DNA of 64,000 nt from Pararhodobacter zhoushanensis. GTDB taxonomy: Bacteria; Pseudomonadota; Alphaproteobacteria; Rhodobacterales; Rhodobacteraceae. Shown here piece by piece: positions 1 to 64,000 of this stretch. The translations under genes were made by a program, and so were the position numbers. The notes below the pieces were generated by a model. That model was not told the DNA's origin. It saw only the letters and a list, made by a program, of their open reading frames with translations, and did not search any database. The stretch lies in contig NZ_REEZ01000002.1 of the NCBI RefSeq assembly GCF_003990445.1, forward strand, positions 313,121-377,120. The letters are read 5' to 3'. Numbering within the stretch: position 1 is the stretch's first letter; each line of letters opens with the position of its first letter.

Positions 1-297
1 TCCGACAACCGTTTCTTCGACGTTCTGCCCAAGGGCGTGAGCAAGGGCCCGTCGCTGCTGCGCCTGCTGACCTATCTTGAAATCGACACCCGCCGCTGTC
101 TGGTTGCGGGCGATACGCTCAACGATCTGTCGATGCTGTCGCTGGGCCTTCCGGCCGTTGCGGTGGGGAATTCCGAGCAGGGCCTTTTGGACAAGCTGGC
201 CGGTCTGGACCATGTCCATATCGCTGAAGCTCATGGCGCAGGGGGCATCGCAGAAGCCATCATCGCCAAGAATTTCATCACCCAAACCGCAGCATAG
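1..297 (+). CDS. HAD-family sugar-phosphate phosphatase, C-terminal part (probable glucosylglycerol-phosphate phosphatase)
   Basis: The 5' end lies outside the window; the open frame runs from base 1 to the TAG at 295-297 and gives about 98 residues. The visible part has the two C-terminal HAD signatures: a conserved lysine in KGVSKG and motif IV GDTLNDLSML, whose acidic residues hold Mg2+. This is typical of the IIB subclass that removes phosphate from sugar phosphates. The gene is directly followed, nine bases later, by ggpS, with its stop codon inside the ribosome binding site of ggpS. The inferred role is therefore hydrolysis of 2-O-glucosylglycerol 3-phosphate to the osmolyte glucosylglycerol. 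Trehalose-phosphatase-like or other sugar specificity cannot be excluded from this fragment. Confidence 0.75.
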   Translation, partial: SDNRFFDVLPKGVSKGPSLLRLLTYLEIDTRRCLVAGDTLNDLSMLSLGLPAVAVGNSEQGLLDKLAGLDHVHIAEAHGAGGIAEAIIAKNFITQTAA

Positions 298-306
298 GAG
301 GTCATC

Positions 307-1818
307 ATGCCGTCTGATCTGGTCATCGTCTATCATCGACAACCCTATGAAGAGGTTGAAGTGGACGGCAAGATCGTCCTTCGCGAGAACAAAAGCCCCA
401 ATGGGATCGTGCCGACGCTGAAAAGCTTCTTCGGCGCGGTCGATCGCGGGTCCTGGGTGGCGTGGAAGCTGGCGGAAGACCCCGCCAACCCGGACTTCGA
501 GCCGGTGATCGAGATCACCGATGATTTCGGCACCTACTCGGTCACCCGGCTGCCGCTTTCCGCCGCACAGGTACGCGAATTCTACCACGTCACCTCGAAA
601 GAGGCGTTCTGGCCGATCCTGCACAGCTTCAAGGAAAAGTATAACTACGACCGGGTCGAATGGCCCAATTTCCGCGAAGTGAACTGGGCCTTTGCCGAAG
701 CCGCCGCGCGCGAAGCGGCGCATGGCGCGCTGGTCTGGGTGCATGACTACAACCTGTGGCTGGTGCCGGGCTATCTGCGCAAACTGCGCCCCGATGTGCG
801 CATCGCCTTTTTCCACCACACGCCCTTCCCGGCGGCGGATATGTTCAACGTGCTGCCCTGGCGGCGCGAGATCGTCGAAAGCCTGCTGGCCTGCGACGAT
901 GTCGGTTTCCACATCCCTCGGTACGCCGAGAATTTCGCCTCGGTCGCGCGCAGCCTATGCGACGTTGTGGTCGCGGCCCGCGCGCCAGTGCCGCCGCATC
1001 TCTATTCCGACGGCACTGCGCTGTCCGAACGGGGCGTGCCCAAGGCGCTCAGCTATGAGGGCCGTCAGGTCACGCTGAGCGTGACGCCGGTTGGCGTGGA
1101 TGTCGGCTTCATCGAAGACCGCGCGCGCCGGCCCGAGACCGACGCCCGCGTCAAGGAAATCCGCGAGGATCTGGGCGAGGCACAGTTGATCCTGTCGGTG
1201 GGCCGCACGGATTACACCAAGGGCGGCGTCGAACAGCTGGCCAGCTTTGGCCGCCTGCTCGAAGCGCATCCCGAGCTGCACGGCAAGGTTCGCCTCATGC
1301 ATGTTTCGGTCAGTGCCAACAAGAACATGACGATCTACTCGGACATTCAGGGCGAGATTGAACAGGCTGCAGGCCAGATCAACGGGCGGTATGGCCGTCT
1401 GGACTGGCAGCCTGTCGCGCTGATCTCGCAAGCGATTCCGTTCGAGGAACTGGTGTCGTATTACCGCGCCGCCGATGTGGCATGGATCACCCCGCTGGCC
1501 GATGGCATGAACCTTGTGTGCAAGGAATTTGTCGCCGCGCGGACCGATGACGACGGGGTTCTGGTGCTGTCGGAATTCGCGGGGGCAGCGGTCGAGCTGC
1601 ATCAGGCGGTGATCACCAACCCGTTCTCGAACCGCTCGATGGACACGGCGATCCTGCACGCGCTGACCATGCCCGCCGAAGAGCGCGTGTCGCGCATGCG
1701 CCAGTTGCGCGAAACGGTGCGCACCTATGACGTCAAGGCTTGGGGCAACGCCGTGCGCGACAGCCATGACCACGCCGGGGGCGCTTCGGTCCGTTCGGTG
1801 CCGCAAACCGCCGCGTAA
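307..1818 (+). CDS. ggpS: Glucosylglycerol-phosphate synthase, GT20 family
   Basis: The 503-residue protein belongs to the GT20 retaining glycosyltransferases, related to trehalose-6-phosphate synthase. It has the features of the GgpS branch: an N-terminus [13 protein letters not shown], the segment [28 protein letters not shown], and the central HHTPFP and WVHDYNLWL blocks. It is expected to transfer glucose from ADP-glucose to glycerol 3-phosphate, making glucosylglycerol phosphate, a compatible solute precursor used in salt stress. AGGAGG at 296-301 stands six bases before the ATG, so the start is well supported. The gene follows a HAD phosphatase that would do the second step, and a strong hairpin follows its stop. 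Trehalose-phosphate synthase is the alternative, but the N-terminal block favours GgpS. Confidence 0.9.
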
Positions 1819-1824
1819 AAGCCG

Positions 1825-1855
1825 GGGGCGTTCGGATATTTGCTCCGAACGCCCC
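1825..1855. terminator. Bidirectional terminator between ggpS and the alpha-glucosidase gene
   Basis: A perfect 12-bp inverted repeat, GGGGCGTTCGGA at 1825-1836 and its complement at 1844-1855, encloses a 7-base loop. CTTTT follows on the + strand and the other side carries AAAA, so a short T-run exists in both directions. It sits between two convergent genes that end at 1818 and 1864. Confidence 0.85.
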
Positions 1856-1863
1856 GCTTTTCT

Positions 1864-3519
1864 TCAGTCCTTCTTAAGCGCGTACAGCACCTGCCACGGC
1901 TCCAGCGTCCGCTCGGGGCCCAGCAGCGTTGCGCGGAATGGCGCGCTGTCGTCGGCCTGCCACCGGCCCGGCGGCAGGCTGATCGCCTGCGGCTCGTCGC
2001 TGAGCGCAAAGGCGCAAAACAGCGTTTCATTCTCTGACCGGCGGATAAAACTGAGCATCTCGGGCCGTCGCTCGATCACCTCGAACGAGCCGGTGCGCAG
2101 CGCTTCGCGGCTTTGGCGATAGGCAATCATCTTGCGATAGAACCGCAGCATGCTGTCCCAGTCGTCGGTCTGCCGGGCAACTGCATGTTCCAGATGATCG
2201 ACCGGCAGCGGCAACCATGGTTTTGCCGTCGAGAAACCACCGTTCACCCCGTCATGCACCCACGGGATCGGCGTGCGGCAGCCGTCGCGCCCGTGGTACT
2301 TGGGCCAGAAGCGGATGCCGTAGGGGTCTTGCAGTTCCTCGAAGGGAACGTAGGCCTCACTCAGCCCCAGCTCCTCGCCCTGATAGAGACACACGCTGCC
2401 CCGCAGGCTGAGGAGCAGCGCGGCGAAGGTGCGGATGGCGGGCTTGGGCAGCTCCCAGCGCGAGATGTGGCGCATCACGTCATGGTTGGAAAAAGCCCAG
2501 CAGGCCCAGCTTTCCGGCCCCAGTTCGCCGAACGTGTCCAGCACATCCGCCACCCGGTCGCCGGTCGGGTAGGTGCCCGACAGAAAGGCGAAGTCATAGC
2601 ACATATGCAACATATCGTCACCGGACGTATACTGCGACTGGATCGCCAGTCCGCGCTGCGCATCCGACACTTCGCCGACGCTGGTGGTCGCCGGATATTC
2701 ATCCAGAACCGCCCGCAACCGCTTGAGAAACGCCAGATTCTCGGGCCGGTTCTTGTCGTAGAGGTGGTCTTGCCAGTTGTAGGGATTGACGCTGGGCGTC
2801 AGGATCTCGTTGCGCTCGCCAATTGGCAAAACCGGATTATTGCGCAATTCGGGATCGTGGAAATACAGGTTCACCGTATCCAGCCGGAAACCGTCAACCC
2901 CACGATCCAGCCAGAAACGCACGATGTTCAGAAGTTCGTCCTGAACATCGGGATTGTGCAAGTTCAGATCGGGCTGTTCGACAAGGAAATTGTGCAGATA
3001 ATATTGCTGCCGTTCGGTCGACCACTCCCACGCCGGGCCGCCAAAGATCGACAGCCAGTTGTTCGGCTGCGTCCCGTCGGGCTTGGCATCGGCCCAGACG
3101 TACCAGTCTGACTTGGCGTTATCCTGGCCAGAGCGGCTTTCGCGGAACCACGCGTGTTGTTCCGACGTATGGCTGAGCACGAGGTCGATCAGCACCTTCA
3201 GCCCCAGCTGATGCGCCCGCTCGATCAGCGCGTCGAAATCGCCCAGCGTGCCGAAAATCTGGTCCACATCGCGGTAATCACTGACGTCATAGCCGAAATC
3301 GACCATGGGCGAGCGAAAGAACGGGCTGATCCAGATCGCATCAACGCCCAGCTCGGCGATATGCGGCAGGCGCTGGATGATCCCGGCCAGATCGCCGATC
3401 CCGTCGCCATTGGAGTCCTGAAAACTGCGGGGGTAAATCTGGTAAATTACCGCGCCGCGCCACCAATCCCGGTCCTGAGCTTTCACAAGCCCGGCGGGTT
3501 CATTCATTTGTGTCAACAT
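1864..3519 (-). CDS. aglA: Alpha-glucosidase, GH13 family
   Basis: A 551-residue cytoplasmic glycoside hydrolase. The N-terminus DWWRGAVIYQIYPRSFQD is the standard opening of oligo-1,6-glucosidase and alpha-glucosidase type GH13 enzymes. Conserved regions follow in order: DLVLSHTS, the nucleophile in GFRLDTVN, the acid/base glutamate in GEVSD, and the transition-state aspartate in FSNHDV. Length and motifs are complete. It should hydrolyse alpha-glucosides such as maltose, sucrose or trehalulose, or possibly recycle glucosylglycerol given the neighbouring ggpS; that last point is inference. There is no signal peptide. The ATG at 3519 is used; a second in-frame ATG lies four codons further in. 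The symbol follows the rhizobial alpha-glucoside genes. Confidence 0.9.
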   Translation of the reverse strand: MLTQMNEPAGLVKAQDRDWWRGAVIYQIYPRSFQDSNGDGIGDLAGIIQRLPHIAELGVDAIWISPFFRSPMVDFGYDVSDYRDVDQIFGTLGDFDALIERAHQLGLKVLIDLVLSHTSEQHAWFRESRSGQDNAKSDWYVWADAKPDGTQPNNWLSIFGGPAWEWSTERQQYYLHNFLVEQPDLNLHNPDVQDELLNIVRFWLDRGVDGFRLDTVNLYFHDPELRNNPVLPIGERNEILTPSVNPYNWQDHLYDKNRPENLAFLKRLRAVLDEYPATTSVGEVSDAQRGLAIQSQYTSGDDMLHMCYDFAFLSGTYPTGDRVADVLDTFGELGPESWACWAFSNHDVMRHISRWELPKPAIRTFAALLLSLRGSVCLYQGEELGLSEAYVPFEELQDPYGIRFWPKYHGRDGCRTPIPWVHDGVNGGFSTAKPWLPLPVDHLEHAVARQTDDWDSMLRFYRKMIAYRQSREALRTGSFEVIERRPEMLSFIRRSENETLFCAFALSDEPQAISLPPGRWQADDSAPFRATLLGPERTLEPWQVLYALKKD

Positions 3520-3532
3520 GGGTCAAGTGTAG

Positions 3533-3565
3533 GGCCCGGTCGCCCAGATGCAAGGCGACCGGGCC
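3533..3565. terminator. Hairpin between dddL and the alpha-glucosidase gene
   Basis: A perfect 12-bp stem, GGCCCGGTCGCC at 3533-3544 with its complement at 3554-3565 and a 9-base loop, lies in the 99-bp gap between dddL and the downstream gene on the same strand. A second smaller hairpin (GTGCCGC at 3590-3596 with GCGGCAC at 3602-3608) sits directly after dddL. Neither has a good T-run, so they may stop or attenuate transcription from the acu operon. Confidence 0.5.
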
Positions 3566-3618
3566 GTTTAGCGCCGATGCAGTCCCGGAGTGCCGCCTTA
3601 TGCGGCACCCCTGCCCGC

Positions 3619-4302
3619 TCAGATCCCTTCGCTCATCCGCTGTTTGCGGCTGGCGCTCAGCTTCATGCCCGGCGCGCTGAGGCGTTCCTCAGGCCCGACC
3701 CAGGCATAGGCCAGCAGGCAGGGGTCCAGATCAGCGGTGGTGATGCGGTGCTCGTGATCCGGGCGGTTCAGGATCAGCGAGCCGGGCGCATGCACCGCCG
3801 TGTCATTCTCAGACCACGCCCCAGCGACCGAGATATAGCTTTCCTCGATCTCCTTATGGCTGTGCTGCGGATACGTCGTGCGGGGCGCAAAAAGCACGAA
3901 CCCCAGCACCAGCCGTTCCGAACGGACCGGACCACGCGGCCCCAGAACCTCGCAATAGGCGTATTTCTGGGCCAGCGCCTTGGGCACTTTCTCGTACCCG
4001 TATTCCCACGTCAGCAGCGGTGCGACCCGCGACAGCGCGCGGGCCATGCTGCCGACAACGCCCCGCTCGCCCAGATCCAGCGCGCGGGGCAAATGAGCGC
4101 TCACCGGCTTCACCTCAGGTGCGCGCAGGGTGATTGCGGGGTTCGCATCGATCACCATCGACAGCGTGTCGCGCACCCGCTTGCGATGCGCGCGGATCAG
4201 CCGACTGCCCCCGGCCGAGCCGTGCCGGTAGAGCGAGTCGAACTCGCGCAGCAGATAGAGCCATGAGGGGTGCTCGAACAGCCGGCTCTCGGTCTCGGAC
4301 AT
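3619..4302 (-). CDS. dddL: DMSP lyase, cupin type DddL
   Basis: The 227-residue protein matches the DddL family of dimethylsulfoniopropionate lyases. These cleave DMSP to dimethyl sulfide and acrylate. The cupin core is in the C-terminal half: YPQHSHKEIEESY gives the candidate metal ligands His147, His149, Glu153 and Tyr156 in the expected spacing, and His185 in PDHEHR would supply the last ligand. The N-terminal half is helical and has no signal peptide, so the enzyme is cytoplasmic. The gene is the third of acuR-acuI-dddL, the known order in Rhodobacter sphaeroides, and starts nine bases after the acuI stop. A GGGGTGAGCGAGC stretch just upstream of the ATG overlaps the acuI end, suggesting coupled translation. 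Confidence 0.93.
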   Translation of the reverse strand: MSETESRLFEHPSWLYLLREFDSLYRHGSAGGSRLIRAHRKRVRDTLSMVIDANPAITLRAPEVKPVSAHLPRALDLGERGVVGSMARALSRVAPLLTWEYGYEKVPKALAQKYAYCEVLGPRGPVRSERLVLGFVLFAPRTTYPQHSHKEIEESYISVAGAWSENDTAVHAPGSLILNRPDHEHRITTADLDPCLLAYAWVGPEERLSAPGMKLSASRKQRMSEGI

Positions 4303-4311
4303 GGCGCTCGC

Positions 4312-5304
4312 TCACCCCAGTTCGGGCGAGACGGGCACGATCACCCGGCCCCGCACTTGTCCGGCCAGGAATTTCGGCGCGGTGTCGATTACCTGATCGA
4401 AGGGCAGCTCGACGCAAAGCGCGTCCAGTTTGGCCAGATCCAGCTCCTTGGCCAGCAGGAGCCACGCCTCGCGTCGCCGCGCCGCCGGACACATGACGCT
4501 ATCGACACCCACCAAGGTGACGCCGCGCAGGATGAAGGGCGCGACCGAGGCGGGCAGATCCATCCCCGCCGCCAGACCGCAGGCCGCCACGGCACCGCCA
4601 TAGCGGGTCATCGACAAGAGGTTGGCCAGCACAGTGCTGCCCGCCACATCGACGCCACCGGCGAAACGCTCTTTGCCCAGCGCGCGGGGTTTGCCCGACA
4701 GCTCGGCCCGGTCCACGATGGTCTTGGCGCCGAGGTCTTTCAGGTAGTCTCCCTCGGATGCGCGCCCAGTGACCGCCGCCACGTCATAGCCGCGCGAGGC
4801 CAGCAGCGCCGTCGCGACCGAGCCAACACCCCCGGCAGCGCCGGTCACGGCGATCTCGCCTTGGTCCGGCGTGATGCCCTGCTGCGCCAGCGCCATCACA
4901 CACAGCATCGCCGTATAGCCCGCCGTGCCGATCCCCATCGCTTGGCGCAGGGAAATCCCCTTGGGCAGCGGCACCAGCCAGTCGCCCTTGACCCGCGCCA
5001 CTTTGCCCAAGCCGCCCCAATGCGTCTCGCCCACACCCCAGCCGTTCAGGATGACCGCGTCGCCGGGGGCGTAGTCGGGGTGGCTGCTCTCACGCACGAT
5101 GCCGGAAAAGTCGATGCCCGGCACCATCGGGAAGCGGCGCACCACCGGGGCCGCGCCAGTGATCGCCAGCGCGTCCTTGTAGTTCAACGTCGAATAGGCG
5201 ACGTCGATGAGCACGTCGCCCTCGGGCAGATCGCCCTCGGACACGGTGGTTTGCGACACGGTTTGCGCGTCGCCGGTTTTGTCGATCAGGATGGCGTCGA
5301 ACAT
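4312..5304 (-). CDS. acuI: Acryloyl-CoA reductase (NADPH)
   Basis: This 330-residue protein is a zinc-independent medium-chain dehydrogenase/reductase of the AcuI/YhdH type. It has the AcuI-like N-terminus [25 protein letters not shown] and a Rossmann-fold dinucleotide site, [12 protein letters not shown]. It reduces acryloyl-CoA to propionyl-CoA, removing the toxic acrylate-derived intermediate made after DMSP cleavage. The start codon overlaps the end of acuR by 19 bp and dddL follows after nine bases, so the three genes form one transcription unit. Context and sequence agree; a generic quinone oxidoreductase role is unlikely. Confidence 0.93.
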
Positions 5305-5954
5305 GAGGGCCTCTCGGTTGCGATAAGATCAAAGAAGGTGTCGGCGAAGTGGTGCAGCGGGTCCGGCCTGCGTTCCAGCTTGGCGCGCAGCACGGCCCCC
5401 TCCCACCCGGTCCAGAACAGGGCGGCGAGCGCGTCGGGGTTCATGGCGGGTTTCAGCGCGCCCGCGTCTTCAGCTGCGCGCAGGCAGGTGGCGGTGCGCG
5501 CCTGCCAGTCAGCCAGCACCTCGATCAGCCGGGCGCGGAACTCTTCGGGCAGCGCGCCCATTTCCTGCCCCAGATTGCCGATCAGGCAGCCACGCGTGAA
5601 GCCGTGCCGGGCCATGCCCGCCTCGGCGTCCTTGGTAAAGCGGCGAAGACGGTCCAACGGGGGCACGCCGGTGTCGTCCAGCGCGCGGGTCAGTATGGCG
5701 ACGAAATAGAGGTGATACGCCTCGATCAACGCAGCGCCGAAGGCGGCCTTTGAGCCGAAGTGATGGTAAAAGCTGCCCTTGGGCACGCCAGCGTTTGCAA
5801 GGATCTCGTCCACCCCCGTCGCAGCATAACCGCGTTCGGTCAGATGGATCATCCCGGTGCGCAAAAGCCGCGCCCGCGTGTCCGAGGTCGCCGGATCGGC
5901 CTTGGGCCGGCCCCGGCGTTTGGGTTCAGGAGTGGGGGCGTGATTTGCCGTCAT
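5286..5954 (-). CDS. acuR: TetR-family repressor of the DMSP/acrylate operon
   Basis: The 222-residue TetR-type regulator has a basic N-terminal arm ([10 protein letters not shown]), a helix-turn-helix around residues 45-70 ([20 protein letters not shown]), and an effector domain with the AcuR-like stretch [23 protein letters not shown]. In characterised relatives AcuR represses acuR-acuI-dddL and is released by acrylate or acryloyl-CoA. No ribosome binding site is visible upstream: the region between the operator and the ATG is only five bases long. With the consensus promoter immediately upstream, the mRNA is predicted to be leaderless. The next in-frame ATG would cut into the helix-turn-helix domain, so the ATG at 5954 is kept. 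Confidence 0.93.
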
Positions 5955-5959
5955 GCGGC

Positions 5960-5990
5960 ATTAATAGACCAAACCGTCCATTAATGTCAA
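5960..5990 (-). promoter_or_regulatory. acu operon promoter with overlapping AcuR operator
   Basis: Read on the minus strand, TTGACA (5990-5985) and TATTAA (5966-5961) are separated by 18 bp, a near-consensus sigma-70 promoter whose start point would fall at or beside the A of the acuR ATG (5954). An inverted repeat lies across the spacer and the -10: ATTAATAGAC at 5960-5969 and GTCCATTAAT at 5976-5985, nine of ten positions matching, with a 6-bp centre. This is the size expected for a TetR-family site and would block polymerase when bound. Binding by AcuR is inferred from position. Confidence 0.75.
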
Positions 5991-6001
5991 AGCCTGTATT
6001 T

Positions 6002-6700
6002 TCAGGCGGCCACACCAAACATCAGCCCCACGCCCGCCGTCGCCGCCATCGCCAGCGCCCCCCAGAAAGTCACGCGGATCGCGCCCTTGACCACCCCTGC
6101 GCCACCGGCCGAAGCGCCAAGCCCGCCCAGCACCGACAGCGCGATCAGCGTGGTAACAGCAACGACCGCGCTGATCAGCGTGGCGGGGGCGAGCAGCGCG
6201 ATGACCACCGGGATCACCGCCCCGACGGCAAAGGTCACCGCCGACACCAGCGCCGCCTGAATGGGCCGCGCAGTCACCGTCTCGGAGATCCCCAGCTCGT
6301 CGCGGGCATGCGTGCCCAGCGCGTCTTTTTCGGTCAGCTGCACCGCCACCTGCCGTGCCAGCCCCTGATCCAGCCCGCGCGCGACGTAGATCTGGGTCAA
6401 CTCGTCCAGCTCAGCCTCGGGCGTTTCGGCCAGTTCCTTGGTTTCGCGCGCCAGATCGGCCTGTTCGGCGTCGGTTTGCGAACTGACCGAGACATACTCG
6501 CCCGCCGCCATCGACATCGCGCCCGCAACCAGACCGGCAAGCCCGGCGATCAGGATCTCGGGCCGTCCTGACCCGGCCGCCGCAACCCCGACCACCAGAC
6601 TGGCGGTCGAGACGAGGCCGTCATTCGCCCCCAGAACAGCGGCGCGCAGCCAGCCGATACGGTGCACCCGGTGGGTTTCGGCATGGAACGATCTGCGCAT
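6002..6700 (-). CDS. VIT1/CCC1 family membrane protein, putative Fe/Mn transporter
   Basis: A 232-residue membrane protein. The first segment, GWLRAAVLGANDGLVSTASLVVGVAAA, followed by GLAGLVAGAMSMAAGEYVSVSSQTD, is the characteristic opening of the VIT1/CCC1 family. A cytoplasmic acidic helical stretch (residues about 80-130, rich in Glu and Asp) and three further hydrophobic segments (from about residue 143) complete the five-segment pattern. Family members export or sequester iron and manganese. The gene is downstream of, and in the same direction as, the ABC transporter at 6834-10726, and ends 12 bases before the acu promoter. No specific regulator is evident. Confidence 0.85.
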   Translation of the reverse strand: MRRSFHAETHRVHRIGWLRAAVLGANDGLVSTASLVVGVAAAGSGRPEILIAGLAGLVAGAMSMAAGEYVSVSSQTDAEQADLARETKELAETPEAELDELTQIYVARGLDQGLARQVAVQLTEKDALGTHARDELGISETVTARPIQAALVSAVTFAVGAVIPVVIALLAPATLISAVVAVTTLIALSVLGGLGASAGGAGVVKGAIRVTFWGALAMAATAGVGLMFGVAA

Positions 6701-6833
6701 GGGATGGGGCCTTTCGGGCTGTGCGTGTGATCAACAGCCGCCAGATCGACGCGCTCGGATCACGCGAGCCCGCCAAGCCTGTCACCTTTCGGAACGCGCG
6801 GCAATCGGTGAACCTCGCTTGATGCAAGCTCCC

Positions 6834-7909
<1,076 letters not shown>

Positions 7910-7910
<1 letters not shown>

Positions 7911-8692
7911 CAGCGTGCCAGTCTGTTATGTTTCGAAAAGCGGGTGACCAGCTGGATCAACCCCATGCAGGCCCAGGTGATGCCAAAGGCGATCACCGCC
8001 AAAGCGGCGGGTTCATAGGCGCGGTTGGCACCCAACAGCTGCATGAACGGCCCAAAGGCGGGACGGTCCAGAAGTGCTGCCATGGTGAACTCACCGATCA
8101 CGATGGCGAAGGTCAGGAAGGCCCCCGACAGCACCGCACCCAGCACGTTGGGCAGGATCACCCGGGCGATGATCGTCACCCAGCCTGCGCCCAGCGATTG
8201 CGCGGCTTCGGTCAGGGTGGCAACGTCGATGGTGCGCAGCCCGGTGTCCACGGCGCGGTACATATAAGGCAGCGCCAGCACGGTATAGCCGAACATCAGC
8301 AGGATATTGGTGCCCAGCGCCGTGCCCGTCAGCGGCAGCCAGCTGGAGGTGTTGTAGAGCCGGATATAGCCGAACACGACGACGATGGAGGGGATGACCA
8401 GCGGCAACAGCGTGATGAACTCGACCCACGGGCGCAGCCACGGCATCTTGAGCCGCACCCAGAACGCGGTTGGCACCACCAGCAGCACGCCAAAGGCAAT
8501 CGTCACCAGCGCCATGATCACCGAATAGGAAAACGTCGCCTGAAACTGAGGGTTGTTGATCACCGCCGTATAGGCGTCCAGCGAATACTCGCCGCGCCGC
8601 ATTTTCAGCGAGAATTCGGTCATGCCATAGAGCGGCATCAGGAAGAACAGAACGCCGAAAAGCAGCGCGCCCCAGGACCAGAGCTTGGTCAT
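7910..8692 (-). CDS. ABC transporter permease (second)
   Basis: A 260-residue inner-membrane permease with about six membrane segments and a binding-protein-dependent transport motif around TLTEAAQSLGAGWVTIIARVILP (EAA loop), which contacts the ATPase. Its ATG at 8692 overlaps the stop of the first permease in an ATGA junction, so this start is preferred to one three codons upstream. It would form a heterodimeric channel with the product of 8689-9558. Confidence 0.9.
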
Positions 8693-9558
8693 TTCAGCCA
8701 CCTTTCCGAGCGAGCGCGCAGCACGATGTAGAGTGCATTGGCAAGGCCGGTGATGACGATCATCCCAAAGGCCAGCGCGTAGCCAAGGTTGGGCGAGCCC
8801 AGCACGTCACCCCGGATCTGCGCATAGAGCAGGATCGGCGCGATGTTCAGCGAGGGGCCGGTGAGCGCGATCGCCGTGGCCACGGCGCCGAACGCATTGG
8901 CAAAGAGCAGCGCCATCGTGCCCAAGATTGACGGAAACAGGATCGGGAACGCCACCATGCGCCAATATTGCAACCCGGTTGCGCCCAGAATCGCCGCAGC
9001 TTCGCGCCATTCGCGTTTCAACCCGTCCAGCGCGGGGGTGATGATCAGGATCATCAGCGGGATCTGGAAGAACAGGTAGGTGATCACCAGACCCAAGGTC
9101 GAGAGCAGATTAAAGCCCATCAGACGCAGGTTGATGCCGAACTCGCTGCGCAGGTACAGCGTGATGATCCCGGCCGGTCCGATCGTGGCGATAAAGGCAA
9201 AGGCCAGCGGCACCCCGGCAAAGTTCGACGCGACGCCCGAGAAGGTCATCATCGGGTTGCGGACCGAGCGTGGCAGGCCCCCGACGGTCAGTGCCGCGGC
9301 GATGGCAAAGCCCACGACACAGCCGATCAGCGCCGACCAGAAGCTGATCTTGATCGACACCCAATAGGCCGACAGGATCGTCGGCGTGTTAAGCGCGAGG
9401 ATATTATCGAAGGTGAAACCACCCTCAGGGGTGCGGAAGGCGCCGACGACGATATAGGCGGTGGGCAGCAGCAGAAAGAGACCCACGAACACGAAGAACG
9501 GAGCCACGCCCAGCCATGTCAGCGGCAAGGGACGGCGTGCAGGGCGCGAGGCGGGCAT
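8689..9558 (-). CDS. ABC transporter permease (first)
   Basis: A 289-residue permease. The chosen ATG at 9558 (MPASRPARRPLPLTWLG) has AAGGA five bases upstream; a longer frame to 9675 would run into the preceding gene and has no signal. The first membrane segment is followed by about five more, and the EAA loop is near REAAAILGATGLQYWRMVAFPIL. It pairs with the coupled second permease. The sequence type fits iron, spermidine or phosphonate importers; the ligand cannot be named from the permease. Confidence 0.9.
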   Translation of the reverse strand: MPASRPARRPLPLTWLGVAPFFVFVGLFLLLPTAYIVVGAFRTPEGGFTFDNILALNTPTILSAYWVSIKISFWSALIGCVVGFAIAAALTVGGLPRSVRNPMMTFSGVASNFAGVPLAFAFIATIGPAGIITLYLRSEFGINLRLMGFNLLSTLGLVITYLFFQIPLMILIITPALDGLKREWREAAAILGATGLQYWRMVAFPILFPSILGTMALLFANAFGAVATAIALTGPSLNIAPILLYAQIRGDVLGSPNLGYALAFGMIVITGLANALYIVLRARSERWLK

Positions 9559-9622
9559 CGGCGATCCTTGGTAGCGAAAGAGGGACCCGCCAGTGGCGGC
9601 AGGCCCCGTTCGTATGCGTCGA

Positions 9623-10726
9623 TCAGTTGACGTTGGCGCCGACGACAGCGTCCCAGTTCGCCACAACGGCATCACGGTTCGCGTTCACCTGATCCAGCGT
9701 CGGGAAGACAGCGGCGGCATAGCTTTCTGCCGGCGGCAGGGCGTCCATCATGTCCTGCGGGATCACGCCGCGTGCGGCCAGATCGTTGAAGCGGATCGGG
9801 TGGCAATAACCTGCCAGCCAGCCCAGCTGACCCTCGTCCGAATAGAGGTACTCCATCCACAGACGCGCAGCGTTCGGGTGCGGCGCGAAGGCGCTGATCG
9901 CTTGCACGTAGACACCGGCCAGAACGGCGTCGGTCGGCACGACCACTTCAACCGGCGGGTTTCCGGCCAGCGTGTCGCGGGCGGACAGTGCGTTGTAATC
10001 CCACTGGATCAGGATCGGCGTGGTGCCCTGCGCCAGCGTGCCCGTGCGGCCGATGACCGGCACGAAGTTGCCCGAGGCATTCAGCTGCGCGAAATACTCA
10101 AGACCGGCCTCGGCGGCCGCCGTACCCGGCTCGGCACCCTGCGCCATGCCTGCGGCCATTACCGCCAGGATCGCCTGGTTCGAGGCGCGCGGATCACCCG
10201 CCAGCGCGACCTGACCCACGTATTCCGGCTTGAGCAGATCGGCGAACGAGGTCGGCACGTTTTCGACCAGATCGGTGTTCACGATGAACGACATCACACC
10301 GTAATAGTCGCCGTACCAATGGCCTTCGGCGTCGCGCGCACCCTCGGGGATCGTGTCCCAGGTCGAGACCATATAGGGCGTGATCAGCCCTTCGGCGGCA
10401 GCGGTCGGGCCAAAGGCCAGACCCACGTCGATGACGTCGGGCGCTTGCGGGCCGGTGTTGTCGCGGTTGGCGCGGATCGCTTCCAGCTCGTCGGCGGAAC
10501 CGGCGTCGGGGTTCAGTTCGTTGATCTCAAGGAACGGGTACATCTGGCGGAACCCATCGATGACGGCGCCATAGCCGCACCAGTCATGGGGCAGCGCGAT
10601 GGTGGTCAGCATGCCTTCGGCACGGGCACCGGCAATCAGGTCGTCCATGCTCTGGGCCATGCCCGGCGTGGTGGTCATCATGGCCAGAATGCTGGCCGAC
10701 GCGGCCAGCGCGGTCGTCGTTTTCAT
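9623..10726 (-). CDS. ABC transporter periplasmic substrate-binding protein, family 1 type
   Basis: A 367-residue precursor. The ATG at 10726 is preceded by AGGAGG, and the N-terminus has a signal peptide ending TTPGMAQ-S. The mature protein has the features of extracellular binding proteins of the iron/polyamine/aminoethylphosphonate class, including DVIDVGLAFGPTAAAEGLITPY and the C-terminal WMEYLYSDEGQ. It would deliver its ligand to the two permeases downstream. An iron role would fit the VIT1-like gene that follows, but the binding-site tyrosines typical of Fe(III) proteins are not clearly present, so polyamine, phosphonate or another ligand remains possible. Confidence 0.88.
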   Translation of the reverse strand: MKTTTALAASASILAMMTTTPGMAQSMDDLIAGARAEGMLTTIALPHDWCGYGAVIDGFRQMYPFLEINELNPDAGSADELEAIRANRDNTGPQAPDVIDVGLAFGPTAAAEGLITPYMVSTWDTIPEGARDAEGHWYGDYYGVMSFIVNTDLVENVPTSFADLLKPEYVGQVALAGDPRASNQAILAVMAAGMAQGAEPGTAAAEAGLEYFAQLNASGNFVPVIGRTGTLAQGTTPILIQWDYNALSARDTLAGNPPVEVVVPTDAVLAGVYVQAISAFAPHPNAARLWMEYLYSDEGQLGWLAGYCHPIRFNDLAARGVIPQDMMDALPPAESYAAAVFPTLDQVNANRDAVVANWDAVVGANVN

Positions 10727-11051
10727 CGTAGCCTCCTGTTGGCAAAGCCGCCGCATTTCTGCCCCGGAGGGCCCGGTGCGACGCGACTGACACCAGCTAC
10801 TGAACATCGGAAACAGATTCGTGACAATCATTCTGATGCGCGGACCGCCTCGTTTTTGTAATTTTTCGTTCAGTTGCGGGATTCCTGTCGAAAAACGACC
10901 AAATTCGCGGCTGACGGGTCAGATCGACCGCTGCGGACCGGCAAAACGGCCGCGACGGGTCGGATCCTTCCGTAACGTCAGGAGAGCTTTTGGTTTGACA
11001 CGAGCGCCCTGCCCCGGCCAACGGCAGGCAGACCGGGTAAAGCGTTCACCC
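10727..11051. other. Intergenic leader of the ABC operon
   Basis: No gene is supported in these 325 bp. The strand-minus leader contains an AT-rich patch around 10850-10910 in otherwise GC-rich DNA, a likely promoter or regulator site for the binding-protein operon. I see no clear palindrome or riboswitch. Confidence 0.5.
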
Positions 11052-11468
11052 TTAACGCCGGGCCAGAAGCACCCCGCCGAGGATCAGCGCGACGCCGCCG
11101 ATCTGCATCCACAACACGGCATCCACACCGCGCAGCACATCCAGCGTGACGCCTGACAGCATCTGCCCGGCCACCAGCAACGCGCCGGTCATCGTCGCCC
11201 CCAGTCGCGGGATCAGCCAACTGCCGGCAGCGACGAACACCACCCCCACAGCGCCCCCGGCCCAAGCGTACCACGGCGCATTTTCGACGCCGTCGGGCCA
11301 GAAGCTGCCGACCGCGGCTGTGATCGCGATGAGCGCGGCAAAACCCACCAGATGGTTCCAAAATGACGACTCCAGCGCCGAGCTTTGCAGCGCCAGCCGT
11401 CCGTTGACCTGCCGGGACAGCGCGATCAGCATGCCCCCACCAAGGGCGAATATCACTGCCGCCATCAT
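11052..11468 (-). CDS. DUF606/YdcZ-family membrane protein, second of a pair
   Basis: A 138-residue protein with about five membrane helices, starting MMAAVIFALGGGMLIALSRQVNGRLALQSS, the signature start of the DUF606 (YdcZ) branch of the drug/metabolite transporter superfamily. The segment FWNHLVGFAAL and the GATMTGALLVAGQ stretch also fit. The ATG at 11468 overlaps the stop of the upstream partner in an ATGA junction. Two short adjacent DUF606 genes suggest a heteromeric transporter with antiparallel halves, as known for paired small multidrug-resistance proteins. The substrate is unknown. Confidence 0.85.
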   Translation of the reverse strand: MMAAVIFALGGGMLIALSRQVNGRLALQSSALESSFWNHLVGFAALIAITAAVGSFWPDGVENAPWYAWAGGAVGVVFVAAGSWLIPRLGATMTGALLVAGQMLSGVTLDVLRGVDAVLWMQIGGVALILGGVLLARR

Positions 11469-11968
11469 GCGCCCATCCCCCGCGCGGCAATGATCAGCCC
11501 GGTGCCCGCAAGGATCGCCGCCAGCGCCGCAAGATCGCGCAGACTGGGCAGACGGCGGGTCAGCCCCATCGCCCCCATCGCGTCGAACACCAAGGCCAGA
11601 AACACCTGCCCTGCGATACCCAGCGCCAGCGTGCCGGTCAGTGCAAGCGGGGAATTGGCCGCGATCGAGGTTGCCAGCACGGTCAACGCCCCCGACAACC
11701 CACCCAGATACGCCCAAAGCGGCGCACGACCGCGACGGCCCACCGGCCGCACGCGCCAGCGCCACAGCCCGGCCACCGTCAGACCCGCCACCACCGTTCC
11801 GACGCCATGCGCCGTCAGCGAAGAGAACAAAGGCGTGCCATAGGCCGCGAGGCTGCTGTTGCACAGCAGCATGAAGCTCAACAGGCTACCCGCCGCCAAC
11901 GCCAGAACAATTTCCAGCGCGCGCAGGCGCTTGGGTGGCACTTCAGAAGGTGCAAGCGTGACAGCCAC
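11465..11968 (-). CDS. DUF606/YdcZ-family membrane protein, first of a pair
   Basis: The conserved part begins at LRALEIVLALAAGSLLSFMLLCNSSLAAYGTPLFSSLTAHGVGTVVAG and has five hydrophobic helices; the C-terminal part VFLALVFDAMGAMGLTRR is also typical. I choose the GTG at 11968, which has AAGGA six bases upstream, giving 167 residues. The frame stays open to 12109, but that extra part is not conserved in character and is cysteine-rich. Its stop overlaps the second DUF606 gene, so the two are translationally coupled. Confidence 0.8.
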   Translation of the reverse strand: MAVTLAPSEVPPKRLRALEIVLALAAGSLLSFMLLCNSSLAAYGTPLFSSLTAHGVGTVVAGLTVAGLWRWRVRPVGRRGRAPLWAYLGGLSGALTVLATSIAANSPLALTGTLALGIAGQVFLALVFDAMGAMGLTRRLPSLRDLAALAAILAGTGLIIAARGMGA

Positions 11969-12136
11969 GGGATGTCCTTGGATCAGGAGGGCACTTATGC
12001 CCCCAAAGCCCGGTCGTGATGCCCAACTTCTTTCGTCAAGGCAACACCCGCATGGCTGGTCCGGTTGGATAGACGGAAAACCGCTGACAAGGTGCGGGGC
12101 CATCGGCATATGTCCCGACTCTGTGCGTCTCTATGG

Positions 12137-13132
12137 CTAACCCTTCGCTGATGTCGCATCGACCGCAGCCCGGGTCGCGGCCTGCCGTCGCGCCGTGCGA
12201 AAGCGCTCGAACTGGGTGTCGGCGATCACCCCGATCAGGATAACGCTGCCCATCACCGCGAAATTCAGCGACGACGGGATGCCGAGGAGGTTCACGAGGT
12301 TCTGCAGCTCCTGCAACAGCACGACCCCCAGACAAACGCCGATGATCGACCCTTCACCCCCACGCAGGGAAAACCCGCCCAGCACGGCGGCGGCAATGGC
12401 GTAGAGTTCGTAGAAATTCCCATGCGATGACGGCTGGACCGAGCGCGTGTACATCGCGAAGAAAATCGCCGCCAAGGCGGTGAGGACGGCGCATAGGATA
12501 TAGGCGAGCACGATGACCCGGCTGGTGTTGATGCCCGAATAGCGCGCCGCCTCTTCATTTTTGCCCACGGCGAACAGGTGGCGCCCGAACACGGTGCGAT
12601 GCAGCAGATACCACGCGCCCGCCGCCACGATCACAAAGGCCACGACCGAATGCGGCACGCCCGCCGTGCGTCCGGTCGTGAGGTACTCCAGCGTCGGGAA
12701 ATGCGATCCGAAGGTAAAGCCCGCCGTGCCGTCGTTGGTGTAAAACCGCGCGATGCCGCGATAGATCAACAGCCCGCAGAGTGTGACAACGAAGGGTTGC
12801 AGGCGCAGCCGGGTGATAAGCCAGCCGTGCGTCAGGCCGATCACCGCACCCAGCGCCAGCACGATCAGTGCCGCCACCGGCCAGGGCACGCCTTGCGCGA
12901 CCATATCGACAAAGAGCACCCCCAGCAGCGCGATCACCGACCCGACGGACAACTCGATGCCTGCGGTCACGATCACAAAGGCTTCGGCGATGGAGAACAG
13001 GCCGAACAGCCCGATCAGATTGGCCGTATTGGCAAGGTTCACCGCCGACAGAAAGCGCGGATTGATCAGCGCCACCACCGCCCCGACAGTCAGGACCAGC
13101 ATCAGCAGTCCGATATCCTTGCGCCCCATCAT
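12137..13132 (-). CDS. Sugar ABC transporter permease, RbsC type
   Basis: A 331-residue inner-membrane permease of the CUT2 (ribose/xylose/galactose) class. Signs are IGLFGLFSIAEAFVIVTAGIELSVGSVIALLG in the second and third helices and the C-terminal AVLGGFSLRGGEGSIIGVCLGVVLLQELQNLVNL. GGGAG precedes the ATG codons at 13132 and 13129. It follows the dual ATPase by seven bases and, with the binding protein at 14728-15675, makes a complete importer. Confidence 0.9.
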   Translation of the reverse strand: MMGRKDIGLLMLVLTVGAVVALINPRFLSAVNLANTANLIGLFGLFSIAEAFVIVTAGIELSVGSVIALLGVLFVDMVAQGVPWPVAALIVLALGAVIGLTHGWLITRLRLQPFVVTLCGLLIYRGIARFYTNDGTAGFTFGSHFPTLEYLTTGRTAGVPHSVVAFVIVAAGAWYLLHRTVFGRHLFAVGKNEEAARYSGINTSRVIVLAYILCAVLTALAAIFFAMYTRSVQPSSHGNFYELYAIAAAVLGGFSLRGGEGSIIGVCLGVVLLQELQNLVNLLGIPSSLNFAVMGSVILIGVIADTQFERFRTARRQAATRAAVDATSAKG

Positions 13133-13139
13133 CGTCTCC

Positions 13140-14636
13140 CTATTCCACTGCCAGATGCAGAATTGCTTCTTCGGACACCTTGGCGCGATCCAGCGTTCCG
13201 GCGATGCGCCCCCGGCACATCACCGCCACGCGGTCCGACACGCCGATGACTTCCTCCATGTCGGACGAGATCATCAGGATCGCGACGCCCCGGTCAGCAA
13301 GCGCGCGCATCAGCGCGTAGACTTCGGCTTTCGAGCCGACGTCGATGCCGCGGGTCGGTTCGTCGAAGATCAGCACCTTGGGGTCCATCGCCAGCCACTT
13401 GGCCAGCACGACCTTCTGCTGGTTGCCCCCCGAAAGCTCGGCCACCGCGCGCCGCAGGTTGCTGGCCTTGATGTGCAACCGCTCGCGCGAGGCCTCGGCC
13501 AGCGCCGTTTCGGCCCTGGGTCTCAGCCGTCCGCCGGGCGCAAGGCGCGACAGGCTGGGCAGCGCGATGTTGTCGCAAATGGGGAAATCCAGCAGCAGCC
13601 CTTGGCCCTTGCGGTCTTCGGGGACCAGACACACACCGGCGGCGATGGCCTCCGCCACCGACTGGCGCGCCAAAGGGTGGCCATTCACCGTGATCGTGCC
13701 GCCCCGCGCGCCGTCGATGCCGAACAGCACCCGAGCAAGCTCGGACCGGCCTGCGCCGACCAGCCCGGCAAGGCCCAGAATTTCGCCGCCATGCAGGGTC
13801 AGATCTACGTCACGCTCAGGGAAGGCTTCGGTGCGAATGCCCCGCGCCTCTAACACCGGCTTGCCGGGCGCATGATCCAGCGGCTGGCACACCCGTTTCA
13901 CGTCACGACCGATCATCAGCCGGACCATGGCGTCGCGGGTAATATCGTCTCGCGGCAGCCCACCCGCGTTACGCCCGTCGCGCAGACCGACCACGCGGTC
14001 CGCCACCGCTTCGATCTCGGACAGACGGTGGGTGATGAACAAGACCGCCGCGCCCCGGGCCCTGAGGTCGCAGACGACCTGGAGAAGCCGCTCGGTTTCG
14101 GACAGCGTCAGGCTTGAGGTCGGCTCATCCAGAATGATCAGGCGCGCGTCCATCGACAGCGCCTTGGCGATCTCGATCATCTGCTGATCGGCCAGCGACA
14201 GGCCCAGCACCGGATCGTCGGGGCCAAACCGCGTGCCCAGCGTCTCAAGGATGCCTGCGACCTTGCGCGACATCGCCCTGCGGTCAATCCGGCCCAGACG
14301 CCCGCGCCGGATCTCGCGCCCGAGCAACACATTGCCCGCCACGTCCAGATTGGTGAAAGGGTTCAGCTCTTGATGCACAAAGGCGATGCCAAGCGCTGCG
14401 GCCTGCGCGGGGGTCAGCGCGGCGTGGGACACGCCGTCAATGGTGATCCGCCCCGCATCGGCCGTGATCGTCCCGCCGAGCACCTTCATCAGCGTCGATT
14501 TGCCCGCGCCGTTCTCACCGACCAGCCCCACGACTTCCCCGCCCCGGATGCCCAGCTCGACGGAGTCGAGCGCCACGGCGCCGGGGTAAATCTTGGTGAT
14601 GCCCGAAAGTGTCAGGGTGATCGGATCATGGGTCAA
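13140..14636 (-). CDS. Sugar ABC transporter ATP-binding protein, duplicated domain (RbsA/MglA type)
   Basis: A 498-residue protein with two ABC domains. The first has an intact Walker A GENGAGKSTLMK, signature LSLADQQ, and Walker B LIILDEPTSSL. The second has the degenerate Walker A GLVGAGRSEL and the signature LSGGNQQKVVLAKWLA with LIFDEPTRGID, the usual asymmetry in RbsA and MglA. No ATG is available in frame near the domain start; TTG at 14636, with AAAGG about ten bases upstream, is the best candidate. It energises the permease encoded by 12137-13132. Confidence 0.9.
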   Translation of the reverse strand: MTHDPITLTLSGITKIYPGAVALDSVELGIRGGEVVGLVGENGAGKSTLMKVLGGTITADAGRITIDGVSHAALTPAQAAALGIAFVHQELNPFTNLDVAGNVLLGREIRRGRLGRIDRRAMSRKVAGILETLGTRFGPDDPVLGLSLADQQMIEIAKALSMDARLIILDEPTSSLTLSETERLLQVVCDLRARGAAVLFITHRLSEIEAVADRVVGLRDGRNAGGLPRDDITRDAMVRLMIGRDVKRVCQPLDHAPGKPVLEARGIRTEAFPERDVDLTLHGGEILGLAGLVGAGRSELARVLFGIDGARGGTITVNGHPLARQSVAEAIAAGVCLVPEDRKGQGLLLDFPICDNIALPSLSRLAPGGRLRPRAETALAEASRERLHIKASNLRRAVAELSGGNQQKVVLAKWLAMDPKVLIFDEPTRGIDVGSKAEVYALMRALADRGVAILMISSDMEEVIGVSDRVAVMCRGRIAGTLDRAKVSEEAILHLAVE

Positions 14637-14727
14637 CGTGGGTCAGCCTTTGCCGGTAGTGCGACGAAACCGCACCGGTACAGGGTGCACCGGTGCGGCT
14701 CGACCGAGCGGAGGGAGGAACGTCCGC

Positions 14728-15675
14728 TCAGCCTCCGAGACGCTCACGCAATTGCGCTTCGAAGGCGTCCACATTGCTCTGGTTGATGATCACGGTCGGC
14801 ACGATGATCAGCCCGTCCTCAGGCACGCCCGAGGTATCACCCCCCAAATAGGCCGCCATCAGATGCATGCCCTGATAGCCCCACTGATAGGGGTCTTGTA
14901 CCACGGTGCCGGCAAAGCTGCCCTCGCGCACGGCACCCAGGGTGATGGGGTCTTCATCGAAGCCGATGACCGTGATCTCGCCCAGCTGACCCGCCGCTTG
15001 CAGGGCTTCGTAGATCTTGGGCGGGTTGTAGGAATAGAAACCGACCATGCAGTCGATATCGGGCATGGCGGCCAGCACGTCATCGACATTCGAGCGCGCG
15101 CGGGCAAAATCCACGTCATCGCCGCGCACATCGACCAGCTCGATGCCCGAGCCTTCAACGGCCTGCCGGAAGCCCGCGATCCGCTCGACCGCATTGTCAG
15201 CGCCAAGGAAGCCGACGAAGCCCATGCAGCGCCCGCCCTGGGGCATCGCCGCCACGGCGATTTCGCCCGCCTGAATGCCCGCCGCCGTGTTTGACGATCC
15301 CAGATAGGCGATGCGGTTGCTCTGCGGGGCGTCGCTGTCGGTGGTGAACAGCGGGATCTGTGCCGCGATGCGGTTGAAGGCGTCGATCGAGTTGCCCGGA
15401 TCGACCGAGGAAATCATGATGGCATCGACGCCCGAGGCCACGAGGTCGTCCATCAGCTGGTTCTGACCCGCCGCCGTGCCCTGCGCCGGATAGCGGAACT
15501 GCATGTCATAGTCCGGCATCTCGGCTTGCGCGGCTTGCACCCCGGCCTCGGCCAGTTTCCAGAAATCGGACGCCGCGTTCACCACGAAAGCCATCGAGGT
15601 TTGCTCTTGCGCCCGAGCGGCCCCGGCCCCGAGGCACAGCGCCACGGACGCCAGAAATAAGGATGAGCGTTTCAT
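14728..15675 (-). CDS. Periplasmic sugar-binding protein (Peripla_BP_4), first system
   Basis: A 315-residue precursor with ATG at 15675 and GAGGAG eight bases upstream. The signal peptide MKRSSLFLASVALCLGAGAARA ends in ARA-Q. The mature part has the ribose-binding-protein fold: TSMAFVVNAASDFWKLAEAG, LVASGVDAIMISSVDPGNS and PLFTTDSDAPQSNRIAYLG (sugar-contacting aspartates). It is upstream of the dual ATPase and permease in the same direction, so these three form one CUT2 importer. The sugar cannot be named. Confidence 0.9.
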   Translation of the reverse strand: MKRSSLFLASVALCLGAGAARAQEQTSMAFVVNAASDFWKLAEAGVQAAQAEMPDYDMQFRYPAQGTAAGQNQLMDDLVASGVDAIMISSVDPGNSIDAFNRIAAQIPLFTTDSDAPQSNRIAYLGSSNTAAGIQAGEIAVAAMPQGGRCMGFVGFLGADNAVERIAGFRQAVEGSGIELVDVRGDDVDFARARSNVDDVLAAMPDIDCMVGFYSYNPPKIYEALQAAGQLGEITVIGFDEDPITLGAVREGSFAGTVVQDPYQWGYQGMHLMAAYLGGDTSGVPEDGLIIVPTVIINQSNVDAFEAQLRERLGG

Positions 15676-15805
15676 TTCGGTACTCCTCTGTGCGGCCCCG
15701 AAAGGCCGTAAGATGCTGTGCGGCACCGGAACCGGCGTCGCCTTGCTGATCGAAAAGGGGATGGGGAGCGACGGGCCGGACGCTCAGGTCCGGCCCGAGA
15801 CAAGC

Positions 15806-16792
15806 TCAGTTGTCGGCGCAGAAGCCGGGTTCGGCATGGGTGCAGACGTCAAGGCCGGTGAAGAGCGGATCCTCGACGGTCTCGCCGTTCAGCAACTGGA
15901 TCATCACGTCGGGCGCCCGCAGGCCCATCTCAAACGGGCGCTGTCCGACCTGCGCGTGACTGCGCATCTCGCGGAAGGCCTGCGTCTGCGGCGGCAGGGT
16001 GTCGCCAGCGATGACGATCAGCTCATTGGACTGCATGCGGTCCATGACCTGATCGGTCACCTGCGCATAGGCCTGCGGCGCGAACTGCGCCCAGCCGCCG
16101 ATCAGGATGAACGCATCCAGGTCAGGATTGGCGGTGAAGACGTCCGACATTTGCTGGTTGGCCAGATCGGCCTGATCGTTGGTGAAGACCGGGCAGCCCT
16201 CGATCTCGGTCCAGCCGTTTTCACCGGTCAGGCGGTCCAGCCCTTCCGCGCCACCCGCCGTGTCACGGAACCCCTGTGCCCGCGCGTTGATATTCGCCGC
16301 CGCCACGTTGCCAAGCTGCAGGCAGATCGTCCCACCGTCGGGCTTGAGCGCCATCGCCTGTTCGGCCATCTGCACGCCCATCAGGTAGTTGTCGGTGCCC
16401 AGATAGGTCGCGCGCAGATCGGCATCGGCTGGCAGGAAATCGGCGTCGATGGTCATGATCGGGATGTCGGGGGCCAGCGCCCGGATGCGGTTGGCCATGG
16501 CAGGTGCGTTCGACGGCGAAATCGCAATGGCCGCAACACCCGCCGCGATCAGATCGTCCACGATCTGGACCTCACCGGCTTCGTCCGACGAGGACGCAGG
16601 CCCGGTGTAGAGGCAATTGTACTGGCTGTCCGGGTTCTCGGCCATCCATTGCTGGCAGCCAAGGTTGATCTGTTCAAAGAAGGGGTTGTCGAGGCCCTTC
16701 ACGACGATTGCCAGCGTGTTGGCGTCCTGCGCCATCGCAGCGCTTGCCGTCATTGTCGCCAGAAGCGCCGTCACTCCAAGTTTGTAGGTCAT
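15806..16792 (-). CDS. Periplasmic sugar-binding protein (Peripla_BP_4), second system
   Basis: A 328-residue precursor starting at the ATG 16792 (GGGAGAG upstream), with a signal peptide ending SAAMAQ. It has the same fold as its neighbour: LAIVVKGLDNPFFEQINLGCQQW, DLIAAGVAAIAISPSNA and IMTIDADFLPADA. Four cysteines in the mature part are unusual for the family and may form disulfides. A second binding protein beside the first suggests it serves the separate single-domain ATPase and permease encoded divergently at 18007-19756, a fructose (Frc) type arrangement. That pairing is inference from gene number and position. Confidence 0.88.
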   Translation of the reverse strand: MTYKLGVTALLATMTASAAMAQDANTLAIVVKGLDNPFFEQINLGCQQWMAENPDSQYNCLYTGPASSSDEAGEVQIVDDLIAAGVAAIAISPSNAPAMANRIRALAPDIPIMTIDADFLPADADLRATYLGTDNYLMGVQMAEQAMALKPDGGTICLQLGNVAAANINARAQGFRDTAGGAEGLDRLTGENGWTEIEGCPVFTNDQADLANQQMSDVFTANPDLDAFILIGGWAQFAPQAYAQVTDQVMDRMQSNELIVIAGDTLPPQTQAFREMRSHAQVGQRPFEMGLRAPDVMIQLLNGETVEDPLFTGLDVCTHAEPGFCADN

Positions 16793-16841
16793 TCTTCTCT
16801 CTCCCTGTTGAAGACTTGCACCGGCCAGCCGCCTCCCGCGG

Positions 16842-17822
16842 TCAGCCGGGATACCACACGACACGCGGGTCTTTTGCCGCGCGTTCGTAACTCCATGCCC
16901 GCTCGATGAGCGTTTCGAGATCCACCGTTGGTCGCCATCCCAGCCGCAAGCCCGCCTTGGAACAGTCGAGCCAGTTGCTGTGAAACGATGTGGGTATATC
17001 GACGGGCCGCGCGCCCGTGCGGCGGCCCATGATCGCGGCGAACTGCCCATAGTCGAGCGGCTCAGCCATCGCGATGTTGAAGGTCTGCCGTGCCGCGGCG
17101 GGATGGTCGAGCGCGGTCAGAAGCGCGGAGACAACATCATCCACATGAACGAAGTTGCGCCGCAGGGGCGCGCCGTTCACGTCGCGTATCAACGGCACAT
17201 GATCGCCCGCGCGCGCCGCCGCCAGCGTCTCGGGTGGCATCAGGTCGGACCACGCAGGCCCGCCAAACTGATCCTCACCAAAGCTCATCGCATAGCGCAG
17301 ATCGTCCTTTTCCATGATCCACGGCGCCCGCAGGATACAGCCGTCCAGGCCGTACTGATGCCCGTATTGCTCGAGCATCACCTCTTCGATCACCTTGGTC
17401 AGCGCGTAGCAGCCCGGATAGGCACGGCGCGGGTCGGTTTCGGTGATCGGCGCGGGATAGTCCTGAAAGATGTGCCCGACCGAGCAGTCGCCGCTCAGCA
17501 GGACGAACCGTTTGGCCGTCGGATTGGCCCGAAAAGCTTCGAGCAGCACGAACATGCCCTTGACCGACACGTCGATGGCCAGATCGGGGGATTCCTTGAC
17601 GGCAGCAAGGTGCAGCACATGGGTCACGCCCGCCATCGCCTCCGCAACGATGGAAGGATCGGCGATGGATCCGCGCACCACACGCAGCCGGTCCACCTGC
17701 GACACGCTGCGATTGTGACACAGGGCCACCATCTGCGTTTCCGCATGACGCGGATCCGCAAGCAGCGACGACAGCAGATGCTGCCCCACCTTGCCGGTGG
17801 CCCCCGTGATCAGCAGTTTCAT
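16842..17822 (-). CDS. NAD-dependent epimerase/dehydratase (extended SDR)
   Basis: A 326-residue extended short-chain dehydrogenase. The N-terminal Rossmann motif is TGATGKVGQHL, and the active-site YxxxK is YALTK, with the serine in VLLSGDCS. The start ATG at 17822 has GGGAGGGG upstream; a longer frame is not supported. Such enzymes act on nucleotide sugars or oxidise aldoses and uronates. It lies in the same direction and directly upstream of the binding protein at 15806-16792, so it probably handles the imported sugar or its lactone. The specific reaction is not determined. Confidence 0.85.
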   Translation of the reverse strand: MKLLITGATGKVGQHLLSSLLADPRHAETQMVALCHNRSVSQVDRLRVVRGSIADPSIVAEAMAGVTHVLHLAAVKESPDLAIDVSVKGMFVLLEAFRANPTAKRFVLLSGDCSVGHIFQDYPAPITETDPRRAYPGCYALTKVIEEVMLEQYGHQYGLDGCILRAPWIMEKDDLRYAMSFGEDQFGGPAWSDLMPPETLAAARAGDHVPLIRDVNGAPLRRNFVHVDDVVSALLTALDHPAAARQTFNIAMAEPLDYGQFAAIMGRRTGARPVDIPTSFHSNWLDCSKAGLRLGWRPTVDLETLIERAWSYERAAKDPRVVWYPG

Positions 17823-17846
17823 GTCCCCTCCCCGGGCATAAGACCG

Positions 17847-17893
17847 ATTCATATTTGCTAATAATATCCTCAATTCATATTTACTAATAATAT
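17847..17893. repeat. Two AT-rich 21-bp direct repeats in the divergent promoter region
   Basis: Copies at 17847-17867 and 17873-17893 begin ATTCATATTT and end CTAATAATAT, differing at one position (G/A at 17857/17883), with a 26-bp period. Each copy contains a loose palindrome ATATT-N7-AATAT. They sit between the divergent epimerase and ATPase genes in DNA otherwise over 60% GC, and are likely operator sites or promoter-proximal elements. The LacI-family product at 19801-20808 is the nearest candidate regulator. Confidence 0.7.
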
Positions 17894-18006
17894 TAAGTCA
17901 AGTACGCCTTTGAGGATGCAGGGGCGGGAGGCCCTGGGCGTACCAAACCCGGCCAGCGCCACTTTTTTGCGCCACACCGGGGATCGACGAGAGGGGGGAA
18001 ACAGAC

Positions 18007-18747
18007 GTGTCTCGCTTGAAACTGACGGGAATATCAAAGAATTTCGGAGCAATTCAGGCGCTGTCCAGCGTCACGCTCGACGTCGCACCCGGCGAGGTTC
18101 TGGGACTGATGGGCGACAACGGCGCAGGAAAATCCACGCTGGTGAAGATCATCGCCGGCAACTTCCGCCCATCCTCGGGCCAGATAATGATCGACGACGC
18201 GCCTGTCGTCTTTCACAAGCCGCGCGACGCCCAGACCGGCGGGGTCGAGGTCGTTTACCAGGATCTGGCGCTTTGCAACAATCTGACAGCGGCCTCGAAC
18301 GTGTTTCTGGGCCGCGAGGCGATGCGCAAGTTCGGGCCGCTCCGGCTGCTGGACTATCCGACGATGAACCGGCGGGCGGGCGAGCTGTTCAAGGTGCTGA
18401 AGTCAGAAACCCGTGCCCGCGACGTTGTGCGACGGATGTCCGGCGGGCAGCGGCAGGCTGTCGCCATTGCGCGCACCCTGCTCTCCGAACCCAAGATCGT
18501 GCTGATGGACGAACCGACTGCGGCGATCTCGGTCCGGCAGGTGGCCGAAGTTCTCGACCTGATCCGACGCCTGCGTGACCGCGGCATCAGCGTGATCCTG
18601 ATCAGCCACCGGATGCCCGATGTCTTCGGCGTCGCCGACCGGATCGCCGTATTGCGGCGCGGAGAACTGGTTGCAAGCAAAGCAACCGCAACCTCGTCAC
18701 CCGAAGAAGTCACCGGACTGATCACCGGCGCCATTGAGACCGCGTGA
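18007..18747 (+). CDS. Sugar ABC transporter ATP-binding protein, single domain (FrcA type)
   Basis: A 246-residue single-domain ATPase, starting at GTG 18007 with GGGGGGAAA upstream. It has Walker A GDNGAGKSTLVK, signature MSGGQRQAVAIART, Walker B IVLMDEPTAAI and the switch histidine LISHRM. The stretch VVYQDLALCNNLTAASNVFLGRE is typical of FrcA-like proteins, which work as homodimers rather than the fused RbsA type. It is the first gene of the divergent unit with a permease 16 bases downstream. Confidence 0.9.
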   Translation: MSRLKLTGISKNFGAIQALSSVTLDVAPGEVLGLMGDNGAGKSTLVKIIAGNFRPSSGQIMIDDAPVVFHKPRDAQTGGVEVVYQDLALCNNLTAASNVFLGREAMRKFGPLRLLDYPTMNRRAGELFKVLKSETRARDVVRRMSGGQRQAVAIARTLLSEPKIVLMDEPTAAISVRQVAEVLDLIRRLRDRGISVILISHRMPDVFGVADRIAVLRRGELVASKATATSSPEEVTGLITGAIETA

Positions 18748-18763
18748 GGCAGGGAGAGATCAC

Positions 18764-19756
18764 ATGACGACACTCGACGACATCATCGGCCGGTCTGAGC
18801 ACAAGAGCGCCGCCAACCGCATCACCTCGGTCCCCGTCTTCTGGGTCATCCTTGCCGCCATCGCCGCCTGCGTGGCGTTGACGCTGCTGACCGATACCTT
18901 CGCCACCCAGCGCAACGTTTTCAATGTGATGCGCAACTTTACCTTTGTTGCGATCATCGCGATTGGCATGACCGTTGTCATTGCCTCCGGGGGCATCGAC
19001 CTGTCGGTCGGCTCGACCGTGGTGCTGACGGCCATGGTTCTCAGCGTGCTGATGACCGCAGGCTGGAGCTTTCCGGCGGCGGCCTTCGTCGCCCTGCTCG
19101 CGGCGCTGGCGGTCGGTGCGTTCAATGGTGTGCTGATCGCCTATGCCGGTATGCCGCCCTTTGTGGTGACACTCGGAACGTTGTCCGGCGCGCGGTCGCT
19201 GGCGATGGTGCTGTCGAACAACCAGATGATCTACGAATTCGGCCCCGATCAATCCCTGCTGCTGTGGCTGGGCGGCGGCTCGAGTCTGGGCATCCCGCAT
19301 CCAACCTTTGTGCTTGCAGGCCTGATGGTCGCGATGGCGCTGATCCTGCGATGGACGCGCTGGGGGCAGTATGTCTTTGCCATTGGCGGCAACGAACAGG
19401 CGGCCATTCTCAACGGGATATCGGTCAAGTTTCAGAAGGTGACGATCTACATGTTCGCGGCCTTCACCGCGGGATTGACCGGCATCCTGATGACCGGCTG
19501 GCTGGGATCGGTCACCACCAACCTTGGCCAGTCGATGGAATTGGCCGTGATCGCAGCGGCGGTCATCGGTGGCGCCAACCTTGCCGGCGGCGAGGGAACA
19601 GCCGTCGGAGCCGTGGTCGGAGCCTTCCTGATCGAGGTAATCCGCAACTCCCTTATCCTGCTCGGCATCTCGACATTCTGGCAGGGCATGTTCATAGGAA
19701 CCTTCATAATCGTCGCCGTTGCATTCGACAGGTTCAGAAACCGGAGAAGCGCCTGA
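18764..19756 (+). CDS. Sugar ABC transporter permease, FrcC/RbsC type
   Basis: A 330-residue permease starting at ATG 18764 (GGGAGAG six bases upstream). The MTVVIASGGIDLSVGSTVVLTAMVLSVLM and AVIGGANLAGGEGTAVGAVVGAFLIEVIRNSLILLGIS segments are typical of CUT2 permeases, with about eight to ten helices. It follows the ATPase at 18007 in one transcript; the LacI regulator begins 45 bases after its stop. Confidence 0.9.
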   Translation: MTTLDDIIGRSEHKSAANRITSVPVFWVILAAIAACVALTLLTDTFATQRNVFNVMRNFTFVAIIAIGMTVVIASGGIDLSVGSTVVLTAMVLSVLMTAGWSFPAAAFVALLAALAVGAFNGVLIAYAGMPPFVVTLGTLSGARSLAMVLSNNQMIYEFGPDQSLLLWLGGGSSLGIPHPTFVLAGLMVAMALILRWTRWGQYVFAIGGNEQAAILNGISVKFQKVTIYMFAAFTAGLTGILMTGWLGSVTTNLGQSMELAVIAAAVIGGANLAGGEGTAVGAVVGAFLIEVIRNSLILLGISTFWQGMFIGTFIIVAVAFDRFRNRRSA

Positions 19757-19800
19757 ACGTGGCGACGATGACGAAAGGATCAGGAAGCGGAAGTTCTGAC

Positions 19801-20808
19801 ATGAAGTTGCCGAAGCCGACGATGATGGATGTTGCCGCCAAGGCTGGCGTGTCGCAAGCGACGGTCTCGCTGATCCTGAACGGCAGCCCGGGCGCTCGCT
19901 TCAGCGAGGAAACCCGCCTGAAAGTCCGCGAAGCGGCGCAGGCCCTAGGCTATCGCCTGACGCAGCGCGGCCCGGTGCAAATGACCTCGGCGGCCAATCT
20001 CATCGTCTTTGTGGTCGATGAACTGACCAGCGATCCATGGATGGCCCTTGCGTTCGAGGGTGCGCGCGAGCGTGCGCTTGAACGTGGGGTGTCGATGTCC
20101 CTCGCCGTCTGCCGCAACGCCAATGTCATCGACGACGATCTGGTGCGCCAATACAGCCAGATTCCCGTCGTCGGCTTCATCTATGGCACCATGCTCACCC
20201 GCGAGATTTCGTCGCAGGCCGTTTTCCCGCAGGCACCGACGGTCCTGCTGAATTGCTATGACGCGAAACGGCGGCTTCCGTCGGTGATGCCCGGCGATCT
20301 CGAGGGCGGACGCACAGCGACACAACAGCTGATTGATTCCGGGCGCAAACGGATCGGCTTCATCAACGGCCAGGAAGGAATTGACGCGTCCAGCGACCGG
20401 CTGCGCGGCTACCGGCAGGCGCTGGCAAGCAATGACATCAGCTTCGACCCCGCGCTTGTCTATAACGGCTCGTGGGAACCGCCATCGGGGTATGACGGCA
20501 CGCGGGCGTTCCTCGCGCTCGACACACCGCCCGATGCGATCTTCTGCGCCAACGACATGATGGCTGCCGGGTGCTACGACGCGCTGAAAGAGGCCGGACT
20601 GCGGATACCGCAGGACATGGCCGTGATCGGGTTCGATAACCGCGAGATCGCCCAGTTCATGCGCCCGCCCCTCACCTCGCTCATCCTGCCCCATTACGAG
20701 ATGGGCGCCACGGCGGCGGATCAGATCCTCGACATCGCAGCCGGCCTCACGCCACGGCACAACCAGATCAAGGTCGAATGCGAACTGATCGAGCGCGAGT
20801 CGATCTGA
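19801..20808 (+). CDS. LacI-family transcriptional regulator
   Basis: A 335-residue regulator with the helix-turn-helix TMMDVAAKAGVSQATVSLILNG at residues 6-28 and hinge region REAAQALGYRLTQRG, followed by a periplasmic-binding-like effector domain (LIVFVVDELTSDPWMALAFEGA, DAIFCANDMMAAGCYDALKEAG, AVIGFDNREIAQFMRPPLTS). The ATG at 19801 has AGGAAG and GGAAG upstream and gives the normal family length; an ATG at 19768 is possible. Placed last in the transport unit, it most likely represses the sugar block in response to the imported sugar or a derivative. Confidence 0.9.
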   Translation: MKLPKPTMMDVAAKAGVSQATVSLILNGSPGARFSEETRLKVREAAQALGYRLTQRGPVQMTSAANLIVFVVDELTSDPWMALAFEGARERALERGVSMSLAVCRNANVIDDDLVRQYSQIPVVGFIYGTMLTREISSQAVFPQAPTVLLNCYDAKRRLPSVMPGDLEGGRTATQQLIDSGRKRIGFINGQEGIDASSDRLRGYRQALASNDISFDPALVYNGSWEPPSGYDGTRAFLALDTPPDAIFCANDMMAAGCYDALKEAGLRIPQDMAVIGFDNREIAQFMRPPLTSLILPHYEMGATAADQILDIAAGLTPRHNQIKVECELIERESI

Positions 20809-21000
20809 GCAGGCCACGACACGCGGCCGCGGCAAAAAAAGGCGGTGGGCAACTAAGCTTTCCAGTCGCGCAGCCACATGCTGTCTCGGTTCAGTCATGC
20901 CAAAATGCTGGCGACAGCGCGTGCGCGCGCAAGGCTGTGAAGCGGAGACGCCCGGCAATCTGTGCATGCATTCCTTGATTCAGGTCTGCTAACCTCAGCC

Positions 21001-21707
21001 ATGAAATCCGACACCCCTGTACGAGTACCCTTGCGCTCGTTGCGGTATCTTGAGCCCTCGGTCAGGCTCGGTTCGATTGATCTGGCCGCGCAGGAACTGA
21101 ATGTCACGCCGAGCGCGGTCAGCCAGCAGATCAAGCGCATCGAAGACAGCCTGAGCAATGCGCTGTCAGAAACGTTCGCGCTGGTTGAAGCCGGGGTGCG
21201 ACAGGCGATGACCGACGGGGGCGCGCAATCGGTCAAGATCCGGCTGTATCAGACCTGGCCGAACCGTTGTCTGGTGCCGCGGCTGGAAAGCTTCACACGC
21301 ACCCATCCGATGTCGCGGTCGAGACTGAGACCGGCATCGAGGCCGTGGATTTCAGCCGCACAGACGCGGATCTGGCTTTGTCCGTGCAGGCGGCGCCAAC
21401 GCGAAAGCTGAGGCGCAGACAAATCATGACGCCGCGCCTGACGCCGGTGTGCGCCCCGATCCTTGCGGCGCGTATGTCGTAACCCGAAGATCTGGCGCAG
21501 GTGGCCCGCATCGCCTCGCGCAACCGGATGCCGGATTGGCAGCAATGGCTGGATGCTGCGGGCGATCCCCAGATTGATCAGCGGCCGATGCTGGCGCTCT
21601 CGAACTCGACGCTGGTGTACGAATCCGCGCTGTCTGGGCCTGGCGTCGCCATCGCGCAGGTCGAGTTGGCGCTGAACGATCTGGTAAGCGGGCGGCTGGT
21701 CCATGCC
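21001..21707 (+). pseudogene. Broken GcvA-like LysR-family regulator gene
   Basis: Pieces of one LysR protein run in order but not in one frame. The helix-turn-helix region, LRSLRYLEPSVRLGSIDLAAQELNVTPSAVSQQIKRIEDSL, is intact, but the next 20-25 residues of the linker are missing at about 21155. The effector domain continues in frame as RCLVPRLESF, shifts frame near 21305 to DVAVETETGIEAVDFSRTDADLAL, meets a TAA at 21480-21482, and resumes as PEDLAQVARIASRNRMP up to VELALNDLVSGRLVHA. One deletion, one frameshift and one stop make a functional product improbable. The 3' end abuts a TctA remnant on the other strand. Confidence 0.85.
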
Positions 21708-21848
21708 ATAGATAACAGGGATCAGCAGCGACAGTCAGGCAGCGCCACCAAGTGCGGGCAGAATGCCGACGATCGGTCCATGACACGCGCCGAACAGCAG
21801 ATAGAATATCGCGGTCGCGCTGAACAACCCCACGAATGCGGCGACCAT
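21699..21848 (-). pseudogene. N-terminal remnant of a tripartite tricarboxylate transporter permease (TctA)
   Basis: A start codon at 21848 with a strong GGGGGAG ribosome binding site opens MVAAFVGLFSATAIFYLLFG, then HGPIVGILPALGGAA, a TGA at 21737-21735, and LSLLIPVIYGMD. The pattern of a small membrane segment, G-x-LP-x-LGG and a second helix ending in GMD is that of TctA N-termini. The gene stops being recognisable after about 50 codons, exactly where the LysR remnant ends on the other strand, so a deletion joined the two fragments. The assignment rests on a short stretch. Confidence 0.6.
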
Positions 21849-22020
21849 AGCTCCCCCCTGTGTCATTGACAAAAACCCTAGCGCACGAGGGGGTGGCAAG
21901 CGCGTTTTGAAAGCAGTACATCAGACCCTCTTCGCGGCAACGCGAGGGGTCAATGTTAGACGCCGATTGATAGCCCGCGCGCAGGCTGGCCAAAGCCGCA
22001 CTTCGGGGACGGTTCCAGAC

Positions 22021-22461
22021 CTATGCGCTGGTCAACATCTTGTTGAGGATGGCAACGAGGGTCGCCGTCTCTTCCTCCGACAGCATCGCTGTGGCTTCGT
22101 CCTGACTGCCTGCCATGGCCCGCTTGAGGGTCTCGAAGCGGACGCTGCCCTGAGGCGTTATCGTCACGATCTTCCTGCGTGCATCGCCTGCGTCGGCAGA
22201 TCGTTCGACATCCCCCCTCCCCTCGAGAGCCGTGACGACGGTTGCGATGTCCTTGCGGTCGAGGCCGGTGCGCCGACACAGTTCCGCCTGGCTTATGGAT
22301 CCTTCGCCAACGAGGGTCGCCATCACCGCGAAGTCGAAATGCGTGGCCCCTTGAAGCATCAGCGCGGCCCGGCTGATTGCGGAGCCGCGCGTTCCCGCAA
22401 GCGCCAGAAGGCGCGTGGGCAGCGATTTCAGGTAGGGGGTCGTCTGTTCGAACTCGGACAT
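22021..22461 (-). CDS. MarR-family transcriptional regulator
   Basis: A 146-residue winged-helix protein. The DNA-binding core is ISQAELCRRTGLDRKDIATVVTALEGRGDVERSADAGDARRKIVTITPQG, with the beta-wing DxxDxR-like ADAGDARRK. The ATG at 22461 has GAGG upstream and is preferred to an earlier in-frame codon that would lie inside the operator. It is divergent from an MFS exporter, with two palindromes between them, the classic arrangement of a repressor released by the exported drug or phenolic compound. Confidence 0.9.
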   Translation of the reverse strand: MSEFEQTTPYLKSLPTRLLALAGTRGSAISRAALMLQGATHFDFAVMATLVGEGSISQAELCRRTGLDRKDIATVVTALEGRGDVERSADAGDARRKIVTITPQGSVRFETLKRAMAGSQDEATAMLSEEETATLVAILNKMLTSA

Positions 22462-22475
22462 TGACAGCCTCGCAT

Positions 22476-22514
22476 TTGTTGGCTTAACCAACAATATATG
22501 TTGGTCTTACCAAC
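22476..22514. promoter_or_regulatory. Two MarR operator palindromes between marR-like and MFS genes
   Basis: TTGTTGG-N5-CCAACAA at 22476-22494 and GTTGGT-N3-ACCAAC at 22500-22514 are both perfect inverted repeats sharing a TTGGT/ACCAA core, with centres about 22 bp apart (two helical turns). They lie in the 93-bp gap between the divergent genes, so binding there would control both. Confidence 0.8.
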
Positions 22515-22554
22515 TAACTGATTCAACCACTCTGCGCAATCTCCGGAGCCTGAC

Positions 22555-23724
22555 ATGGCCATTAAATTCACGTCAACGACAGTTGCCCTGCTCATGGCTG
22601 CCTGTTTGACGATCCTGTCCAATGCGACAATCAGCCCTGCCCTTCCGCAGATCGCCATAGCCTTTGACACCAACCCGAACGCCCAGCTTCTGACGCGCCT
22701 GCTGGTCACGGCACCGGCCCTTCTGGTCGCCATGCTCTCTCCTCTGGCTGGCATTCTCGTCGACAGGATCGCGCGTAAGCCCGTGCTGCTGATCGGCACG
22801 GCGATCTTCGGCGTCGCGGGGACGGCCGGGCTCTACCTGCCAAGCCTCGAGGCCATCTTCGTCAGTCGGCTCTTCCTCGGGGCGGGCGTGGCCTTTGCGA
22901 TGACAGCCCAATCGGCGCTTATCGGTGACCTTTTTGCCGGTCCCGACCGGGGGACTTTCCTCGGTTACCAGATAGCCGCGACGAATTTCGGCGGCTTTCT
23001 GGCGATAACGCTGGCGGGACTGCTCGCGGCGATTTCGTTCCGCTACCCCTTTGCAATCTACGGTATGGCGCTGATAATGCTGCCGTATTTCTGGCAGGCC
23101 TTCGACAACGCCCGCCCCACGCGCGCGCAGGACGGGACCGTCGCGGTCAACGGATCGGGAGCATGGGGAGTGCCCCTGCTCGGACTGTGCCTTGTCGCCT
23201 TTTTGTCGATCTCTGCATTCTATGTGATGCCAACCCAGTTTCCCTTTTACCTGCAAGAGGTCGTCGGCGTCCCCCCTTCGACGGTCGGGTTCCTGCTCGG
23301 CCTTCTGACGCTTGCCGGGGGCATCGCGGCGCTGGCATCCGGCGGGTGGCGCAAGCGCGCCGGGCACCTTTGGTCATTGGTTGCAGGTCAGGCGATCCTG
23401 GCCTTTGGATTTGTCATCATCGCGGCGAACCAGGCGTTGCCGTTCCAGTTCATCGGCGCGGCTTTCATCGGCGCCGGGTTTGCGGCGGTAATCCCGTCGA
23501 TCATGGCCTGGATGTTCGATGTGGTGCCGTCGTCCCGGCGCGGCATCGCCTCGGGCATTATGACAACCGCGCTCTTTCTGGGGCAATTCGCGTCGCCCTT
23601 CTTCTCGCAACCGATCATCGAAGGGGGGAATTTCCGCATCCTGTTCTGGTCGGTTGCGGCGCTCTTTGGCATGACCGCGATTTTCCTTGTCGCCAAGTCC
23701 CTTCTCAGCGGATCGACAAAGTGA
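22555..23724 (+). CDS. MFS transporter, drug efflux type
   Basis: A 389-residue membrane protein with about twelve helices. The N-terminal ALLMAACLTILSNATISPALPQIAIAF, the loop GILVDRIARKPVLLIG (MFS motif A form DxxGRR-like), and LFLGAGVAFAMTAQSALIGDLF are typical of the DHA1-type multidrug exporters. CGGAG stands seven bases before the ATG. The divergent MarR-type gene and shared operators indicate induction by its substrate, which remains unknown. Confidence 0.9.
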   Translation: MAIKFTSTTVALLMAACLTILSNATISPALPQIAIAFDTNPNAQLLTRLLVTAPALLVAMLSPLAGILVDRIARKPVLLIGTAIFGVAGTAGLYLPSLEAIFVSRLFLGAGVAFAMTAQSALIGDLFAGPDRGTFLGYQIAATNFGGFLAITLAGLLAAISFRYPFAIYGMALIMLPYFWQAFDNARPTRAQDGTVAVNGSGAWGVPLLGLCLVAFLSISAFYVMPTQFPFYLQEVVGVPPSTVGFLLGLLTLAGGIAALASGGWRKRAGHLWSLVAGQAILAFGFVIIAANQALPFQFIGAAFIGAGFAAVIPSIMAWMFDVVPSSRRGIASGIMTTALFLGQFASPFFSQPIIEGGNFRILFWSVAALFGMTAIFLVAKSLLSGSTK

Positions 23725-24276
23725 CGCTAAAAAAGCCGTCGGAAAAGCTGACAGGACAGGATACCGAAGCACTCCAGAAAATGTGGCGAGAGCGGTGTCG
23801 GAATTCTGGAAACACAGACGGGATGGCGGTAGTCGTCCCTTTGTGCCATGAGCTTTCGGTTCTCATTCTCGTCATTCAGCGTTGTTGCAAACCAACACTG
23901 TGCGGGGCCGATCATTGATGATCCGCAATGATCGTCTGCACGGCAGCTGTCAGCGACATCCTGTCGGCCCCCTTAAGCCCCAGCCTCGCAATACCGAACG
24001 ACAGTTGAGCCTAGCTACCGCCCTTACCTTCTGCGGCTGCCGCTTCAGGTTTTCCACTGTCTCCCGGGTCTCGGACAACTGCTAATGCCGCCTCAACCTT
24101 TCTTCGTGCGGTTACGGGAAGTTCCTCTCCTGACCGTCATGCAGTGCCGGGTCTTGGAAGTATTTGATGCGTAGCGGCGACGCAGGCGAGGCCCTGCAAT
24201 GCGCTGGCCCCGCTGGACGCCGATCCGAAACGCACCGAACAGGCGATCGTCGGGGCTTTCGCGCAAATACCGGGTG
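23725..24276. other. Gene-poor interval of about 550 bp
   Basis: No open frame here has a ribosome binding site and recognisable content. At 23872-23900 there is the string CATTCAGCGTTGTTGCAAAC, which resembles the terminal inverted repeat type of IS6-like elements (GTTGCAA), but no transposase or partner end is visible. The stretch probably holds decayed sequence between the exporter and the GntR gene. Confidence 0.4.
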
Positions 24277-25029
24277 TTATTGAATCTCATTGATATAGAC
24301 GTCATCGCGGGTGCAAGCGCGGTGGTCGTTCAACAGGATCGGCTGTGCCTGCTCGTCATAGGCGACTTCGGACAGCACCAGCACGGCGGCTGGCGCGGAC
24401 AGGCCGAGAAGTGCCACATCGGTCTCGTTGGCGAGTTCCGCCTCGATCTGCTCGCGGATCGCCGAGATCTTGAGACCGTAATCCGACCACAGGCAGAGAT
24501 ACATGAGCTCGGGCACCTCGTCGGCCTCGGTCGGGAAATCCGGCACCAGATGCATCGGCAGGATCACCGTCTCGTGCATCACCGGCCGCCCGCCGACGAG
24601 GCGCAGGCGGTGGATCTGGTGTATCATCATCGGCTCGGGCAGCGCGAGGCGCTCGGTCTCGGCGGGTGTCGAAAGGCGCTGGCATATGCTCAGGACGCGG
24701 GCCTTCGAGTTCTGCAGCTCGCCGCCCCGTGAATGCAGGCGGAAGTAATTATAGACGATTCGCAGCGAATGGCGCGGCGTGCGGCCGGTGACGACGGTGC
24801 CGGTCTTGCGGCGACGCGACAAGGCACCGCCGGCAGTCAATTCCCCCAGAGCGCGGCGGATCGTCCCGACCGAGACGCGGAATTCCTGGGCAAGTGCCGT
24901 TTCGGAAGGCAGCACGGTACCCGCCGGCCAGGCGCCGGACTCGATTCTGGCGGTCAACTGCTCAGCAATTGCCCTATAAATAGGCATGCCGAGTGGAATA
25001 TTGATTGAAATTTGACCACTCCAACGCAT
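24277..25029 (-). CDS. GntR-family (HutC/UTRA) transcriptional regulator
   Basis: A 250-residue regulator. The N-terminal winged helix is PIYRAIAEQLTARIESGAWPAGTVLPSETALAQEFRVSVGTIRRALGELTAGGALSRRRKTGTVV, and residues about 95-245 form a UTRA effector domain (MMIHQIHRLRLVGGRPVMHETVILP). ATG at 25029 is the first start; a second ATG fourteen codons later, directly before PIYRAI, is also possible and neither has a strong ribosome binding site. It diverges from the peptide-transport operon and is its likely regulator, probably responding to the transported compound or a breakdown product. Confidence 0.85.
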   Translation of the reverse strand: MRWSGQISINIPLGMPIYRAIAEQLTARIESGAWPAGTVLPSETALAQEFRVSVGTIRRALGELTAGGALSRRRKTGTVVTGRTPRHSLRIVYNYFRLHSRGGELQNSKARVLSICQRLSTPAETERLALPEPMMIHQIHRLRLVGGRPVMHETVILPMHLVPDFPTEADEVPELMYLCLWSDYGLKISAIREQIEAELANETDVALLGLSAPAAVLVLSEVAYDEQAQPILLNDHRACTRDDVYINEIQ

Positions 25030-25157
25030 TCAGGCCGCAAGCGGGCGCCGTTACCAAGACCTTCGCTGATTCAGCATTGACGTCAAGCCCGGCCCTGCGC
25101 TTATTTCTATATAGTTTACAGATAAGGACGCCAAGTGACCGAGCACGAGGCCTCGCA

Positions 25158-26447
25158 ATGACCGGAACCGAACTGCGCCGCGCCGCCATGGCGATGATCG
25201 ACGCCGAGCTGGACCACGCCGTGGCGGACCTGTCGCGGATGGTGGCTGTCGACACGACCTTTCCACCCGGCGCCGGCTATGCCGATTTCGCCGCGCTGAT
25301 GGAAGGGTTGCTAGCGGACCTGCCGATGACCACCGCGCGCGTCTCGGTCCCCGAGGAGCTGTGGCGCGTCGCCCGAGGCCCGGCACGGGGCGAGCGGGTC
25401 AACTTGATCGCTGACACCGCGGGCTCCGGCCCGGTCTGCAGCCTCTATTTCCACGTCGACACGGTCTGCGCGGCCTTGGGCTGGACGACCGATCCCTTCA
25501 CCCTGACCGAGACCGATGGCAAATTGGTCGGGTTGGGGGCTGCGGACATGAAAGGCGCGGTCGCGGCGGCGGTCCATGCCCTGCGCGTGGCGCAAAAGCT
25601 GGATGTGCCGCTGACTTATCGCCCGCAACTGTTGCTGTGCACCGATGAGGAAGGCGGTCTCTATCCCGGCATCCGCTATCTGGCGGAACAGGGGCTGATC
25701 GGCGGGCATCTTCTGAATTTCAACGGCTCGGCCGGGCCGCGCATCTGGGGCGGTTGCTTTGGCAGCTTCAACCTGCAGGTCACCGTGACCGGCTTCGCCG
25801 CCCATGCCGCCGACCGCTCAAAGCAGGGTGTCAACGCGATCGAGGCCGCCTTGCCGATGATGCAGGCCATTCAGGTCCTGCGCCCCGTGGTCACGACCCG
25901 CACCTCTGCCCTGCCCGTGCCGCCGGGCGCGGCACCGCTGGCCGCGCAGATCGCCGTCACCGTGGCCGAAGGCGGGACCTGCGGTGGACAGGTGCCGGAC
26001 CGCTTCACTTTCCTTGTGTCGCGGCGCTATGCGCCCGAGGAGGATTTCGCCACTGCCCGCGCCGAGATCGAGGCCGTGATCCGCGCCGCCTGCCCTGCCG
26101 GCGCGACGCTGGAATTCGACCTTATCGGCCATCTGATCCCGACCGCCGACCCCGAGGGCCCGCATACCGCCCGCTGGATCCGTGCCGTACAGGAGGGCTT
26201 CGGCTATGCCCCGGGTGACTTCGTCAAGTACGCCGCCGCCAGCGCGTCCGATTCCGGCTACGTGCAGCGCGCCGGCGTCTTGCAGGAGATCAACCTCGGC
26301 GGTCTGATCCGCCCGGAATCGAATGCGCATGGCGCACAAGAACATACCACGCGCGCCGATCTGGCCGCCTTGGCGAAGACGATCCTCAGCTATCTGGCGT
26401 CGGATTTCGCCCCTGAGCTGAACCCTGACCTCAATCCCGACCGCTAA
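25158..26447 (+). CDS. M20-family amidohydrolase/peptidase
   Basis: A 429-residue cytoplasmic enzyme starting at ATG 25158 (GAGG upstream). Metal ligands are recognisable: the histidine in FHVDTVC, aspartate in GLGAADMKGAVAAAV, and the catalytic base and ligand in LCTDEEGG. The C-terminal histidine is in NAHGAQEHT. The usual GEP glutamate is not obvious: the corresponding stretch reads FNGSAGPRIW. ArgE, DapE and carboxypeptidase-like enzymes use this fold to cleave N-acyl amino acids or small peptides. It is the first gene of the operon and the binding protein follows after 21 bases. Confidence 0.85.
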   Translation: MTGTELRRAAMAMIDAELDHAVADLSRMVAVDTTFPPGAGYADFAALMEGLLADLPMTTARVSVPEELWRVARGPARGERVNLIADTAGSGPVCSLYFHVDTVCAALGWTTDPFTLTETDGKLVGLGAADMKGAVAAAVHALRVAQKLDVPLTYRPQLLLCTDEEGGLYPGIRYLAEQGLIGGHLLNFNGSAGPRIWGGCFGSFNLQVTVTGFAAHAADRSKQGVNAIEAALPMMQAIQVLRPVVTTRTSALPVPPGAAPLAAQIAVTVAEGGTCGGQVPDRFTFLVSRRYAPEEDFATARAEIEAVIRAACPAGATLEFDLIGHLIPTADPEGPHTARWIRAVQEGFGYAPGDFVKYAAASASDSGYVQRAGVLQEINLGGLIRPESNAHGAQEHTTRADLAALAKTILSYLASDFAPELNPDLNPDR

Positions 26448-26468
26448 ATCCCCAACAGGAGTCCCCCG

Positions 26469-28025
26469 ATGTCCCTTAATCGCCGTGCCTTCCTTTCCAG
26501 CAGCGTTGCGCTTGCCGCGCTGGCGACCGTCCTGCCCCGCGCCGTTATGGCGCAGGCCACCCCCGAGGCAGGCGGCACGCTGCGCGTCGCGGTCGATCAG
26601 GCCGTGAGCGTCCTCCACCCGCTGATGACCCGCGTGAACCCCGAATACATGGCGGCCGAGCTTTTGTATTCAGGCCTGACCAGACTGGGCCGCGACATGC
26701 AGGCCGAGGCCGACCTCGCCACCGAATGGAGCGCCAACGACGACCTGACCGTCTGGACCTTCTCGCTGCGTCCGGGCGTGACCTTCCACGATGGCGCGAG
26801 CTGCACTGCCGCTGATGTCGTGGCCTCGTTCGAAGCTATCCTGAACCCCGACTTCGCCTCGCCCGCCCGCAACAACGTGGGCCCGATCGACTCGATCGAA
26901 GCGGTCGACGACGTGACCGTCCGCTTCACGCTGACCTCATCCTATGCCGACCTTCCGGTGGCGCTGGCCTATAACAACGCTCGCATCATCCCGGCCTCGG
27001 TCATCGACGGCTCGTTCGAGAGCCTGCGCTCGGAAGCCAATGGCACCGGCCCGTTCAAACTGGTGTCCTACGAGCCTGACCGCCTGATCGTCGTCGAGAA
27101 GAACCCCGACTACTACGACCCGGCGCGCCCCTACCTCGACCGGATCGAAATGCATGTGTTCCCGGATCTGGGCGCGCAGGTCTCGTCGCTGATGGCCGGT
27201 GACATCGACATGATCGCCACCGTCGGGCCGAACGACTACCTGCGTCTGGAAGGTCAGGACGGCATCGACGTGCTGCGCTCGGCCTCGGGCCAGTTCTGCA
27301 ACGTGAACTTCGGCACCGACATCGAGCCGTTCAACGACCCGCGCGTGCGCCGCGCGCTGGCGCTGACCGTGGACCGCGAGGCCATGGTCGGCTTCATGAC
27401 CGAGGGCTTCGGCGTAAAGGGCAACGACACGCCGCTGAACGAATCCTATCCGTTCTTCGAGGCCCTGCCCCAGCGCGAACAGAATATCGAAGAAGCGCGC
27501 GCCCTGCTGGCCGAGGCCGGCTTCCCCGATGGGTTCGAGGCCGAGCTGATCGCATCCGACCGTCCGGCGATCCGCGTGCAGCTGGCTGTTGCCCTGCGCG
27601 AAATGGCCCGTGCCGCCGGGATTACCATCAACGTCACGACCATGCCCCACGCCACCTATCTGGATCAGGTCTGGACCAAGGGCGCCTTCTACGTGGGCTT
27701 TTACAACATGCAGCCGACGCCGGACGGCATCCTGAAGCTGCTGTTCACCTCGGACGCCGCCTGGAACGAGACGCGCTGGAACAACACCGTGTTCGACGAT
27801 CTGGTCGCCCGCGCCCGCGGCACCGTTGAGCCCGCCGCCCGTACCGAGCTCTATACGCAGGCTCAGGTGCTGATGAACGACGAGGTGCCGTCGATCATCC
27901 CGGCGTTCTTCGACGTGCTGGGCGCGAAACGCAGCTGGATGCAGGGCTATGACATCCACCCGCGCGCCTCGGTGTTCCGTCTGGACCACGCCTGGCTCGA
28001 AGCCTCCGCGCCCACCCGGGGCTGA
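26469..28025 (+). CDS. ABC transporter substrate-binding protein, family 5 (peptide/opine/nickel type)
   Basis: A 518-residue precursor with AGGAG upstream of the ATG. The N-terminus SLNRRAFLSSSVALAALATVLP carries a twin-arginine motif, suggesting export by Tat, with a cleavage site after AVMA-QA. The mature protein has the family 5 layout: LAVDQ-like first strand, LTVWTFSLRPGVTFHDGASCTAADVVASF and FNDPRVRRALALTVDREAMV. Members bind dipeptides, oligopeptides, opines or glutathione. It feeds the DppB/C/DF-type genes that follow. Confidence 0.9.
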   Translation: MSLNRRAFLSSSVALAALATVLPRAVMAQATPEAGGTLRVAVDQAVSVLHPLMTRVNPEYMAAELLYSGLTRLGRDMQAEADLATEWSANDDLTVWTFSLRPGVTFHDGASCTAADVVASFEAILNPDFASPARNNVGPIDSIEAVDDVTVRFTLTSSYADLPVALAYNNARIIPASVIDGSFESLRSEANGTGPFKLVSYEPDRLIVVEKNPDYYDPARPYLDRIEMHVFPDLGAQVSSLMAGDIDMIATVGPNDYLRLEGQDGIDVLRSASGQFCNVNFGTDIEPFNDPRVRRALALTVDREAMVGFMTEGFGVKGNDTPLNESYPFFEALPQREQNIEEARALLAEAGFPDGFEAELIASDRPAIRVQLAVALREMARAAGITINVTTMPHATYLDQVWTKGAFYVGFYNMQPTPDGILKLLFTSDAAWNETRWNNTVFDDLVARARGTVEPAARTELYTQAQVLMNDEVPSIIPAFFDVLGAKRSWMQGYDIHPRASVFRLDHAWLEASAPTRG

Positions 28026-28081
28026 TCCACTGACAGAGGGCCTGTCCCCTTGCGGGGCAGGCCAAGCCACAGGGAATTTCC

Positions 28082-29029
28082 GTGTCAGCGAGCTATATCC
28101 TCAAGCGTATCGCCCTGATCTTCTATACGCTGTTCGTCGTCTCGATCCTCGTGTTCGGCATCACCCAGATCCTGCCGGCCGATGCGGCGGTGATGATGTT
28201 GGGCGAGAACGCCACGCAGGGTGCGCTGGCGGCGCTGCGCGATCAGATGGGCCTCAACGATCCGATCTGGTTGCAATATCTGCACTGGGCCGGCGGCGTC
28301 GTGCAGGGAGATTTCGGCACCTCGCTGCGCACCGGCCAGACGGTCGGACCTGCGCTGTTCTCGGCGCTGGGAACCTCGCTGACGCTTGCTGTCCTCGCGC
28401 TGGCGCTGATGCTGATACTGGCCGTGCCGATGGGCATCCTTGCGGCTGTGCGTCGGGGCAAGCTGTCGGATCTGGTCGTAGGCTTCCTTTCGTATATTGG
28501 CGTGTCGCTGCCGGAATTCGTCACCGCTACGCTGGCCGTGGTGCTGGTCGCGGATCTCTGGGGCCTGCTGCCTCCCGCCGGCTACATCCCGCTGTCCGAG
28601 GATTTCTGGGGCGGGATGCAGCGGCTGATCCTGCCGGTCTGCGTAGCCTCGGTGATGATGATCGCCCATGTCTCGCGCATGGTGCGCTCGGAACTCGTGG
28701 ACGTGATGCACACCGATTACATCCGCGCCGCGCGCCTCAAGGGTCTGACGCGGCGCCGGGTGCTGTTCCGCCACGGCCTGCGCAATGCCCTGCTGCCGAC
28801 GATCACCATCGTCGCGCTGGATGTGGGGTATCTTCTGGGCGGGATCATCGTCGTCGAGGAGATCTTCTCGATCCCCGGCATCGGCCGTTCGCTCATGTCG
28901 GCCATTCAGGCGCGTGACCTGCCGGTTATTCAGGCCGGCGTGATGATTATGGCGGCCACCTATTCCATCGTGAACTTCGCCGCCGACCTCATGTATGCGT
29001 GGCTCGACAAGAGGATCCAGTATGACTGA
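28082..29029 (+). CDS. ABC transporter permease, DppB type
   Basis: A 315-residue permease starting at GTG 28082 (AGGGAA upstream). The N-terminus SASYILKRIALIFYTLFVVSILVFGITQILPADAA and the EAA-loop region IRAARLKGLTRRRVLFRHGLRNALLPTITIVALDVGYLLGG are typical of DppB/OppB. About six helices. It overlaps the second permease by eight bases, showing translational coupling. Confidence 0.9.
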   Translation: MSASYILKRIALIFYTLFVVSILVFGITQILPADAAVMMLGENATQGALAALRDQMGLNDPIWLQYLHWAGGVVQGDFGTSLRTGQTVGPALFSALGTSLTLAVLALALMLILAVPMGILAAVRRGKLSDLVVGFLSYIGVSLPEFVTATLAVVLVADLWGLLPPAGYIPLSEDFWGGMQRLILPVCVASVMMIAHVSRMVRSELVDVMHTDYIRAARLKGLTRRRVLFRHGLRNALLPTITIVALDVGYLLGGIIVVEEIFSIPGIGRSLMSAIQARDLPVIQAGVMIMAATYSIVNFAADLMYAWLDKRIQYD

Positions 29030-29846
29030 TTTTCTGGGCCGCCTGTTGCGGAGCCCTCAGGGAGCACTGGGTTGCCTCGTCGTCGGGTTGATCCTGATCG
29101 CGGTGATCTTCGGCCCCTACCTTACCCATTACGGGCCCGAGCACATGTCCCCGCTCGCCCGCTACAAGAGCCCCTCGGCCGAGCATTGGCTGGGCACCGA
29201 CCAATACGGCCGCGACATCTTCAGCAGGCTTCTGGACGGCGCGCGCTCGACGGTGCTGCTGGCCGTGGTTGCCACCGTGATCGGCACACTCGGCGGGGCG
29301 ATCATCGGCACGGGGTCCGCCTATCTGGGCGGGCGCGCGGATGAATTCATCATGCGCACCAACGACGCGGTGATGGCGATCCCCTCGCTGTTGATGGCTT
29401 TGATGGTGGTGTCGCTGCTGGGGTCGAACTCGCTCAACGCGCTTCTGGCCATCGCCATCGCCTTCATGCCGTCGATGGCCCGCATCTCGCGCTCGGTCGC
29501 GCTGACGGTACGCAAGCAGGACTACGTCAGTGCCGCCATCGCACGCGGTGAAGGCGCCACCTATATCGTCCTGCGCGAGATGCTGCCCAATGTGATCGCG
29601 CCCATCGTCGTCGAGATGACGATCCGCGTATCCTTTGCGGTGATGCTGTTCGCGACCCTGTCCTTCCTTGGTCTCGGCGCGCAGCCACCGGCGACGGACT
29701 GGGGGCTCATGGTGTCCGAGGCACGGCAGTATCTGCACCGGTCCTATTGGATCCTGCTGTGGCCGAGCGCCGCCATCGCGCTGACCGCCATTGGCTTCAA
29801 CCTTCTGGGCGACGGGCTGCGCGACGCCCTGAACCCCCGCACCTGA
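29022..29846 (+). CDS. ABC transporter permease, DppC type
   Basis: A 274-residue permease. The ATG at 29022, within the last codons of the DppB-type gene and preceded by GAGG, is preferred to an earlier in-frame codon. The sequence GTDQYGRDIFSRLLDGARSTVLL and YVSAAIARGEGATYIVLREMLPNVIAPIVV are hallmarks of DppC/OppC. It forms the heterodimeric channel with the preceding product. Confidence 0.92.
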   Translation: MTDFLGRLLRSPQGALGCLVVGLILIAVIFGPYLTHYGPEHMSPLARYKSPSAEHWLGTDQYGRDIFSRLLDGARSTVLLAVVATVIGTLGGAIIGTGSAYLGGRADEFIMRTNDAVMAIPSLLMALMVVSLLGSNSLNALLAIAIAFMPSMARISRSVALTVRKQDYVSAAIARGEGATYIVLREMLPNVIAPIVVEMTIRVSFAVMLFATLSFLGLGAQPPATDWGLMVSEARQYLHRSYWILLWPSAAIALTAIGFNLLGDGLRDALNPRT

Positions 29847-29856
29847 GGACCGGACC

Positions 29857-31485
29857 ATGGTGAAAACGAACACGGTTCTTCAGGTCGAAAACTATTCGCT
29901 GGCCTATGACGTCAAGGGCGGCGCGGTGCAGGTGCTGAACGGCATCGATCTGATGATCCGTCGGGGCGAGATCCTCGGGCTGGTCGGCGAAAGCGGCTCG
30001 GGCAAGTCGAGCATGGCCAGCGCCATCATGCGCCATCTTGCCGGTAATGCGCGCGAGAACGACGGGAGCATCTGGCTGGGCGAAACCGACCTGCGCACGC
30101 AGTCCGAACACCAGATGTCCGCGATCCGTGGCCGCCGCGTGTCGATGGTGTTTCAGGATCCGGCGACCTCGCTGAACCCGACCCTGCGTCTGGGCGAGCA
30201 GCTGGCCGAGGTGCTGATCCGCCACCAGAACTTGACCATGGCGCAGGCCTGGGCCGAGGGCGAGGCGCGGCTTGCGCATGTGGGCCTGAAGACCCCGCGC
30301 GAGATGATGCAGCGGATGCCGCATGAGGTTTCCGGCGGCGAGAAGCAGCGCGTGGTCATCGCCACCGCCTTTGCCTGCAACCCCGAACTGATCATCTTCG
30401 ACGAACCGACGACTGCGCTGGATGTGATCACCGCGCGCCAGATCCTCGACCTGTTCGCGGCGCTGCAGCAGGAGACGGGCGTGGCGTCGCTGTATATCTC
30501 GCACGACCTCGCGCTTCTGTCGCAGACCGCCGACCGGGTGGCCGTGCTGCAAAAGGGCATGATCGTCGAGGAAGGCGAGACCGGCACCCTGTTCCGCGCG
30601 CCCCAGCATGCCTACACCCAGACGCTGATCGCCGCCGCGCCGCAGCCCGAACGCCGTCTGGTGCAACCGCTGGACCGCGCCGCGAAGCCGCTCGTGTCGG
30701 TGCGCGACGTGACGGTGAATTACGGTCGAAAATCGCTGCTCGACAGCCTCCTGCGGCGCGATTTCGCGCCTGTGGTCGGCAGCCGCGCGGTGACGCTCGA
30801 CCTGCGCCCCGGCGAGGTTCTGGGCATCGTCGGTGAAAGCGGCTCGGGCAAATCGACGCTGGCCAAGGCGATGACCGGGCTCAACCGCTTCGAAGGGTTG
30901 ATCGAGTTCGACGGCAAGCCTGTGCGGGGCCTGTCGGATATGGACGCCAACTATCGCCGCGACGTGCAGATCATCTTCCAGCACCCCGACGCCTCGCTGA
31001 ACCCGCGGCAGCGGATTTCGGAAATCCTCGCCCGGCCGGTCAAGCTGTATGGCAAGGGCGACGGTTCAGTGCGCGAGCGGATCGTGGCGATGCTGGAACG
31101 CGTGCGCCTGCCCGCCAGCTATATCGACCGCTACCCGCACGAGCTGTCGGGCGGCGAGAAGCAGCGCATCGCCATCGCCCGCGCCTTCCTGTCAAACCCG
31201 CGTCTGGTGATCTGCGACGAGATCACCTCGGCGCTGGATGTCTCGGTGCAGGCCTCGGTGATCGAGCTTCTGATGGAGCTGCATCGCGACACCGGCGCCG
31301 CCTATGTCTTCATCACCCATGACATCAACCTCGTGCGGCAGATCGCGCACCGCATCGCCGTGATGTACCGCGGCGATCTGGTCGAGATCGCCGATGCCGA
31401 ACGCATCGCCGACGCCGACCGTGCCCCCTACACGCGCAAGCTGCTGGAGGCGGTCACGCCCCCTGCCTCGACGCATAGCGCCTGA
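29857..31485 (+). CDS. Dipeptide-type ABC transporter ATP-binding protein, fused DppD-DppF
   Basis: A 542-residue protein with two complete ATPase domains in one chain. Domain 1 has GESGSGKSSMA, VSGGEKQRVVIA and IIFDEPTTALD; domain 2 has GESGSGKSTLA, LSGGEKQRIAIARAF and VICDEITSALD. In many bacteria these are two genes; fusion is common in Alphaproteobacteria. The Walker B glutamate of domain 2 is present in the form CDEITSALD. It starts ten bases after the DppC stop and energises the peptide importer. Confidence 0.93.
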   Translation: MVKTNTVLQVENYSLAYDVKGGAVQVLNGIDLMIRRGEILGLVGESGSGKSSMASAIMRHLAGNARENDGSIWLGETDLRTQSEHQMSAIRGRRVSMVFQDPATSLNPTLRLGEQLAEVLIRHQNLTMAQAWAEGEARLAHVGLKTPREMMQRMPHEVSGGEKQRVVIATAFACNPELIIFDEPTTALDVITARQILDLFAALQQETGVASLYISHDLALLSQTADRVAVLQKGMIVEEGETGTLFRAPQHAYTQTLIAAAPQPERRLVQPLDRAAKPLVSVRDVTVNYGRKSLLDSLLRRDFAPVVGSRAVTLDLRPGEVLGIVGESGSGKSTLAKAMTGLNRFEGLIEFDGKPVRGLSDMDANYRRDVQIIFQHPDASLNPRQRISEILARPVKLYGKGDGSVRERIVAMLERVRLPASYIDRYPHELSGGEKQRIAIARAFLSNPRLVICDEITSALDVSVQASVIELLMELHRDTGAAYVFITHDINLVRQIAHRIAVMYRGDLVEIADAERIADADRAPYTRKLLEAVTPPASTHSA

Positions 31486-31503
31486 CTTCAAGGACTTATT
31501 TCG

Positions 31504-32742
31504 ATGGACCTCAACTCCCTGCTCGACACTGTCGATGCGAAAGCCGCCCTCGACTTCGTGTCGATGATGGTCCGGCACAAGACCTATTCCGAAACCGAGG
31601 GCGAAACCGTTCTGGTCCGCCGGATGGTGCAGGAAATGGGTGCGATTGGCATCGACGCCCATGTCCACGGCTTCGGTGACAAGGGCCGCGCGAACGCGAT
31701 CGGCACGCTGAAGGGCACCGGCGGGGGCGCGAGCCTGATGTACAACGGCCATCTCGATACCAACCCGGTAACCGAGGGCTGGACGGTGGACCCGTGGGGC
31801 GGGCTGGTGGATGACAGTTTCATCTACGGGATCGGCGTGTCGAACATGAAATCGTCGAACGCGGCGTTCTTCTGCGCGATCAAGGCCTTGCAGGACGCGG
31901 GCGTGAAGCTGAAGGGCGACGTGGTCCTGACCTATGTGGTGGGCGAGCTACAGGGCGGCGTCGGCACCGAGGCGCTGATGCACGACGGCTACCGTGCCGA
32001 CTACTTCATCAATGGCGAGCCCAGTGATCTCGTTGCCGTGACGATGCACGCCGCCGCGCTGAAATTCCAGATCGAGCTGACCGGCGACACCCGCCATCTG
32101 TCGAAGCGTGAGGAAGCCGTGGATGCGCTGGTCGCAGGCTGCGATCTGGTCGGGCGCCTCAATGCCATGACCTTCTCGGGCGCGGCGACGCCAGAACATG
32201 CCTCCGTCAACCGCTGCCATGTCGGCGTGATCAAGGCGGCGCTGGGTCGCGAGCTTGAGGAATGGCGCCCTCCGCAGGTCGCGGATTTCTGCGTGCTCAA
32301 GGGCTCGTCGCGCTATGCACCGGGCCAGACGCGCGACGGCGTTCTGGCCGATATGGAAGTCGAGCTGACGGCCCTGCGCGCCCGCTATCCGGGGCTGCAG
32401 ACGAAGCTCATCTCGATGGACACGATGGAGGAGAAGGGCCTGTCGCTGATGCCGCCCTATGAGGTCCGCCGCGACAGCCCGATCGTCACCGCGATCAACG
32501 CCGCCTACCGTCAGGTGCGCGGCGAGGAGCAGCCGACCGGTGCCATCACCCCCACCCGCTTTTACGGCTCGGACGCCGGGCACCTCTATGAACTGGGCGG
32601 GATGGAAGGCATCGTCTGCGGCAGCGGCGGGCGTTACAACACCATGCCCGACGAGCGCGTGGACATCGTCGATTACCTCGACCTGATCAAGGTTTACATG
32701 CTGACAATCATCGCCATCTGCGGCATGGACGATGGCGTCTGA
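31504..32742 (+). CDS. M20-fold protein with degraded metal site
   Basis: A 412-residue protein with the M20 peptidase fold but several substitutions at positions that bind metal. His83 in GHLDT and Glu172 in GEP are present, and the likely catalytic base Glu148 (VVGELQGG) remains. The bridging aspartate is Asn114 (GVSNMKSS), the second glutamate is Leu149, and the C-terminal histidine is Asn379 (RYNTMPDERV). Three of five ligands are lost, so ordinary dinuclear zinc catalysis is unlikely; it may bind one metal, act by another chemistry, or be a binding partner. It lies 18 bases after the fused ATPase gene and overlaps the M24-type gene by 11. Confidence 0.8.
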   Translation: MDLNSLLDTVDAKAALDFVSMMVRHKTYSETEGETVLVRRMVQEMGAIGIDAHVHGFGDKGRANAIGTLKGTGGGASLMYNGHLDTNPVTEGWTVDPWGGLVDDSFIYGIGVSNMKSSNAAFFCAIKALQDAGVKLKGDVVLTYVVGELQGGVGTEALMHDGYRADYFINGEPSDLVAVTMHAAALKFQIELTGDTRHLSKREEAVDALVAGCDLVGRLNAMTFSGAATPEHASVNRCHVGVIKAALGRELEEWRPPQVADFCVLKGSSRYAPGQTRDGVLADMEVELTALRARYPGLQTKLISMDTMEEKGLSLMPPYEVRRDSPIVTAINAAYRQVRGEEQPTGAITPTRFYGSDAGHLYELGGMEGIVCGSGGRYNTMPDERVDIVDYLDLIKVYMLTIIAICGMDDGV

Positions 32743-33859
32743 GATCCCGGCCGAATACCGCTGGCGGGTCGACAAGGCCCGCGCCGTCATGGCCGGGGCG
32801 GGCTGCGACTTGCTGCTGCTCGACAGCGGCGAGGCTCTGGCCTGGCTGTCTGGCTACAGCGTGTCGGAAACCATGTACCGGGCCGTGTTCCTGCCGCGCG
32901 AAGGCGAGCCGTGGTTCGTACTGCGCCATCTCGATGCCGAGCCCTGCCGTCAGGGCGGCTGGATCGCGGATATCGTGGGCTACCCGGACAGCCACGAACC
33001 TGAGCGGGTGATGGCCGAACAGATCGCGCAGCGGGGTTTCGGCGCGGGTCGGGTCGGTGTTGATTTCAACTCGATCAGCTGGAGTCCGGCGCGACAGGCG
33101 ACGATCGCGGCCCTGTTGCCGGACCTCACGTTCGTCAACCTCGAAGGGGTGACCGAATCCCTGCGCTGGGTGAAGTCGGCTCATGAGATCGGCAAGCTGG
33201 CCGAAGCCTCGGCCATTGCCGACCGCGCTCTGGCAGAGATCGCTGCCAAGGCCCTGCCCGGCCTCACCACGAACGAAGCCGCCATCACGGCAGCCGCCTG
33301 TTTCCTGCGCCACGGCGCGGATACTGGCGAGACGGGGCCGATCGTTCTGGGTCGCGGAAATCACGAATTCCTGCACGGCCTGTTCCGCCCTCACACTCTG
33401 GCGACGGGCGACGTGCTGCATGTCGAACTCATCCCCTATGTCGGCCGCTATGGCGCGCGGATCATGCGGCCGATCGTCATCGGTACGCCGTCGCCTCGGC
33501 AGCAGGAGGTTGCGCAGGCCCTGATTGCCCTGCAGGACGAACAGATCGCTGCCATGCGACCCGGCGCGATCGCCTCAGACGTGGACCGCATCGTGCGGAA
33601 CGGCGCGCTGAAGGCTGGACTGCGCGGCGAGTACACCAACGTCACCGCCTACACGCTGGGCCTGTACATACGCACCCCGCGCAGCAGCGATTTCTCGCGC
33701 GTGTTCCTTCCGGACCAACATTGGGCGCTGGAGGAAAACATGGTGTTCCATGTCTACACAACGGCCGAGGGGCTTGGGTTTTCCGAAACCGTGGTCGTCA
33801 CGCCCGCCGGCGGGCGGCGTCTGACACAAACCCCGCGCCGGATTCTGACAGCGGGCTGA
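32732..33859 (+). CDS. M24-fold (creatinase/prolidase-like) hydrolase lacking metal ligands
   Basis: A 375-residue protein with a creatinase N-terminal domain (YRWRVDKARAVMAGAGCDLLLLDSGEALAWLSGYS) and C-terminal pita-bread domain. In metallo-M24 enzymes five residues hold two metals; here the first aspartate is Glu232 (HVELIP), the second is replaced in YGARIMRP, the histidine is absent in TLGLYIRTP and the first glutamate is lost in VFHVYTT, leaving only the last one (FSETVVVT). Creatinase and ectoine hydrolase (DoeA) are related proteins that work without a dinuclear metal centre, so C-N amidine or amide hydrolysis of that kind is the best guess. The gene overlaps the preceding one. Confidence 0.8.
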   Translation: MASEIPAEYRWRVDKARAVMAGAGCDLLLLDSGEALAWLSGYSVSETMYRAVFLPREGEPWFVLRHLDAEPCRQGGWIADIVGYPDSHEPERVMAEQIAQRGFGAGRVGVDFNSISWSPARQATIAALLPDLTFVNLEGVTESLRWVKSAHEIGKLAEASAIADRALAEIAAKALPGLTTNEAAITAAACFLRHGADTGETGPIVLGRGNHEFLHGLFRPHTLATGDVLHVELIPYVGRYGARIMRPIVIGTPSPRQQEVAQALIALQDEQIAAMRPGAIASDVDRIVRNGALKAGLRGEYTNVTAYTLGLYIRTPRSSDFSRVFLPDQHWALEENMVFHVYTTAEGLGFSETVVVTPAGGRRLTQTPRRILTAG

Positions 33860-34522
33860 GGATCGAGGGCCGCGGATTTCCGGGGCCGTCGAACGCCTCT
33901 GCTCAGGCCATTTGGGGCTGCCGCGCGGCCCATCAGCCGATCAGCCGATCAGCCGATCAGCCCATCAGCCCGGAGGTGTCGCAAGAAGACCTTCCGGGCG
34001 GCCGCAACTTTTACGATCCTGCGAGAAATTATCCAATCAGCCACGCCCCCGAAGAGCACAACAAGCTTGTCCTCGCCCGTCGTCGCTTCGAAGGCCCACA
34101 CGCTTTTCTTGCCGACCCGGTTTGCGCCGCCGTTGAGGCTGGCCAACCCCGCATAAGTCAACCCAAGGAAACAACGCGGTTTCTGCGCGGTGAGACGGCA
34201 CGCGTACCCGATGGACACGGTATCTGGCTGTGGACGCTCGGCGCGACAGAGGCGCATCTCGGCATCACGAAAACCGCCGCGCCGCAGATGGCGTTCATCG
34301 AAGTCCTTCAAGACGAGGCCTATACCGCCGCGCGACCAGATTCCGCTGCTGCGGTCGCAGCAATGGCGTGGCTACCTGAGTAGAGGTTGGAGTATACTCG
34401 CCAACGCGTCCTGATCGAACAAGACCCTGATAGGCCTTTACAGCCCGGCAACGAGAGCACGCCCCAACCGCGCAGACCAACGCTGTTCGAACTTAATAAA
34501 GTCCAGAAAATTCAGGGGAAAG
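33860..34522. other. Gene-poor interval between the peptide operon and tRNA-Ser
   Basis: No convincing gene is present in these 663 bp. Open frames exist on both strands (for example 33949-34311 minus) but none has a ribosome binding site or recognisable domain. The only structured element is a short tandem repeat at 33932-33971. The DNA may be decayed sequence or leader regions. Confidence 0.5.
33932..33971. repeat. Five tandem copies of an 8-bp unit
   Basis: The unit ATCAGCCG occurs three times without change followed by two copies ending in C. Such a tract would be prone to slipped-strand change. It is not in a supported gene. Confidence 0.8.
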
Positions 34523-34612
34523 TGGCGGAGACGAAGGGATTCGAACCCTCGAGACCCTTCCGGGCCTGCACCCTTAGCAGGGGTGTGCCTTCGACCACTC
34601 GGCCACATCTCC
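34523..34612 (-). tRNA. tRNA-Ser(GCT)
   Basis: The minus strand reads GGAGATG at the 5' end, pairing with CGTCTCC at the 3' end. A D-arm GGCCGAGTGGTCGAAGGC, the anticodon loop CTGCTAA with GCT, a long variable arm, and the T-arm GGGTTCGAATCCC follow in order. The CCA tail is encoded. The long variable arm and GCT identify a serine tRNA for AGC/AGU codons. Length is 90 bases with CCA. Confidence 0.95.
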
Positions 34613-34841
34613 GTCGACCCGTATATTGGCCATGTGGCGGGAGAACAAGGGCTTTTTCGATGAAGCGCTGAACCACGTTCGCCACCTGTGTTCAGCGCAT
34701 TTACAGGTACTTACGTGAACAGGTGCCCTATTTTTCGAGGAGCCCGTAGCGGGATAATTCCGATTCGTCACACCCCGGCCCCACCGATCTCGTGCCCTCT
34801 GGATGCCCTCTCAGGCTCCTCCCTACGCGCGCGATTTCCCG

Positions 34842-35681
34842 TTACGACGACGCGGCCTCAAGCAGCGGATCTGCCCATGTCCAGAACCTCTCGTTGAACG
34901 GCAGAGTGCCGCCCTTGGCTTTCAATCCCTTCAGGACCCGGTGGCAGAGGTGAGGGTGACGAGCCAAGGCGGCCTCAAGGAGCACCCGCGCCCGCAGGTC
35001 ATGTCCGCGTCGCATTTCCGCCACTTCGGCCCTCAACGCAGCGTCGCGGCCCGAGAGCGCGCAGTCGAGGAGCCGTTTCACGCGCCCTGTTCCCGCAAGA
35101 ACGCTTGTGGTGTGATGTCCGGTAAACGGCATCCTGACCTCGGCAGCGTCTGGGTCGAGGGCAAAAATCTGAGTAGCGTGCCACGAATCGATGGGATGAA
35201 AAGGATCGTAGAAGACGTAAGCGCGGCCTGATAGGTCGTCAGCCGTCACCAGCTCTCCGCCGCTTTCCTCGTTCCAGTAGCGCGAAAACCTGCGGTCGAA
35301 TGCGGGGCACGTCGCGGGGTCAATCGTCACCTGCGGACACATCGCCAATACATGCGTGGCGTGAAAGAGGCGCGAGAATTTGAGCGCGGCATAGCCGCCC
35401 ATCGAGCCCCCGTAGAGGACACGCGCGCCATCGCGCTGCAGGAGACCCCCGAGCGACCCGGCTGCGGCACGGAGGCTTGCAGCCGGGTACCAGGCGGGTG
35501 ACTTGGCCACGATGCCAATGACCGAGTATCCAAGAGCCTCGGCAACGGTGTCGGCTGAAAAGCGTCCCGGAACCGGGTGGAAAGCAAGATCAGAGAAGGT
35601 CACGAAAAGCGGCCCCGTGTTGCCGCGATCGACATGCAGAACTGCTATGTTTGCATCATCGTAGACCGCTTCAAGCGTCAC
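34842..35681 (-). CDS. Alpha/beta-hydrolase-fold protein, coupled to glycosyltransferase
   Basis: A 279-residue protein. The nucleophile elbow YGGSMGGYAAL gives Ser93 in the GxSxG form, with a possible acid near TIDPATCPAF and histidines in FTGHHTTSV near residue 200. The GTG start at 35681 has GGAGG five bases upstream and overlaps the stop of the glycosyltransferase gene in a GTGA junction, so it is preferred to the longer frame that would start at 35759 inside that gene. No signal peptide is present. It may be an esterase or acyltransferase acting on the polysaccharide or lipid made by its partner; the exact activity is not known. Confidence 0.75.
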   Translation of the reverse strand: MTLEAVYDDANIAVLHVDRGNTGPLFVTFSDLAFHPVPGRFSADTVAEALGYSVIGIVAKSPAWYPAASLRAAAGSLGGLLQRDGARVLYGGSMGGYAALKFSRLFHATHVLAMCPQVTIDPATCPAFDRRFSRYWNEESGGELVTADDLSGRAYVFYDPFHPIDSWHATQIFALDPDAAEVRMPFTGHHTTSVLAGTGRVKRLLDCALSGRDAALRAEVAEMRRGHDLRARVLLEAALARHPHLCHRVLKGLKAKGGTLPFNERFWTWADPLLEAASS

Positions 35682-36544
35682 GTGTTCCTCCAGCCTGTCG
35701 AGAACCGACTGAACAGGCCACCGACATTTCTGGTTTTCTCGACAAAGCCATGCTCGCACACCCCGAACTGCCCGGAAGCGATGTTTTGCTTCTTGTTTGA
35801 AACACGCTCAGGGCTCTTGTGCACCAGGACTGAGAACCCGTTGGGGTGGTGCATCCCGTTGTCAGAAACGCGGGCAACAACGGGCCAGAGCGAGAACCGG
35901 CCCTCTTCCTTGCAACGGATATTCACATCCCGATCCCCATTGGGATGGCCCCGCGTGGCTCCGAACTCGGACCATTTCTGCCGATTGGTGGCAAAACAGG
36001 TCGACGGGAGGAAGCTGAGACGGATGAATTCGGCCAACAGCCCTTCGTTCGTAACGGCGGCATGTCCCTCGGCCAGTTGCTCTTGCGTCACGGGCGCTCC
36101 GCCGGAGTCAAAGATCTTGGATTCCCCCGCGACCGCCCAGACGTCACCGGCGGCAAAGGCTTCATGCGCCAACATCGCCCGAAACCACATCAAGGCATCA
36201 GGCTCGAACGTGGTGTCATCTTCGGAAAAGATGACATCGTCGCAGTCGGTCAGCGCCCAGTCGATAACCGCCTGGGTCGTTTTGCAGGTGCCCAGGTTTG
36301 TGTCGTTTTCGCGAAAACTTGCCGCTACGAACCGCGTTGCATTCTGCTGGAGCCAAGCCTCGACGACGGCTTTGGTGCGCGCGTGATCCGGTGCATACCG
36401 CTTGGAAGACAAGGCACCGCTCAACGAGTCCTGCAGCACGTACACGCGATACGTCTCAACCCCGAAAGCATTGGAAAGAGAGGTCAAAAGCTCTAACGTC
36501 AGATCCGGCTTATTGAACACCTGAAGTGCGATAGCGCTGGTCAT
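35678..36544 (-). CDS. Glycosyltransferase, GT-A fold
   Basis: A 288-residue protein starting MTSAIALQVFNKPDLTLELLTSL, with the GT-A nucleotide-sugar motif FSEDDTTFEPDALMWF (residues about 106-121; Glu108, Asp109 and Asp110 are the DxD-like metal site). A GNT-I-like layout is suggested by the stretch YRVYVLQDSLSG and by the DVWAVAGESK segment. ATG 36544 with a GGGG-containing upstream is used. It is followed without a gap by the hydrolase-fold gene. The two would act together on a surface glycan or glycolipid. Donor and acceptor are unknown. Confidence 0.75.
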   Translation of the reverse strand: MTSAIALQVFNKPDLTLELLTSLSNAFGVETYRVYVLQDSLSGALSSKRYAPDHARTKAVVEAWLQQNATRFVAASFRENDTNLGTCKTTQAVIDWALTDCDDVIFSEDDTTFEPDALMWFRAMLAHEAFAAGDVWAVAGESKIFDSGGAPVTQEQLAEGHAAVTNEGLLAEFIRLSFLPSTCFATNRQKWSEFGATRGHPNGDRDVNIRCKEEGRFSLWPVVARVSDNGMHHPNGFSVLVHKSPERVSNKKQNIASGQFGVCEHGFVEKTRNVGGLFSRFSTGWRNT

Positions 36545-36662
36545 CACGAGCCCCGCCTTATGTTGCAGATCGTCACTGCCACAGCGAAAACCCTTGGTCA
36601 ACGTTTAGTCCACAATGGTTCGGGCAGGCCTGTCGGCGGCCTTGGGCACAGCGCCAAGACAC

Positions 36663-36692
36663 TGTTCAAACCGGCATCACCGCTTTTGAACA
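36663..36692. promoter_or_regulatory. Inverted repeat upstream of the DegP-like gene
   Basis: TGTTCAAA at 36663-36670 and TTTGAACA at 36685-36692 are perfect complements with a 14-bp spacer, about 135 bp before the protease start and in the gap between divergent genes. It could be an operator for a stress regulator. No further support is visible. Confidence 0.4.
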
Positions 36693-36826
36693 CGGATATT
36701 CACCGAACCTTCACCTTCGCTTGAAACCCTCAATGTCTGTTTGCACTCTTGGCGAATGCTCCTAAGTTCAGGACTGCGCCAGGGCGGGGATCCAGGCGCG
36801 TATCGAACGACCAAGGGGATACAATC

Positions 36827-38314
36827 ATGACGCATCACCAGGCGGGCGCGGCAAGCGCTCTGGCCCTTGCGCGACCAACCCCGGGATGGGTTGCCTTGCG
36901 CTGGTTCAACCTCCTGGGAATGGTGTTGCTCGTGGCCGCCATGGCTCTGCCGCTGCACGCGCAGGACCGTCCGGTCAGCTTTGCCGATCTGGCCGATCTG
37001 GTCAGCCCGGCGGTGGTCAACATCACCACCTCGACGACCGTTGCCGCCAGCCTCGACCGGACGCGGCCACAGCTGCCGGACGGCGCACCGTTTCAGGACT
37101 TTTTCAACGATTTCTTCAATCAGGATGGCCGCCAACAGCCACGCCCGCGTCAAAGCCAGGCGCTGGGTTCGGGCTTTGTCATCTCGGCTGATGGCTATAT
37201 CGTGACGAACAACCACGTCATCGAAGGTGCCGACGAGATCGAGATCGAATTTCGCGACGGCACCCGCCTGGACGCGACGCTGGTCGGCACCGATAGCGCC
37301 ACTGACATCGCGCTGCTGAAGGTCGAGGCCGATCACGACCTGCCCTTCGTCAGCTTTGGCGACAGCGAATCCGCCCGTGTCGGCGACTGGGTGCTGGCTG
37401 TCGGCAACCCGCTGGGTCAGGGCTTCTCGGTTTCTGCCGGGATCGTGTCGGCCCGTGGCCGTGCGCTGCAGGGCAACTATGACGACTACATTCAGACCGA
37501 CGCGGCGATCAACCGCGGCAACTCGGGTGGGCCGCTGTTCAACATGAATGGCGAGGTTATCGGTGTGAACACCGCCATCCTGTCGCCCAACGGGGGCTCG
37601 ATCGGCATCGGTTTCGCGATGTCCTCGCATGTGGTTGAACGCGTGGTGTTCCAGCTGCAAGAGTTCGGCGAAACCCGCCGTGGCTGGCTGGGTGTGCGCA
37701 TTCAGGACGTGTCGGGCGATGTCGCCGAGGCACTGGGTCTGACCGCCGCCCGTGGCGCGCTGGTGACCGAGGTGATGGATGGTCCGTCGAAAGCCGCTGG
37801 TGTGGAATCGGGTGACGTCATCCTCAGCTTCGATGGCGTGGAAGTTGCCGATACCCGTGAGCTGGTCCGCCGTGTGGCCGATGCGGGCGTGGGCCGTGAG
37901 GTTGATGTTGTGGTGTTCCGCGACGGGGCCGAGCAGACGCTGCAAGTGACCCTTGCCCAGCGCGATGAAGAGCAGCTGACGCAGACCGCCGCCGGCGCGC
38001 AACCGCAGTCACCAGACGTGTCGCAGGTTCTGGGTCTGGAGCTGACCGCTCTGACCGACCAGATGCGCGAGCAGATGGGTCTGGCACCGGGCACCACCGG
38101 CGTCGTGATCGGCGCGGTTGAACCGGGTTCGGATGCCGAATCCAAAGGCCTGCGCGCCGGGGACATCATCACCGAAGCCGGGCAGCAGCCCGTGACCTCG
38201 GTTGAAGACTTCCACGCGCGGCTGGATGCAGCCCGCGAGGCCGGACGCCGCACCCTGCTGCTGATGATCCGCTCGGGCGGCGATCCGCGGTTCGTGGCGC
38301 TGTCGGTCGACTAA
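36827..38314 (+). CDS. degP: Do/DegP-family serine protease
   Basis: A 495-residue periplasmic protease and chaperone. AAGGGGA precedes the ATG; the N-terminal hydrophobic segment WFNLLGMVLLVAAMALPLHAQ is a signal peptide. The trypsin-like domain carries His130 (TNNHVIEGA), Asp160 (SATDIALLKV) and Ser233 (INRGNSGGPLF). Two PDZ domains follow (from about residue 300 and from about 400). The layout equals DegP/DegQ/MucD proteins, which remove misfolded envelope proteins. A strong terminator follows. The gene is divergent from the glycosyltransferase pair. Confidence 0.93.
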   Translation: MTHHQAGAASALALARPTPGWVALRWFNLLGMVLLVAAMALPLHAQDRPVSFADLADLVSPAVVNITTSTTVAASLDRTRPQLPDGAPFQDFFNDFFNQDGRQQPRPRQSQALGSGFVISADGYIVTNNHVIEGADEIEIEFRDGTRLDATLVGTDSATDIALLKVEADHDLPFVSFGDSESARVGDWVLAVGNPLGQGFSVSAGIVSARGRALQGNYDDYIQTDAAINRGNSGGPLFNMNGEVIGVNTAILSPNGGSIGIGFAMSSHVVERVVFQLQEFGETRRGWLGVRIQDVSGDVAEALGLTAARGALVTEVMDGPSKAAGVESGDVILSFDGVEVADTRELVRRVADAGVGREVDVVVFRDGAEQTLQVTLAQRDEEQLTQTAAGAQPQSPDVSQVLGLELTALTDQMREQMGLAPGTTGVVIGAVEPGSDAESKGLRAGDIITEAGQQPVTSVEDFHARLDAAREAGRRTLLLMIRSGGDPRFVALSVD

Positions 38315-38350
38315 GACGACCCAGAAGAGGCGTTACCTCGTACACCTCGA

Positions 38351-38378
38351 AACCGGGCGCCCAGCGCCCGGTTTTTTT
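38351..38378 (+). terminator. Intrinsic terminator of degP
   Basis: AACCGGGCGC at 38351-38360 pairs with GCGCCCGGTT at 38364-38373 around a 3-base loop, followed by seven T. It overlaps the stop of the convergent endonuclease-fold gene and so terminates degP transcripts. Confidence 0.93.
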
Positions 38379-39171
38379 ATGTCTGCAGGATCAGCGGGCA
38401 GTGGTCGCTGACTTCGGGCGTCTGCAGAACGTCGAAATGCTGGACCCCGACAGCGTCGTTCACCAGAAGGTAGTCGGCAAAGCGCCCGGGCTTGGTGTAG
38501 CGCGCCGTCCGGGTGCCGGGAAAGCCGCCCTCGGTGACCAGCTCGCGCAGACCCAGCGCCGCCAGCCGCGTCAGGGTCTCGCTGCCCGGCAGGACGTTGA
38601 AATCCCCACAAGCGATCACCCCGTCACCGGGTTGCGCCAGCCCCGAGATCAGACCGGCGAAGCGCTCGGCCTGTGCGGCGCGCTCAACCGTATCGGCCTT
38701 GCCCGCCGCCGGATCGCGCAGCCCGTGCATCTGCGCAATAACCACCGGCCCGTTGTCCCAGATCCGCACCGCATGCGCGCTGCGCGAGCGGGGATGCTCG
38801 CCGTAACCATCGGCGGAGTAGCCTTTGTGCACAAAGCCCTGCGCCTGCCCGATCACCGGGATCGTGCCGCGCACGAAGGTCGCCAGCCCCCAATGCGACG
38901 GCACCGGACGCGCGCCATCCCACAGCACCCCCGTCGCCGCCGGACAGAAACAGGCGGCGTGACCGGGCAGCGCCGCTTTCACCTCGTCGAACATCCGGGC
39001 GCGTTGCGGCAGGATATGGTCGCCGTCGCGGTATTCCAGCCAGTCCTTGCCCGACAAGGGCGTGTGCACCACCTCTTGCAGGCACAGCACATCCGGGTCC
39101 GCCTGCGCCAGCCACGGCATCAGCGCCTCGTGCAGCGTGCCGCCCCAGCCGTTCAGGCAGACCAGCCGCAT
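38377..39171 (-). CDS. Endonuclease/exonuclease/phosphatase-fold protein
   Basis: A 264-residue protein of the EEP superfamily. The N-terminus RLVCLNGWGG, the glutamate in VLCLQEV, HGLRDPAAG, the ACGDFNVLPGSE motif and the C-terminal SDHCPL (Asp-His pair) are the conserved metal and catalytic blocks. Such enzymes cleave phosphodiesters or phosphate esters. The start ATG at 39171 has GAGGGTGG upstream and overlaps the preceding gene in TGATG. The substrate cannot be told. Confidence 0.88.
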   Translation of the reverse strand: MRLVCLNGWGGTLHEALMPWLAQADPDVLCLQEVVHTPLSGKDWLEYRDGDHILPQRARMFDEVKAALPGHAACFCPAATGVLWDGARPVPSHWGLATFVRGTIPVIGQAQGFVHKGYSADGYGEHPRSRSAHAVRIWDNGPVVIAQMHGLRDPAAGKADTVERAAQAERFAGLISGLAQPGDGVIACGDFNVLPGSETLTRLAALGLRELVTEGGFPGTRTARYTKPGRFADYLLVNDAVGVQHFDVLQTPEVSDHCPLILQT

Positions 39172-39731
39172 CACACCACCCTCACCCCATAATCCACCAG
39201 CCGCGCATCGACGAACCAGCGTTCGGCCGGCGTCAAAGCCTGATGCCGCGGATAGATCGGCGCGGCGCGGTCATCGACTACCGGCGTGTCCCAGCCGTCC
39301 GTCGTGGCAAAGAAATCATGCGCGCCCGCCTCGCCAAATTCGCGCAGATAGCCCTGCACCACCACGTCGAGATAGCTCAGCAGGATCGGCGCGGGATCGG
39401 CTTGCGTGATCATGCTCAGCGGTGGCACCGCATAGACCTGCGCGGCAACCGGCTCGTCGCCCTCCACGCTGAGCCCCGCACCGATCAGGTGGCGCGTGTA
39501 GCCTTCCTCGCGCAGATCCAGCGCCGCCCAGTCGCCGCCCGGCACATGCGCGACCAGCCCGTCGATGGTTGAGCCCTCATCGGGCACACCCGTCAGGAAC
39601 GGCGCGCCCCGGCCATCGGTGTGTTTCCACGCGCGCCGCCAGCCGGTCAGCCGGGCACGGTAGGCGGGGGTGTAGATATGCGTCGCGCGGTTCACCAGCG
39701 AGCCATAGCCAAAGAAAAACGGTTCGGACAA
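39171..39731 (-). CDS. Gamma-glutamylcyclotransferase-like protein
   Basis: A 186-residue protein with the FGYGSLVNRAT loop of the gamma-glutamylcyclotransferase (ChaC/AIG2) fold at its N-terminus. There is no in-frame ATG before this loop that agrees with a ribosome binding site, but TTG at 39731 lies eight bases after AGGAG. An ATG in another frame lies between them (at 39737), which may reduce initiation at TTG. It is followed by an overlapping EEP-fold gene. Members split gamma-glutamyl peptides such as glutathione to 5-oxoproline or act on related amides; the catalytic glutamate cannot be assigned with certainty. Confidence 0.75.
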   Translation of the reverse strand: MSEPFFFGYGSLVNRATHIYTPAYRARLTGWRRAWKHTDGRGAPFLTGVPDEGSTIDGLVAHVPGGDWAALDLREEGYTRHLIGAGLSVEGDEPVAAQVYAVPPLSMITQADPAPILLSYLDVVVQGYLREFGEAGAHDFFATTDGWDTPVVDDRAAPIYPRHQALTPAERWFVDARLVDYGVRVV

Positions 39732-39841
39732 AGGGCATTCTCCTGTCGTGTGCCCAAGGGATGCCCAAACCCTGCCCCCGGCGCAAGCCCGGCATCGCGA
39801 GGGGCTTGCCAGCCCCGTGTCGCTGCTGCTATCGAAAGCGT

Positions 39842-40014
39842 CGTGAACACGGGAGAACCCGGCGGTCTCCACCCCGCCGGTGCCGAAGGAGCAACCGCCC
39901 CGGTAAACTCTCAGGCGCAAAGGACCGCGTTCACATCTGGAACTCTGGAGAGTGGCGTTCGCGCCCGCCGAAGGGATAACGATCTCAGGCGCCCCGAGCG
40001 GGCAAGGACAGAGG
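39842..40014 (+). promoter_or_regulatory. Tandem glycine riboswitch upstream of gcvT
   Basis: Two consecutive aptamers of the gcvT RNA class can be traced. Aptamer 1 (about 39842-39936) contains GGGAGAACCC, TGCCGAAGGAGCAACCGCCC, CTCAGGCGCAAAGGACCGCG and closes with GTTCAC. Aptamer 2 (about 39943-40014) contains CTCTGGAGAG, CGCCGAAGGGATAACGATCT, CAGGCGCCCCG and closes with AGGACAGAG. The conserved cores match the known family. After it a hairpin CCGGTC-ATTC-GACCGG at 40052-40067 lies just before the Shine-Dalgarno sequence of gcvT and is the likely expression platform. Known glycine riboswitches turn gcv genes on when glycine is high. Confidence 0.93.
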
Positions 40015-40083
40015 GGGCACCATACGGGCGCATATTGCGCCGGGCTTGGTGCCGGTCATTCGACCGGTCGGGGAGTGATCGGA

Positions 40084-41172
40084 ATGACCGAACTGCGGCA
40101 GACGTGCCTTCATGATCTTCATGTCGAACTGGGGGCAAAGATGGTCCCTTTCGCGGGCTATGCGATGCCCGTGCAATATCCGCTGGGGGTGATGGGCGAG
40201 CACCTGCACACCCGCGAAAAGGCCGGTCTGTTTGACGTCAGCCACATGGGTCAGGTGATCCTGCGCGCGCCTGCGCGGGCGCTTGAGACGCTGGTGCCGG
40301 TCGATGTGCAGGGGCTGGCCGTGGGGCGACAGCGCTATGCGCTGTTCACCAACGCGGACGGCGGCATTCTGGACGATCTGATGGTGGCCAACCGGGGCGA
40401 CCATCTGTTTCTGGTCGTCAACGCCGCCTGCAAGGACGCCGACATCGCCCATCTGCAAGCCCATCTGCCCGGCGTCGAGCCGGTCACCGACCGCGCGTTA
40501 CTGGCGCTGCAAGGGCCGCTGGCCGAGCAGGCGCTGGCCCGGCTGGTGCCCGGTGTGACCGCGCTGCGCTTCATGGACGTCGCGACGCTGGACTGGGACG
40601 GCACCGCGCTGTGGATCTCGCGCTCGGGCTACACCGGCGAGGACGGGTTCGAGATTTCCCTGCCCGAGGCCCGCGCCGAGGCTTTCGCCCGCGCCCTGCT
40701 GGCGATGGGAGAGGTCGCGCCGATTGGGTTGGGTGCGCGCGACTCGCTCAGGCTTGAAGCCGGTCTTTGCCTCTATGGCCATGACATCGACACGACCACC
40801 TCGCCGGTCGAGGCGGGCTTGAGCTGGGCCATCCAGAAATCCCGCCGCGCCAATGGCGGCTTCCCCGGTGCCGACCGCATCCTGCAAGAGCTGACCCAAG
40901 GCCCCGCGCGCAAACGCGTCGGCCTGCGCCCCGAAGGCCGCGCGCCGATGCGCGAAGGCACGCCGCTTTTCGCGTCCGAAACGGCAACCGACCCCGTCGG
41001 CACCATCACCTCGGGCGGCTTTGGCCCCTCGCTGCAGGCCCCCATAGCCATGGGCTATCTGCCCGCCGATCTGGCCACCCCCGACACCCTGATCTGGGCC
41101 GAGCTGCGCGGCAAACGCCTGCCCGCCCGGGTGTGCACGCTTCCCTTCCGTCCCTCCTCTTATCGCACATGA
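40084..41172 (+). CDS. gcvT: Glycine cleavage system T protein (aminomethyltransferase)
   Basis: A 362-residue enzyme that transfers the methylene group from the aminomethyl-lipoyl H protein to tetrahydrofolate and releases ammonia. Signs are HVELGAKMVPFAGYAMPVQY, REKAGLFDVSHMGQV, LALQGPLAEQAL, the GYTGEDGFEISLP folate-binding region and GLGARDSLRLEAGLCLYG. GGGGAG precedes the ATG. It is the first gene of a gcvT-gcvH-VOC-gcvP unit controlled by the glycine riboswitch. Cytoplasmic. Confidence 0.97.
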   Translation: MTELRQTCLHDLHVELGAKMVPFAGYAMPVQYPLGVMGEHLHTREKAGLFDVSHMGQVILRAPARALETLVPVDVQGLAVGRQRYALFTNADGGILDDLMVANRGDHLFLVVNAACKDADIAHLQAHLPGVEPVTDRALLALQGPLAEQALARLVPGVTALRFMDVATLDWDGTALWISRSGYTGEDGFEISLPEARAEAFARALLAMGEVAPIGLGARDSLRLEAGLCLYGHDIDTTTSPVEAGLSWAIQKSRRANGGFPGADRILQELTQGPARKRVGLRPEGRAPMREGTPLFASETATDPVGTITSGGFGPSLQAPIAMGYLPADLATPDTLIWAELRGKRLPARVCTLPFRPSSYRT

Positions 41173-41182
41173 GGTCTCAGCG

Positions 41183-41542
41183 ATGAAATTCACCGAAGAA
41201 CATGAATGGCTTCTGGTTGACGGCGATGTTGTGATCGTCGGCATCACCGACCACGCCGCCGAGCAGCTGGGCGACATCGTCTTTGTCGAACTGCCCGAAC
41301 TGGAAACCAAGGTCGCCAAGGGCGACGAGGTCAGCGTCATCGAATCGGTCAAGGCCGCCTCGGACATTCTGGCCCCGCTGGACGGCGAGATCGTCGAGAT
41401 CAACGACGCCATCGTCACCAACCCCGGTCTGGTGAACGAAGACCCGATGGGCGAGGGCTGGTTCTTCAAGATGCAGATCGAGGATCTGAGCGTTCTGGAC
41501 GACCTGATGACCGAAGACGAATACAAGGATTTCATCGGCTGA
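41183..41542 (+). CDS. gcvH: Glycine cleavage system H protein
   Basis: A 119-residue carrier with the lipoyl-attachment lysine at residue 57 (SVIESVKAAS), FTEEHEWLL at the start and NEDPMGEGWFFKM near the end. It moves the aminomethyl group between P, T and L proteins. GAGG is placed ten bases before the ATG. It follows gcvT after ten bases. Confidence 0.97.
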   Translation: MKFTEEHEWLLVDGDVVIVGITDHAAEQLGDIVFVELPELETKVAKGDEVSVIESVKAASDILAPLDGEIVEINDAIVTNPGLVNEDPMGEGWFFKMQIEDLSVLDDLMTEDEYKDFIG

Positions 41543-41543
41543 C

Positions 41544-41903
41544 ATGACCGTCCTGCGCATCGTTCCCAACCTGCCCACGCGCGACCCCGCTGCCCTGGCG
41601 CGGTTCTATGCGCAGATCTTCGATCTTGAGGTCGAGTTCGACATGGGGTGGATCGCCTTTCTCGGCGGTCCCCCGCAACCCCGCGCCCAGCTGCAAATGG
41701 CGACCGAGGGTGGCTCGGGCACCGCGCTGCCCGCGCTGACCATCGCGGTCGATGATCTGGACGACGCCCTCGCCCGCCTGCGCGCCACCGGGGCCGAGCC
41801 GGTCTACGGCCCCGTCACCGAACCCTGGGGCGTGCGCCGGTTCTACCTGCGCGACCCCGACGGCAATCTTGTGAATGTCGCCGCCCATTCCGAAGCGCGC
41901 TGA
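41544..41903 (+). CDS. VOC-family protein inserted between gcvH and gcvP
   Basis: A 119-residue glyoxalase/bleomycin-resistance-fold protein. It has the repeated beta-alpha-beta layout: [24 protein letters not shown] in the first half and [16 protein letters not shown] in the second half, the usual place for a metal-binding glutamate (here replaced by Val/Asn). Its start is one base after the gcvH stop, and gcvP starts 20 bases after its end, so it is part of the glycine-cleavage transcript. A role in the pathway is not known. Confidence 0.85.
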
Positions 41904-41923
41904 CCCTTAGCCCTGAGGCTCCC

Positions 41924-44764
<2,841 letters not shown>

Positions 44765-44843
44765 GCCAACCGGGGGGCTGCTCGCCCCCCGGACCCCCTC
44801 GCCCAAGGGGGGCGCACGCGCCCCCCTTGGGGAACCCCCCGTG

Positions 44844-44911
44844 GATATTTGACGCATAAAGTTGGCACTTAACCGTTCGTTAACCATGCCCAACTTTATG
44901 CTTCAAATATC
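44844..44911. repeat. 22-bp inverted repeat in the gcvP-valS interval
   Basis: The arms 44844-44865 and 44890-44911 begin GATATTTGA and contain GCATAAAGTTGG; only one of 22 positions differs. The 24-base centre contains TTAAC-N5-GTTAA. The arms are flanked by C-runs and G-runs, and the sequence type (C-run then GGATATTT) recurs at 48029. It can fold as a long hairpin and probably acts as a terminator or is a dispersed intergenic element; no coding potential. Confidence 0.8.
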
Positions 44912-45052
44912 CCGGGGGAGGCCGCAAGGCCGTGGGGGCAGCGCCCCCGCGCGCGGCGGCGGGGGCTCAATGCCCCCGTTGCCGCGCCCCTCCCCTTCCC
45001 CTTTGCCCCGCGCTTGGATAAAACCCGGCCAAAGCCTCGAGGGAACGATCAG

Positions 45053-47980
45053 ATGAGCATGGACAAGACCTTCAACGCCGCCGAGGCCGAAGCCCGCATC
45101 GCGGCGCTCTGGGAAGAGACCGGCGCTTTCAAGGCGGGCGCGAATGCCAGCCGCGACGAGACCTTCAGCATCATGATCCCGCCGCCCAACGTAACGGGCA
45201 GCCTGCACATGGGCCATGCGTTCAACAACACCCTGCAGGACATTCTGGTCCGCTGGCACCGCATGCGCGGCTTCGACACGCTATGGCAGCCCGGTCAGGA
45301 CCACGCGGGCATCGCCACGCAGATGGTGGTCGAGCGTGAGCTGGCCCTTTCCCAGCAACCCGGACGCCGCGAACTGGGGCGAGAGGCCTTCACCGCCAAG
45401 GTCTGGGAGCAGAAGGCCAAGTCCGGTGGCACGATCATCGGGCAGCTCAAGCGTCTGGGCTGTTCGCTCGACTGGTCGCGCAACGCCTTCACCATGTCCG
45501 GTGCCCCCGGTGCCCCGGCGGGCGAGGACGGCAACTTCCACGACGCCGTCATCAAGGTCTTCGTCGACCTCTACAACAAGGGCATCATCTACCGCGGCAA
45601 GCGGCTGGTGAACTGGGACCCGCATTTCGAGACCGCCATCTCGGACCTTGAGGTCGAGAGCACCGAAGTGCAGGGCCATATGTGGCACTTCAAATACCCG
45701 CTCGCCGGGGGTGCGACCTATGAATACGTCGAGCGCGACGAGGACGGGAATGTCACCCTGCGCGAGACCCGCAACTATATCTCGATCGCCACGACCCGCC
45801 CCGAGACCATGCTCGGCGATGGCGCGGTTGCGGTGAACCCGGATGACGAGCGTTACAAGCCCATCGTCGGCCTGCTCTGCGAGATCCCGGTCGGCCCCAA
45901 GGAGCACCGCCGCCTGATCCCGATCATCACCGACCCCTACCCCGACCCCACCTTCGGTTCGGGCGCAGTGAAGATCACCGGCGCGCATGATTTCAACGAC
46001 TACGCCGTCGCCCAGCGCAACGGGATCCCGCTGTATAACCTGATGGACACCAAGGCGCAGATGCGCGCCGATGGTCTGTCCTACGCCGAAAGCGCTACGT
46101 TGGCCGGTGAGATCGCCCGCGGTGAGCGTGAGGCGGGCGATGTCACGCAGATCAACCTCGTCCCCGAGGAATACCGCGGGCTGGACCGCTTCGAGGCGCG
46201 CAAGGCGGTGATCGCGGCGGTCACGGCTGAGGGGCTGGCGGTCACCTATTTGAAAAAATCCATCGACCCCGAGACCAACGCAGAGCACCTCGAACTGCTG
46301 CCGGTGGTCGAGGACAAGCTGATCATGCAGCCCTTCGGCGACCGCTCGAAAGTGGTGATCGAGCCGTTCCTGACCGATCAGTGGTTCGTCGACACGTCGA
46401 AAATCGTCGAACCGGCGCTCGACGCCGTGCGCAAGGGCTGCGAGGCCGACCGCAACGGGACGTTTGACATCGACGCAGGCTACACCCGCATCCTGCCGGA
46501 ATCGGGCGAGAAGACCTATTACCACTGGCTTGAGAATATCGAGCCGTGGTGCATTTCGCGCCAATTGTGGTGGGGGCACCAGATCCCGGTTTGGTATGAC
46601 GAGGACGGCCAGCAATATTGTGCGGCCTCGGCTGCCGAGGCGCAGGCGATGGCGCAGGGCAAGACCCTGACGCAAGATCCCGATGTGCTCGACACCTGGT
46701 TCTCCTCGGGCCTGTGGCCGATCGGGACGCTGGGCTGGCCCGAGCAGACGCCGGAACTGGGCAAATATTTTCCCACCGATGTGCTGGTGACCGGGCAGGA
46801 TATCCTGTTTTTCTGGGTCGCCCGCATGATGATGATGCAGCTGGCCGTGGTGGATCAGGTGCCGTTCCACACGGTTTATCTGCACGGGCTGGTGCGCGAC
46901 GCCAAGGGCAAGAAGATGTCCAAATCGGTCGGCAACGTCATCGACCCGCTGGAAATCATTGACGAATTCGGTGCCGATGCGCTGCGCTTCACCAATGCGG
47001 CGATGGCCAGTCTTGGCGGGGTGCTGAAACTCGATATGCAGCGCATCACCGGGTATCGCAACTTCACGACCAAGCTGTGGAACGCGACCCGTTTTGCCGA
47101 GATGAACGGCGTGTTCGAACCGGGCGTGGCGCAATCTGCCACGCCGCCCGCCGCCGCCGCGACGGTCAACCGCTGGATCATCGGCGAAACCGCCCGCACC
47201 CGCGTGGCGGTGGATGAGGCGATGGCGGCCTTCCGCTTCAACGACGCGGCGCAGGCGCTTTATGGCTTTGTCTGGGGCAAGGTCTGCGACTGGTATGTCG
47301 AGTTCTCCAAGCCGCTGTTCGACGGCGAGGCGGCGGGCGAGACGCGCGAGACGATGCGCTGGGTGCTTGATCAGTGTCTGCTGCTGCTGCACCCGATCAT
47401 GCCCTTCATCACCGAGGAGCTCTGGGGCCAGACCGGCACCCGCGCCAAGCTGCTGGTGCATGGTGACTGGCCGACCTATGGGCCTGAGATCGCCGATGCC
47501 GAGGCGGACCGCGAAATGGGCTGGGTGATCAATCTGATTGAACAGGTGCGCTCGACCCGCAGCCAGATGCGCGTTCCGGCCGGGCTGAAACTGCCGATGC
47601 TGGTGGTGGATCAGGACGCGGCGGCCGAGGGGGCCTATGCCCGCAACGCCACGCTGATCGAGCGGCTGGCGCGGATCGACGGGCTGCACGCGGGGCGCGT
47701 GGTGCCCAAGGCTGCGCTGACCGTTGCCGTCGAGGGCGCGACCTATGCGCTGCCGCTGGAGGGCGTGATCGACATCGCGGCCGAGGCCGAGCGTCTGGCC
47801 AAGGGGTTGGAAAAGCTGGACAAGGACATCCACGGATTGTCCGGTCGGCTGAACAACCCGCGCTTTGTCGCCAATGCCTCGGAGGAAGTGGTCGAGGAAA
47901 CGCGCGGGCAACTGGCCGAGAAGAGTGACGAGGCCGAGCGGCTGCGCGACGTGCTGGCCAAGCTGCGCGCGATGGGGTGA
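45053..47980 (+). CDS. valS: Valyl-tRNA synthetase
   Basis: A 975-residue class I aminoacyl-tRNA synthetase. It has the HIGH box in [20 protein letters not shown] in [15 protein letters not shown] at about residue 620, the editing domain between, and a C-terminal coiled coil (residues about 905-970). The MKT-like longer start has no support; ATG 45053 with GAGGGA upstream is used. It attaches valine to tRNA-Val. A pair of hairpins follows. Confidence 0.96.
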
Positions 47981-47988
47981 GCGGGTCA

Positions 47989-48007
47989 GGGGGGCCTTCA
48001 GCCCCCC
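47989..48007 (+). terminator. GC-rich hairpin after valS
   Basis: GGGGGGC at 47989-47995 pairs with GCCCCCC at 48001-48007 with a five-base loop, nine bases after the valS stop. TCTTCG follows, not a clear T-run. Confidence 0.6.
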
Positions 48008-48059
48008 TCTTCGCTTGCAGCGAATTCACCCCCCGAGGATATTTTCAGACAGATGATAG

Positions 48060-48090
48060 GGGCGCGGTTAACGGGGTGTTAACCGCGCCC
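48060..48090. terminator. Hairpin between convergent valS and aminotransferase genes
   Basis: A perfect 13-bp inverted repeat, GGGCGCGGTTAAC at 48060-48072 and its complement at 48078-48090 with a 5-base loop, lies in the convergent gap. A C-run followed by GGATATTTT at 48029-48045 stands just before it, a motif shared with the gcvP-valS interval. It can act in both directions. Confidence 0.7.
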
Positions 48091-48098
48091 TCGGTTTG

Positions 48099-49469
48099 TC
48101 AGCCGAGGGTGGCGCGCAGGGCTTCGCCGGTGACACGGGCGATCTGGTCGGCCTCGTCCGTGGTCAGGCAGAGCGGCGGCGCGAAGCCGAGCATGTCGGC
48201 TTGCGGCATGGCGCGGGCGATGACACCGCGTTTGAGCATCTCGGCTACGACCTTGGGCGCAACGCTGCCCATCGGGTCGAAGCTGGCGCGGCTGGCGCGG
48301 TCCGAGGTCAGCTCGACCGCGCAGAGCATCCCTTCGCCGCGGATCTCGCCGACATTGGGGTGGTCGCCGACGGCATCGGTCATGGCGCGGCGCAAATAGG
48401 CACCGACTTTGCCTGCGTTCTCGACCAGTCCCATCTCGTCGATCAGCTTGAGGTTGGCGACCCCGGCGGCGGCACCGATCGGGTGGGCGGAATAGGTCCA
48501 GCCATGGCCGAACACGCCGTTCTCATCCGTGCCCTGGCAGAGCACGTCCCACATCTTGGTGCCGACGATGGAGCCCGACAGTGGCGCATAGGCCGAGGTC
48601 AGGCCCTTGGCGATGGTGATCAGGTCGGGCTGCAGCCCGTAGTGCTGCGAGCCGAACATGGTGCCCAGACGGCCAAAACCGGTGATCACCTCGTCGACGA
48701 TCAGCAGGATGTCATGGCGTTTGAGGATCTCCTGCACGCCCTGCCAGTAACCGACCGGCGGCGGGACGATGCCGCCCGTGCCCAGCACCGGCTCGCCGAT
48801 GAAGGCGGCGATGGTGTCGGCGCCCTCGCGCTCGATGGTCTCTTCCAGCTTGGCCAGCAGCCAGGCGGTGAAATCGGCCTCACTCATCGCCGGATCGGGG
48901 CGGCGGTAATAGAAAGGGGCTTCGGTATGGACGACCTGCGACAGCGGCAGGTCGAATTTCTTGTGGAACAGCTCAAGCCCGGTCAGCGAGCCGGAAACCA
49001 GCCCCGAGCCATGGTAACCCCGCCAGCGCGAGATGATTTTCTTCTTCTGCGGCAGGCCACGGATGTTGTTGTAAAACCAGACCAGCTTGATGTTCGTCTC
49101 ATTCGCATCCGACCCGCCGAGGCCGAAATACACCCGCGCCATGCCCTCGGGCGCGCGGTCCATGACCATCTTCGACAGCGTGATCGACGCCTCGGTCCCG
49201 TGACCGGCGTAGGAGTGATAATAGGCCAGTTCCTGCGCCTGTTTGGCGATGGCATCGGTGATCTGCCGCCGCCCGTAGCCCGCGTTGACGCAATAGAGCC
49301 CCGCGAACCCGTCGAGCAGCCGGTTGCCGTCGCGGTCGGTGATGAACACGCCTTCGCCGCCGGTGATGATGCGCTGCGGGGCCTCGCCGCGGGCGAACTG
49401 GCTCAGATGGGTCGAGGGGTGGAAAAAGCTCTCGCGGTCCCAGTGGGCGAGTTGGTCGTTGGTCAGCAT
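48099..49469 (-). CDS. Class III aminotransferase
   Basis: A 456-residue pyridoxal-phosphate enzyme. The cofactor lysine is Lys288 (ITIAKGLTSAYAPLSG) and Asp259 (IVDEVITGFGR) binds the pyridine nitrogen; GSDANETNIKL and the GHGWTYSAHPIG stretch fit omega-amino-acid transaminases. AGGAGG precedes the ATG. It is divergent from a DoeB-like deacylase, so it may be the DoeD-type step that moves the amino group from diaminobutyrate in ectoine breakdown. Taurine, putrescine and beta-alanine are alternative substrates. Confidence 0.85.
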   Translation of the reverse strand: MLTNDQLAHWDRESFFHPSTHLSQFARGEAPQRIITGGEGVFITDRDGNRLLDGFAGLYCVNAGYGRRQITDAIAKQAQELAYYHSYAGHGTEASITLSKMVMDRAPEGMARVYFGLGGSDANETNIKLVWFYNNIRGLPQKKKIISRWRGYHGSGLVSGSLTGLELFHKKFDLPLSQVVHTEAPFYYRRPDPAMSEADFTAWLLAKLEETIEREGADTIAAFIGEPVLGTGGIVPPPVGYWQGVQEILKRHDILLIVDEVITGFGRLGTMFGSQHYGLQPDLITIAKGLTSAYAPLSGSIVGTKMWDVLCQGTDENGVFGHGWTYSAHPIGAAAGVANLKLIDEMGLVENAGKVGAYLRRAMTDAVGDHPNVGEIRGEGMLCAVELTSDRASRASFDPMGSVAPKVVAEMLKRGVIARAMPQADMLGFAPPLCLTTDEADQIARVTGEALRATLG

Positions 49470-49577
49470 GGCAGGCCTCCTGTTGTTGCGGGCAGGCTAA
49501 CGCGTTCAGCCGCTGGCGTGAACCCTCTGGCCTTGAGCGCGCGGGCGCGGCAGGATGGGCGCAAATCAGGAGGTTTG

Positions 49578-50570
49578 ATGCCCGCCAATCCGATCCGCCC
49601 GACCGTCTCGCTGGACGAACCCGGCAAACGACACGGCTTCCTCAAGCTGCCCTATTCGCGCAACGACAGCGCCTGGGGCTCGGTGATGATACCGCTGACG
49701 GTGATCGTGGGCGCGCCGGGACCGACAGCGCTGCTGACCGGGGCCAATCATGGCGATGAATACGAGGGGCCGATTGCGCTGCAGGCGCTGGCGCATGAGG
49801 TTGAGGCCGAGGAGGTCACGGGTCGGCTGATCATCGTGCCCTATTTCAATTTCCCGGCGTTCACGGCGGCCAGCCGGGTCTCGCCGATTGATCAGGTTAA
49901 CCTTAACCGCGCCTTTCCCGGTGTGCCTGATGGCAGCGTGACGCAGAAGATCGCCAACTACTTCAACGACACGCTGGTGCCGCTGGCCGATCTGGTGGTC
50001 GATTTCCACTCGGGCGGCAAGACGCTGGATTTCCTGCCCTTCGCCTGTGCGCATTACCTTGATGACCCCGTGCAGCAGGCCGCCTGCGTCGCCGCGGTCG
50101 AGGCGTTCAACGCGCCCTGGTCGCTGATGCTGCGCGAGATTGATGCGGTGGGGATGTATGACACCGCCGTCGAGGCGCAGGGCAAGGTGTTCGTGACCAC
50201 GGAACTGGGCGGCGGTGGAACGGCCTCGGCACGCACGGCGCGGATCGCGCGGCGGGGGCTGCGGAATGTGCTGATCCACGGCGGGATGCTGAGTGGCGCG
50301 CCTGAGGTAGAGCCGTCGGTGATGCTGGAGATGCCGGATGACGCCTGTTACCACACCGCCCCGGCCTCGGGCCTGATCGAGCCTTTGGCCGATCTGGGCG
50401 ATCCCATCGTGCCGGATCAGCCGCTGGCGCGGATCTGGGCTACGGATTGCACCGGCGCGCAGCCGGTGACGGTGTTTGCCCAGCGCGACGGCGTGCTGGC
50501 GGCGCGGCACTTTCCGGGGCTGGTGCAGCGCGGGGATACGCTGGCGGTTCTGGCCGTGCCGCAGCGTTGA
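49578..50570 (+). CDS. Succinylglutamate desuccinylase/aspartoacylase family deacylase, DoeB-like
   Basis: A 330-residue zinc-dependent amidohydrolase. Zinc ligands are in TGANHGDEYEGP (His and Glu) and DFHSGGKTLDF (His), and the catalytic glutamate lies in VTTELGGGGTASARTARI. Length, motifs and the C-terminal beta domain match the DoeB group, which removes acetyl from N-alpha-acetyl-2,4-diaminobutyrate in ectoine catabolism. AGGAGG precedes the ATG by four bases. It is divergent from the class III aminotransferase gene across 108 bp. No doeA or regulator gene is adjacent; the M24-type gene at 32732 is distant. Confidence 0.8.
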   Translation: MPANPIRPTVSLDEPGKRHGFLKLPYSRNDSAWGSVMIPLTVIVGAPGPTALLTGANHGDEYEGPIALQALAHEVEAEEVTGRLIIVPYFNFPAFTAASRVSPIDQVNLNRAFPGVPDGSVTQKIANYFNDTLVPLADLVVDFHSGGKTLDFLPFACAHYLDDPVQQAACVAAVEAFNAPWSLMLREIDAVGMYDTAVEAQGKVFVTTELGGGGTASARTARIARRGLRNVLIHGGMLSGAPEVEPSVMLEMPDDACYHTAPASGLIEPLADLGDPIVPDQPLARIWATDCTGAQPVTVFAQRDGVLAARHFPGLVQRGDTLAVLAVPQR

Positions 50571-50660
50571 GTTGTCATTTTTCTGACCCTGTAATGCAGG
50601 ACGGGCGTGGGGTTTCCCCTGCGCCCTGTCACATTCCCCACATCTGCGATTGGTCAGACG

Positions 50661-51110
50661 TTAGACGCCAACCTCTGGCCCCATACAGCTGAGCGGGGCG
50701 CTGGATTGCTCGACCTCGTAGAGTTCGGTCGTCGGTCCATCCGGCCCCTGAAACACACCGCGCAGGCCGTCGCCGGTGGCATAGAAGGACCAGCATTGCT
50801 CGTCGGTCGGGTCATTGTCGTAGAGGAAACAAATGTTGCCGTTGCGCTCGTACCAGACGCCGTCCTGACATTCCTGATCGCGGAACGCCCAGCGGACGCG
50901 GCGGTCGGGCAGGTATTCTTCGGTCCCGTAGGGGGTGCCTGAGAAGTTGTAGCTCAGCGTCCGCCCCTCGGTATAGGCTTGGAATTCGTCGGCCCCGATG
51001 GGCCGGCTCATCTCTTGCGCAAGGGCAGGAAAGCTGAGGGCCAGCAGCAGCGCACCGGCAAGGCGCAGCGCTGACGGGCCACGGTTAGGCATCGGGAACG
51101 GCAGGGTCAT
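50661..51110 (-). CDS. Conserved-type exported protein of unknown function
   Basis: A 149-residue precursor. The ATG at 51110 has GAGG upstream. The signal peptide ALRLAGALLLALSFPALAQ ends in ALA-Q. The mature part of about 120 residues contains four cysteines and the stretch YNFSGTPYGTEEYLPDRRVRWAF, QECQDGVWYERNGNICFLYD and DEQCWSFYATGDGL, which suggests a disulfide-bonded beta domain of about 100 residues. I do not recognise a characterised function. Confidence 0.75.
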   Translation of the reverse strand: MTLPFPMPNRGPSALRLAGALLLALSFPALAQEMSRPIGADEFQAYTEGRTLSYNFSGTPYGTEEYLPDRRVRWAFRDQECQDGVWYERNGNICFLYDNDPTDEQCWSFYATGDGLRGVFQGPDGPTTELYEVEQSSAPLSCMGPEVGV

Positions 51111-51176
51111 GGGCACCTCGGTCGCAGGACTGCTGCACTGTGCCAGAGGGTTCGCCAAAGGGCCAGCACCCCGCCG

Positions 51177-52184
51177 TCACGATGCCGCGAGACGCTGCAC
51201 CGCCTCCAGACGCGGGTTCATCACGCGGCGCCAGAGCGGCGGCACCAGCGCGACAAGCGCCATGGCGGGCAAGGGCGCGGGCAGCATGGCCGCGCCCGCT
51301 GGCATCTCAAGCTGCGGATAAGGCCGGGCGGGATGCGCGTGATGGTCGGAATGGCGCGGCGCGTTCAGCGTCACCGCCGCCGAGTACCACCCCGCCGCGT
51401 TCCAGCTATGCGCCGGGCCGACCGGCTCGAACCGGCCATCGGGCCGCTGCGCCCGGCGCAGGCCATAGTGCTGCACGTAATCCGACACCAGTAGCTGGGA
51501 CTGCGCATGTGCGCAGAGCAGCACATAAACCAGCGGCCCCCTGACCCCGAACACCGCGAGCGCCGCCAGCATCAGCAGCACCGCCCCGCCGACATAGAGC
51601 GTATAGGGATTGCGCCGCCCTGCCCCGCGCCGCCGCAGCGCCTCTTCCGCCGCGTAACCGGCGCGGAAGCTGCCGATCCACGCGCGCGGCAGGAACCGCC
51701 AGAACCCCAGCCCGCGCCGCGCCGAGTTGGGGTCTGCGGGTGTCGCCACATGGGTGTGATGCACCAGCCGGTGGGCCGAGACATGGTGCCCGAAGAGCAG
51801 CGCCACATAGACCGCCGTACCCAGTCGCCTGAGCCCGCGGTTCGAGCGGTGGATCAGCTCATGCGCCGCCGGGTTGCCGATCTGGCCAAAGAAAAGCCCG
51901 AACCCGATCAGCCCCGCCACCCAGTCCACCCCATGCAACCGGCCGGTCAGCGCCCAGAGCGCCAGCGGCAGATAGGCCAGCTGCACCAGACCCAGCACCG
52001 CCAGCAACCCGTCCCCGGTGGGCAGCTCGCCCCCCTCAGAGGGGCCCGGCAGCCGGTCCATCGCCAGCCACAACAGCCCGACCGACATTGGCGCCGCCCA
52101 GATAAACCAACCGCCCCACAACGCGCCCAGCAACAGCAAGACGGCCGGGGTCAGGGTGGCGATGGCATAGGCGATCAGCTGCAT
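51177..52184 (-). CDS. AlkB-like membrane di-iron hydroxylase/desaturase
   Basis: A 335-residue integral membrane protein with about six helices and the three histidine boxes of the fatty acid desaturase/alkane hydroxylase superfamily: HELIH, HRLVHHTH and SDHHAHP. A fourth AlkB hallmark, NYxEHYG, appears here as SDYVQHYGL. It should hydroxylate terminal positions of alkanes or fatty acids using a di-iron centre, though it is shorter than classical AlkB and no rubredoxin gene is adjacent. The ATG at 52184 starts MQLIAYAIATL; a longer frame has no support. Confidence 0.85.
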   Translation of the reverse strand: MQLIAYAIATLTPAVLLLLGALWGGWFIWAAPMSVGLLWLAMDRLPGPSEGGELPTGDGLLAVLGLVQLAYLPLALWALTGRLHGVDWVAGLIGFGLFFGQIGNPAAHELIHRSNRGLRRLGTAVYVALLFGHHVSAHRLVHHTHVATPADPNSARRGLGFWRFLPRAWIGSFRAGYAAEEALRRRGAGRRNPYTLYVGGAVLLMLAALAVFGVRGPLVYVLLCAHAQSQLLVSDYVQHYGLRRAQRPDGRFEPVGPAHSWNAAGWYSAAVTLNAPRHSDHHAHPARPYPQLEMPAGAAMLPAPLPAMALVALVPPLWRRVMNPRLEAVQRLAAS

Positions 52185-52300
52185 GCAGGCATCATAGACC
52201 GCCGATGCGCCACACAGAAGAGGGTGAGGCCCCTTCCATCTGCGGCCCGCAAAGGCTAACTGCAAGATGTAAACAAAGGCCCAACCGGCACGGAGGCCCC

Positions 52301-53323
52301 ATGTCTTTTTTCGGCAAACTCAAGGAACGGATGTTCCGCTCCTCCTCGAAACTCGATGAGGGGCTTGATGCGCTCGTCGCGGCGGATGCCACGTCTGCGC
52401 CGGACATTCCGCCCGCCAGTCCCGCCGCTCCCGTCGAGATCACCAAACCCGGTCTGCTCTCGCGCCTGACCGGGCGCAGCGACGCGCCGCGCCGGGTGCT
52501 GGATGATGCGTTTGTCGAGGAGCTTGAAGACCTTCTGGTGCAGGCCGATCTGGGCGTGGAAACCGCGCTCAAGGTGACGGCCAACATCGCGGCGGGCCGC
52601 TTTGGCCGCCGGGTCAGCACGGCCGAGATCAAGGAAGCTCTCGCCGACGAGATCACCCGCATCATGGAACCCGTCGCCCGGCCCATGCCGCTTTACCCCA
52701 AGCGCCCGCAGGTGGTGCTGGTGGTCGGCGTCAACGGCGCGGGCAAGACCACGACGATCGGCAAGCTGGCCTCGCAGTTCCGCGCGGCGGGCAAGTCGGT
52801 GATCATCGCCGCCGGGGACACGTTCCGCGCCGCCGCTGTCGAGCAACTGCAGGTCTGGGGCGAGCGCGCGGGCGTGCCGGTGATGACCGCGCCCGAAGGC
52901 TCGGACCCCGCCTCGCTCGCCTTCGACGCGCTGACCCGCGCGCAGGCCGAAGGGGCAGACCTGTTGATGATCGACACTGCCGGGCGGCTGCAAAACCGCG
53001 CCGATCTGATGGAGGAACTGGCCAAGATCGTCCGCGTCATCCGCAAGAAAGACCCCTCAGCGCCGCACAACACGCTTCTGGTGCTCGACGCCACCACCGG
53101 CCAGAACGCCGTCACTCAGGTCGAGGTCTTCCGCCAGATGGCCAATGTTTCGGGTCTGATCATGACCAAGCTCGACGGCACCGCGCGCGGTGGTGTGCTG
53201 GTGGCGCTGGCCGACCGCTTCGGCCTGCCGATCCATGCCATCGGGGTGGGCGAGCAGATCGACGATCTCGACGCCTTCGATGCGCGCGATTTCGCCGTGG
53301 CGCTGACGGGAAGCGCGGACTGA
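52301..53323 (+). CDS. ftsY: Signal recognition particle receptor FtsY
   Basis: A 340-residue GTPase that docks the SRP-ribosome complex at the membrane. ACGGAGG precedes the ATG. The N-terminus has a basic amphipathic stretch, then N domain, then the G domain with GVNGAGKTTTIGKLA (G1), DTFRAAAVEQL, IDTAGR (G3), and TKLDGTARGG (G4). A short acidic A domain is typical of Alphaproteobacteria. The gene is convergent with an MgtC-like gene that ends five bases after its stop. Confidence 0.95.
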   Translation: MSFFGKLKERMFRSSSKLDEGLDALVAADATSAPDIPPASPAAPVEITKPGLLSRLTGRSDAPRRVLDDAFVEELEDLLVQADLGVETALKVTANIAAGRFGRRVSTAEIKEALADEITRIMEPVARPMPLYPKRPQVVLVVGVNGAGKTTTIGKLASQFRAAGKSVIIAAGDTFRAAAVEQLQVWGERAGVPVMTAPEGSDPASLAFDALTRAQAEGADLLMIDTAGRLQNRADLMEELAKIVRVIRKKDPSAPHNTLLVLDATTGQNAVTQVEVFRQMANVSGLIMTKLDGTARGGVLVALADRFGLPIHAIGVGEQIDDLDAFDARDFAVALTGSAD

Positions 53324-53328
53324 GCGAC

Positions 53329-53811
53329 TCACTCCTGGTGTTTGTCCTTTTCGACCAGCCGCAGCATGGCCAGAACAGCGACCACGATCAGCGTGGCCAT
53401 CAACGCCAGTGATTCGCGCCCGGTGCCACAGCCCAGCCCGACGGCGCCCGCCAGCCACAGGGAGGCGCCGGTGGTGACGTTGCGCACTTCGCCCTTTGAG
53501 GTGAAGATCATCCCCGCTGCCAGAAACGCCACACCCGCCGTCACCGCCTCGATCATGCGCAAGGGATCGTTGCGCTGCTCGCCGGCGGCGCCGAAATCCA
53601 GCGCGCTGATTTCCAGCCCCAGAATGACAAAAAGGCAGGCGGCGACCGAGACCAGAATATGCGTCCTGAGCCCTGCGGCCTTCTGGCGCCACTCGCGTTC
53701 GATACCGATGGCGGCCCCCAGCACCAACGCACTCAACAGCCGCAGCAACGCCGCCGGGGTGGAGACGACGGTGCTGGCCGGGGCGAATTCGCTTGAGATA
53801 ATGTCCCACAT
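53329..53811 (-). CDS. MgtC/SapB-family membrane protein
   Basis: A 160-residue protein with about four helices. LLRLLSALVLGAAIGIEREWRQKAAGLRTHILVSVAACLFVILG carries the conserved RE-R pattern of MgtC, followed by IEAVTAGVAFLAAGMIF and NVTTGASLWLAGAVGLGCG. ATG 53811 (AAGGG upstream) is preferred. MgtC proteins modulate membrane potential and magnesium homeostasis, but the exact role of this short form is unknown. Confidence 0.85.
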   Translation of the reverse strand: MWDIISSEFAPASTVVSTPAALLRLLSALVLGAAIGIEREWRQKAAGLRTHILVSVAACLFVILGLEISALDFGAAGEQRNDPLRMIEAVTAGVAFLAAGMIFTSKGEVRNVTTGASLWLAGAVGLGCGTGRESLALMATLIVVAVLAMLRLVEKDKHQE

Positions 53812-53917
53812 GCCCTTGTTGTAGGGCGGCGCGGATCGGCGTCCAGTGCGTGCCGGTCTTGCCCCCGCCTGCCCTTGTGTGCACAAGCACGAGGACCGCC
53901 GCCAAAGGTTTCCCCAA

Positions 53918-54817
53918 TTGAGCAACTGGCTGATCGCGCAGGAAGGTACGCAGACGGGTCTTTACCTGTCGATGGCCTTCGCCCTTGCTGCCGCCGTACT
54001 GCACGCGGTCTTCGGCGCATTGCAGAAGGGGCGTCATGACCCGTGGATCTCGCGCGCCGGGATCGACGTCTTCACCTTCTCGCTGTCAGTGCCTTTGGTG
54101 CTGTTCGTCGTGCCTTGGCCCGAGCCGCATATGTGGCCGATCTTCGCCGGGGCATGGGTGATCCATGTGATTTACAAGATCCTGCAGGCGATGACCTACA
54201 CGCGCGGGGCTTACACGGTGGTCTATCCCGTGGTGCGCGGCACCGGCCCGCTGTTCGCGGTGATCGGCGCGGGGCTGATCTTTGGCGAGCATTTCAACGC
54301 CGTGCAATGGCTGGGCGTCGGGGTACTGTTGGGCGGGATTTACGGGCTGGCGCTGTATAATCTGCGCAAGATCACCGTGAACCGTGAAACGCTGGTGCCC
54401 GCCTTGGGCTTTGCCGTGGCGACCGGGGCGATGGTGGCGCTTTACACCACCTATGACGCTTACGGCATTCGGGCGACGGCGGACCCGTTCACCTTCCTGG
54501 CGTGGTTCTTCCTGATCGACAGCGTGTTCATGCCGGTGGTTTGCGCCCGGCGCATGATGGCGATGCCGCGCGAGGATCTGCGCAACCTGCTCAAGCGCGG
54601 GTTCTTTGGCGCGCTGGTCGCCTTTTGCAGCTTTGGCGGCATCATGCTGGCCACGCGGCTGGGGCCGGTCGGTCAGGCCGCGGTGTTGCGCGAAACCTCG
54701 ACGGTGTTCGCCGCGCTGATCGGCTGGGTGATGCTGGGCGAAAGCACCGGCCCCCGCCGCGTCGCGCTGATGGCGATGATTGCGGCGGGGGCGGTGATCG
54801 TGCAGCTGGCGGCTTAG
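53918..54817 (+). CDS. EamA/DMT-family transporter
   Basis: A 299-residue membrane protein with about ten helices arranged as two EamA repeats ([22 protein letters not shown] and [24 protein letters not shown]). TTG at 53918 (AAAGG upstream) opens at a sensible distance before the first helix; a longer frame starting at 53846 runs into the divergent promoter region. Its TAG overlaps the stop of the convergent LLM gene. Substrate unknown; amino acid or metabolite export is typical. Confidence 0.85.
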
Positions 54818-55815
54818 GCCGGGGTCTTCACCAGCCCTTTGAGCACGTCCGACGCAATCTCGAACGAACGGATGCGCTTGGCCGGATCATGGATCGCGCC
54901 GGTGAAGATCATCTCGTCGGGCCGGGTGCGCTCGATAATCGCTTTCAGCTCGGTTTCCAGCGTTGCCGGCGATCCCACAGCAGACACCGAAAACGCCCCC
55001 GACACCTGCGCCAGCAGCGGGGCCGAGATATGCTCGCGGATGTCCTTGACCGGGCGCGGCAGTTTGCCGGGCTGGCCGCTGCGCAACCGGGCAAAGGACA
55101 GCATCTGCGACGACCGCAGGTAATGCGCCTCGTCATCGGTGTCGGCGGCAAACAGCCCGGCGGCGACCATCGCGTAGGGCTTTTGCAGCCATTGCGAGGG
55201 TTTGAAGCGCGACCGATAGATCGCCAGTGCGTCATCCAGCGCAGCAGGGGCGAAATGCGAGGCGAAGGCATACGGCAGACCCAGATAGGCTGCCAGCTGC
55301 GCGCCGTACAGGCTGGAGCCGAGGATCCAGATCGGCACATGCGTCCCCGTCCCCGGCACGGCGCGGACCTGCGCCTTGGGGTCTTCGTCGCCCAGATAGT
55401 GCAGCAGTTCGACGACATCCTGCGGGAAAGTATCCTCGCCCTGCATGTAACGCCGCAGCGCCTGCATCGTCGCGCCATCGGTACCCGGTGCACGGCCCAA
55501 CCCAAGGTCAATGCGGCCCGGATAGAGGGTTTCGAGCGTGCCAAAGGACTCGGCCACGGTCAGAGGGGCATGGTTGGGCAGCATGATGCCACCCGCGCCA
55601 ACGCGGATCGTCTTGGTGTGGCCCGCGACATGGCCGATGACGACAGCAGTCGCGGCGCTGGCGATGCCGGTCATGTTGTGGTGCTCGGCCAGCCAGAAAC
55701 GGTTGAAACCCAGCCGCTCGCCCGCCTGCGCCAGCGCGACAGAGCCCCGCAACGCATCGGCGGGGGTGCCGCCCTCGGGCACGGTGGACAGATCGAGGAT
55801 GGAATAGTGATGCAC
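54814..55815 (-). CDS. LLM-class flavin-dependent oxidoreductase
   Basis: A 333-residue bacterial-luciferase-like monooxygenase. The GTG start at 55815 has AGGAGA six bases upstream and opens [29 protein letters not shown]. The FMN-binding sequence [14 protein letters not shown] and the segment [16 protein letters not shown] are family marks. Its stop overlaps the stop of the EamA gene. The substrate is unknown. Confidence 0.88.
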
Positions 55816-55957
55816 GGCAAGTCTCCTTTGGGCAAAAGGTAAACCGCTATGGGCGGCGTACAAGCCCGCCATGCCAATGACGCGGCGGCGCAGCGAGACG
55901 CTTGCAGGGGCTGGCGCAAAGACTATTTTAACGATTGAGTGGCTCTATGGAGAGACA

Positions 55958-56383
55958 ATGATCCGATACAGCCTGAAATGCGATCAGGGACACGCGTTCG
56001 AGAGCTGGTTTGCCTCGGCGTCGGGTTTTGACACGTTGAAGAAAGCGGGGCATCTGAGCTGTGCGCACTGCGGCAGCACGCAGGTCGAAAAGGCGCTGAT
56101 GGCCCCCTCGGTCGCCAATGCCGACGGTGAAAGCACCGCGAAAGCGCTGACGCCCGTCGCAGGCGGACCCGAGGAAAAGCTCGCGGCCTTGCGGCGTCAT
56201 GTTGAGGAAAACTCGGATTACGTCGGCACCGATTTCGTCAAACAGGCCCGCGCCATGCATCTGGGCGACGCACCCGAGCGTCCGATCTGGGGCGAAGCGC
56301 GCTTTGAAGAGGCCCGCGCGCTGGCAGAGGAAGGCGTTCCCGTCGCCCCGCTGCCGTTTATCCCCAAGGCCCGCACGAACTGA
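55958..56383 (+). CDS. DUF1178-family protein
   Basis: A 141-residue protein starting MIRYSLKCDQGHAFESWFASASGFDTL, the family signature, with a CxxC-like metal-binding pair (C8 and CAHC) typical of a zinc ribbon. GGAGA precedes the ATG. The C-terminal half (residues about 75-140) contains EEARALAEEGVPVAPLPF. Function of the family is not established. Confidence 0.9.
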   Translation: MIRYSLKCDQGHAFESWFASASGFDTLKKAGHLSCAHCGSTQVEKALMAPSVANADGESTAKALTPVAGGPEEKLAALRRHVEENSDYVGTDFVKQARAMHLGDAPERPIWGEARFEEARALAEEGVPVAPLPFIPKARTN

Positions 56384-56507
56384 GATCCGGCGACAAACCG
56401 CGCAGTAAACCGCGCATTCTTGGCTTGGTCAGGAACTTTTCACGATTTGGGCGCATTGTCTCTGTGTCTTGCTTGTCAACAAGCCAGCCATGGAGAGAGG
56501 ATCAACA

Positions 56508-56702
56508 ATGTCGCGTATGTCCATGACCGCCCCGTCTCGTCCCGTGTCGACCGAAGGTCGCATCGACTGGGTCACGATGGGGGCCGCTGCTGCCTGTATC
56601 GCCGTTGCCGCCACGATCTCGATCGCCTCTGGCGTTGCCGGCAGCGATGGTTTCGACACCAACCAGCGCCCGCAAACCCTGCTGCACGCCAGCGCTCTGT
56701 AA
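56508..56702 (+). CDS. Small single-pass membrane protein
   Basis: A 64-residue protein starting MSRMSMTAPSRPVSTEGRIDW with GGAGAGAGG upstream, followed by a membrane segment VTMGAAAACIAVAATISIASGVAG and a polar tail. The DWVTMGA entry is like that of small Rhodobacteraceae membrane proteins of unknown function. The high Ala and lack of other signs leave the role open. Confidence 0.6.
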   Translation: MSRMSMTAPSRPVSTEGRIDWVTMGAAAACIAVAATISIASGVAGSDGFDTNQRPQTLLHASAL

Positions 56703-56794
56703 GCGGTTTCGCGACCCTTGCACCGCCCGCAACCCGCGCGTAAGAGAAGCGCGCGTCGCACAAGGGGTGCCGCGCACCTGTTGCGGGGGGGTCT

Positions 56795-58057
56795 ATGCCG
56801 ATCCTGGTTATGAAATTCGGCGGAACGTCGGTGGCTGACCTGGGTCGGATCGCCAACGCCGCTGAAAAGGTGAAACGCGAAGTCGAGCGTGGCTATGACG
56901 TGATCGTCATTGTCTCGGCCATGTCGGGCAAGACCAATGAGCTGGTCAAATGGGTCAATGACACCTCGGGCTTTTACGACGCGCGCGAATATGACGCCGT
57001 TGTTTCGTCGGGTGAGAATGTCACCGCTGGCCTGATGGCGCTGCGCCTGCAAGAGATGGGCATCTCGGCCCGCAGCTGGCAGGGCTGGCAGGTGCCGATC
57101 AACACCACCTCGGCCCATAGCGCGGCGCGGTTTGAAAGCATCCCGCGCGACAACATCGACGCGAAATTCGCCGAAGGCTTCAAGGTCGCGGTCGTGGCCG
57201 GTTTTCAGGGCGTCAGCCCCGAAGGCCGCATCACCACGCTGGGCCGGGGCGGCTCGGACACCACCGCCGTCGCCTTCGCCGCCGCCTTCGATGCCGAGCG
57301 CTGCGATATCTATACCGATGTCGACGGGATCTATACCACCGATCCGCGCATCACCTCCAAAGCGCGCAAGCTTGACAAGATCAGCTTCGAGGAAATGCTC
57401 GAACTGGCGTCTCTGGGCGCGAAGGTTCTGCAAACCCGCTCGGTCGAGCTGGCGATGCGCTATAAAGTGCGCCTGCGGGTGCTGTCTTCGTTTGACGAAA
57501 CCGATGAAACGTCCGGCACCTTGGTCTGTGACGAGGAGGAAATCATGGAATCGAAAGTCGTGTCCGGCGTCGCCCATTCGCGCGATGAGGCCAAGATCAC
57601 CCTTTTCACCATCGAGGACCGCCCCGGCATCGCCGCCGCGATCTTTGGCCCGCTGGCCGATGCGGGGGTGAATGTCGATATGATCGTGCAGAACATCAGC
57701 GAAAAGGACTATGACGCGGCCCATGCGGGCGCTGTCACCGACATGACCTTTTCCTGCCCCGTCGATCAGGTCGCCCGCGCCAAGAAGGCGATGGAAGAAG
57801 CCCGCGCCGAGGGCAAGATCAAATATGACGAGCTGATCATCGACACCGATGTCAGCAAGGTCTCGGTCGTCGGCATCGGCATGCGGAGCCACGCCGGGGT
57901 TGCCGCGCGGATGTTCAAAGCCCTCTCGGCCGAGAACATCAACATCAAGGTGATCGCGACCTCGGAAATCAAGATCTCGGTGCTGATCGACCGGCGCTAT
58001 ATGGAGCTTGCCGTGCAGATTCTGCACGACGCCTTCGCTCTGGATTCTGCGGCGTGA
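56795..58057 (+). CDS. lysC: Aspartate kinase
   Basis: A 420-residue enzyme that phosphorylates aspartate, the first step for lysine, threonine and methionine. The N-terminal MKFGGTSVADLGRIANAAE and GRGGSDTTAVAFAAAFDAERCDIYTDVDGIYTTDPR are catalytic and nucleotide-binding regions; residues about 250-420 are two ACT domains (ITLFTIEDRPGIAAAIF, VSVVGIGMRSHAGVAARMF) for allosteric lysine or threonine feedback. A hairpin follows. A weak ribosome binding site precedes the ATG (GGGGGGG). Confidence 0.95.
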   Translation: MPILVMKFGGTSVADLGRIANAAEKVKREVERGYDVIVIVSAMSGKTNELVKWVNDTSGFYDAREYDAVVSSGENVTAGLMALRLQEMGISARSWQGWQVPINTTSAHSAARFESIPRDNIDAKFAEGFKVAVVAGFQGVSPEGRITTLGRGGSDTTAVAFAAAFDAERCDIYTDVDGIYTTDPRITSKARKLDKISFEEMLELASLGAKVLQTRSVELAMRYKVRLRVLSSFDETDETSGTLVCDEEEIMESKVVSGVAHSRDEAKITLFTIEDRPGIAAAIFGPLADAGVNVDMIVQNISEKDYDAAHAGAVTDMTFSCPVDQVARAKKAMEEARAEGKIKYDELIIDTDVSKVSVVGIGMRSHAGVAARMFKALSAENINIKVIATSEIKISVLIDRRYMELAVQILHDAFALDSAA

Positions 58058-58063
58058 CGGTGT

Positions 58064-58091
58064 GCAGGCAGTCGGCTCTGCCGACGCCTGC
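58064..58091 (+). terminator. Hairpin after lysC
   Basis: GCAGGC (58064-58069), a bulged A at 58070, then GTCGGC (58071-58076), pair with GCCGAC (58080-58085) and GCCTGC (58086-58091) around a three-base loop. The stem is 12 bp long but no T-run follows. Confidence 0.6.
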
Positions 58092-58219
58092 TATTCCGGC
58101 AGATGGAATGCGGCCCGGCGTCGCCGCGCTGCGGCGTCGCAAAGGCGTTTCCTTTCGGCCTTAAGTTGATCTAAGGTCCAGTCGCGCCACCCGATAAGAT
58201 GGACAGGACATTCGCACCG

Positions 58220-60469
58220 ATGCAGGACCGTAGCGAAAGCGATAGCCGCCGCCTTCTGCAGCGCCTTCGCGACACTCTGGCCGAACCCGGGCAGGGGCAA
58301 GAGCGGCTCGACCGCATCGTCGGCCTGATCGCCGAGTCGATGAATACCGACGTGTGCTCGATCTATCTGTTTCGCGACCGCGAGACGATGGAACTCTGCG
58401 CCACGCGCGGGCTCAAGGCGGAAGCCGTCCACCGCACCCGGCTGCGTCTGGGTGAGGGTCTGGTCGGCCGCGTCGCGCGCACCGCCACCGCCGTGAACAC
58501 CGCCGACGCCCCCAGCGAACGCGGTTTCCGCTACATGCCCGAAACCGGCGAAGAAATTTACTCCAGCTTTCTGGGCGTCCCCATCCAGCGGCTGGGCGAG
58601 AAGCTGGGCGTTCTGGTCGTGCAATCGAACGAAGCCCGCGCGTTCTCTGAGGATGAAGTCTACGCGTTGGACGTCGTGGCCATGGTTCTGGCCGAGATGA
58701 CCGAACTGGGTGCCTTCACCAGCGAAGACACCACCATCGCCCGCCCGCACAAGCACCCGGTAATGCTGCGCGGCGGCTCAGGCCAAGAGGGCACGACCGA
58801 AGGCAACGTCTGGCTGCACGAGCCGCGAGTCGTGGTCACCAATCTGGTCAACGACGACCCGGTGGCCGAAAGCGAGCGCCTGCGTGTCGGGGTCGAGCGG
58901 CTGCGCGTTTCGGTCAATGACCTGATGCAGGCCGCCGCGACGGGCGACAAGGAACACGCCGATATTCTCGAAGCCTACCGCATGTTCGCCAACTCGCGCG
59001 GCTGGCTGCGGCGGATGGAACAGAGCATTGAGAACGGCCTGTCAGCGGAAGCGGCGGTCGAAAAAGAACAATCCGACGCCCGCGCCCGCCTGCAACAGGT
59101 GCCCGACCCCTATCTGCGCGACCGGTTGCACGATCTGGACGACCTGTCCAACCGTCTGCTGCGCATCCTGACCGGGCAAGGCCGCGACACCGGCGCTACC
59201 ATGCCCGACCGCCCGATCCTTGTGGCGCGCAACATCGGGCCGGGCGAGCTGCTGGAATACGGCAAGCTGCTCAAGGGCGTCGTGCTGGAGGAAGGCTCGG
59301 TCGGCTCGCATGCCGCCGTGGTCGCCCGCGCGCTGGCGATCCCGCTGGTCGTGCATTGCGACGGTGTCACAACCGAGGCGCTGAACGGCGACACGATCAT
59401 CGTCGATGGCGACGAAGGCGTGGTGCATCTGCGCCCCGATGAAAGCGTGGCCTCGGCCTACCGCGACAAGATCATCATGCAGACGCAGGCCGCCGCCCGC
59501 TTTGCCGCGCTGCGCGATTTGCCCGCACAAGCGACCTGTGGCTCACTGGTGGGGCTGCACATGAACGCGGGCATCATGGCTGACCTGCCCTCGCTCAGTG
59601 GCTCTGGTGCCGAAGGCGTCGGGCTGTTCCGCACCGAGCTGCAGTTCCTGCTGCGCAATTCGATGCCGCGCCGCTCGGATCTGGCCGCGCTCTATGCCCG
59701 CGTGCTCAAGGCCGCCGACGGCAAGCGCGTGGTGTTCCGCACGCTCGACATCGGCTCGGACAAGGTGATGCCCTACATGAACCGGCCCGAGGAGCCAAAC
59801 CCCGCGATGGGCTGGCGGGCGGTGCGGGTCGGCCTGGACAAAAAGGGCGTGATGCGCATGCAGCTGCAGGCGCTGATCCGCGCCTCGGCCGGGCGACCGC
59901 TGACCGTGATGTTCCCGCTGGTCGCCGAAATGTCAGAGTTTGTGCAGGCGCGTGAGCTGCTCCTGCGCGAGATCGAGCGCGAGGCCCATCTGGGACACCT
60001 GCTGCCCGAAAAACTGGAAGTCGGCGCGATGCTGGAAACCCCCAGCCTCGCCTTTGCGCCGGATGCGTTCTTCAAGATGGCCGATTTCATCTCGATCGGT
60101 GGCAATGACCTCAAACAGTTCTTCTACGCGGCTGACCGCGAAAATGAACTGGTGCGCCGTCGCTACGACACGCTGTCGACGTCCTTCATCACCTTCATCC
60201 AGAAAATCGTCCAGCGCTGCGCCGAAAACGGCACCGCCCTCAGTTTCTGCGGTGAGGATGCCGGTCGCCCGGTCGAGGCCTTGACGCTGATCGGTGCCGG
60301 TGTGCGCTCGCTGTCGATGCGTCCGGCGTCGATTGGCCCGGTCAAGGATCTGATCCGCCGCGCCGATTGCTCGGTGGTGTCGTCGATCATCGAAGAGGCC
60401 AAGGCGCGCGGCGAAGAGCGCCTGCGCCCGCTGATCAACGATTACGTGCGCAGCCTGTCATCGCTCTGA
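58220..60469 (+). CDS. ptsP: Phosphoenolpyruvate-protein phosphotransferase PtsP (EI-Ntr)
   Basis: A 749-residue GAF plus enzyme I protein. An N-terminal GAF domain (residues about 20-165: RIVGLIAESMNTDVCSIYLF) senses metabolites. The EI part contains the phosphorylated histidine His364 in EGSVGSHAAVVARALAIPLVV and the C-terminal PEP-binding domain GADGK/IGGNDLKQFFYA. It feeds the nitrogen-related PTS that regulates potassium, nitrogen or carbon stores. I choose ATG 58220 (MQDRSESDSRRLL), as in family members; ATG 58199 is seven codons earlier without a ribosome binding site. Confidence 0.93.
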   Translation: MQDRSESDSRRLLQRLRDTLAEPGQGQERLDRIVGLIAESMNTDVCSIYLFRDRETMELCATRGLKAEAVHRTRLRLGEGLVGRVARTATAVNTADAPSERGFRYMPETGEEIYSSFLGVPIQRLGEKLGVLVVQSNEARAFSEDEVYALDVVAMVLAEMTELGAFTSEDTTIARPHKHPVMLRGGSGQEGTTEGNVWLHEPRVVVTNLVNDDPVAESERLRVGVERLRVSVNDLMQAAATGDKEHADILEAYRMFANSRGWLRRMEQSIENGLSAEAAVEKEQSDARARLQQVPDPYLRDRLHDLDDLSNRLLRILTGQGRDTGATMPDRPILVARNIGPGELLEYGKLLKGVVLEEGSVGSHAAVVARALAIPLVVHCDGVTTEALNGDTIIVDGDEGVVHLRPDESVASAYRDKIIMQTQAAARFAALRDLPAQATCGSLVGLHMNAGIMADLPSLSGSGAEGVGLFRTELQFLLRNSMPRRSDLAALYARVLKAADGKRVVFRTLDIGSDKVMPYMNRPEEPNPAMGWRAVRVGLDKKGVMRMQLQALIRASAGRPLTVMFPLVAEMSEFVQARELLLREIEREAHLGHLLPEKLEVGAMLETPSLAFAPDAFFKMADFISIGGNDLKQFFYAADRENELVRRRYDTLSTSFITFIQKIVQRCAENGTALSFCGEDAGRPVEALTLIGAGVRSLSMRPASIGPVKDLIRRADCSVVSSIIEEAKARGEERLRPLINDYVRSLSSL

Positions 60470-60966
60470 CCGGCCTCCCAGCGCGTCACGGCTCCGGTGA
60501 TCCCGGCCCACGCGCCCTCGGCCAGTTCCAGCCCCAGAACCCGGTCCGGGTTCGTCGGCGGTGGCATGAGCACGCCGGGCAGCCGCGTAAAGCCGAAGCG
60601 CTGGTAATAGGGCGCGTCGCCGACCAGCATCACCCGCTCCCAGCCCAGCCGCCGCGCCCGGCGCAGGCTTTCGCGGATCAACAGGCCCGCCAGCCCCTCG
60701 CCCTGCCGCGTCGGGTGCACGGCCACCGGCCCCAGCAGCAACGCCGCCACACCACCGACCCGCACCGGCCAGTAGCGGATCACGCCCGCCAATGCCTCGG
60801 TTTCATCCCAGAGCGCCAGACACAGATCGGCGACCGGCGGCACGTCGTCGCGCAGCCGGTACGAAGACAGCGCCGTGCGCCCGGGCGCAAAGCACAGGTC
60901 ATACAGCGCCTCGACTTCCCACCAATCGGCAGGCTCTTCCCGCTCCAGATCCAACCGCCCCTCCAC
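60442..60966 (-). CDS. GNAT-family N-acetyltransferase
   Basis: A GNAT protein with the GPVAVHPTRQGEGLAGLLIRESLRRARRLGW acetyl-CoA-binding motif (QxxGxG/A form) and VMLVGDAPYYQRFGFTRLPGVLMP in the C-terminal half. The conserved part begins at EGRLDLEREEPADWWEVEALYDLCFAPGR. I give the GTG at 60966 as start, since the longer frame (TTG at 61083) overlaps the ribosome binding site of the divergent gene. It converges with and overlaps the end of ptsP by 28 bp. Confidence 0.8.
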   Translation of the reverse strand: MEGRLDLEREEPADWWEVEALYDLCFAPGRTALSSYRLRDDVPPVADLCLALWDETEALAGVIRYWPVRVGGVAALLLGPVAVHPTRQGEGLAGLLIRESLRRARRLGWERVMLVGDAPYYQRFGFTRLPGVLMPPPTNPDRVLGLELAEGAWAGITGAVTRWEAGQSDDRLRT

Positions 60967-61091
60967 CTCTGCCCGGATTATCCCTGCCGCGGCACCCGTG
61001 GGGGATGCGGAAAGGCTGGACTCGCCCCTAACACGCGTTAAATCCAAGATCAAATCCCCGCCGCACCCCAAGACCTGCCCCAAGGATACCC

Positions 61092-61700
61092 ATGTTTTAT
61101 CGCCCCGCCGATGGCCACGGCCTGCCCCACAACCCGTTCAACGCCCTCGTCTCGCCCCGGCCCATCGGCTGGATCTCGACCGGAGGCGCGGATGGCAGCG
61201 AAAACCTCGCGCCCTACTCGTTCTTCAACGCTGTCGCCTATGTGCCGCCGCAAGTGATGTTCGCCTCGACCGGTGCCAAACCTGACCGCGACAACACCAA
61301 GGACAGCATCGCCAACATCCGCGAAACCGGTGTCTTCTGCGTGAATGTGGTCTCCAAGACGCTGCTGCACGCGATGAACACCACCTCCGGCCCGTGGCCC
61401 AAAGAGGTGGACGAGTTCAGCATGGCAGGGCTTGAGCGCACCGACTGCGACACCATCGCCTGTTCGCGCGTCACCGCCGCGCCCGCCTCGCTGGAATGCC
61501 GCGTGACCCAGATCATCCCGCTGAAGGGCAAGGCCAACACGCTGGTGCTGGGCGAAGTCACCGGCATCCACCTGCACCCCGATTGCCTGATCGACGGCCG
61601 CTTCGCCTATGAAACCTTCACCCCCGTCGGCCGCCTCGGCTACCGCGACTACGCTTATGTCGACGACCCGTTCGAACTCTCCCGCCCCGGCGAAAGCTGA
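61092..61700 (+). CDS. Flavin reductase-family protein
   Basis: A 202-residue FMN-binding split-barrel protein. The N-terminal PHNPFNALVSPRPIGWIST and the ENLAPYSFFNAVAYVPPQVMF segment carry the flavin-binding residues; VFCVNVVSKTLLHAMNTTSGPWPKEVDEF follows. AAGGA precedes the ATG. Such proteins reduce FMN with NAD(P)H for partner monooxygenases or act on flavin alone. No partner monooxygenase is adjacent. Confidence 0.9.
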   Translation: MFYRPADGHGLPHNPFNALVSPRPIGWISTGGADGSENLAPYSFFNAVAYVPPQVMFASTGAKPDRDNTKDSIANIRETGVFCVNVVSKTLLHAMNTTSGPWPKEVDEFSMAGLERTDCDTIACSRVTAAPASLECRVTQIIPLKGKANTLVLGEVTGIHLHPDCLIDGRFAYETFTPVGRLGYRDYAYVDDPFELSRPGES

Positions 61701-61751
61701 GACGACCAGCGCTTTCATCTTGCCGCAAATACGCCCACCCGTTCTCAACCC

Positions 61752-61785
61752 GCGCGCGCCTCGCCCGAAAGGCACGGGCGCGCGC
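61752..61785. terminator. GC-rich hairpin between convergent flavin reductase and dehydrogenase genes
   Basis: GCGCGCGCC at 61752-61760 pairs with GGCGCGCGC at 61777-61785 around a 16-base loop, in the 122-bp gap between convergent genes. No T-run is seen, so its role as a terminator is uncertain. Confidence 0.5.
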
Positions 61786-61822
61786 ACGAGCGGGGGGGTG
61801 GGTGGGAGCGACGCGCGCGCGC

Positions 61823-63235
61823 CTAGTCCCTGAGCACCACGCCGGGGTTCAGGATGCCGTGCGGGTCGAGCGCGGCCTTGATCTGCCGCATCACCGCCAA
61901 CCCGACCTGATCGCCATAGCGCTCCAGATCGTCGGTCTTCAGCCGCCCGATGCCATGCTCGGCGCTGACCGACCCGTCGAAATCGGCCACCAGATCATGC
62001 ACCGTTTCGATCACCTGGGCGCGGATCGGTTCATACTCGGCGCGGTCACGGCCTTGGGCCGGGAAGACGTTGAAATGCAGATTGCCGTCGCCGACATGGC
62101 CAAAGCAGTTGATCCGCATATCCCCCAATGCCGTCAGCGCCGCCGTGGCGCGCTCGATGAAGTCCGGGATCGCCGCCAGCGGCACCGACACATCATGGCT
62201 GGCTACCGCCCCGATCAGCCGGTTGGCTTCCGGGATCGCCTCGCGCAGCGCCCAGAACTGCGCGCGCTGTGCCTCGTTCGACGCAATCACCCCGTCGCTG
62301 ACCAGCCCGTCCTCGGCGGCGGCCTCGAACAGCGCTTCCAGCTCGACCACCGGGTCCAGCGCGGCGATCAGGCCCAGGTCGATCAGCACCATCCAGTCGG
62401 GCACGTCGGCAAAAGGTTGGCGCACCTGCGGCAGCACCTCGGCCACGAAACGCGGCCCCTGCCCGGCCATCAGCTCAAAGCCCGAGATCCCCTCGCCCAG
62501 CCGCGCCTGCGCCAAGGCCAGCAGTTTCAGCGCCGCCTCGGGCGACGGCACCACCAGCATCGCAGCACCCGTGCGCGCGGGCCGCTGGAACAGCCGCAAC
62601 GAGGCTGCCGTGATCACCCCCAGCGTGCCTTCCGAGCCGATCATCAGGTGCCGCAGATCATAACCCATGTTGTTCTTGCGCAGGCGTTTGAGGCCGTTGA
62701 GCACCGAGCCATCGGCCAGCACCACTTCCAGCCCCAGCGTCAGCTCGCGCATATTGCCCCAGCGCAGCACGCCCGTGCCGCCCGCGTTGGTGCCCAGCAG
62801 CCCGCCGATCCGCGCCGATCCTTCCGAGCCCAGCGACAACGGGAACAGCCGGTCCACATCGGCCGCAGCATTCTGCACATCGGCCAGAATGCAGCCCGCC
62901 TCGGCCACCATGACATTGCCCGCAGGCTCGACCGCCCGAACCCGGTTCATCCGCTCCAGCGACAGGATCAGCGGCGCGGGTCCTGCGGTCATCACCTGCC
63001 CGCCGACCAACCCGGTGCCGCCGCCATAGGGCACCACACCGACCCGTGCCACCTGCGCAGCCTTGACGATGGTGGCGACCTCAGCGGTTGACGCGGGGCA
63101 GGCCACCGCCCCCGCCTGCCCCAGATACCGCCCGCGCGGCTCGCGCAGGTAGCGGTCCTCGACCGGGCGCAGGGTGCGGGCGGGCAGCGCCGCTTCCAGA
63201 GCGTCCAGAAAACCGGAATCGCAGGGGTTCAGCAT
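61823..63235 (-). CDS. FAD-linked oxidase (D-2-hydroxyacid dehydrogenase type)
   Basis: A 470-residue flavoprotein. The N-terminal PCMH-type FAD domain (VVPYGGGTGLVGGQVM, GGLLGTNAGGTGVLRWGNMRE, IGSEGTLGVITAASLRLF) and the C-terminal FAD-oxidase domain with NCFGHVGDGNLHFNVF and SAEHGIGRLK are diagnostic. Family members oxidise D-lactate, glycolate or D-2-hydroxyglutarate. I take ATG 63235, which has AGGAG eight bases upstream, rather than the GTG at 63241 that overlaps the upstream stop. Confidence 0.9.
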   Translation of the reverse strand: MLNPCDSGFLDALEAALPARTLRPVEDRYLREPRGRYLGQAGAVACPASTAEVATIVKAAQVARVGVVPYGGGTGLVGGQVMTAGPAPLILSLERMNRVRAVEPAGNVMVAEAGCILADVQNAAADVDRLFPLSLGSEGSARIGGLLGTNAGGTGVLRWGNMRELTLGLEVVLADGSVLNGLKRLRKNNMGYDLRHLMIGSEGTLGVITAASLRLFQRPARTGAAMLVVPSPEAALKLLALAQARLGEGISGFELMAGQGPRFVAEVLPQVRQPFADVPDWMVLIDLGLIAALDPVVELEALFEAAAEDGLVSDGVIASNEAQRAQFWALREAIPEANRLIGAVASHDVSVPLAAIPDFIERATAALTALGDMRINCFGHVGDGNLHFNVFPAQGRDRAEYEPIRAQVIETVHDLVADFDGSVSAEHGIGRLKTDDLERYGDQVGLAVMRQIKAALDPHGILNPGVVLRD

Positions 63236-63237
63236 GC

Positions 63238-63771
63238 TCACAGCTCCTGAGCCAGGGTCGCGATGGCCTGAGCCACGCGCGCGTTGCGGACGGTCATCGC
63301 CACGGCCAGCTTGCGCTCGGCCTGCGCCGCCAGTTTCGAGCGGCCAATCCCGGCAGGCGCGTGCAGGTAGAAGGCCGCCGGGGTCAGGGCGCAGCGCTCG
63401 TCACCGACGGCGAGTTCTTCCAAGACGTCCACACTAACGGTGCTGGGGCTGGCCAGAAACCCGATCGACACCTTGCCCGGATCTTCCCCGGCAAACGGAT
63501 TCGCTTCCAGCACAGTCTCGAAGGCTGGCAGGTCCAGCACCAGCGATTCGGGCGTAAAGGCAAACCGCGCGCCGATGGCTTGCGAAATAAGCGTACCCAG
63601 CTCCTCGCGCCCCTGTGGGTCACGGAACACCGCGTTGCCGCTCTGGATATGTGTGCGCACGTCGACCAGCCCCAGCCCCGCCAGAATCTCGCGCAGATCC
63701 GCCATCGGCAGTTTGCGGTGCGCGCCGACATTGACGCCGCGCAACAGCAGGATGCGCGGGTCAGGCGACAT
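63238..63771 (-). CDS. DUF1697-family protein
   Basis: A 177-residue protein starting ILLLRGVNVGAHRKLPMADLREILAGLGLVDVRTHIQSGNAVF, the standard opening of the DUF1697 family. ATG 63771 is used; the stop overlaps the start region of the FAD-linked oxidase, and the start overlaps the GNAT gene by 11 bases, indicating a compact operon. The function of this family is unknown. Confidence 0.88.
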   Translation of the reverse strand: MSPDPRILLLRGVNVGAHRKLPMADLREILAGLGLVDVRTHIQSGNAVFRDPQGREELGTLISQAIGARFAFTPESLVLDLPAFETVLEANPFAGEDPGKVSIGFLASPSTVSVDVLEELAVGDERCALTPAAFYLHAPAGIGRSKLAAQAERKLAVAMTVRNARVAQAIATLAQEL

Positions 63772-64000
63772 CGGTGCGCCCGCGCCGGTCGCCCCGCAGG
63801 TTGGAGTAGAGCACATGGTTGCGCCAGCGACCGTTGATCTGCAGATAGCTCTGCGCCACGCCCTCGTATTTGAAGCCCGACTTCTCCAGCACCGCGCGCG
63901 AGGCGGCGTTTTCGGGCAGGCAGGCGGCCTCGATCCGGCTGATGTCGAGCTGGGTGAAGGCGTGATGCACCACGGCGCGCAATGCCTCGCGCATGTAGCC
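63761..64000 (-). CDS. GNAT acetyltransferase (RimJ/RimL type), C-terminal part
   Basis: The frame reaches the right edge, so the N-terminus is missing; about 79 residues are visible. ALRAVVHHAFTQLDISRIEAACLPENAASRAVLEKSGFKYEGVAQSYLQINGRWRNHVLYS carries the acetyl-CoA motif ENAASRAVLEKSGF of RimJ/RimL-type proteins, which acetylate ribosomal protein N-termini or other amines. It begins a small operon with DUF1697 and the FAD-linked oxidase. Confidence 0.85.
   Translation of the reverse strand, partial: GYMREALRAVVHHAFTQLDISRIEAACLPENAASRAVLEKSGFKYEGVAQSYLQINGRWRNHVLYSNLRGDRRGRTDVA

Follow-up and report, generated by a model that had tools for sequence, protein, structure and literature searches.

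Can two hydrolases of unrelated peptidase folds, both with altered metal ligands, take part in the breakdown of a single compound? This question is raised by an uptake operon in a window of 64,000 nucleotides (the whole stretch of DNA analysed, to which all positions refer) from Pararhodobacter zhoushanensis. The databases give its altered enzymes names that are generic or probably misleading: M20/M25/M40 metallo-hydrolase, once acetylornithine deacetylase, and Xaa-Pro peptidase family protein.

Organisation of the operon

The operon spans positions 24277-33859 and contains a divergent GntR regulator gene followed by genes coding for M20a, a binding protein, two permeases, a fused ATPase, M20b and an M24-fold protein (Table 1). 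Pfam searches confirmed the family assignments of all these genes, and the genes and coordinates proposed in an earlier sequence-only reading hold. With its SBP_bac_5 protein, two BPD_transp_1 permeases and two ATPase domains, the transport part is a Dpp/Opp-type ABC importer. The binding protein starts with a twin-arginine motif (NRRAFL, identified by eye), and the best NCBIfam model for permease C is that of a D,D-dipeptide permease, at 255 bits, under the cut-off of 434.

Table 1. Position and family assignment of the operon features
Feature	Protein	Position	Strand	Domains and remarks
GntR/UTRA (HutC-like) regulator, divergent		24277..25029	-	Pfam GntR and UTRA
Operator-like site TTTCTATATAGTTTACAGATA		25104..25124	+	in regulator/M20a gap
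M20a, ArgE/DapE-like hydrolase	P0001	25158..26447	+	Pfam M20 and dimer domain
Family 5 solute-binding protein	P0005	26469..28025	+	Pfam SBP_bac_5, 284 bits
Permease B	P0006	28082..29029	+	Pfam BPD_transp_1; GTG start
Permease C	P0007	28995..29846	+	Pfam BPD_transp_1, OppC_N; overlaps permease B
Fused double ATPase	P0008	29857..31485	+	two ABC_tran stretches
M20b, putative one-metal-type M20 protein	P0002	31504..32742	+	
M24-fold protein, DoeA-like site (E232, R243, Y307, E352)	P0003	32732..33859	+	overlaps M20b by 11 bases

Distribution and regulation

Related loci, in which genes were predicted with a codon-based gene caller, were sampled as the best 80 of 275 relatives. The hosts are soil- and plant-associated: rhizobia, Bradyrhizobium, Bosea, Azospirillum, Paracoccus-type bacteria and Pantoea. 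A search of 299 genomes of the phylum with an M20b profile gave a match at 1e-35 in the genome of origin alone. The regulator, M20a, binding protein and ATPase genes occur together in 74 of the 80 loci; M20a is missing from the Variovorax locus, and no M20a was detected next to M20b in L025, L026 and L029. An intact M24 gene adjoins M20b in 56 loci and lies elsewhere in the locus in one; it is broken in 5 and absent from 18, three of these M24-less loci (L037, L098, L108) having a contig end within 9 kb. The side-by-side pair of altered enzymes, whose presence in other genomes had been put forward as a check, is therefore common and not obligatory, M24 being optional.

Clustering of the neighbouring genes at the 80 loci revealed, beyond the core eight genes, no cluster present in more than 21 loci; the largest, in 21, is a mixed ABC-ATPase group and the next is found in 6. 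A fixed extra pathway gene adjoining the operon was rejected, the neighbour clusters being too rare. Genes for 5-oxoprolinase, opine dehydrogenase or Asp/Glu racemase adjoin a few operons, inconsistently. A literature search by title, in which some topics were covered in part, found no publication on the operon.

The gap between the regulator and M20a genes carries an operator-like site. Of 74 such gap regions, 73 have a copy that departs from the consensus at 6 positions or fewer (72 of them at 4 or fewer), against 6 or more mismatches in shuffled gap regions. The first 15 bases of the site, with up to 2 mismatches allowed, occur a single time each in this genome and in a genome of the same genus (G016). 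The GntR/UTRA protein would bind this single TATATAG site and keep the operon repressed until the compound or its product binds the regulator. The single site and the conserved gene set support the earlier suggestion of a dedicated route for a specific compound.

Metal-ligand positions of the M20 proteins

Neither M20 protein carries the complete canonical ligand set (His, Asp, Glu, Glu, His). M20a keeps H99, D130, E165 and H391 and has Asn189 at the fifth position, where other M20 enzymes have the Glu of GEP, in 77/77 rows (dN/dS 0.081, here and below in comparison with Pararhodobacter CCB-MM2). The near-complete metal site previously attributed to it thus stands for four ligands, Asn189 being a constant exception.

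M20b lacks three of the five. Alignment with canonical M20 proteins places N114 at the bridging Asp and L149 at the second Glu of GEE, as had been read from the sequence. The metal His is also gone; however, because in canonical rows the D/N-E of the 'H-x-x-D-E' motif follows it at a distance of three residues, the corresponding position is Thr380, and not the neighbouring Asn379 first named. M20b keeps His83, Asp85, Glu148 (the general-base position), Glu172 and His198, hence the whole second metal site except for the change of Asp to Asn. A loss of most metal ligands, claimed for both enzymes, is consequently overstated for M20b, although it applies to the M24 protein. All eight M20b positions (N114, L149, T380, H83, D85, E148, E172 and H198) are invariant in 85/85 rows, made up of the window and 84 loci with one genome present twice (L023, L033), and the dN/dS is 0.080.

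The top PDB match of P0002 alone is 5-nitroanthranilic acid aminohydrolase (5NAA-A) of Bradyrhizobium JS329 (PDB 5k8m); in a family-profile search, a canonical DapE-like protein outranks it (4.6e-24 vs 4.8e-19). M20b shows the 5NAA-A-type residue pattern, with Asn, GE[IL] and no metal His, and with His-x-Asp and the late Glu retained. A 108-residue piece of 5NAA-A matched 46 records among 72,556 plasmids at E<=1e-5, and of the 30 listed, 29 fall at M20b genes and one in Acinetobacter; the same piece gave no match at 1e-15 in 148 relatives, a search that had no positive control and shows little. In a tree of 21 M20 rows, all 15 altered rows, including 5NAA-A and M20b, split from the 6 canonical rows with a support of 97/93, as compared with only 84/64 for the altered group in an earlier tree that contained partial 5NAA-A, M20a and other rows; both trees gave long-branch warnings, and the small set of canonical rows was picked by the analyst. 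Since M20b retains H83, E148, E172 and H198 and groups with 5NAA-A, it is probably a one-metal hydrolase. Judged by the extra stretch after GEI, which is present in the 5NAA-A, Acinetobacter, Paraburkholderia and Kozakia rows and missing from all 10 M20b rows of the alignment, it is not a nitroanthranilate aminohydrolase proper.

The M24-fold protein

At the canonical M24 peptidase ligands (Asp, Asp, His, Glu, Glu), P0003 has Glu232, Arg243, Tyr307, a gap or Tyr342, and Glu352, which agrees with the earlier observation that the last ligand alone is kept. E232, R243, Y307 and H215 are invariant in 59/59 rows and E352 in 58, with one gap; the dN/dS is 0.184. The pointer to ectoine hydrolase given earlier proved well founded: the top PDB match of the M24 profile is DoeA (DoeA/EutD, PDB 6twk; 134 bits), and the ligand-less M24 proteins, including P0003 and DoeA, form a clade (18 of 25 rows, support 98/99) that excludes the prolidase, aminopeptidase P and MetAP-like rows. 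E232 aligns with DoeA Glu255, as numbered by counting from the printed alignment. At a Salipiger locus (L123), a canonical M24 gene adjoins the altered one, so both types coexist.

Proposed function and alternative readings

The invariance of the altered residues (85/85 and 59/59) and the low dN/dS (0.08 and 0.18) rule against fresh decay of M20b and M24. From these comparisons, each of the two proteins belongs to an older group whose ligands had already been altered, and the operon pairs the two. The ligands are indeed altered in both folds, as the sequence-only reading had stressed, yet these are not two fresh losses; the 5NAA-A precedent had been missed.

The operon likely serves to take up a single small, peptide-like compound and to cleave it by C-N hydrolysis. 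That it is dedicated to one such nitrogen compound, with M20b acting as a one-metal and M24 as a metal-free hydrolase, is the reading we consider rather probable from the sequence comparisons. The compound would enter via the Dpp/Opp-type system. In M20b, His83, Asn114 and Glu172 would hold a metal at site 2, Glu148 would activate a water molecule and His198 of the partner subunit would steady the transition state, by analogy with M20 enzymes and 5NAA-A; M20a may then remove an acyl or amino-acyl group. In most hosts, M24 would cut a further C-N bond without metal, in a DoeA-like manner: Glu232 would be the nucleophile, helped by His215 and Glu352.

A hint at the substrate comes from gammaproteobacteria. 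In Pantoea dispersa, Sodalis praecaptivus and Pantoea SOD02, the D-Ala-D-Ala dipeptidase gene ddpX directly follows M24 (271-287 bits, above the cut-off of 176), as might be expected if a D-amino-acid dipeptide were released or taken up. Where neither gene is intact, only a 35-residue ddpX remnant (Pantoea SS70) or a broken M24 stretch (P. soli) remains, and Duffyella gave no match to either. The hint may not carry over, since the 80 genome loci gave no ddpX match and a Pfam M15 search came back empty for both this genome and G016.

Could M20b and M24 be ordinary peptidases, a deacylase and an Xaa-Pro dipeptidase that bind metals via other residues and serve plain dipeptide scavenging? Their folds, their overall similarity to ArgE/DapE and prolidases, and the ddpX gene of some operons would fit; L149, Y307 and R243 are nevertheless invariant residues of kinds that do not usually bind metals, both proteins fall with altered and not with canonical relatives, and the Salipiger locus has a canonical M24 beside the altered one, which together leave this reading unlikely. 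It is also improbable that one or both are pseudoenzymes with a binding or regulatory role. In support, M24 has lost most of its metal ligands and M20b its site 1, and 23 of the 80 loci lack M24 or carry a broken copy, so that it cannot be essential everywhere; against this, M20b shows no variation at its general base, partner His and remaining ligands, nor does M24 at the residues aligning with DoeA Glu255 and His, the dN/dS of M20b is low and each group contains a characterised enzyme (5NAA-A, DoeA).

The DoeA grouping, together with the fact that ectoine hydrolase models score best for P0003, could also suggest a paralogous ectoine-type route, in which M24 opens a cyclic amidine and M20 removes an acyl group, as DoeA and DoeB do. 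We regard this as improbable: P0003 reaches 104.9 bits with the DoeA equivalog TIGR02993, far below the cut-off of 613, the genome also encodes a much closer DoeA relative, which at 579 bits falls short of that cut-off too, as well as a DoeB that passes its own threshold, and the operon lacks M24 in 18 of the 80 loci. Ectoine itself is an unlikely substrate on the same scores.

Returning to the dedicated import-and-hydrolysis operon, M20b and M24 are now tied to two groups, each with one characterised, chemically unusual member. As each altered enzyme has one known non-peptidase relative, an unrecognised breakdown route may await testing. Tentatively, this could be an undescribed route for a D-amino-acid-containing or cyclic peptide-like metabolite of plants or soil, in which M20b and M24 cut C-N bonds beyond those of di-metal peptidases, 5NAA-A and DoeA being the first-characterised members of wider groups. 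Should M20b and M24 both act on the same compound, the reach of one-metal M20 and metal-free M24 chemistry would extend past nitroanthranilate and ectoine. Being compact, self-regulated and present in soil bacteria that can be cultured, the operon offers a route to finding the substrate.

Comparison with known systems

5NAA-A and M20b share the M20 fold, Asn for the bridging Asp, GEI or GEL for GEE, the loss of the metal His, and the kept His-x-Asp and later Glu; the listed plasmid M20b genes match 5NAA-A at 44-47%, in a stretch of only some 95 residues. 5NAA-A has 14 additional residues after GEI and, by eye, seems to lack the partner His that M20b keeps as His198, so M20b does not necessarily share its chemistry. 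Unlike the 5NAA-A setting, this operon contains no aromatic ring-cleavage genes.

DoeA and P0003 share the creatinase/M24 fold, a Glu at the first ligand, a Tyr at the His ligand and the last Glu. They differ in that P0003 has Arg243 where DoeA has Pro and is four residues shorter near the fourth ligand, and plasmid doeA genes match P0003 at only about 24-26%; the DoeA operon and transporter also differ. DoeA reportedly hydrolyses its substrate via a covalent Glu255 intermediate. Creatinase (PDB 1chm) is another non-peptidase of this fold, with a weaker M24-profile match than DoeA (8.9e-24).

In the ddp system, a Dpp-type transporter of its own accompanies the D-Ala-D-Ala dipeptidase DdpX, and the system is not known to include M20/M20/M24 genes. 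Its ddpX is shared with the three gammaproteobacterial versions and not with the 80 genome loci, and Dpp-type ABC import is common to the ddp system and the operon described here.

Operon organization and distribution

All eight genes of the operon (see the table of features) are found with 87-97% identity in another genome of the same genus, and the reading frames of M20b and of the M24-fold protein (P0003) overlap by 11 bases. A scan of the species-genome collection gave 275 relatives of M20b, of which the best 80 were examined. Regulator, M20a, binding protein and ATPase were all detected in 74 of these 80 loci; two of the six exceptions miss the regulator alone and the other four miss three or four of the four core genes, three of them (L098, L101, L108) having less than 2.4 kb of sequence upstream of M20b. 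An intact M24 gene adjoins M20b in 56 loci and lies elsewhere in the locus in 1; 5 loci have a broken copy and 18 have none. The gene downstream of M20b was inspected in 16 loci that lack M24: it lies on the opposite strand in 12 and on the same strand in 3 (about 100 bases off in L085 and at least 0.6 kb in L083 and L103), and in L037 no gene was called.

M20b is a tight family: among 60 listed of 76 plasmid rows, identity runs from 83 down to 55% and then drops to 30%. The edge of the M24 family is less sharp, with a drop from 43% to 28% among 50 listed of 503 plasmid rows and further genomic relatives at 32-35%. Both are patchily distributed, each matching 5 of 148 relatives at 1e-40 (for M20b, own genome included), and the M20b profile at 1e-35 matched only the own genome among 299 of the phylum. 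Sporadic neighbours of the operon are inconsistent, and one locus (L026) combines M20b and the transporter set with two M24-like genes.

Features and their coordinates (window positions, or compared genomic or plasmid loci with L numbers)
Feature	Location	Content
Operon, eight genes	24277-33859	Divergent GntR/UTRA regulator, M20a, family 5 binding protein, two permeases, fused double ATPase, M20b, M24-fold protein
Operator-like site	25104-25124	TTTCTATATAGTTTACAGATA; gap between regulator and M20a
M20a	25158-26447	
Aminotransferase and DoeB genes	48099-50570	Adjoining
DoeB	49578-50570	
DoeA-like gene	L143:8478-9722 (G000:C1)	Other contig of the own genome
M20b/transporter set	L026:5924-14870	No M20a; M24-like gene at either end; RidA-like gene downstream (read by eye)
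Sporadic operon neighbours	L023:15275-16087; L044 near 1-2700, similarly L051, L060, L063; L116:15290-22175	5-oxoprolinase subunit A, opine-dehydrogenase-like, Asp/Glu racemase genes
Separate M20 family	L032:9019-10239	Other genome
Acinetobacter plasmid genes	L131:4178-8672	5NAA-A-like M20
Paraburkholderia plasmid genes	L136:1965-6858	5NAA-A-like M20
Ligand-less P0003 relatives	L117:8099-13934; L031:11584-17269; L122:1254-12526	34-46% identity

Active-site residues

The sequence-only reading had reported altered metal-site residues, an observation that proved sound overall. Alignment of M20b with canonical M20 proteins confirmed Asn114 in place of the bridging Asp and Leu149 in place of the metal Glu of GEE; the loss of the metal His also stood, with the aligned position (three residues before D-E) being Thr380 rather than the neighbouring Asn379 as first proposed. 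His83, Asp85, Glu148, Glu172 and the partner His198 are retained, and altered and retained residues alike are the same in every one of 85 rows. These comprise the window and 84 loci with at least 55% identity, leaving out L032 (28%) and counting one genome twice, as L023 and L033. In all 77 rows compared, M20a has His99, Asp130, Glu165 and His391, with an equally invariant Asn189 at the Glu position of the GEP motif. It is missing the single Glu ligand still present in M20b and retains those that M20b lost.

The five ligand positions of the M24-fold protein are occupied by Glu232, Arg243, Tyr307, a gap or Tyr342, and Glu352. Glu232, Arg243, Tyr307, Tyr342 and His215 do not vary in 59 rows (the window and 58 loci at 40% identity or more over about 300 residues, leaving out relatives at 25-35% and five broken copies), and Glu352 has a single exception, a gap. 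Against the orthologues of Pararhodobacter sp. CCB-MM2, dN/dS was 0.081 for M20a, 0.080 for M20b and 0.184 for M24; against Paracoccus onubensis (L034), where dS exceeds 1, it was 0.177, 0.082 and 0.172. By these values, selection maintains the altered sites, which are not decaying.

Regulation

A site similar to a 21-base consensus, itself drawn from the same 74 gap regions, occurs at up to 6 mismatches in 73 of them and at up to 4 in 72; a shuffled control, one shuffle per region, gave at least 6. The first 15 bases occur (up to 2 mismatches) once in the own genome and once in the same-genus genome, and a reversed control pattern had no occurrence. With a single site per genome, the operon looks like a separate regulon, and the GntR protein would bind this candidate operator.

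Kinship of M20b and of the M24-fold protein

Searched alone against the PDB, M20b matched best 5-nitroanthranilic acid aminohydrolase (5NAA-A, 2e-16); its family profile placed a DapE-like protein first (4.6e-24) and 5NAA-A second (4.8e-19). The reverse search was clearer. A 108-residue piece of 5NAA-A matched 46 of 72,556 plasmid records at 1e-5, and 29 of the 30 matches listed were at M20b genes, the other being an Acinetobacter gene. At a limit of 10 (154 records, 60 of them listed), the first listed row outside these was at 5e-3 (Rhodobacteraceae bacterium M382), and rows annotated as ArgE/DapE came at 8e-3 or worse. The Asn / GE[IL] / no-His pattern is common to M20b, the L032 protein (28% to M20b, with GEL) and the proteins from Acinetobacter, Paraburkholderia and Kozakia. 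In a tree of 21 rows that included a nearly complete 5NAA-A chain, 15 altered rows parted from 6 canonical ones (support 97/93). Before that, a 25-row tree built with part of 5NAA-A, M20a and two distant rows had supported the split at only 84/64; both trees carry a long-branch warning. By these searches and trees, M20b groups with 5NAA-A, whose crystal reportedly holds a single metal.

On the Acinetobacter and Paraburkholderia plasmids, the 5NAA-A-like genes, whose proteins had no Pfam match at 1e-5, stand with genes for an LLM flavin oxidoreductase, an isochorismatase-family/cysteine hydrolase and a flavin reductase, an arrangement that we take to resemble the Rut pyrimidine ring-opening genes.

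For the M24 family profile, the best PDB match was ectoine hydrolase DoeA (134 bits, 4.4e-38), followed by prolidases (128 bits) and creatinase (87 bits). In a 25-row tree, the 18 rows that have lost the canonical ligands, among them DoeA, group in one clade (98/99), outside which prolidase, aminopeptidase and MetAP-like rows fall. P0003 is thus placed by sequence with DoeA, and the earlier pointer to creatinase and ectoine hydrolase was a good one. It is not DoeA itself (104.9 bits, cut-off 613); the own genome encodes a protein much nearer to DoeA, likewise below the cut-off (578.9 bits). DoeB (N-acetyl-diaminobutyrate deacetylase), in the window, scores 500 bits and is above its own cut-off; with the DoeA-like gene on another contig, the ectoine route is divided between places in the genome. 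Elsewhere, ligand-less relatives of P0003 lie beside transporters of the spermidine/putrescine or Dpp type, and close to them is a gene for a glutamine amidotransferase-like protein or a gamma-glutamyl-GABA hydrolase (L031 genes read by eye).

Discussion

The D-Ala-D-Ala dipeptidase gene ddpX, directly downstream of M24 in Pantoea dispersa, Sodalis praecaptivus and Pantoea SOD02, offers a clue to the compound. These DdpX proteins score 271-287 bits on the dipeptidase model (cut-off 176) and retain the VanX/DdpX motifs SxHxxGxAxD and ExWH. Neither gene is intact in Duffyella (no match to either in the record), Pantoea SS70 (no M24, a 35-residue ddpX remnant after M20b) or P. soli (a broken M24 stretch, no ddpX), and M24 pieces and a ddpX-like stretch are recognisable in the decayed cluster of a Pseudomonas silvicola plasmid. 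On that plasmid, the entire operon is seemingly reduced to fragments. Present or lost jointly, M24 and ddpX so act like a single module across these seven records, all of them gammaproteobacterial. No ddpX match was found in the 80 genome loci, nor any M15 match in the own or the same-genus genome; D-amino-acid dipeptides are hinted at as the compound, and are not proven for the window operon.

The genes, the residues and their conservation, the kinship of the enzymes and the conserved site are what the analysis shows; cargo, inducer, chemistry and order of steps are those that we infer. In the most likely scheme, the compound would enter through the ABC system, M20b, with one metal, would make the first C-N cleavage, M20a may perform deacylation or peptide cleavage, and in most hosts the M24-fold protein would cleave without metal through Glu232, as DoeA does.

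Loss of ligands in two peptidase folds of one operon had been called unusual. It surprises less than was claimed, since both altered sites are inherited from groups that each include a characterised enzyme. The pairing of M20b and M24 in a single operon, self-regulated and conserved across many hosts, is nonetheless real and easy to test.

For 5NAA-A, two papers describe hydrolytic removal of an aromatic amino group (PMC10306065, PMC4539516), and a 2025 paper places it among enzymes for which SNAr-type pathways via metal-hydroxide intermediates or covalent aryl esters are suggested (PMC11903332). DoeA and P0003 share a Glu at the first ligand position, a Tyr where the His ligand belongs and the final Glu. 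The first-ligand Glu of DoeA is residue 255, counted along the printed alignment, and this Glu255 is said to form a covalent intermediate.
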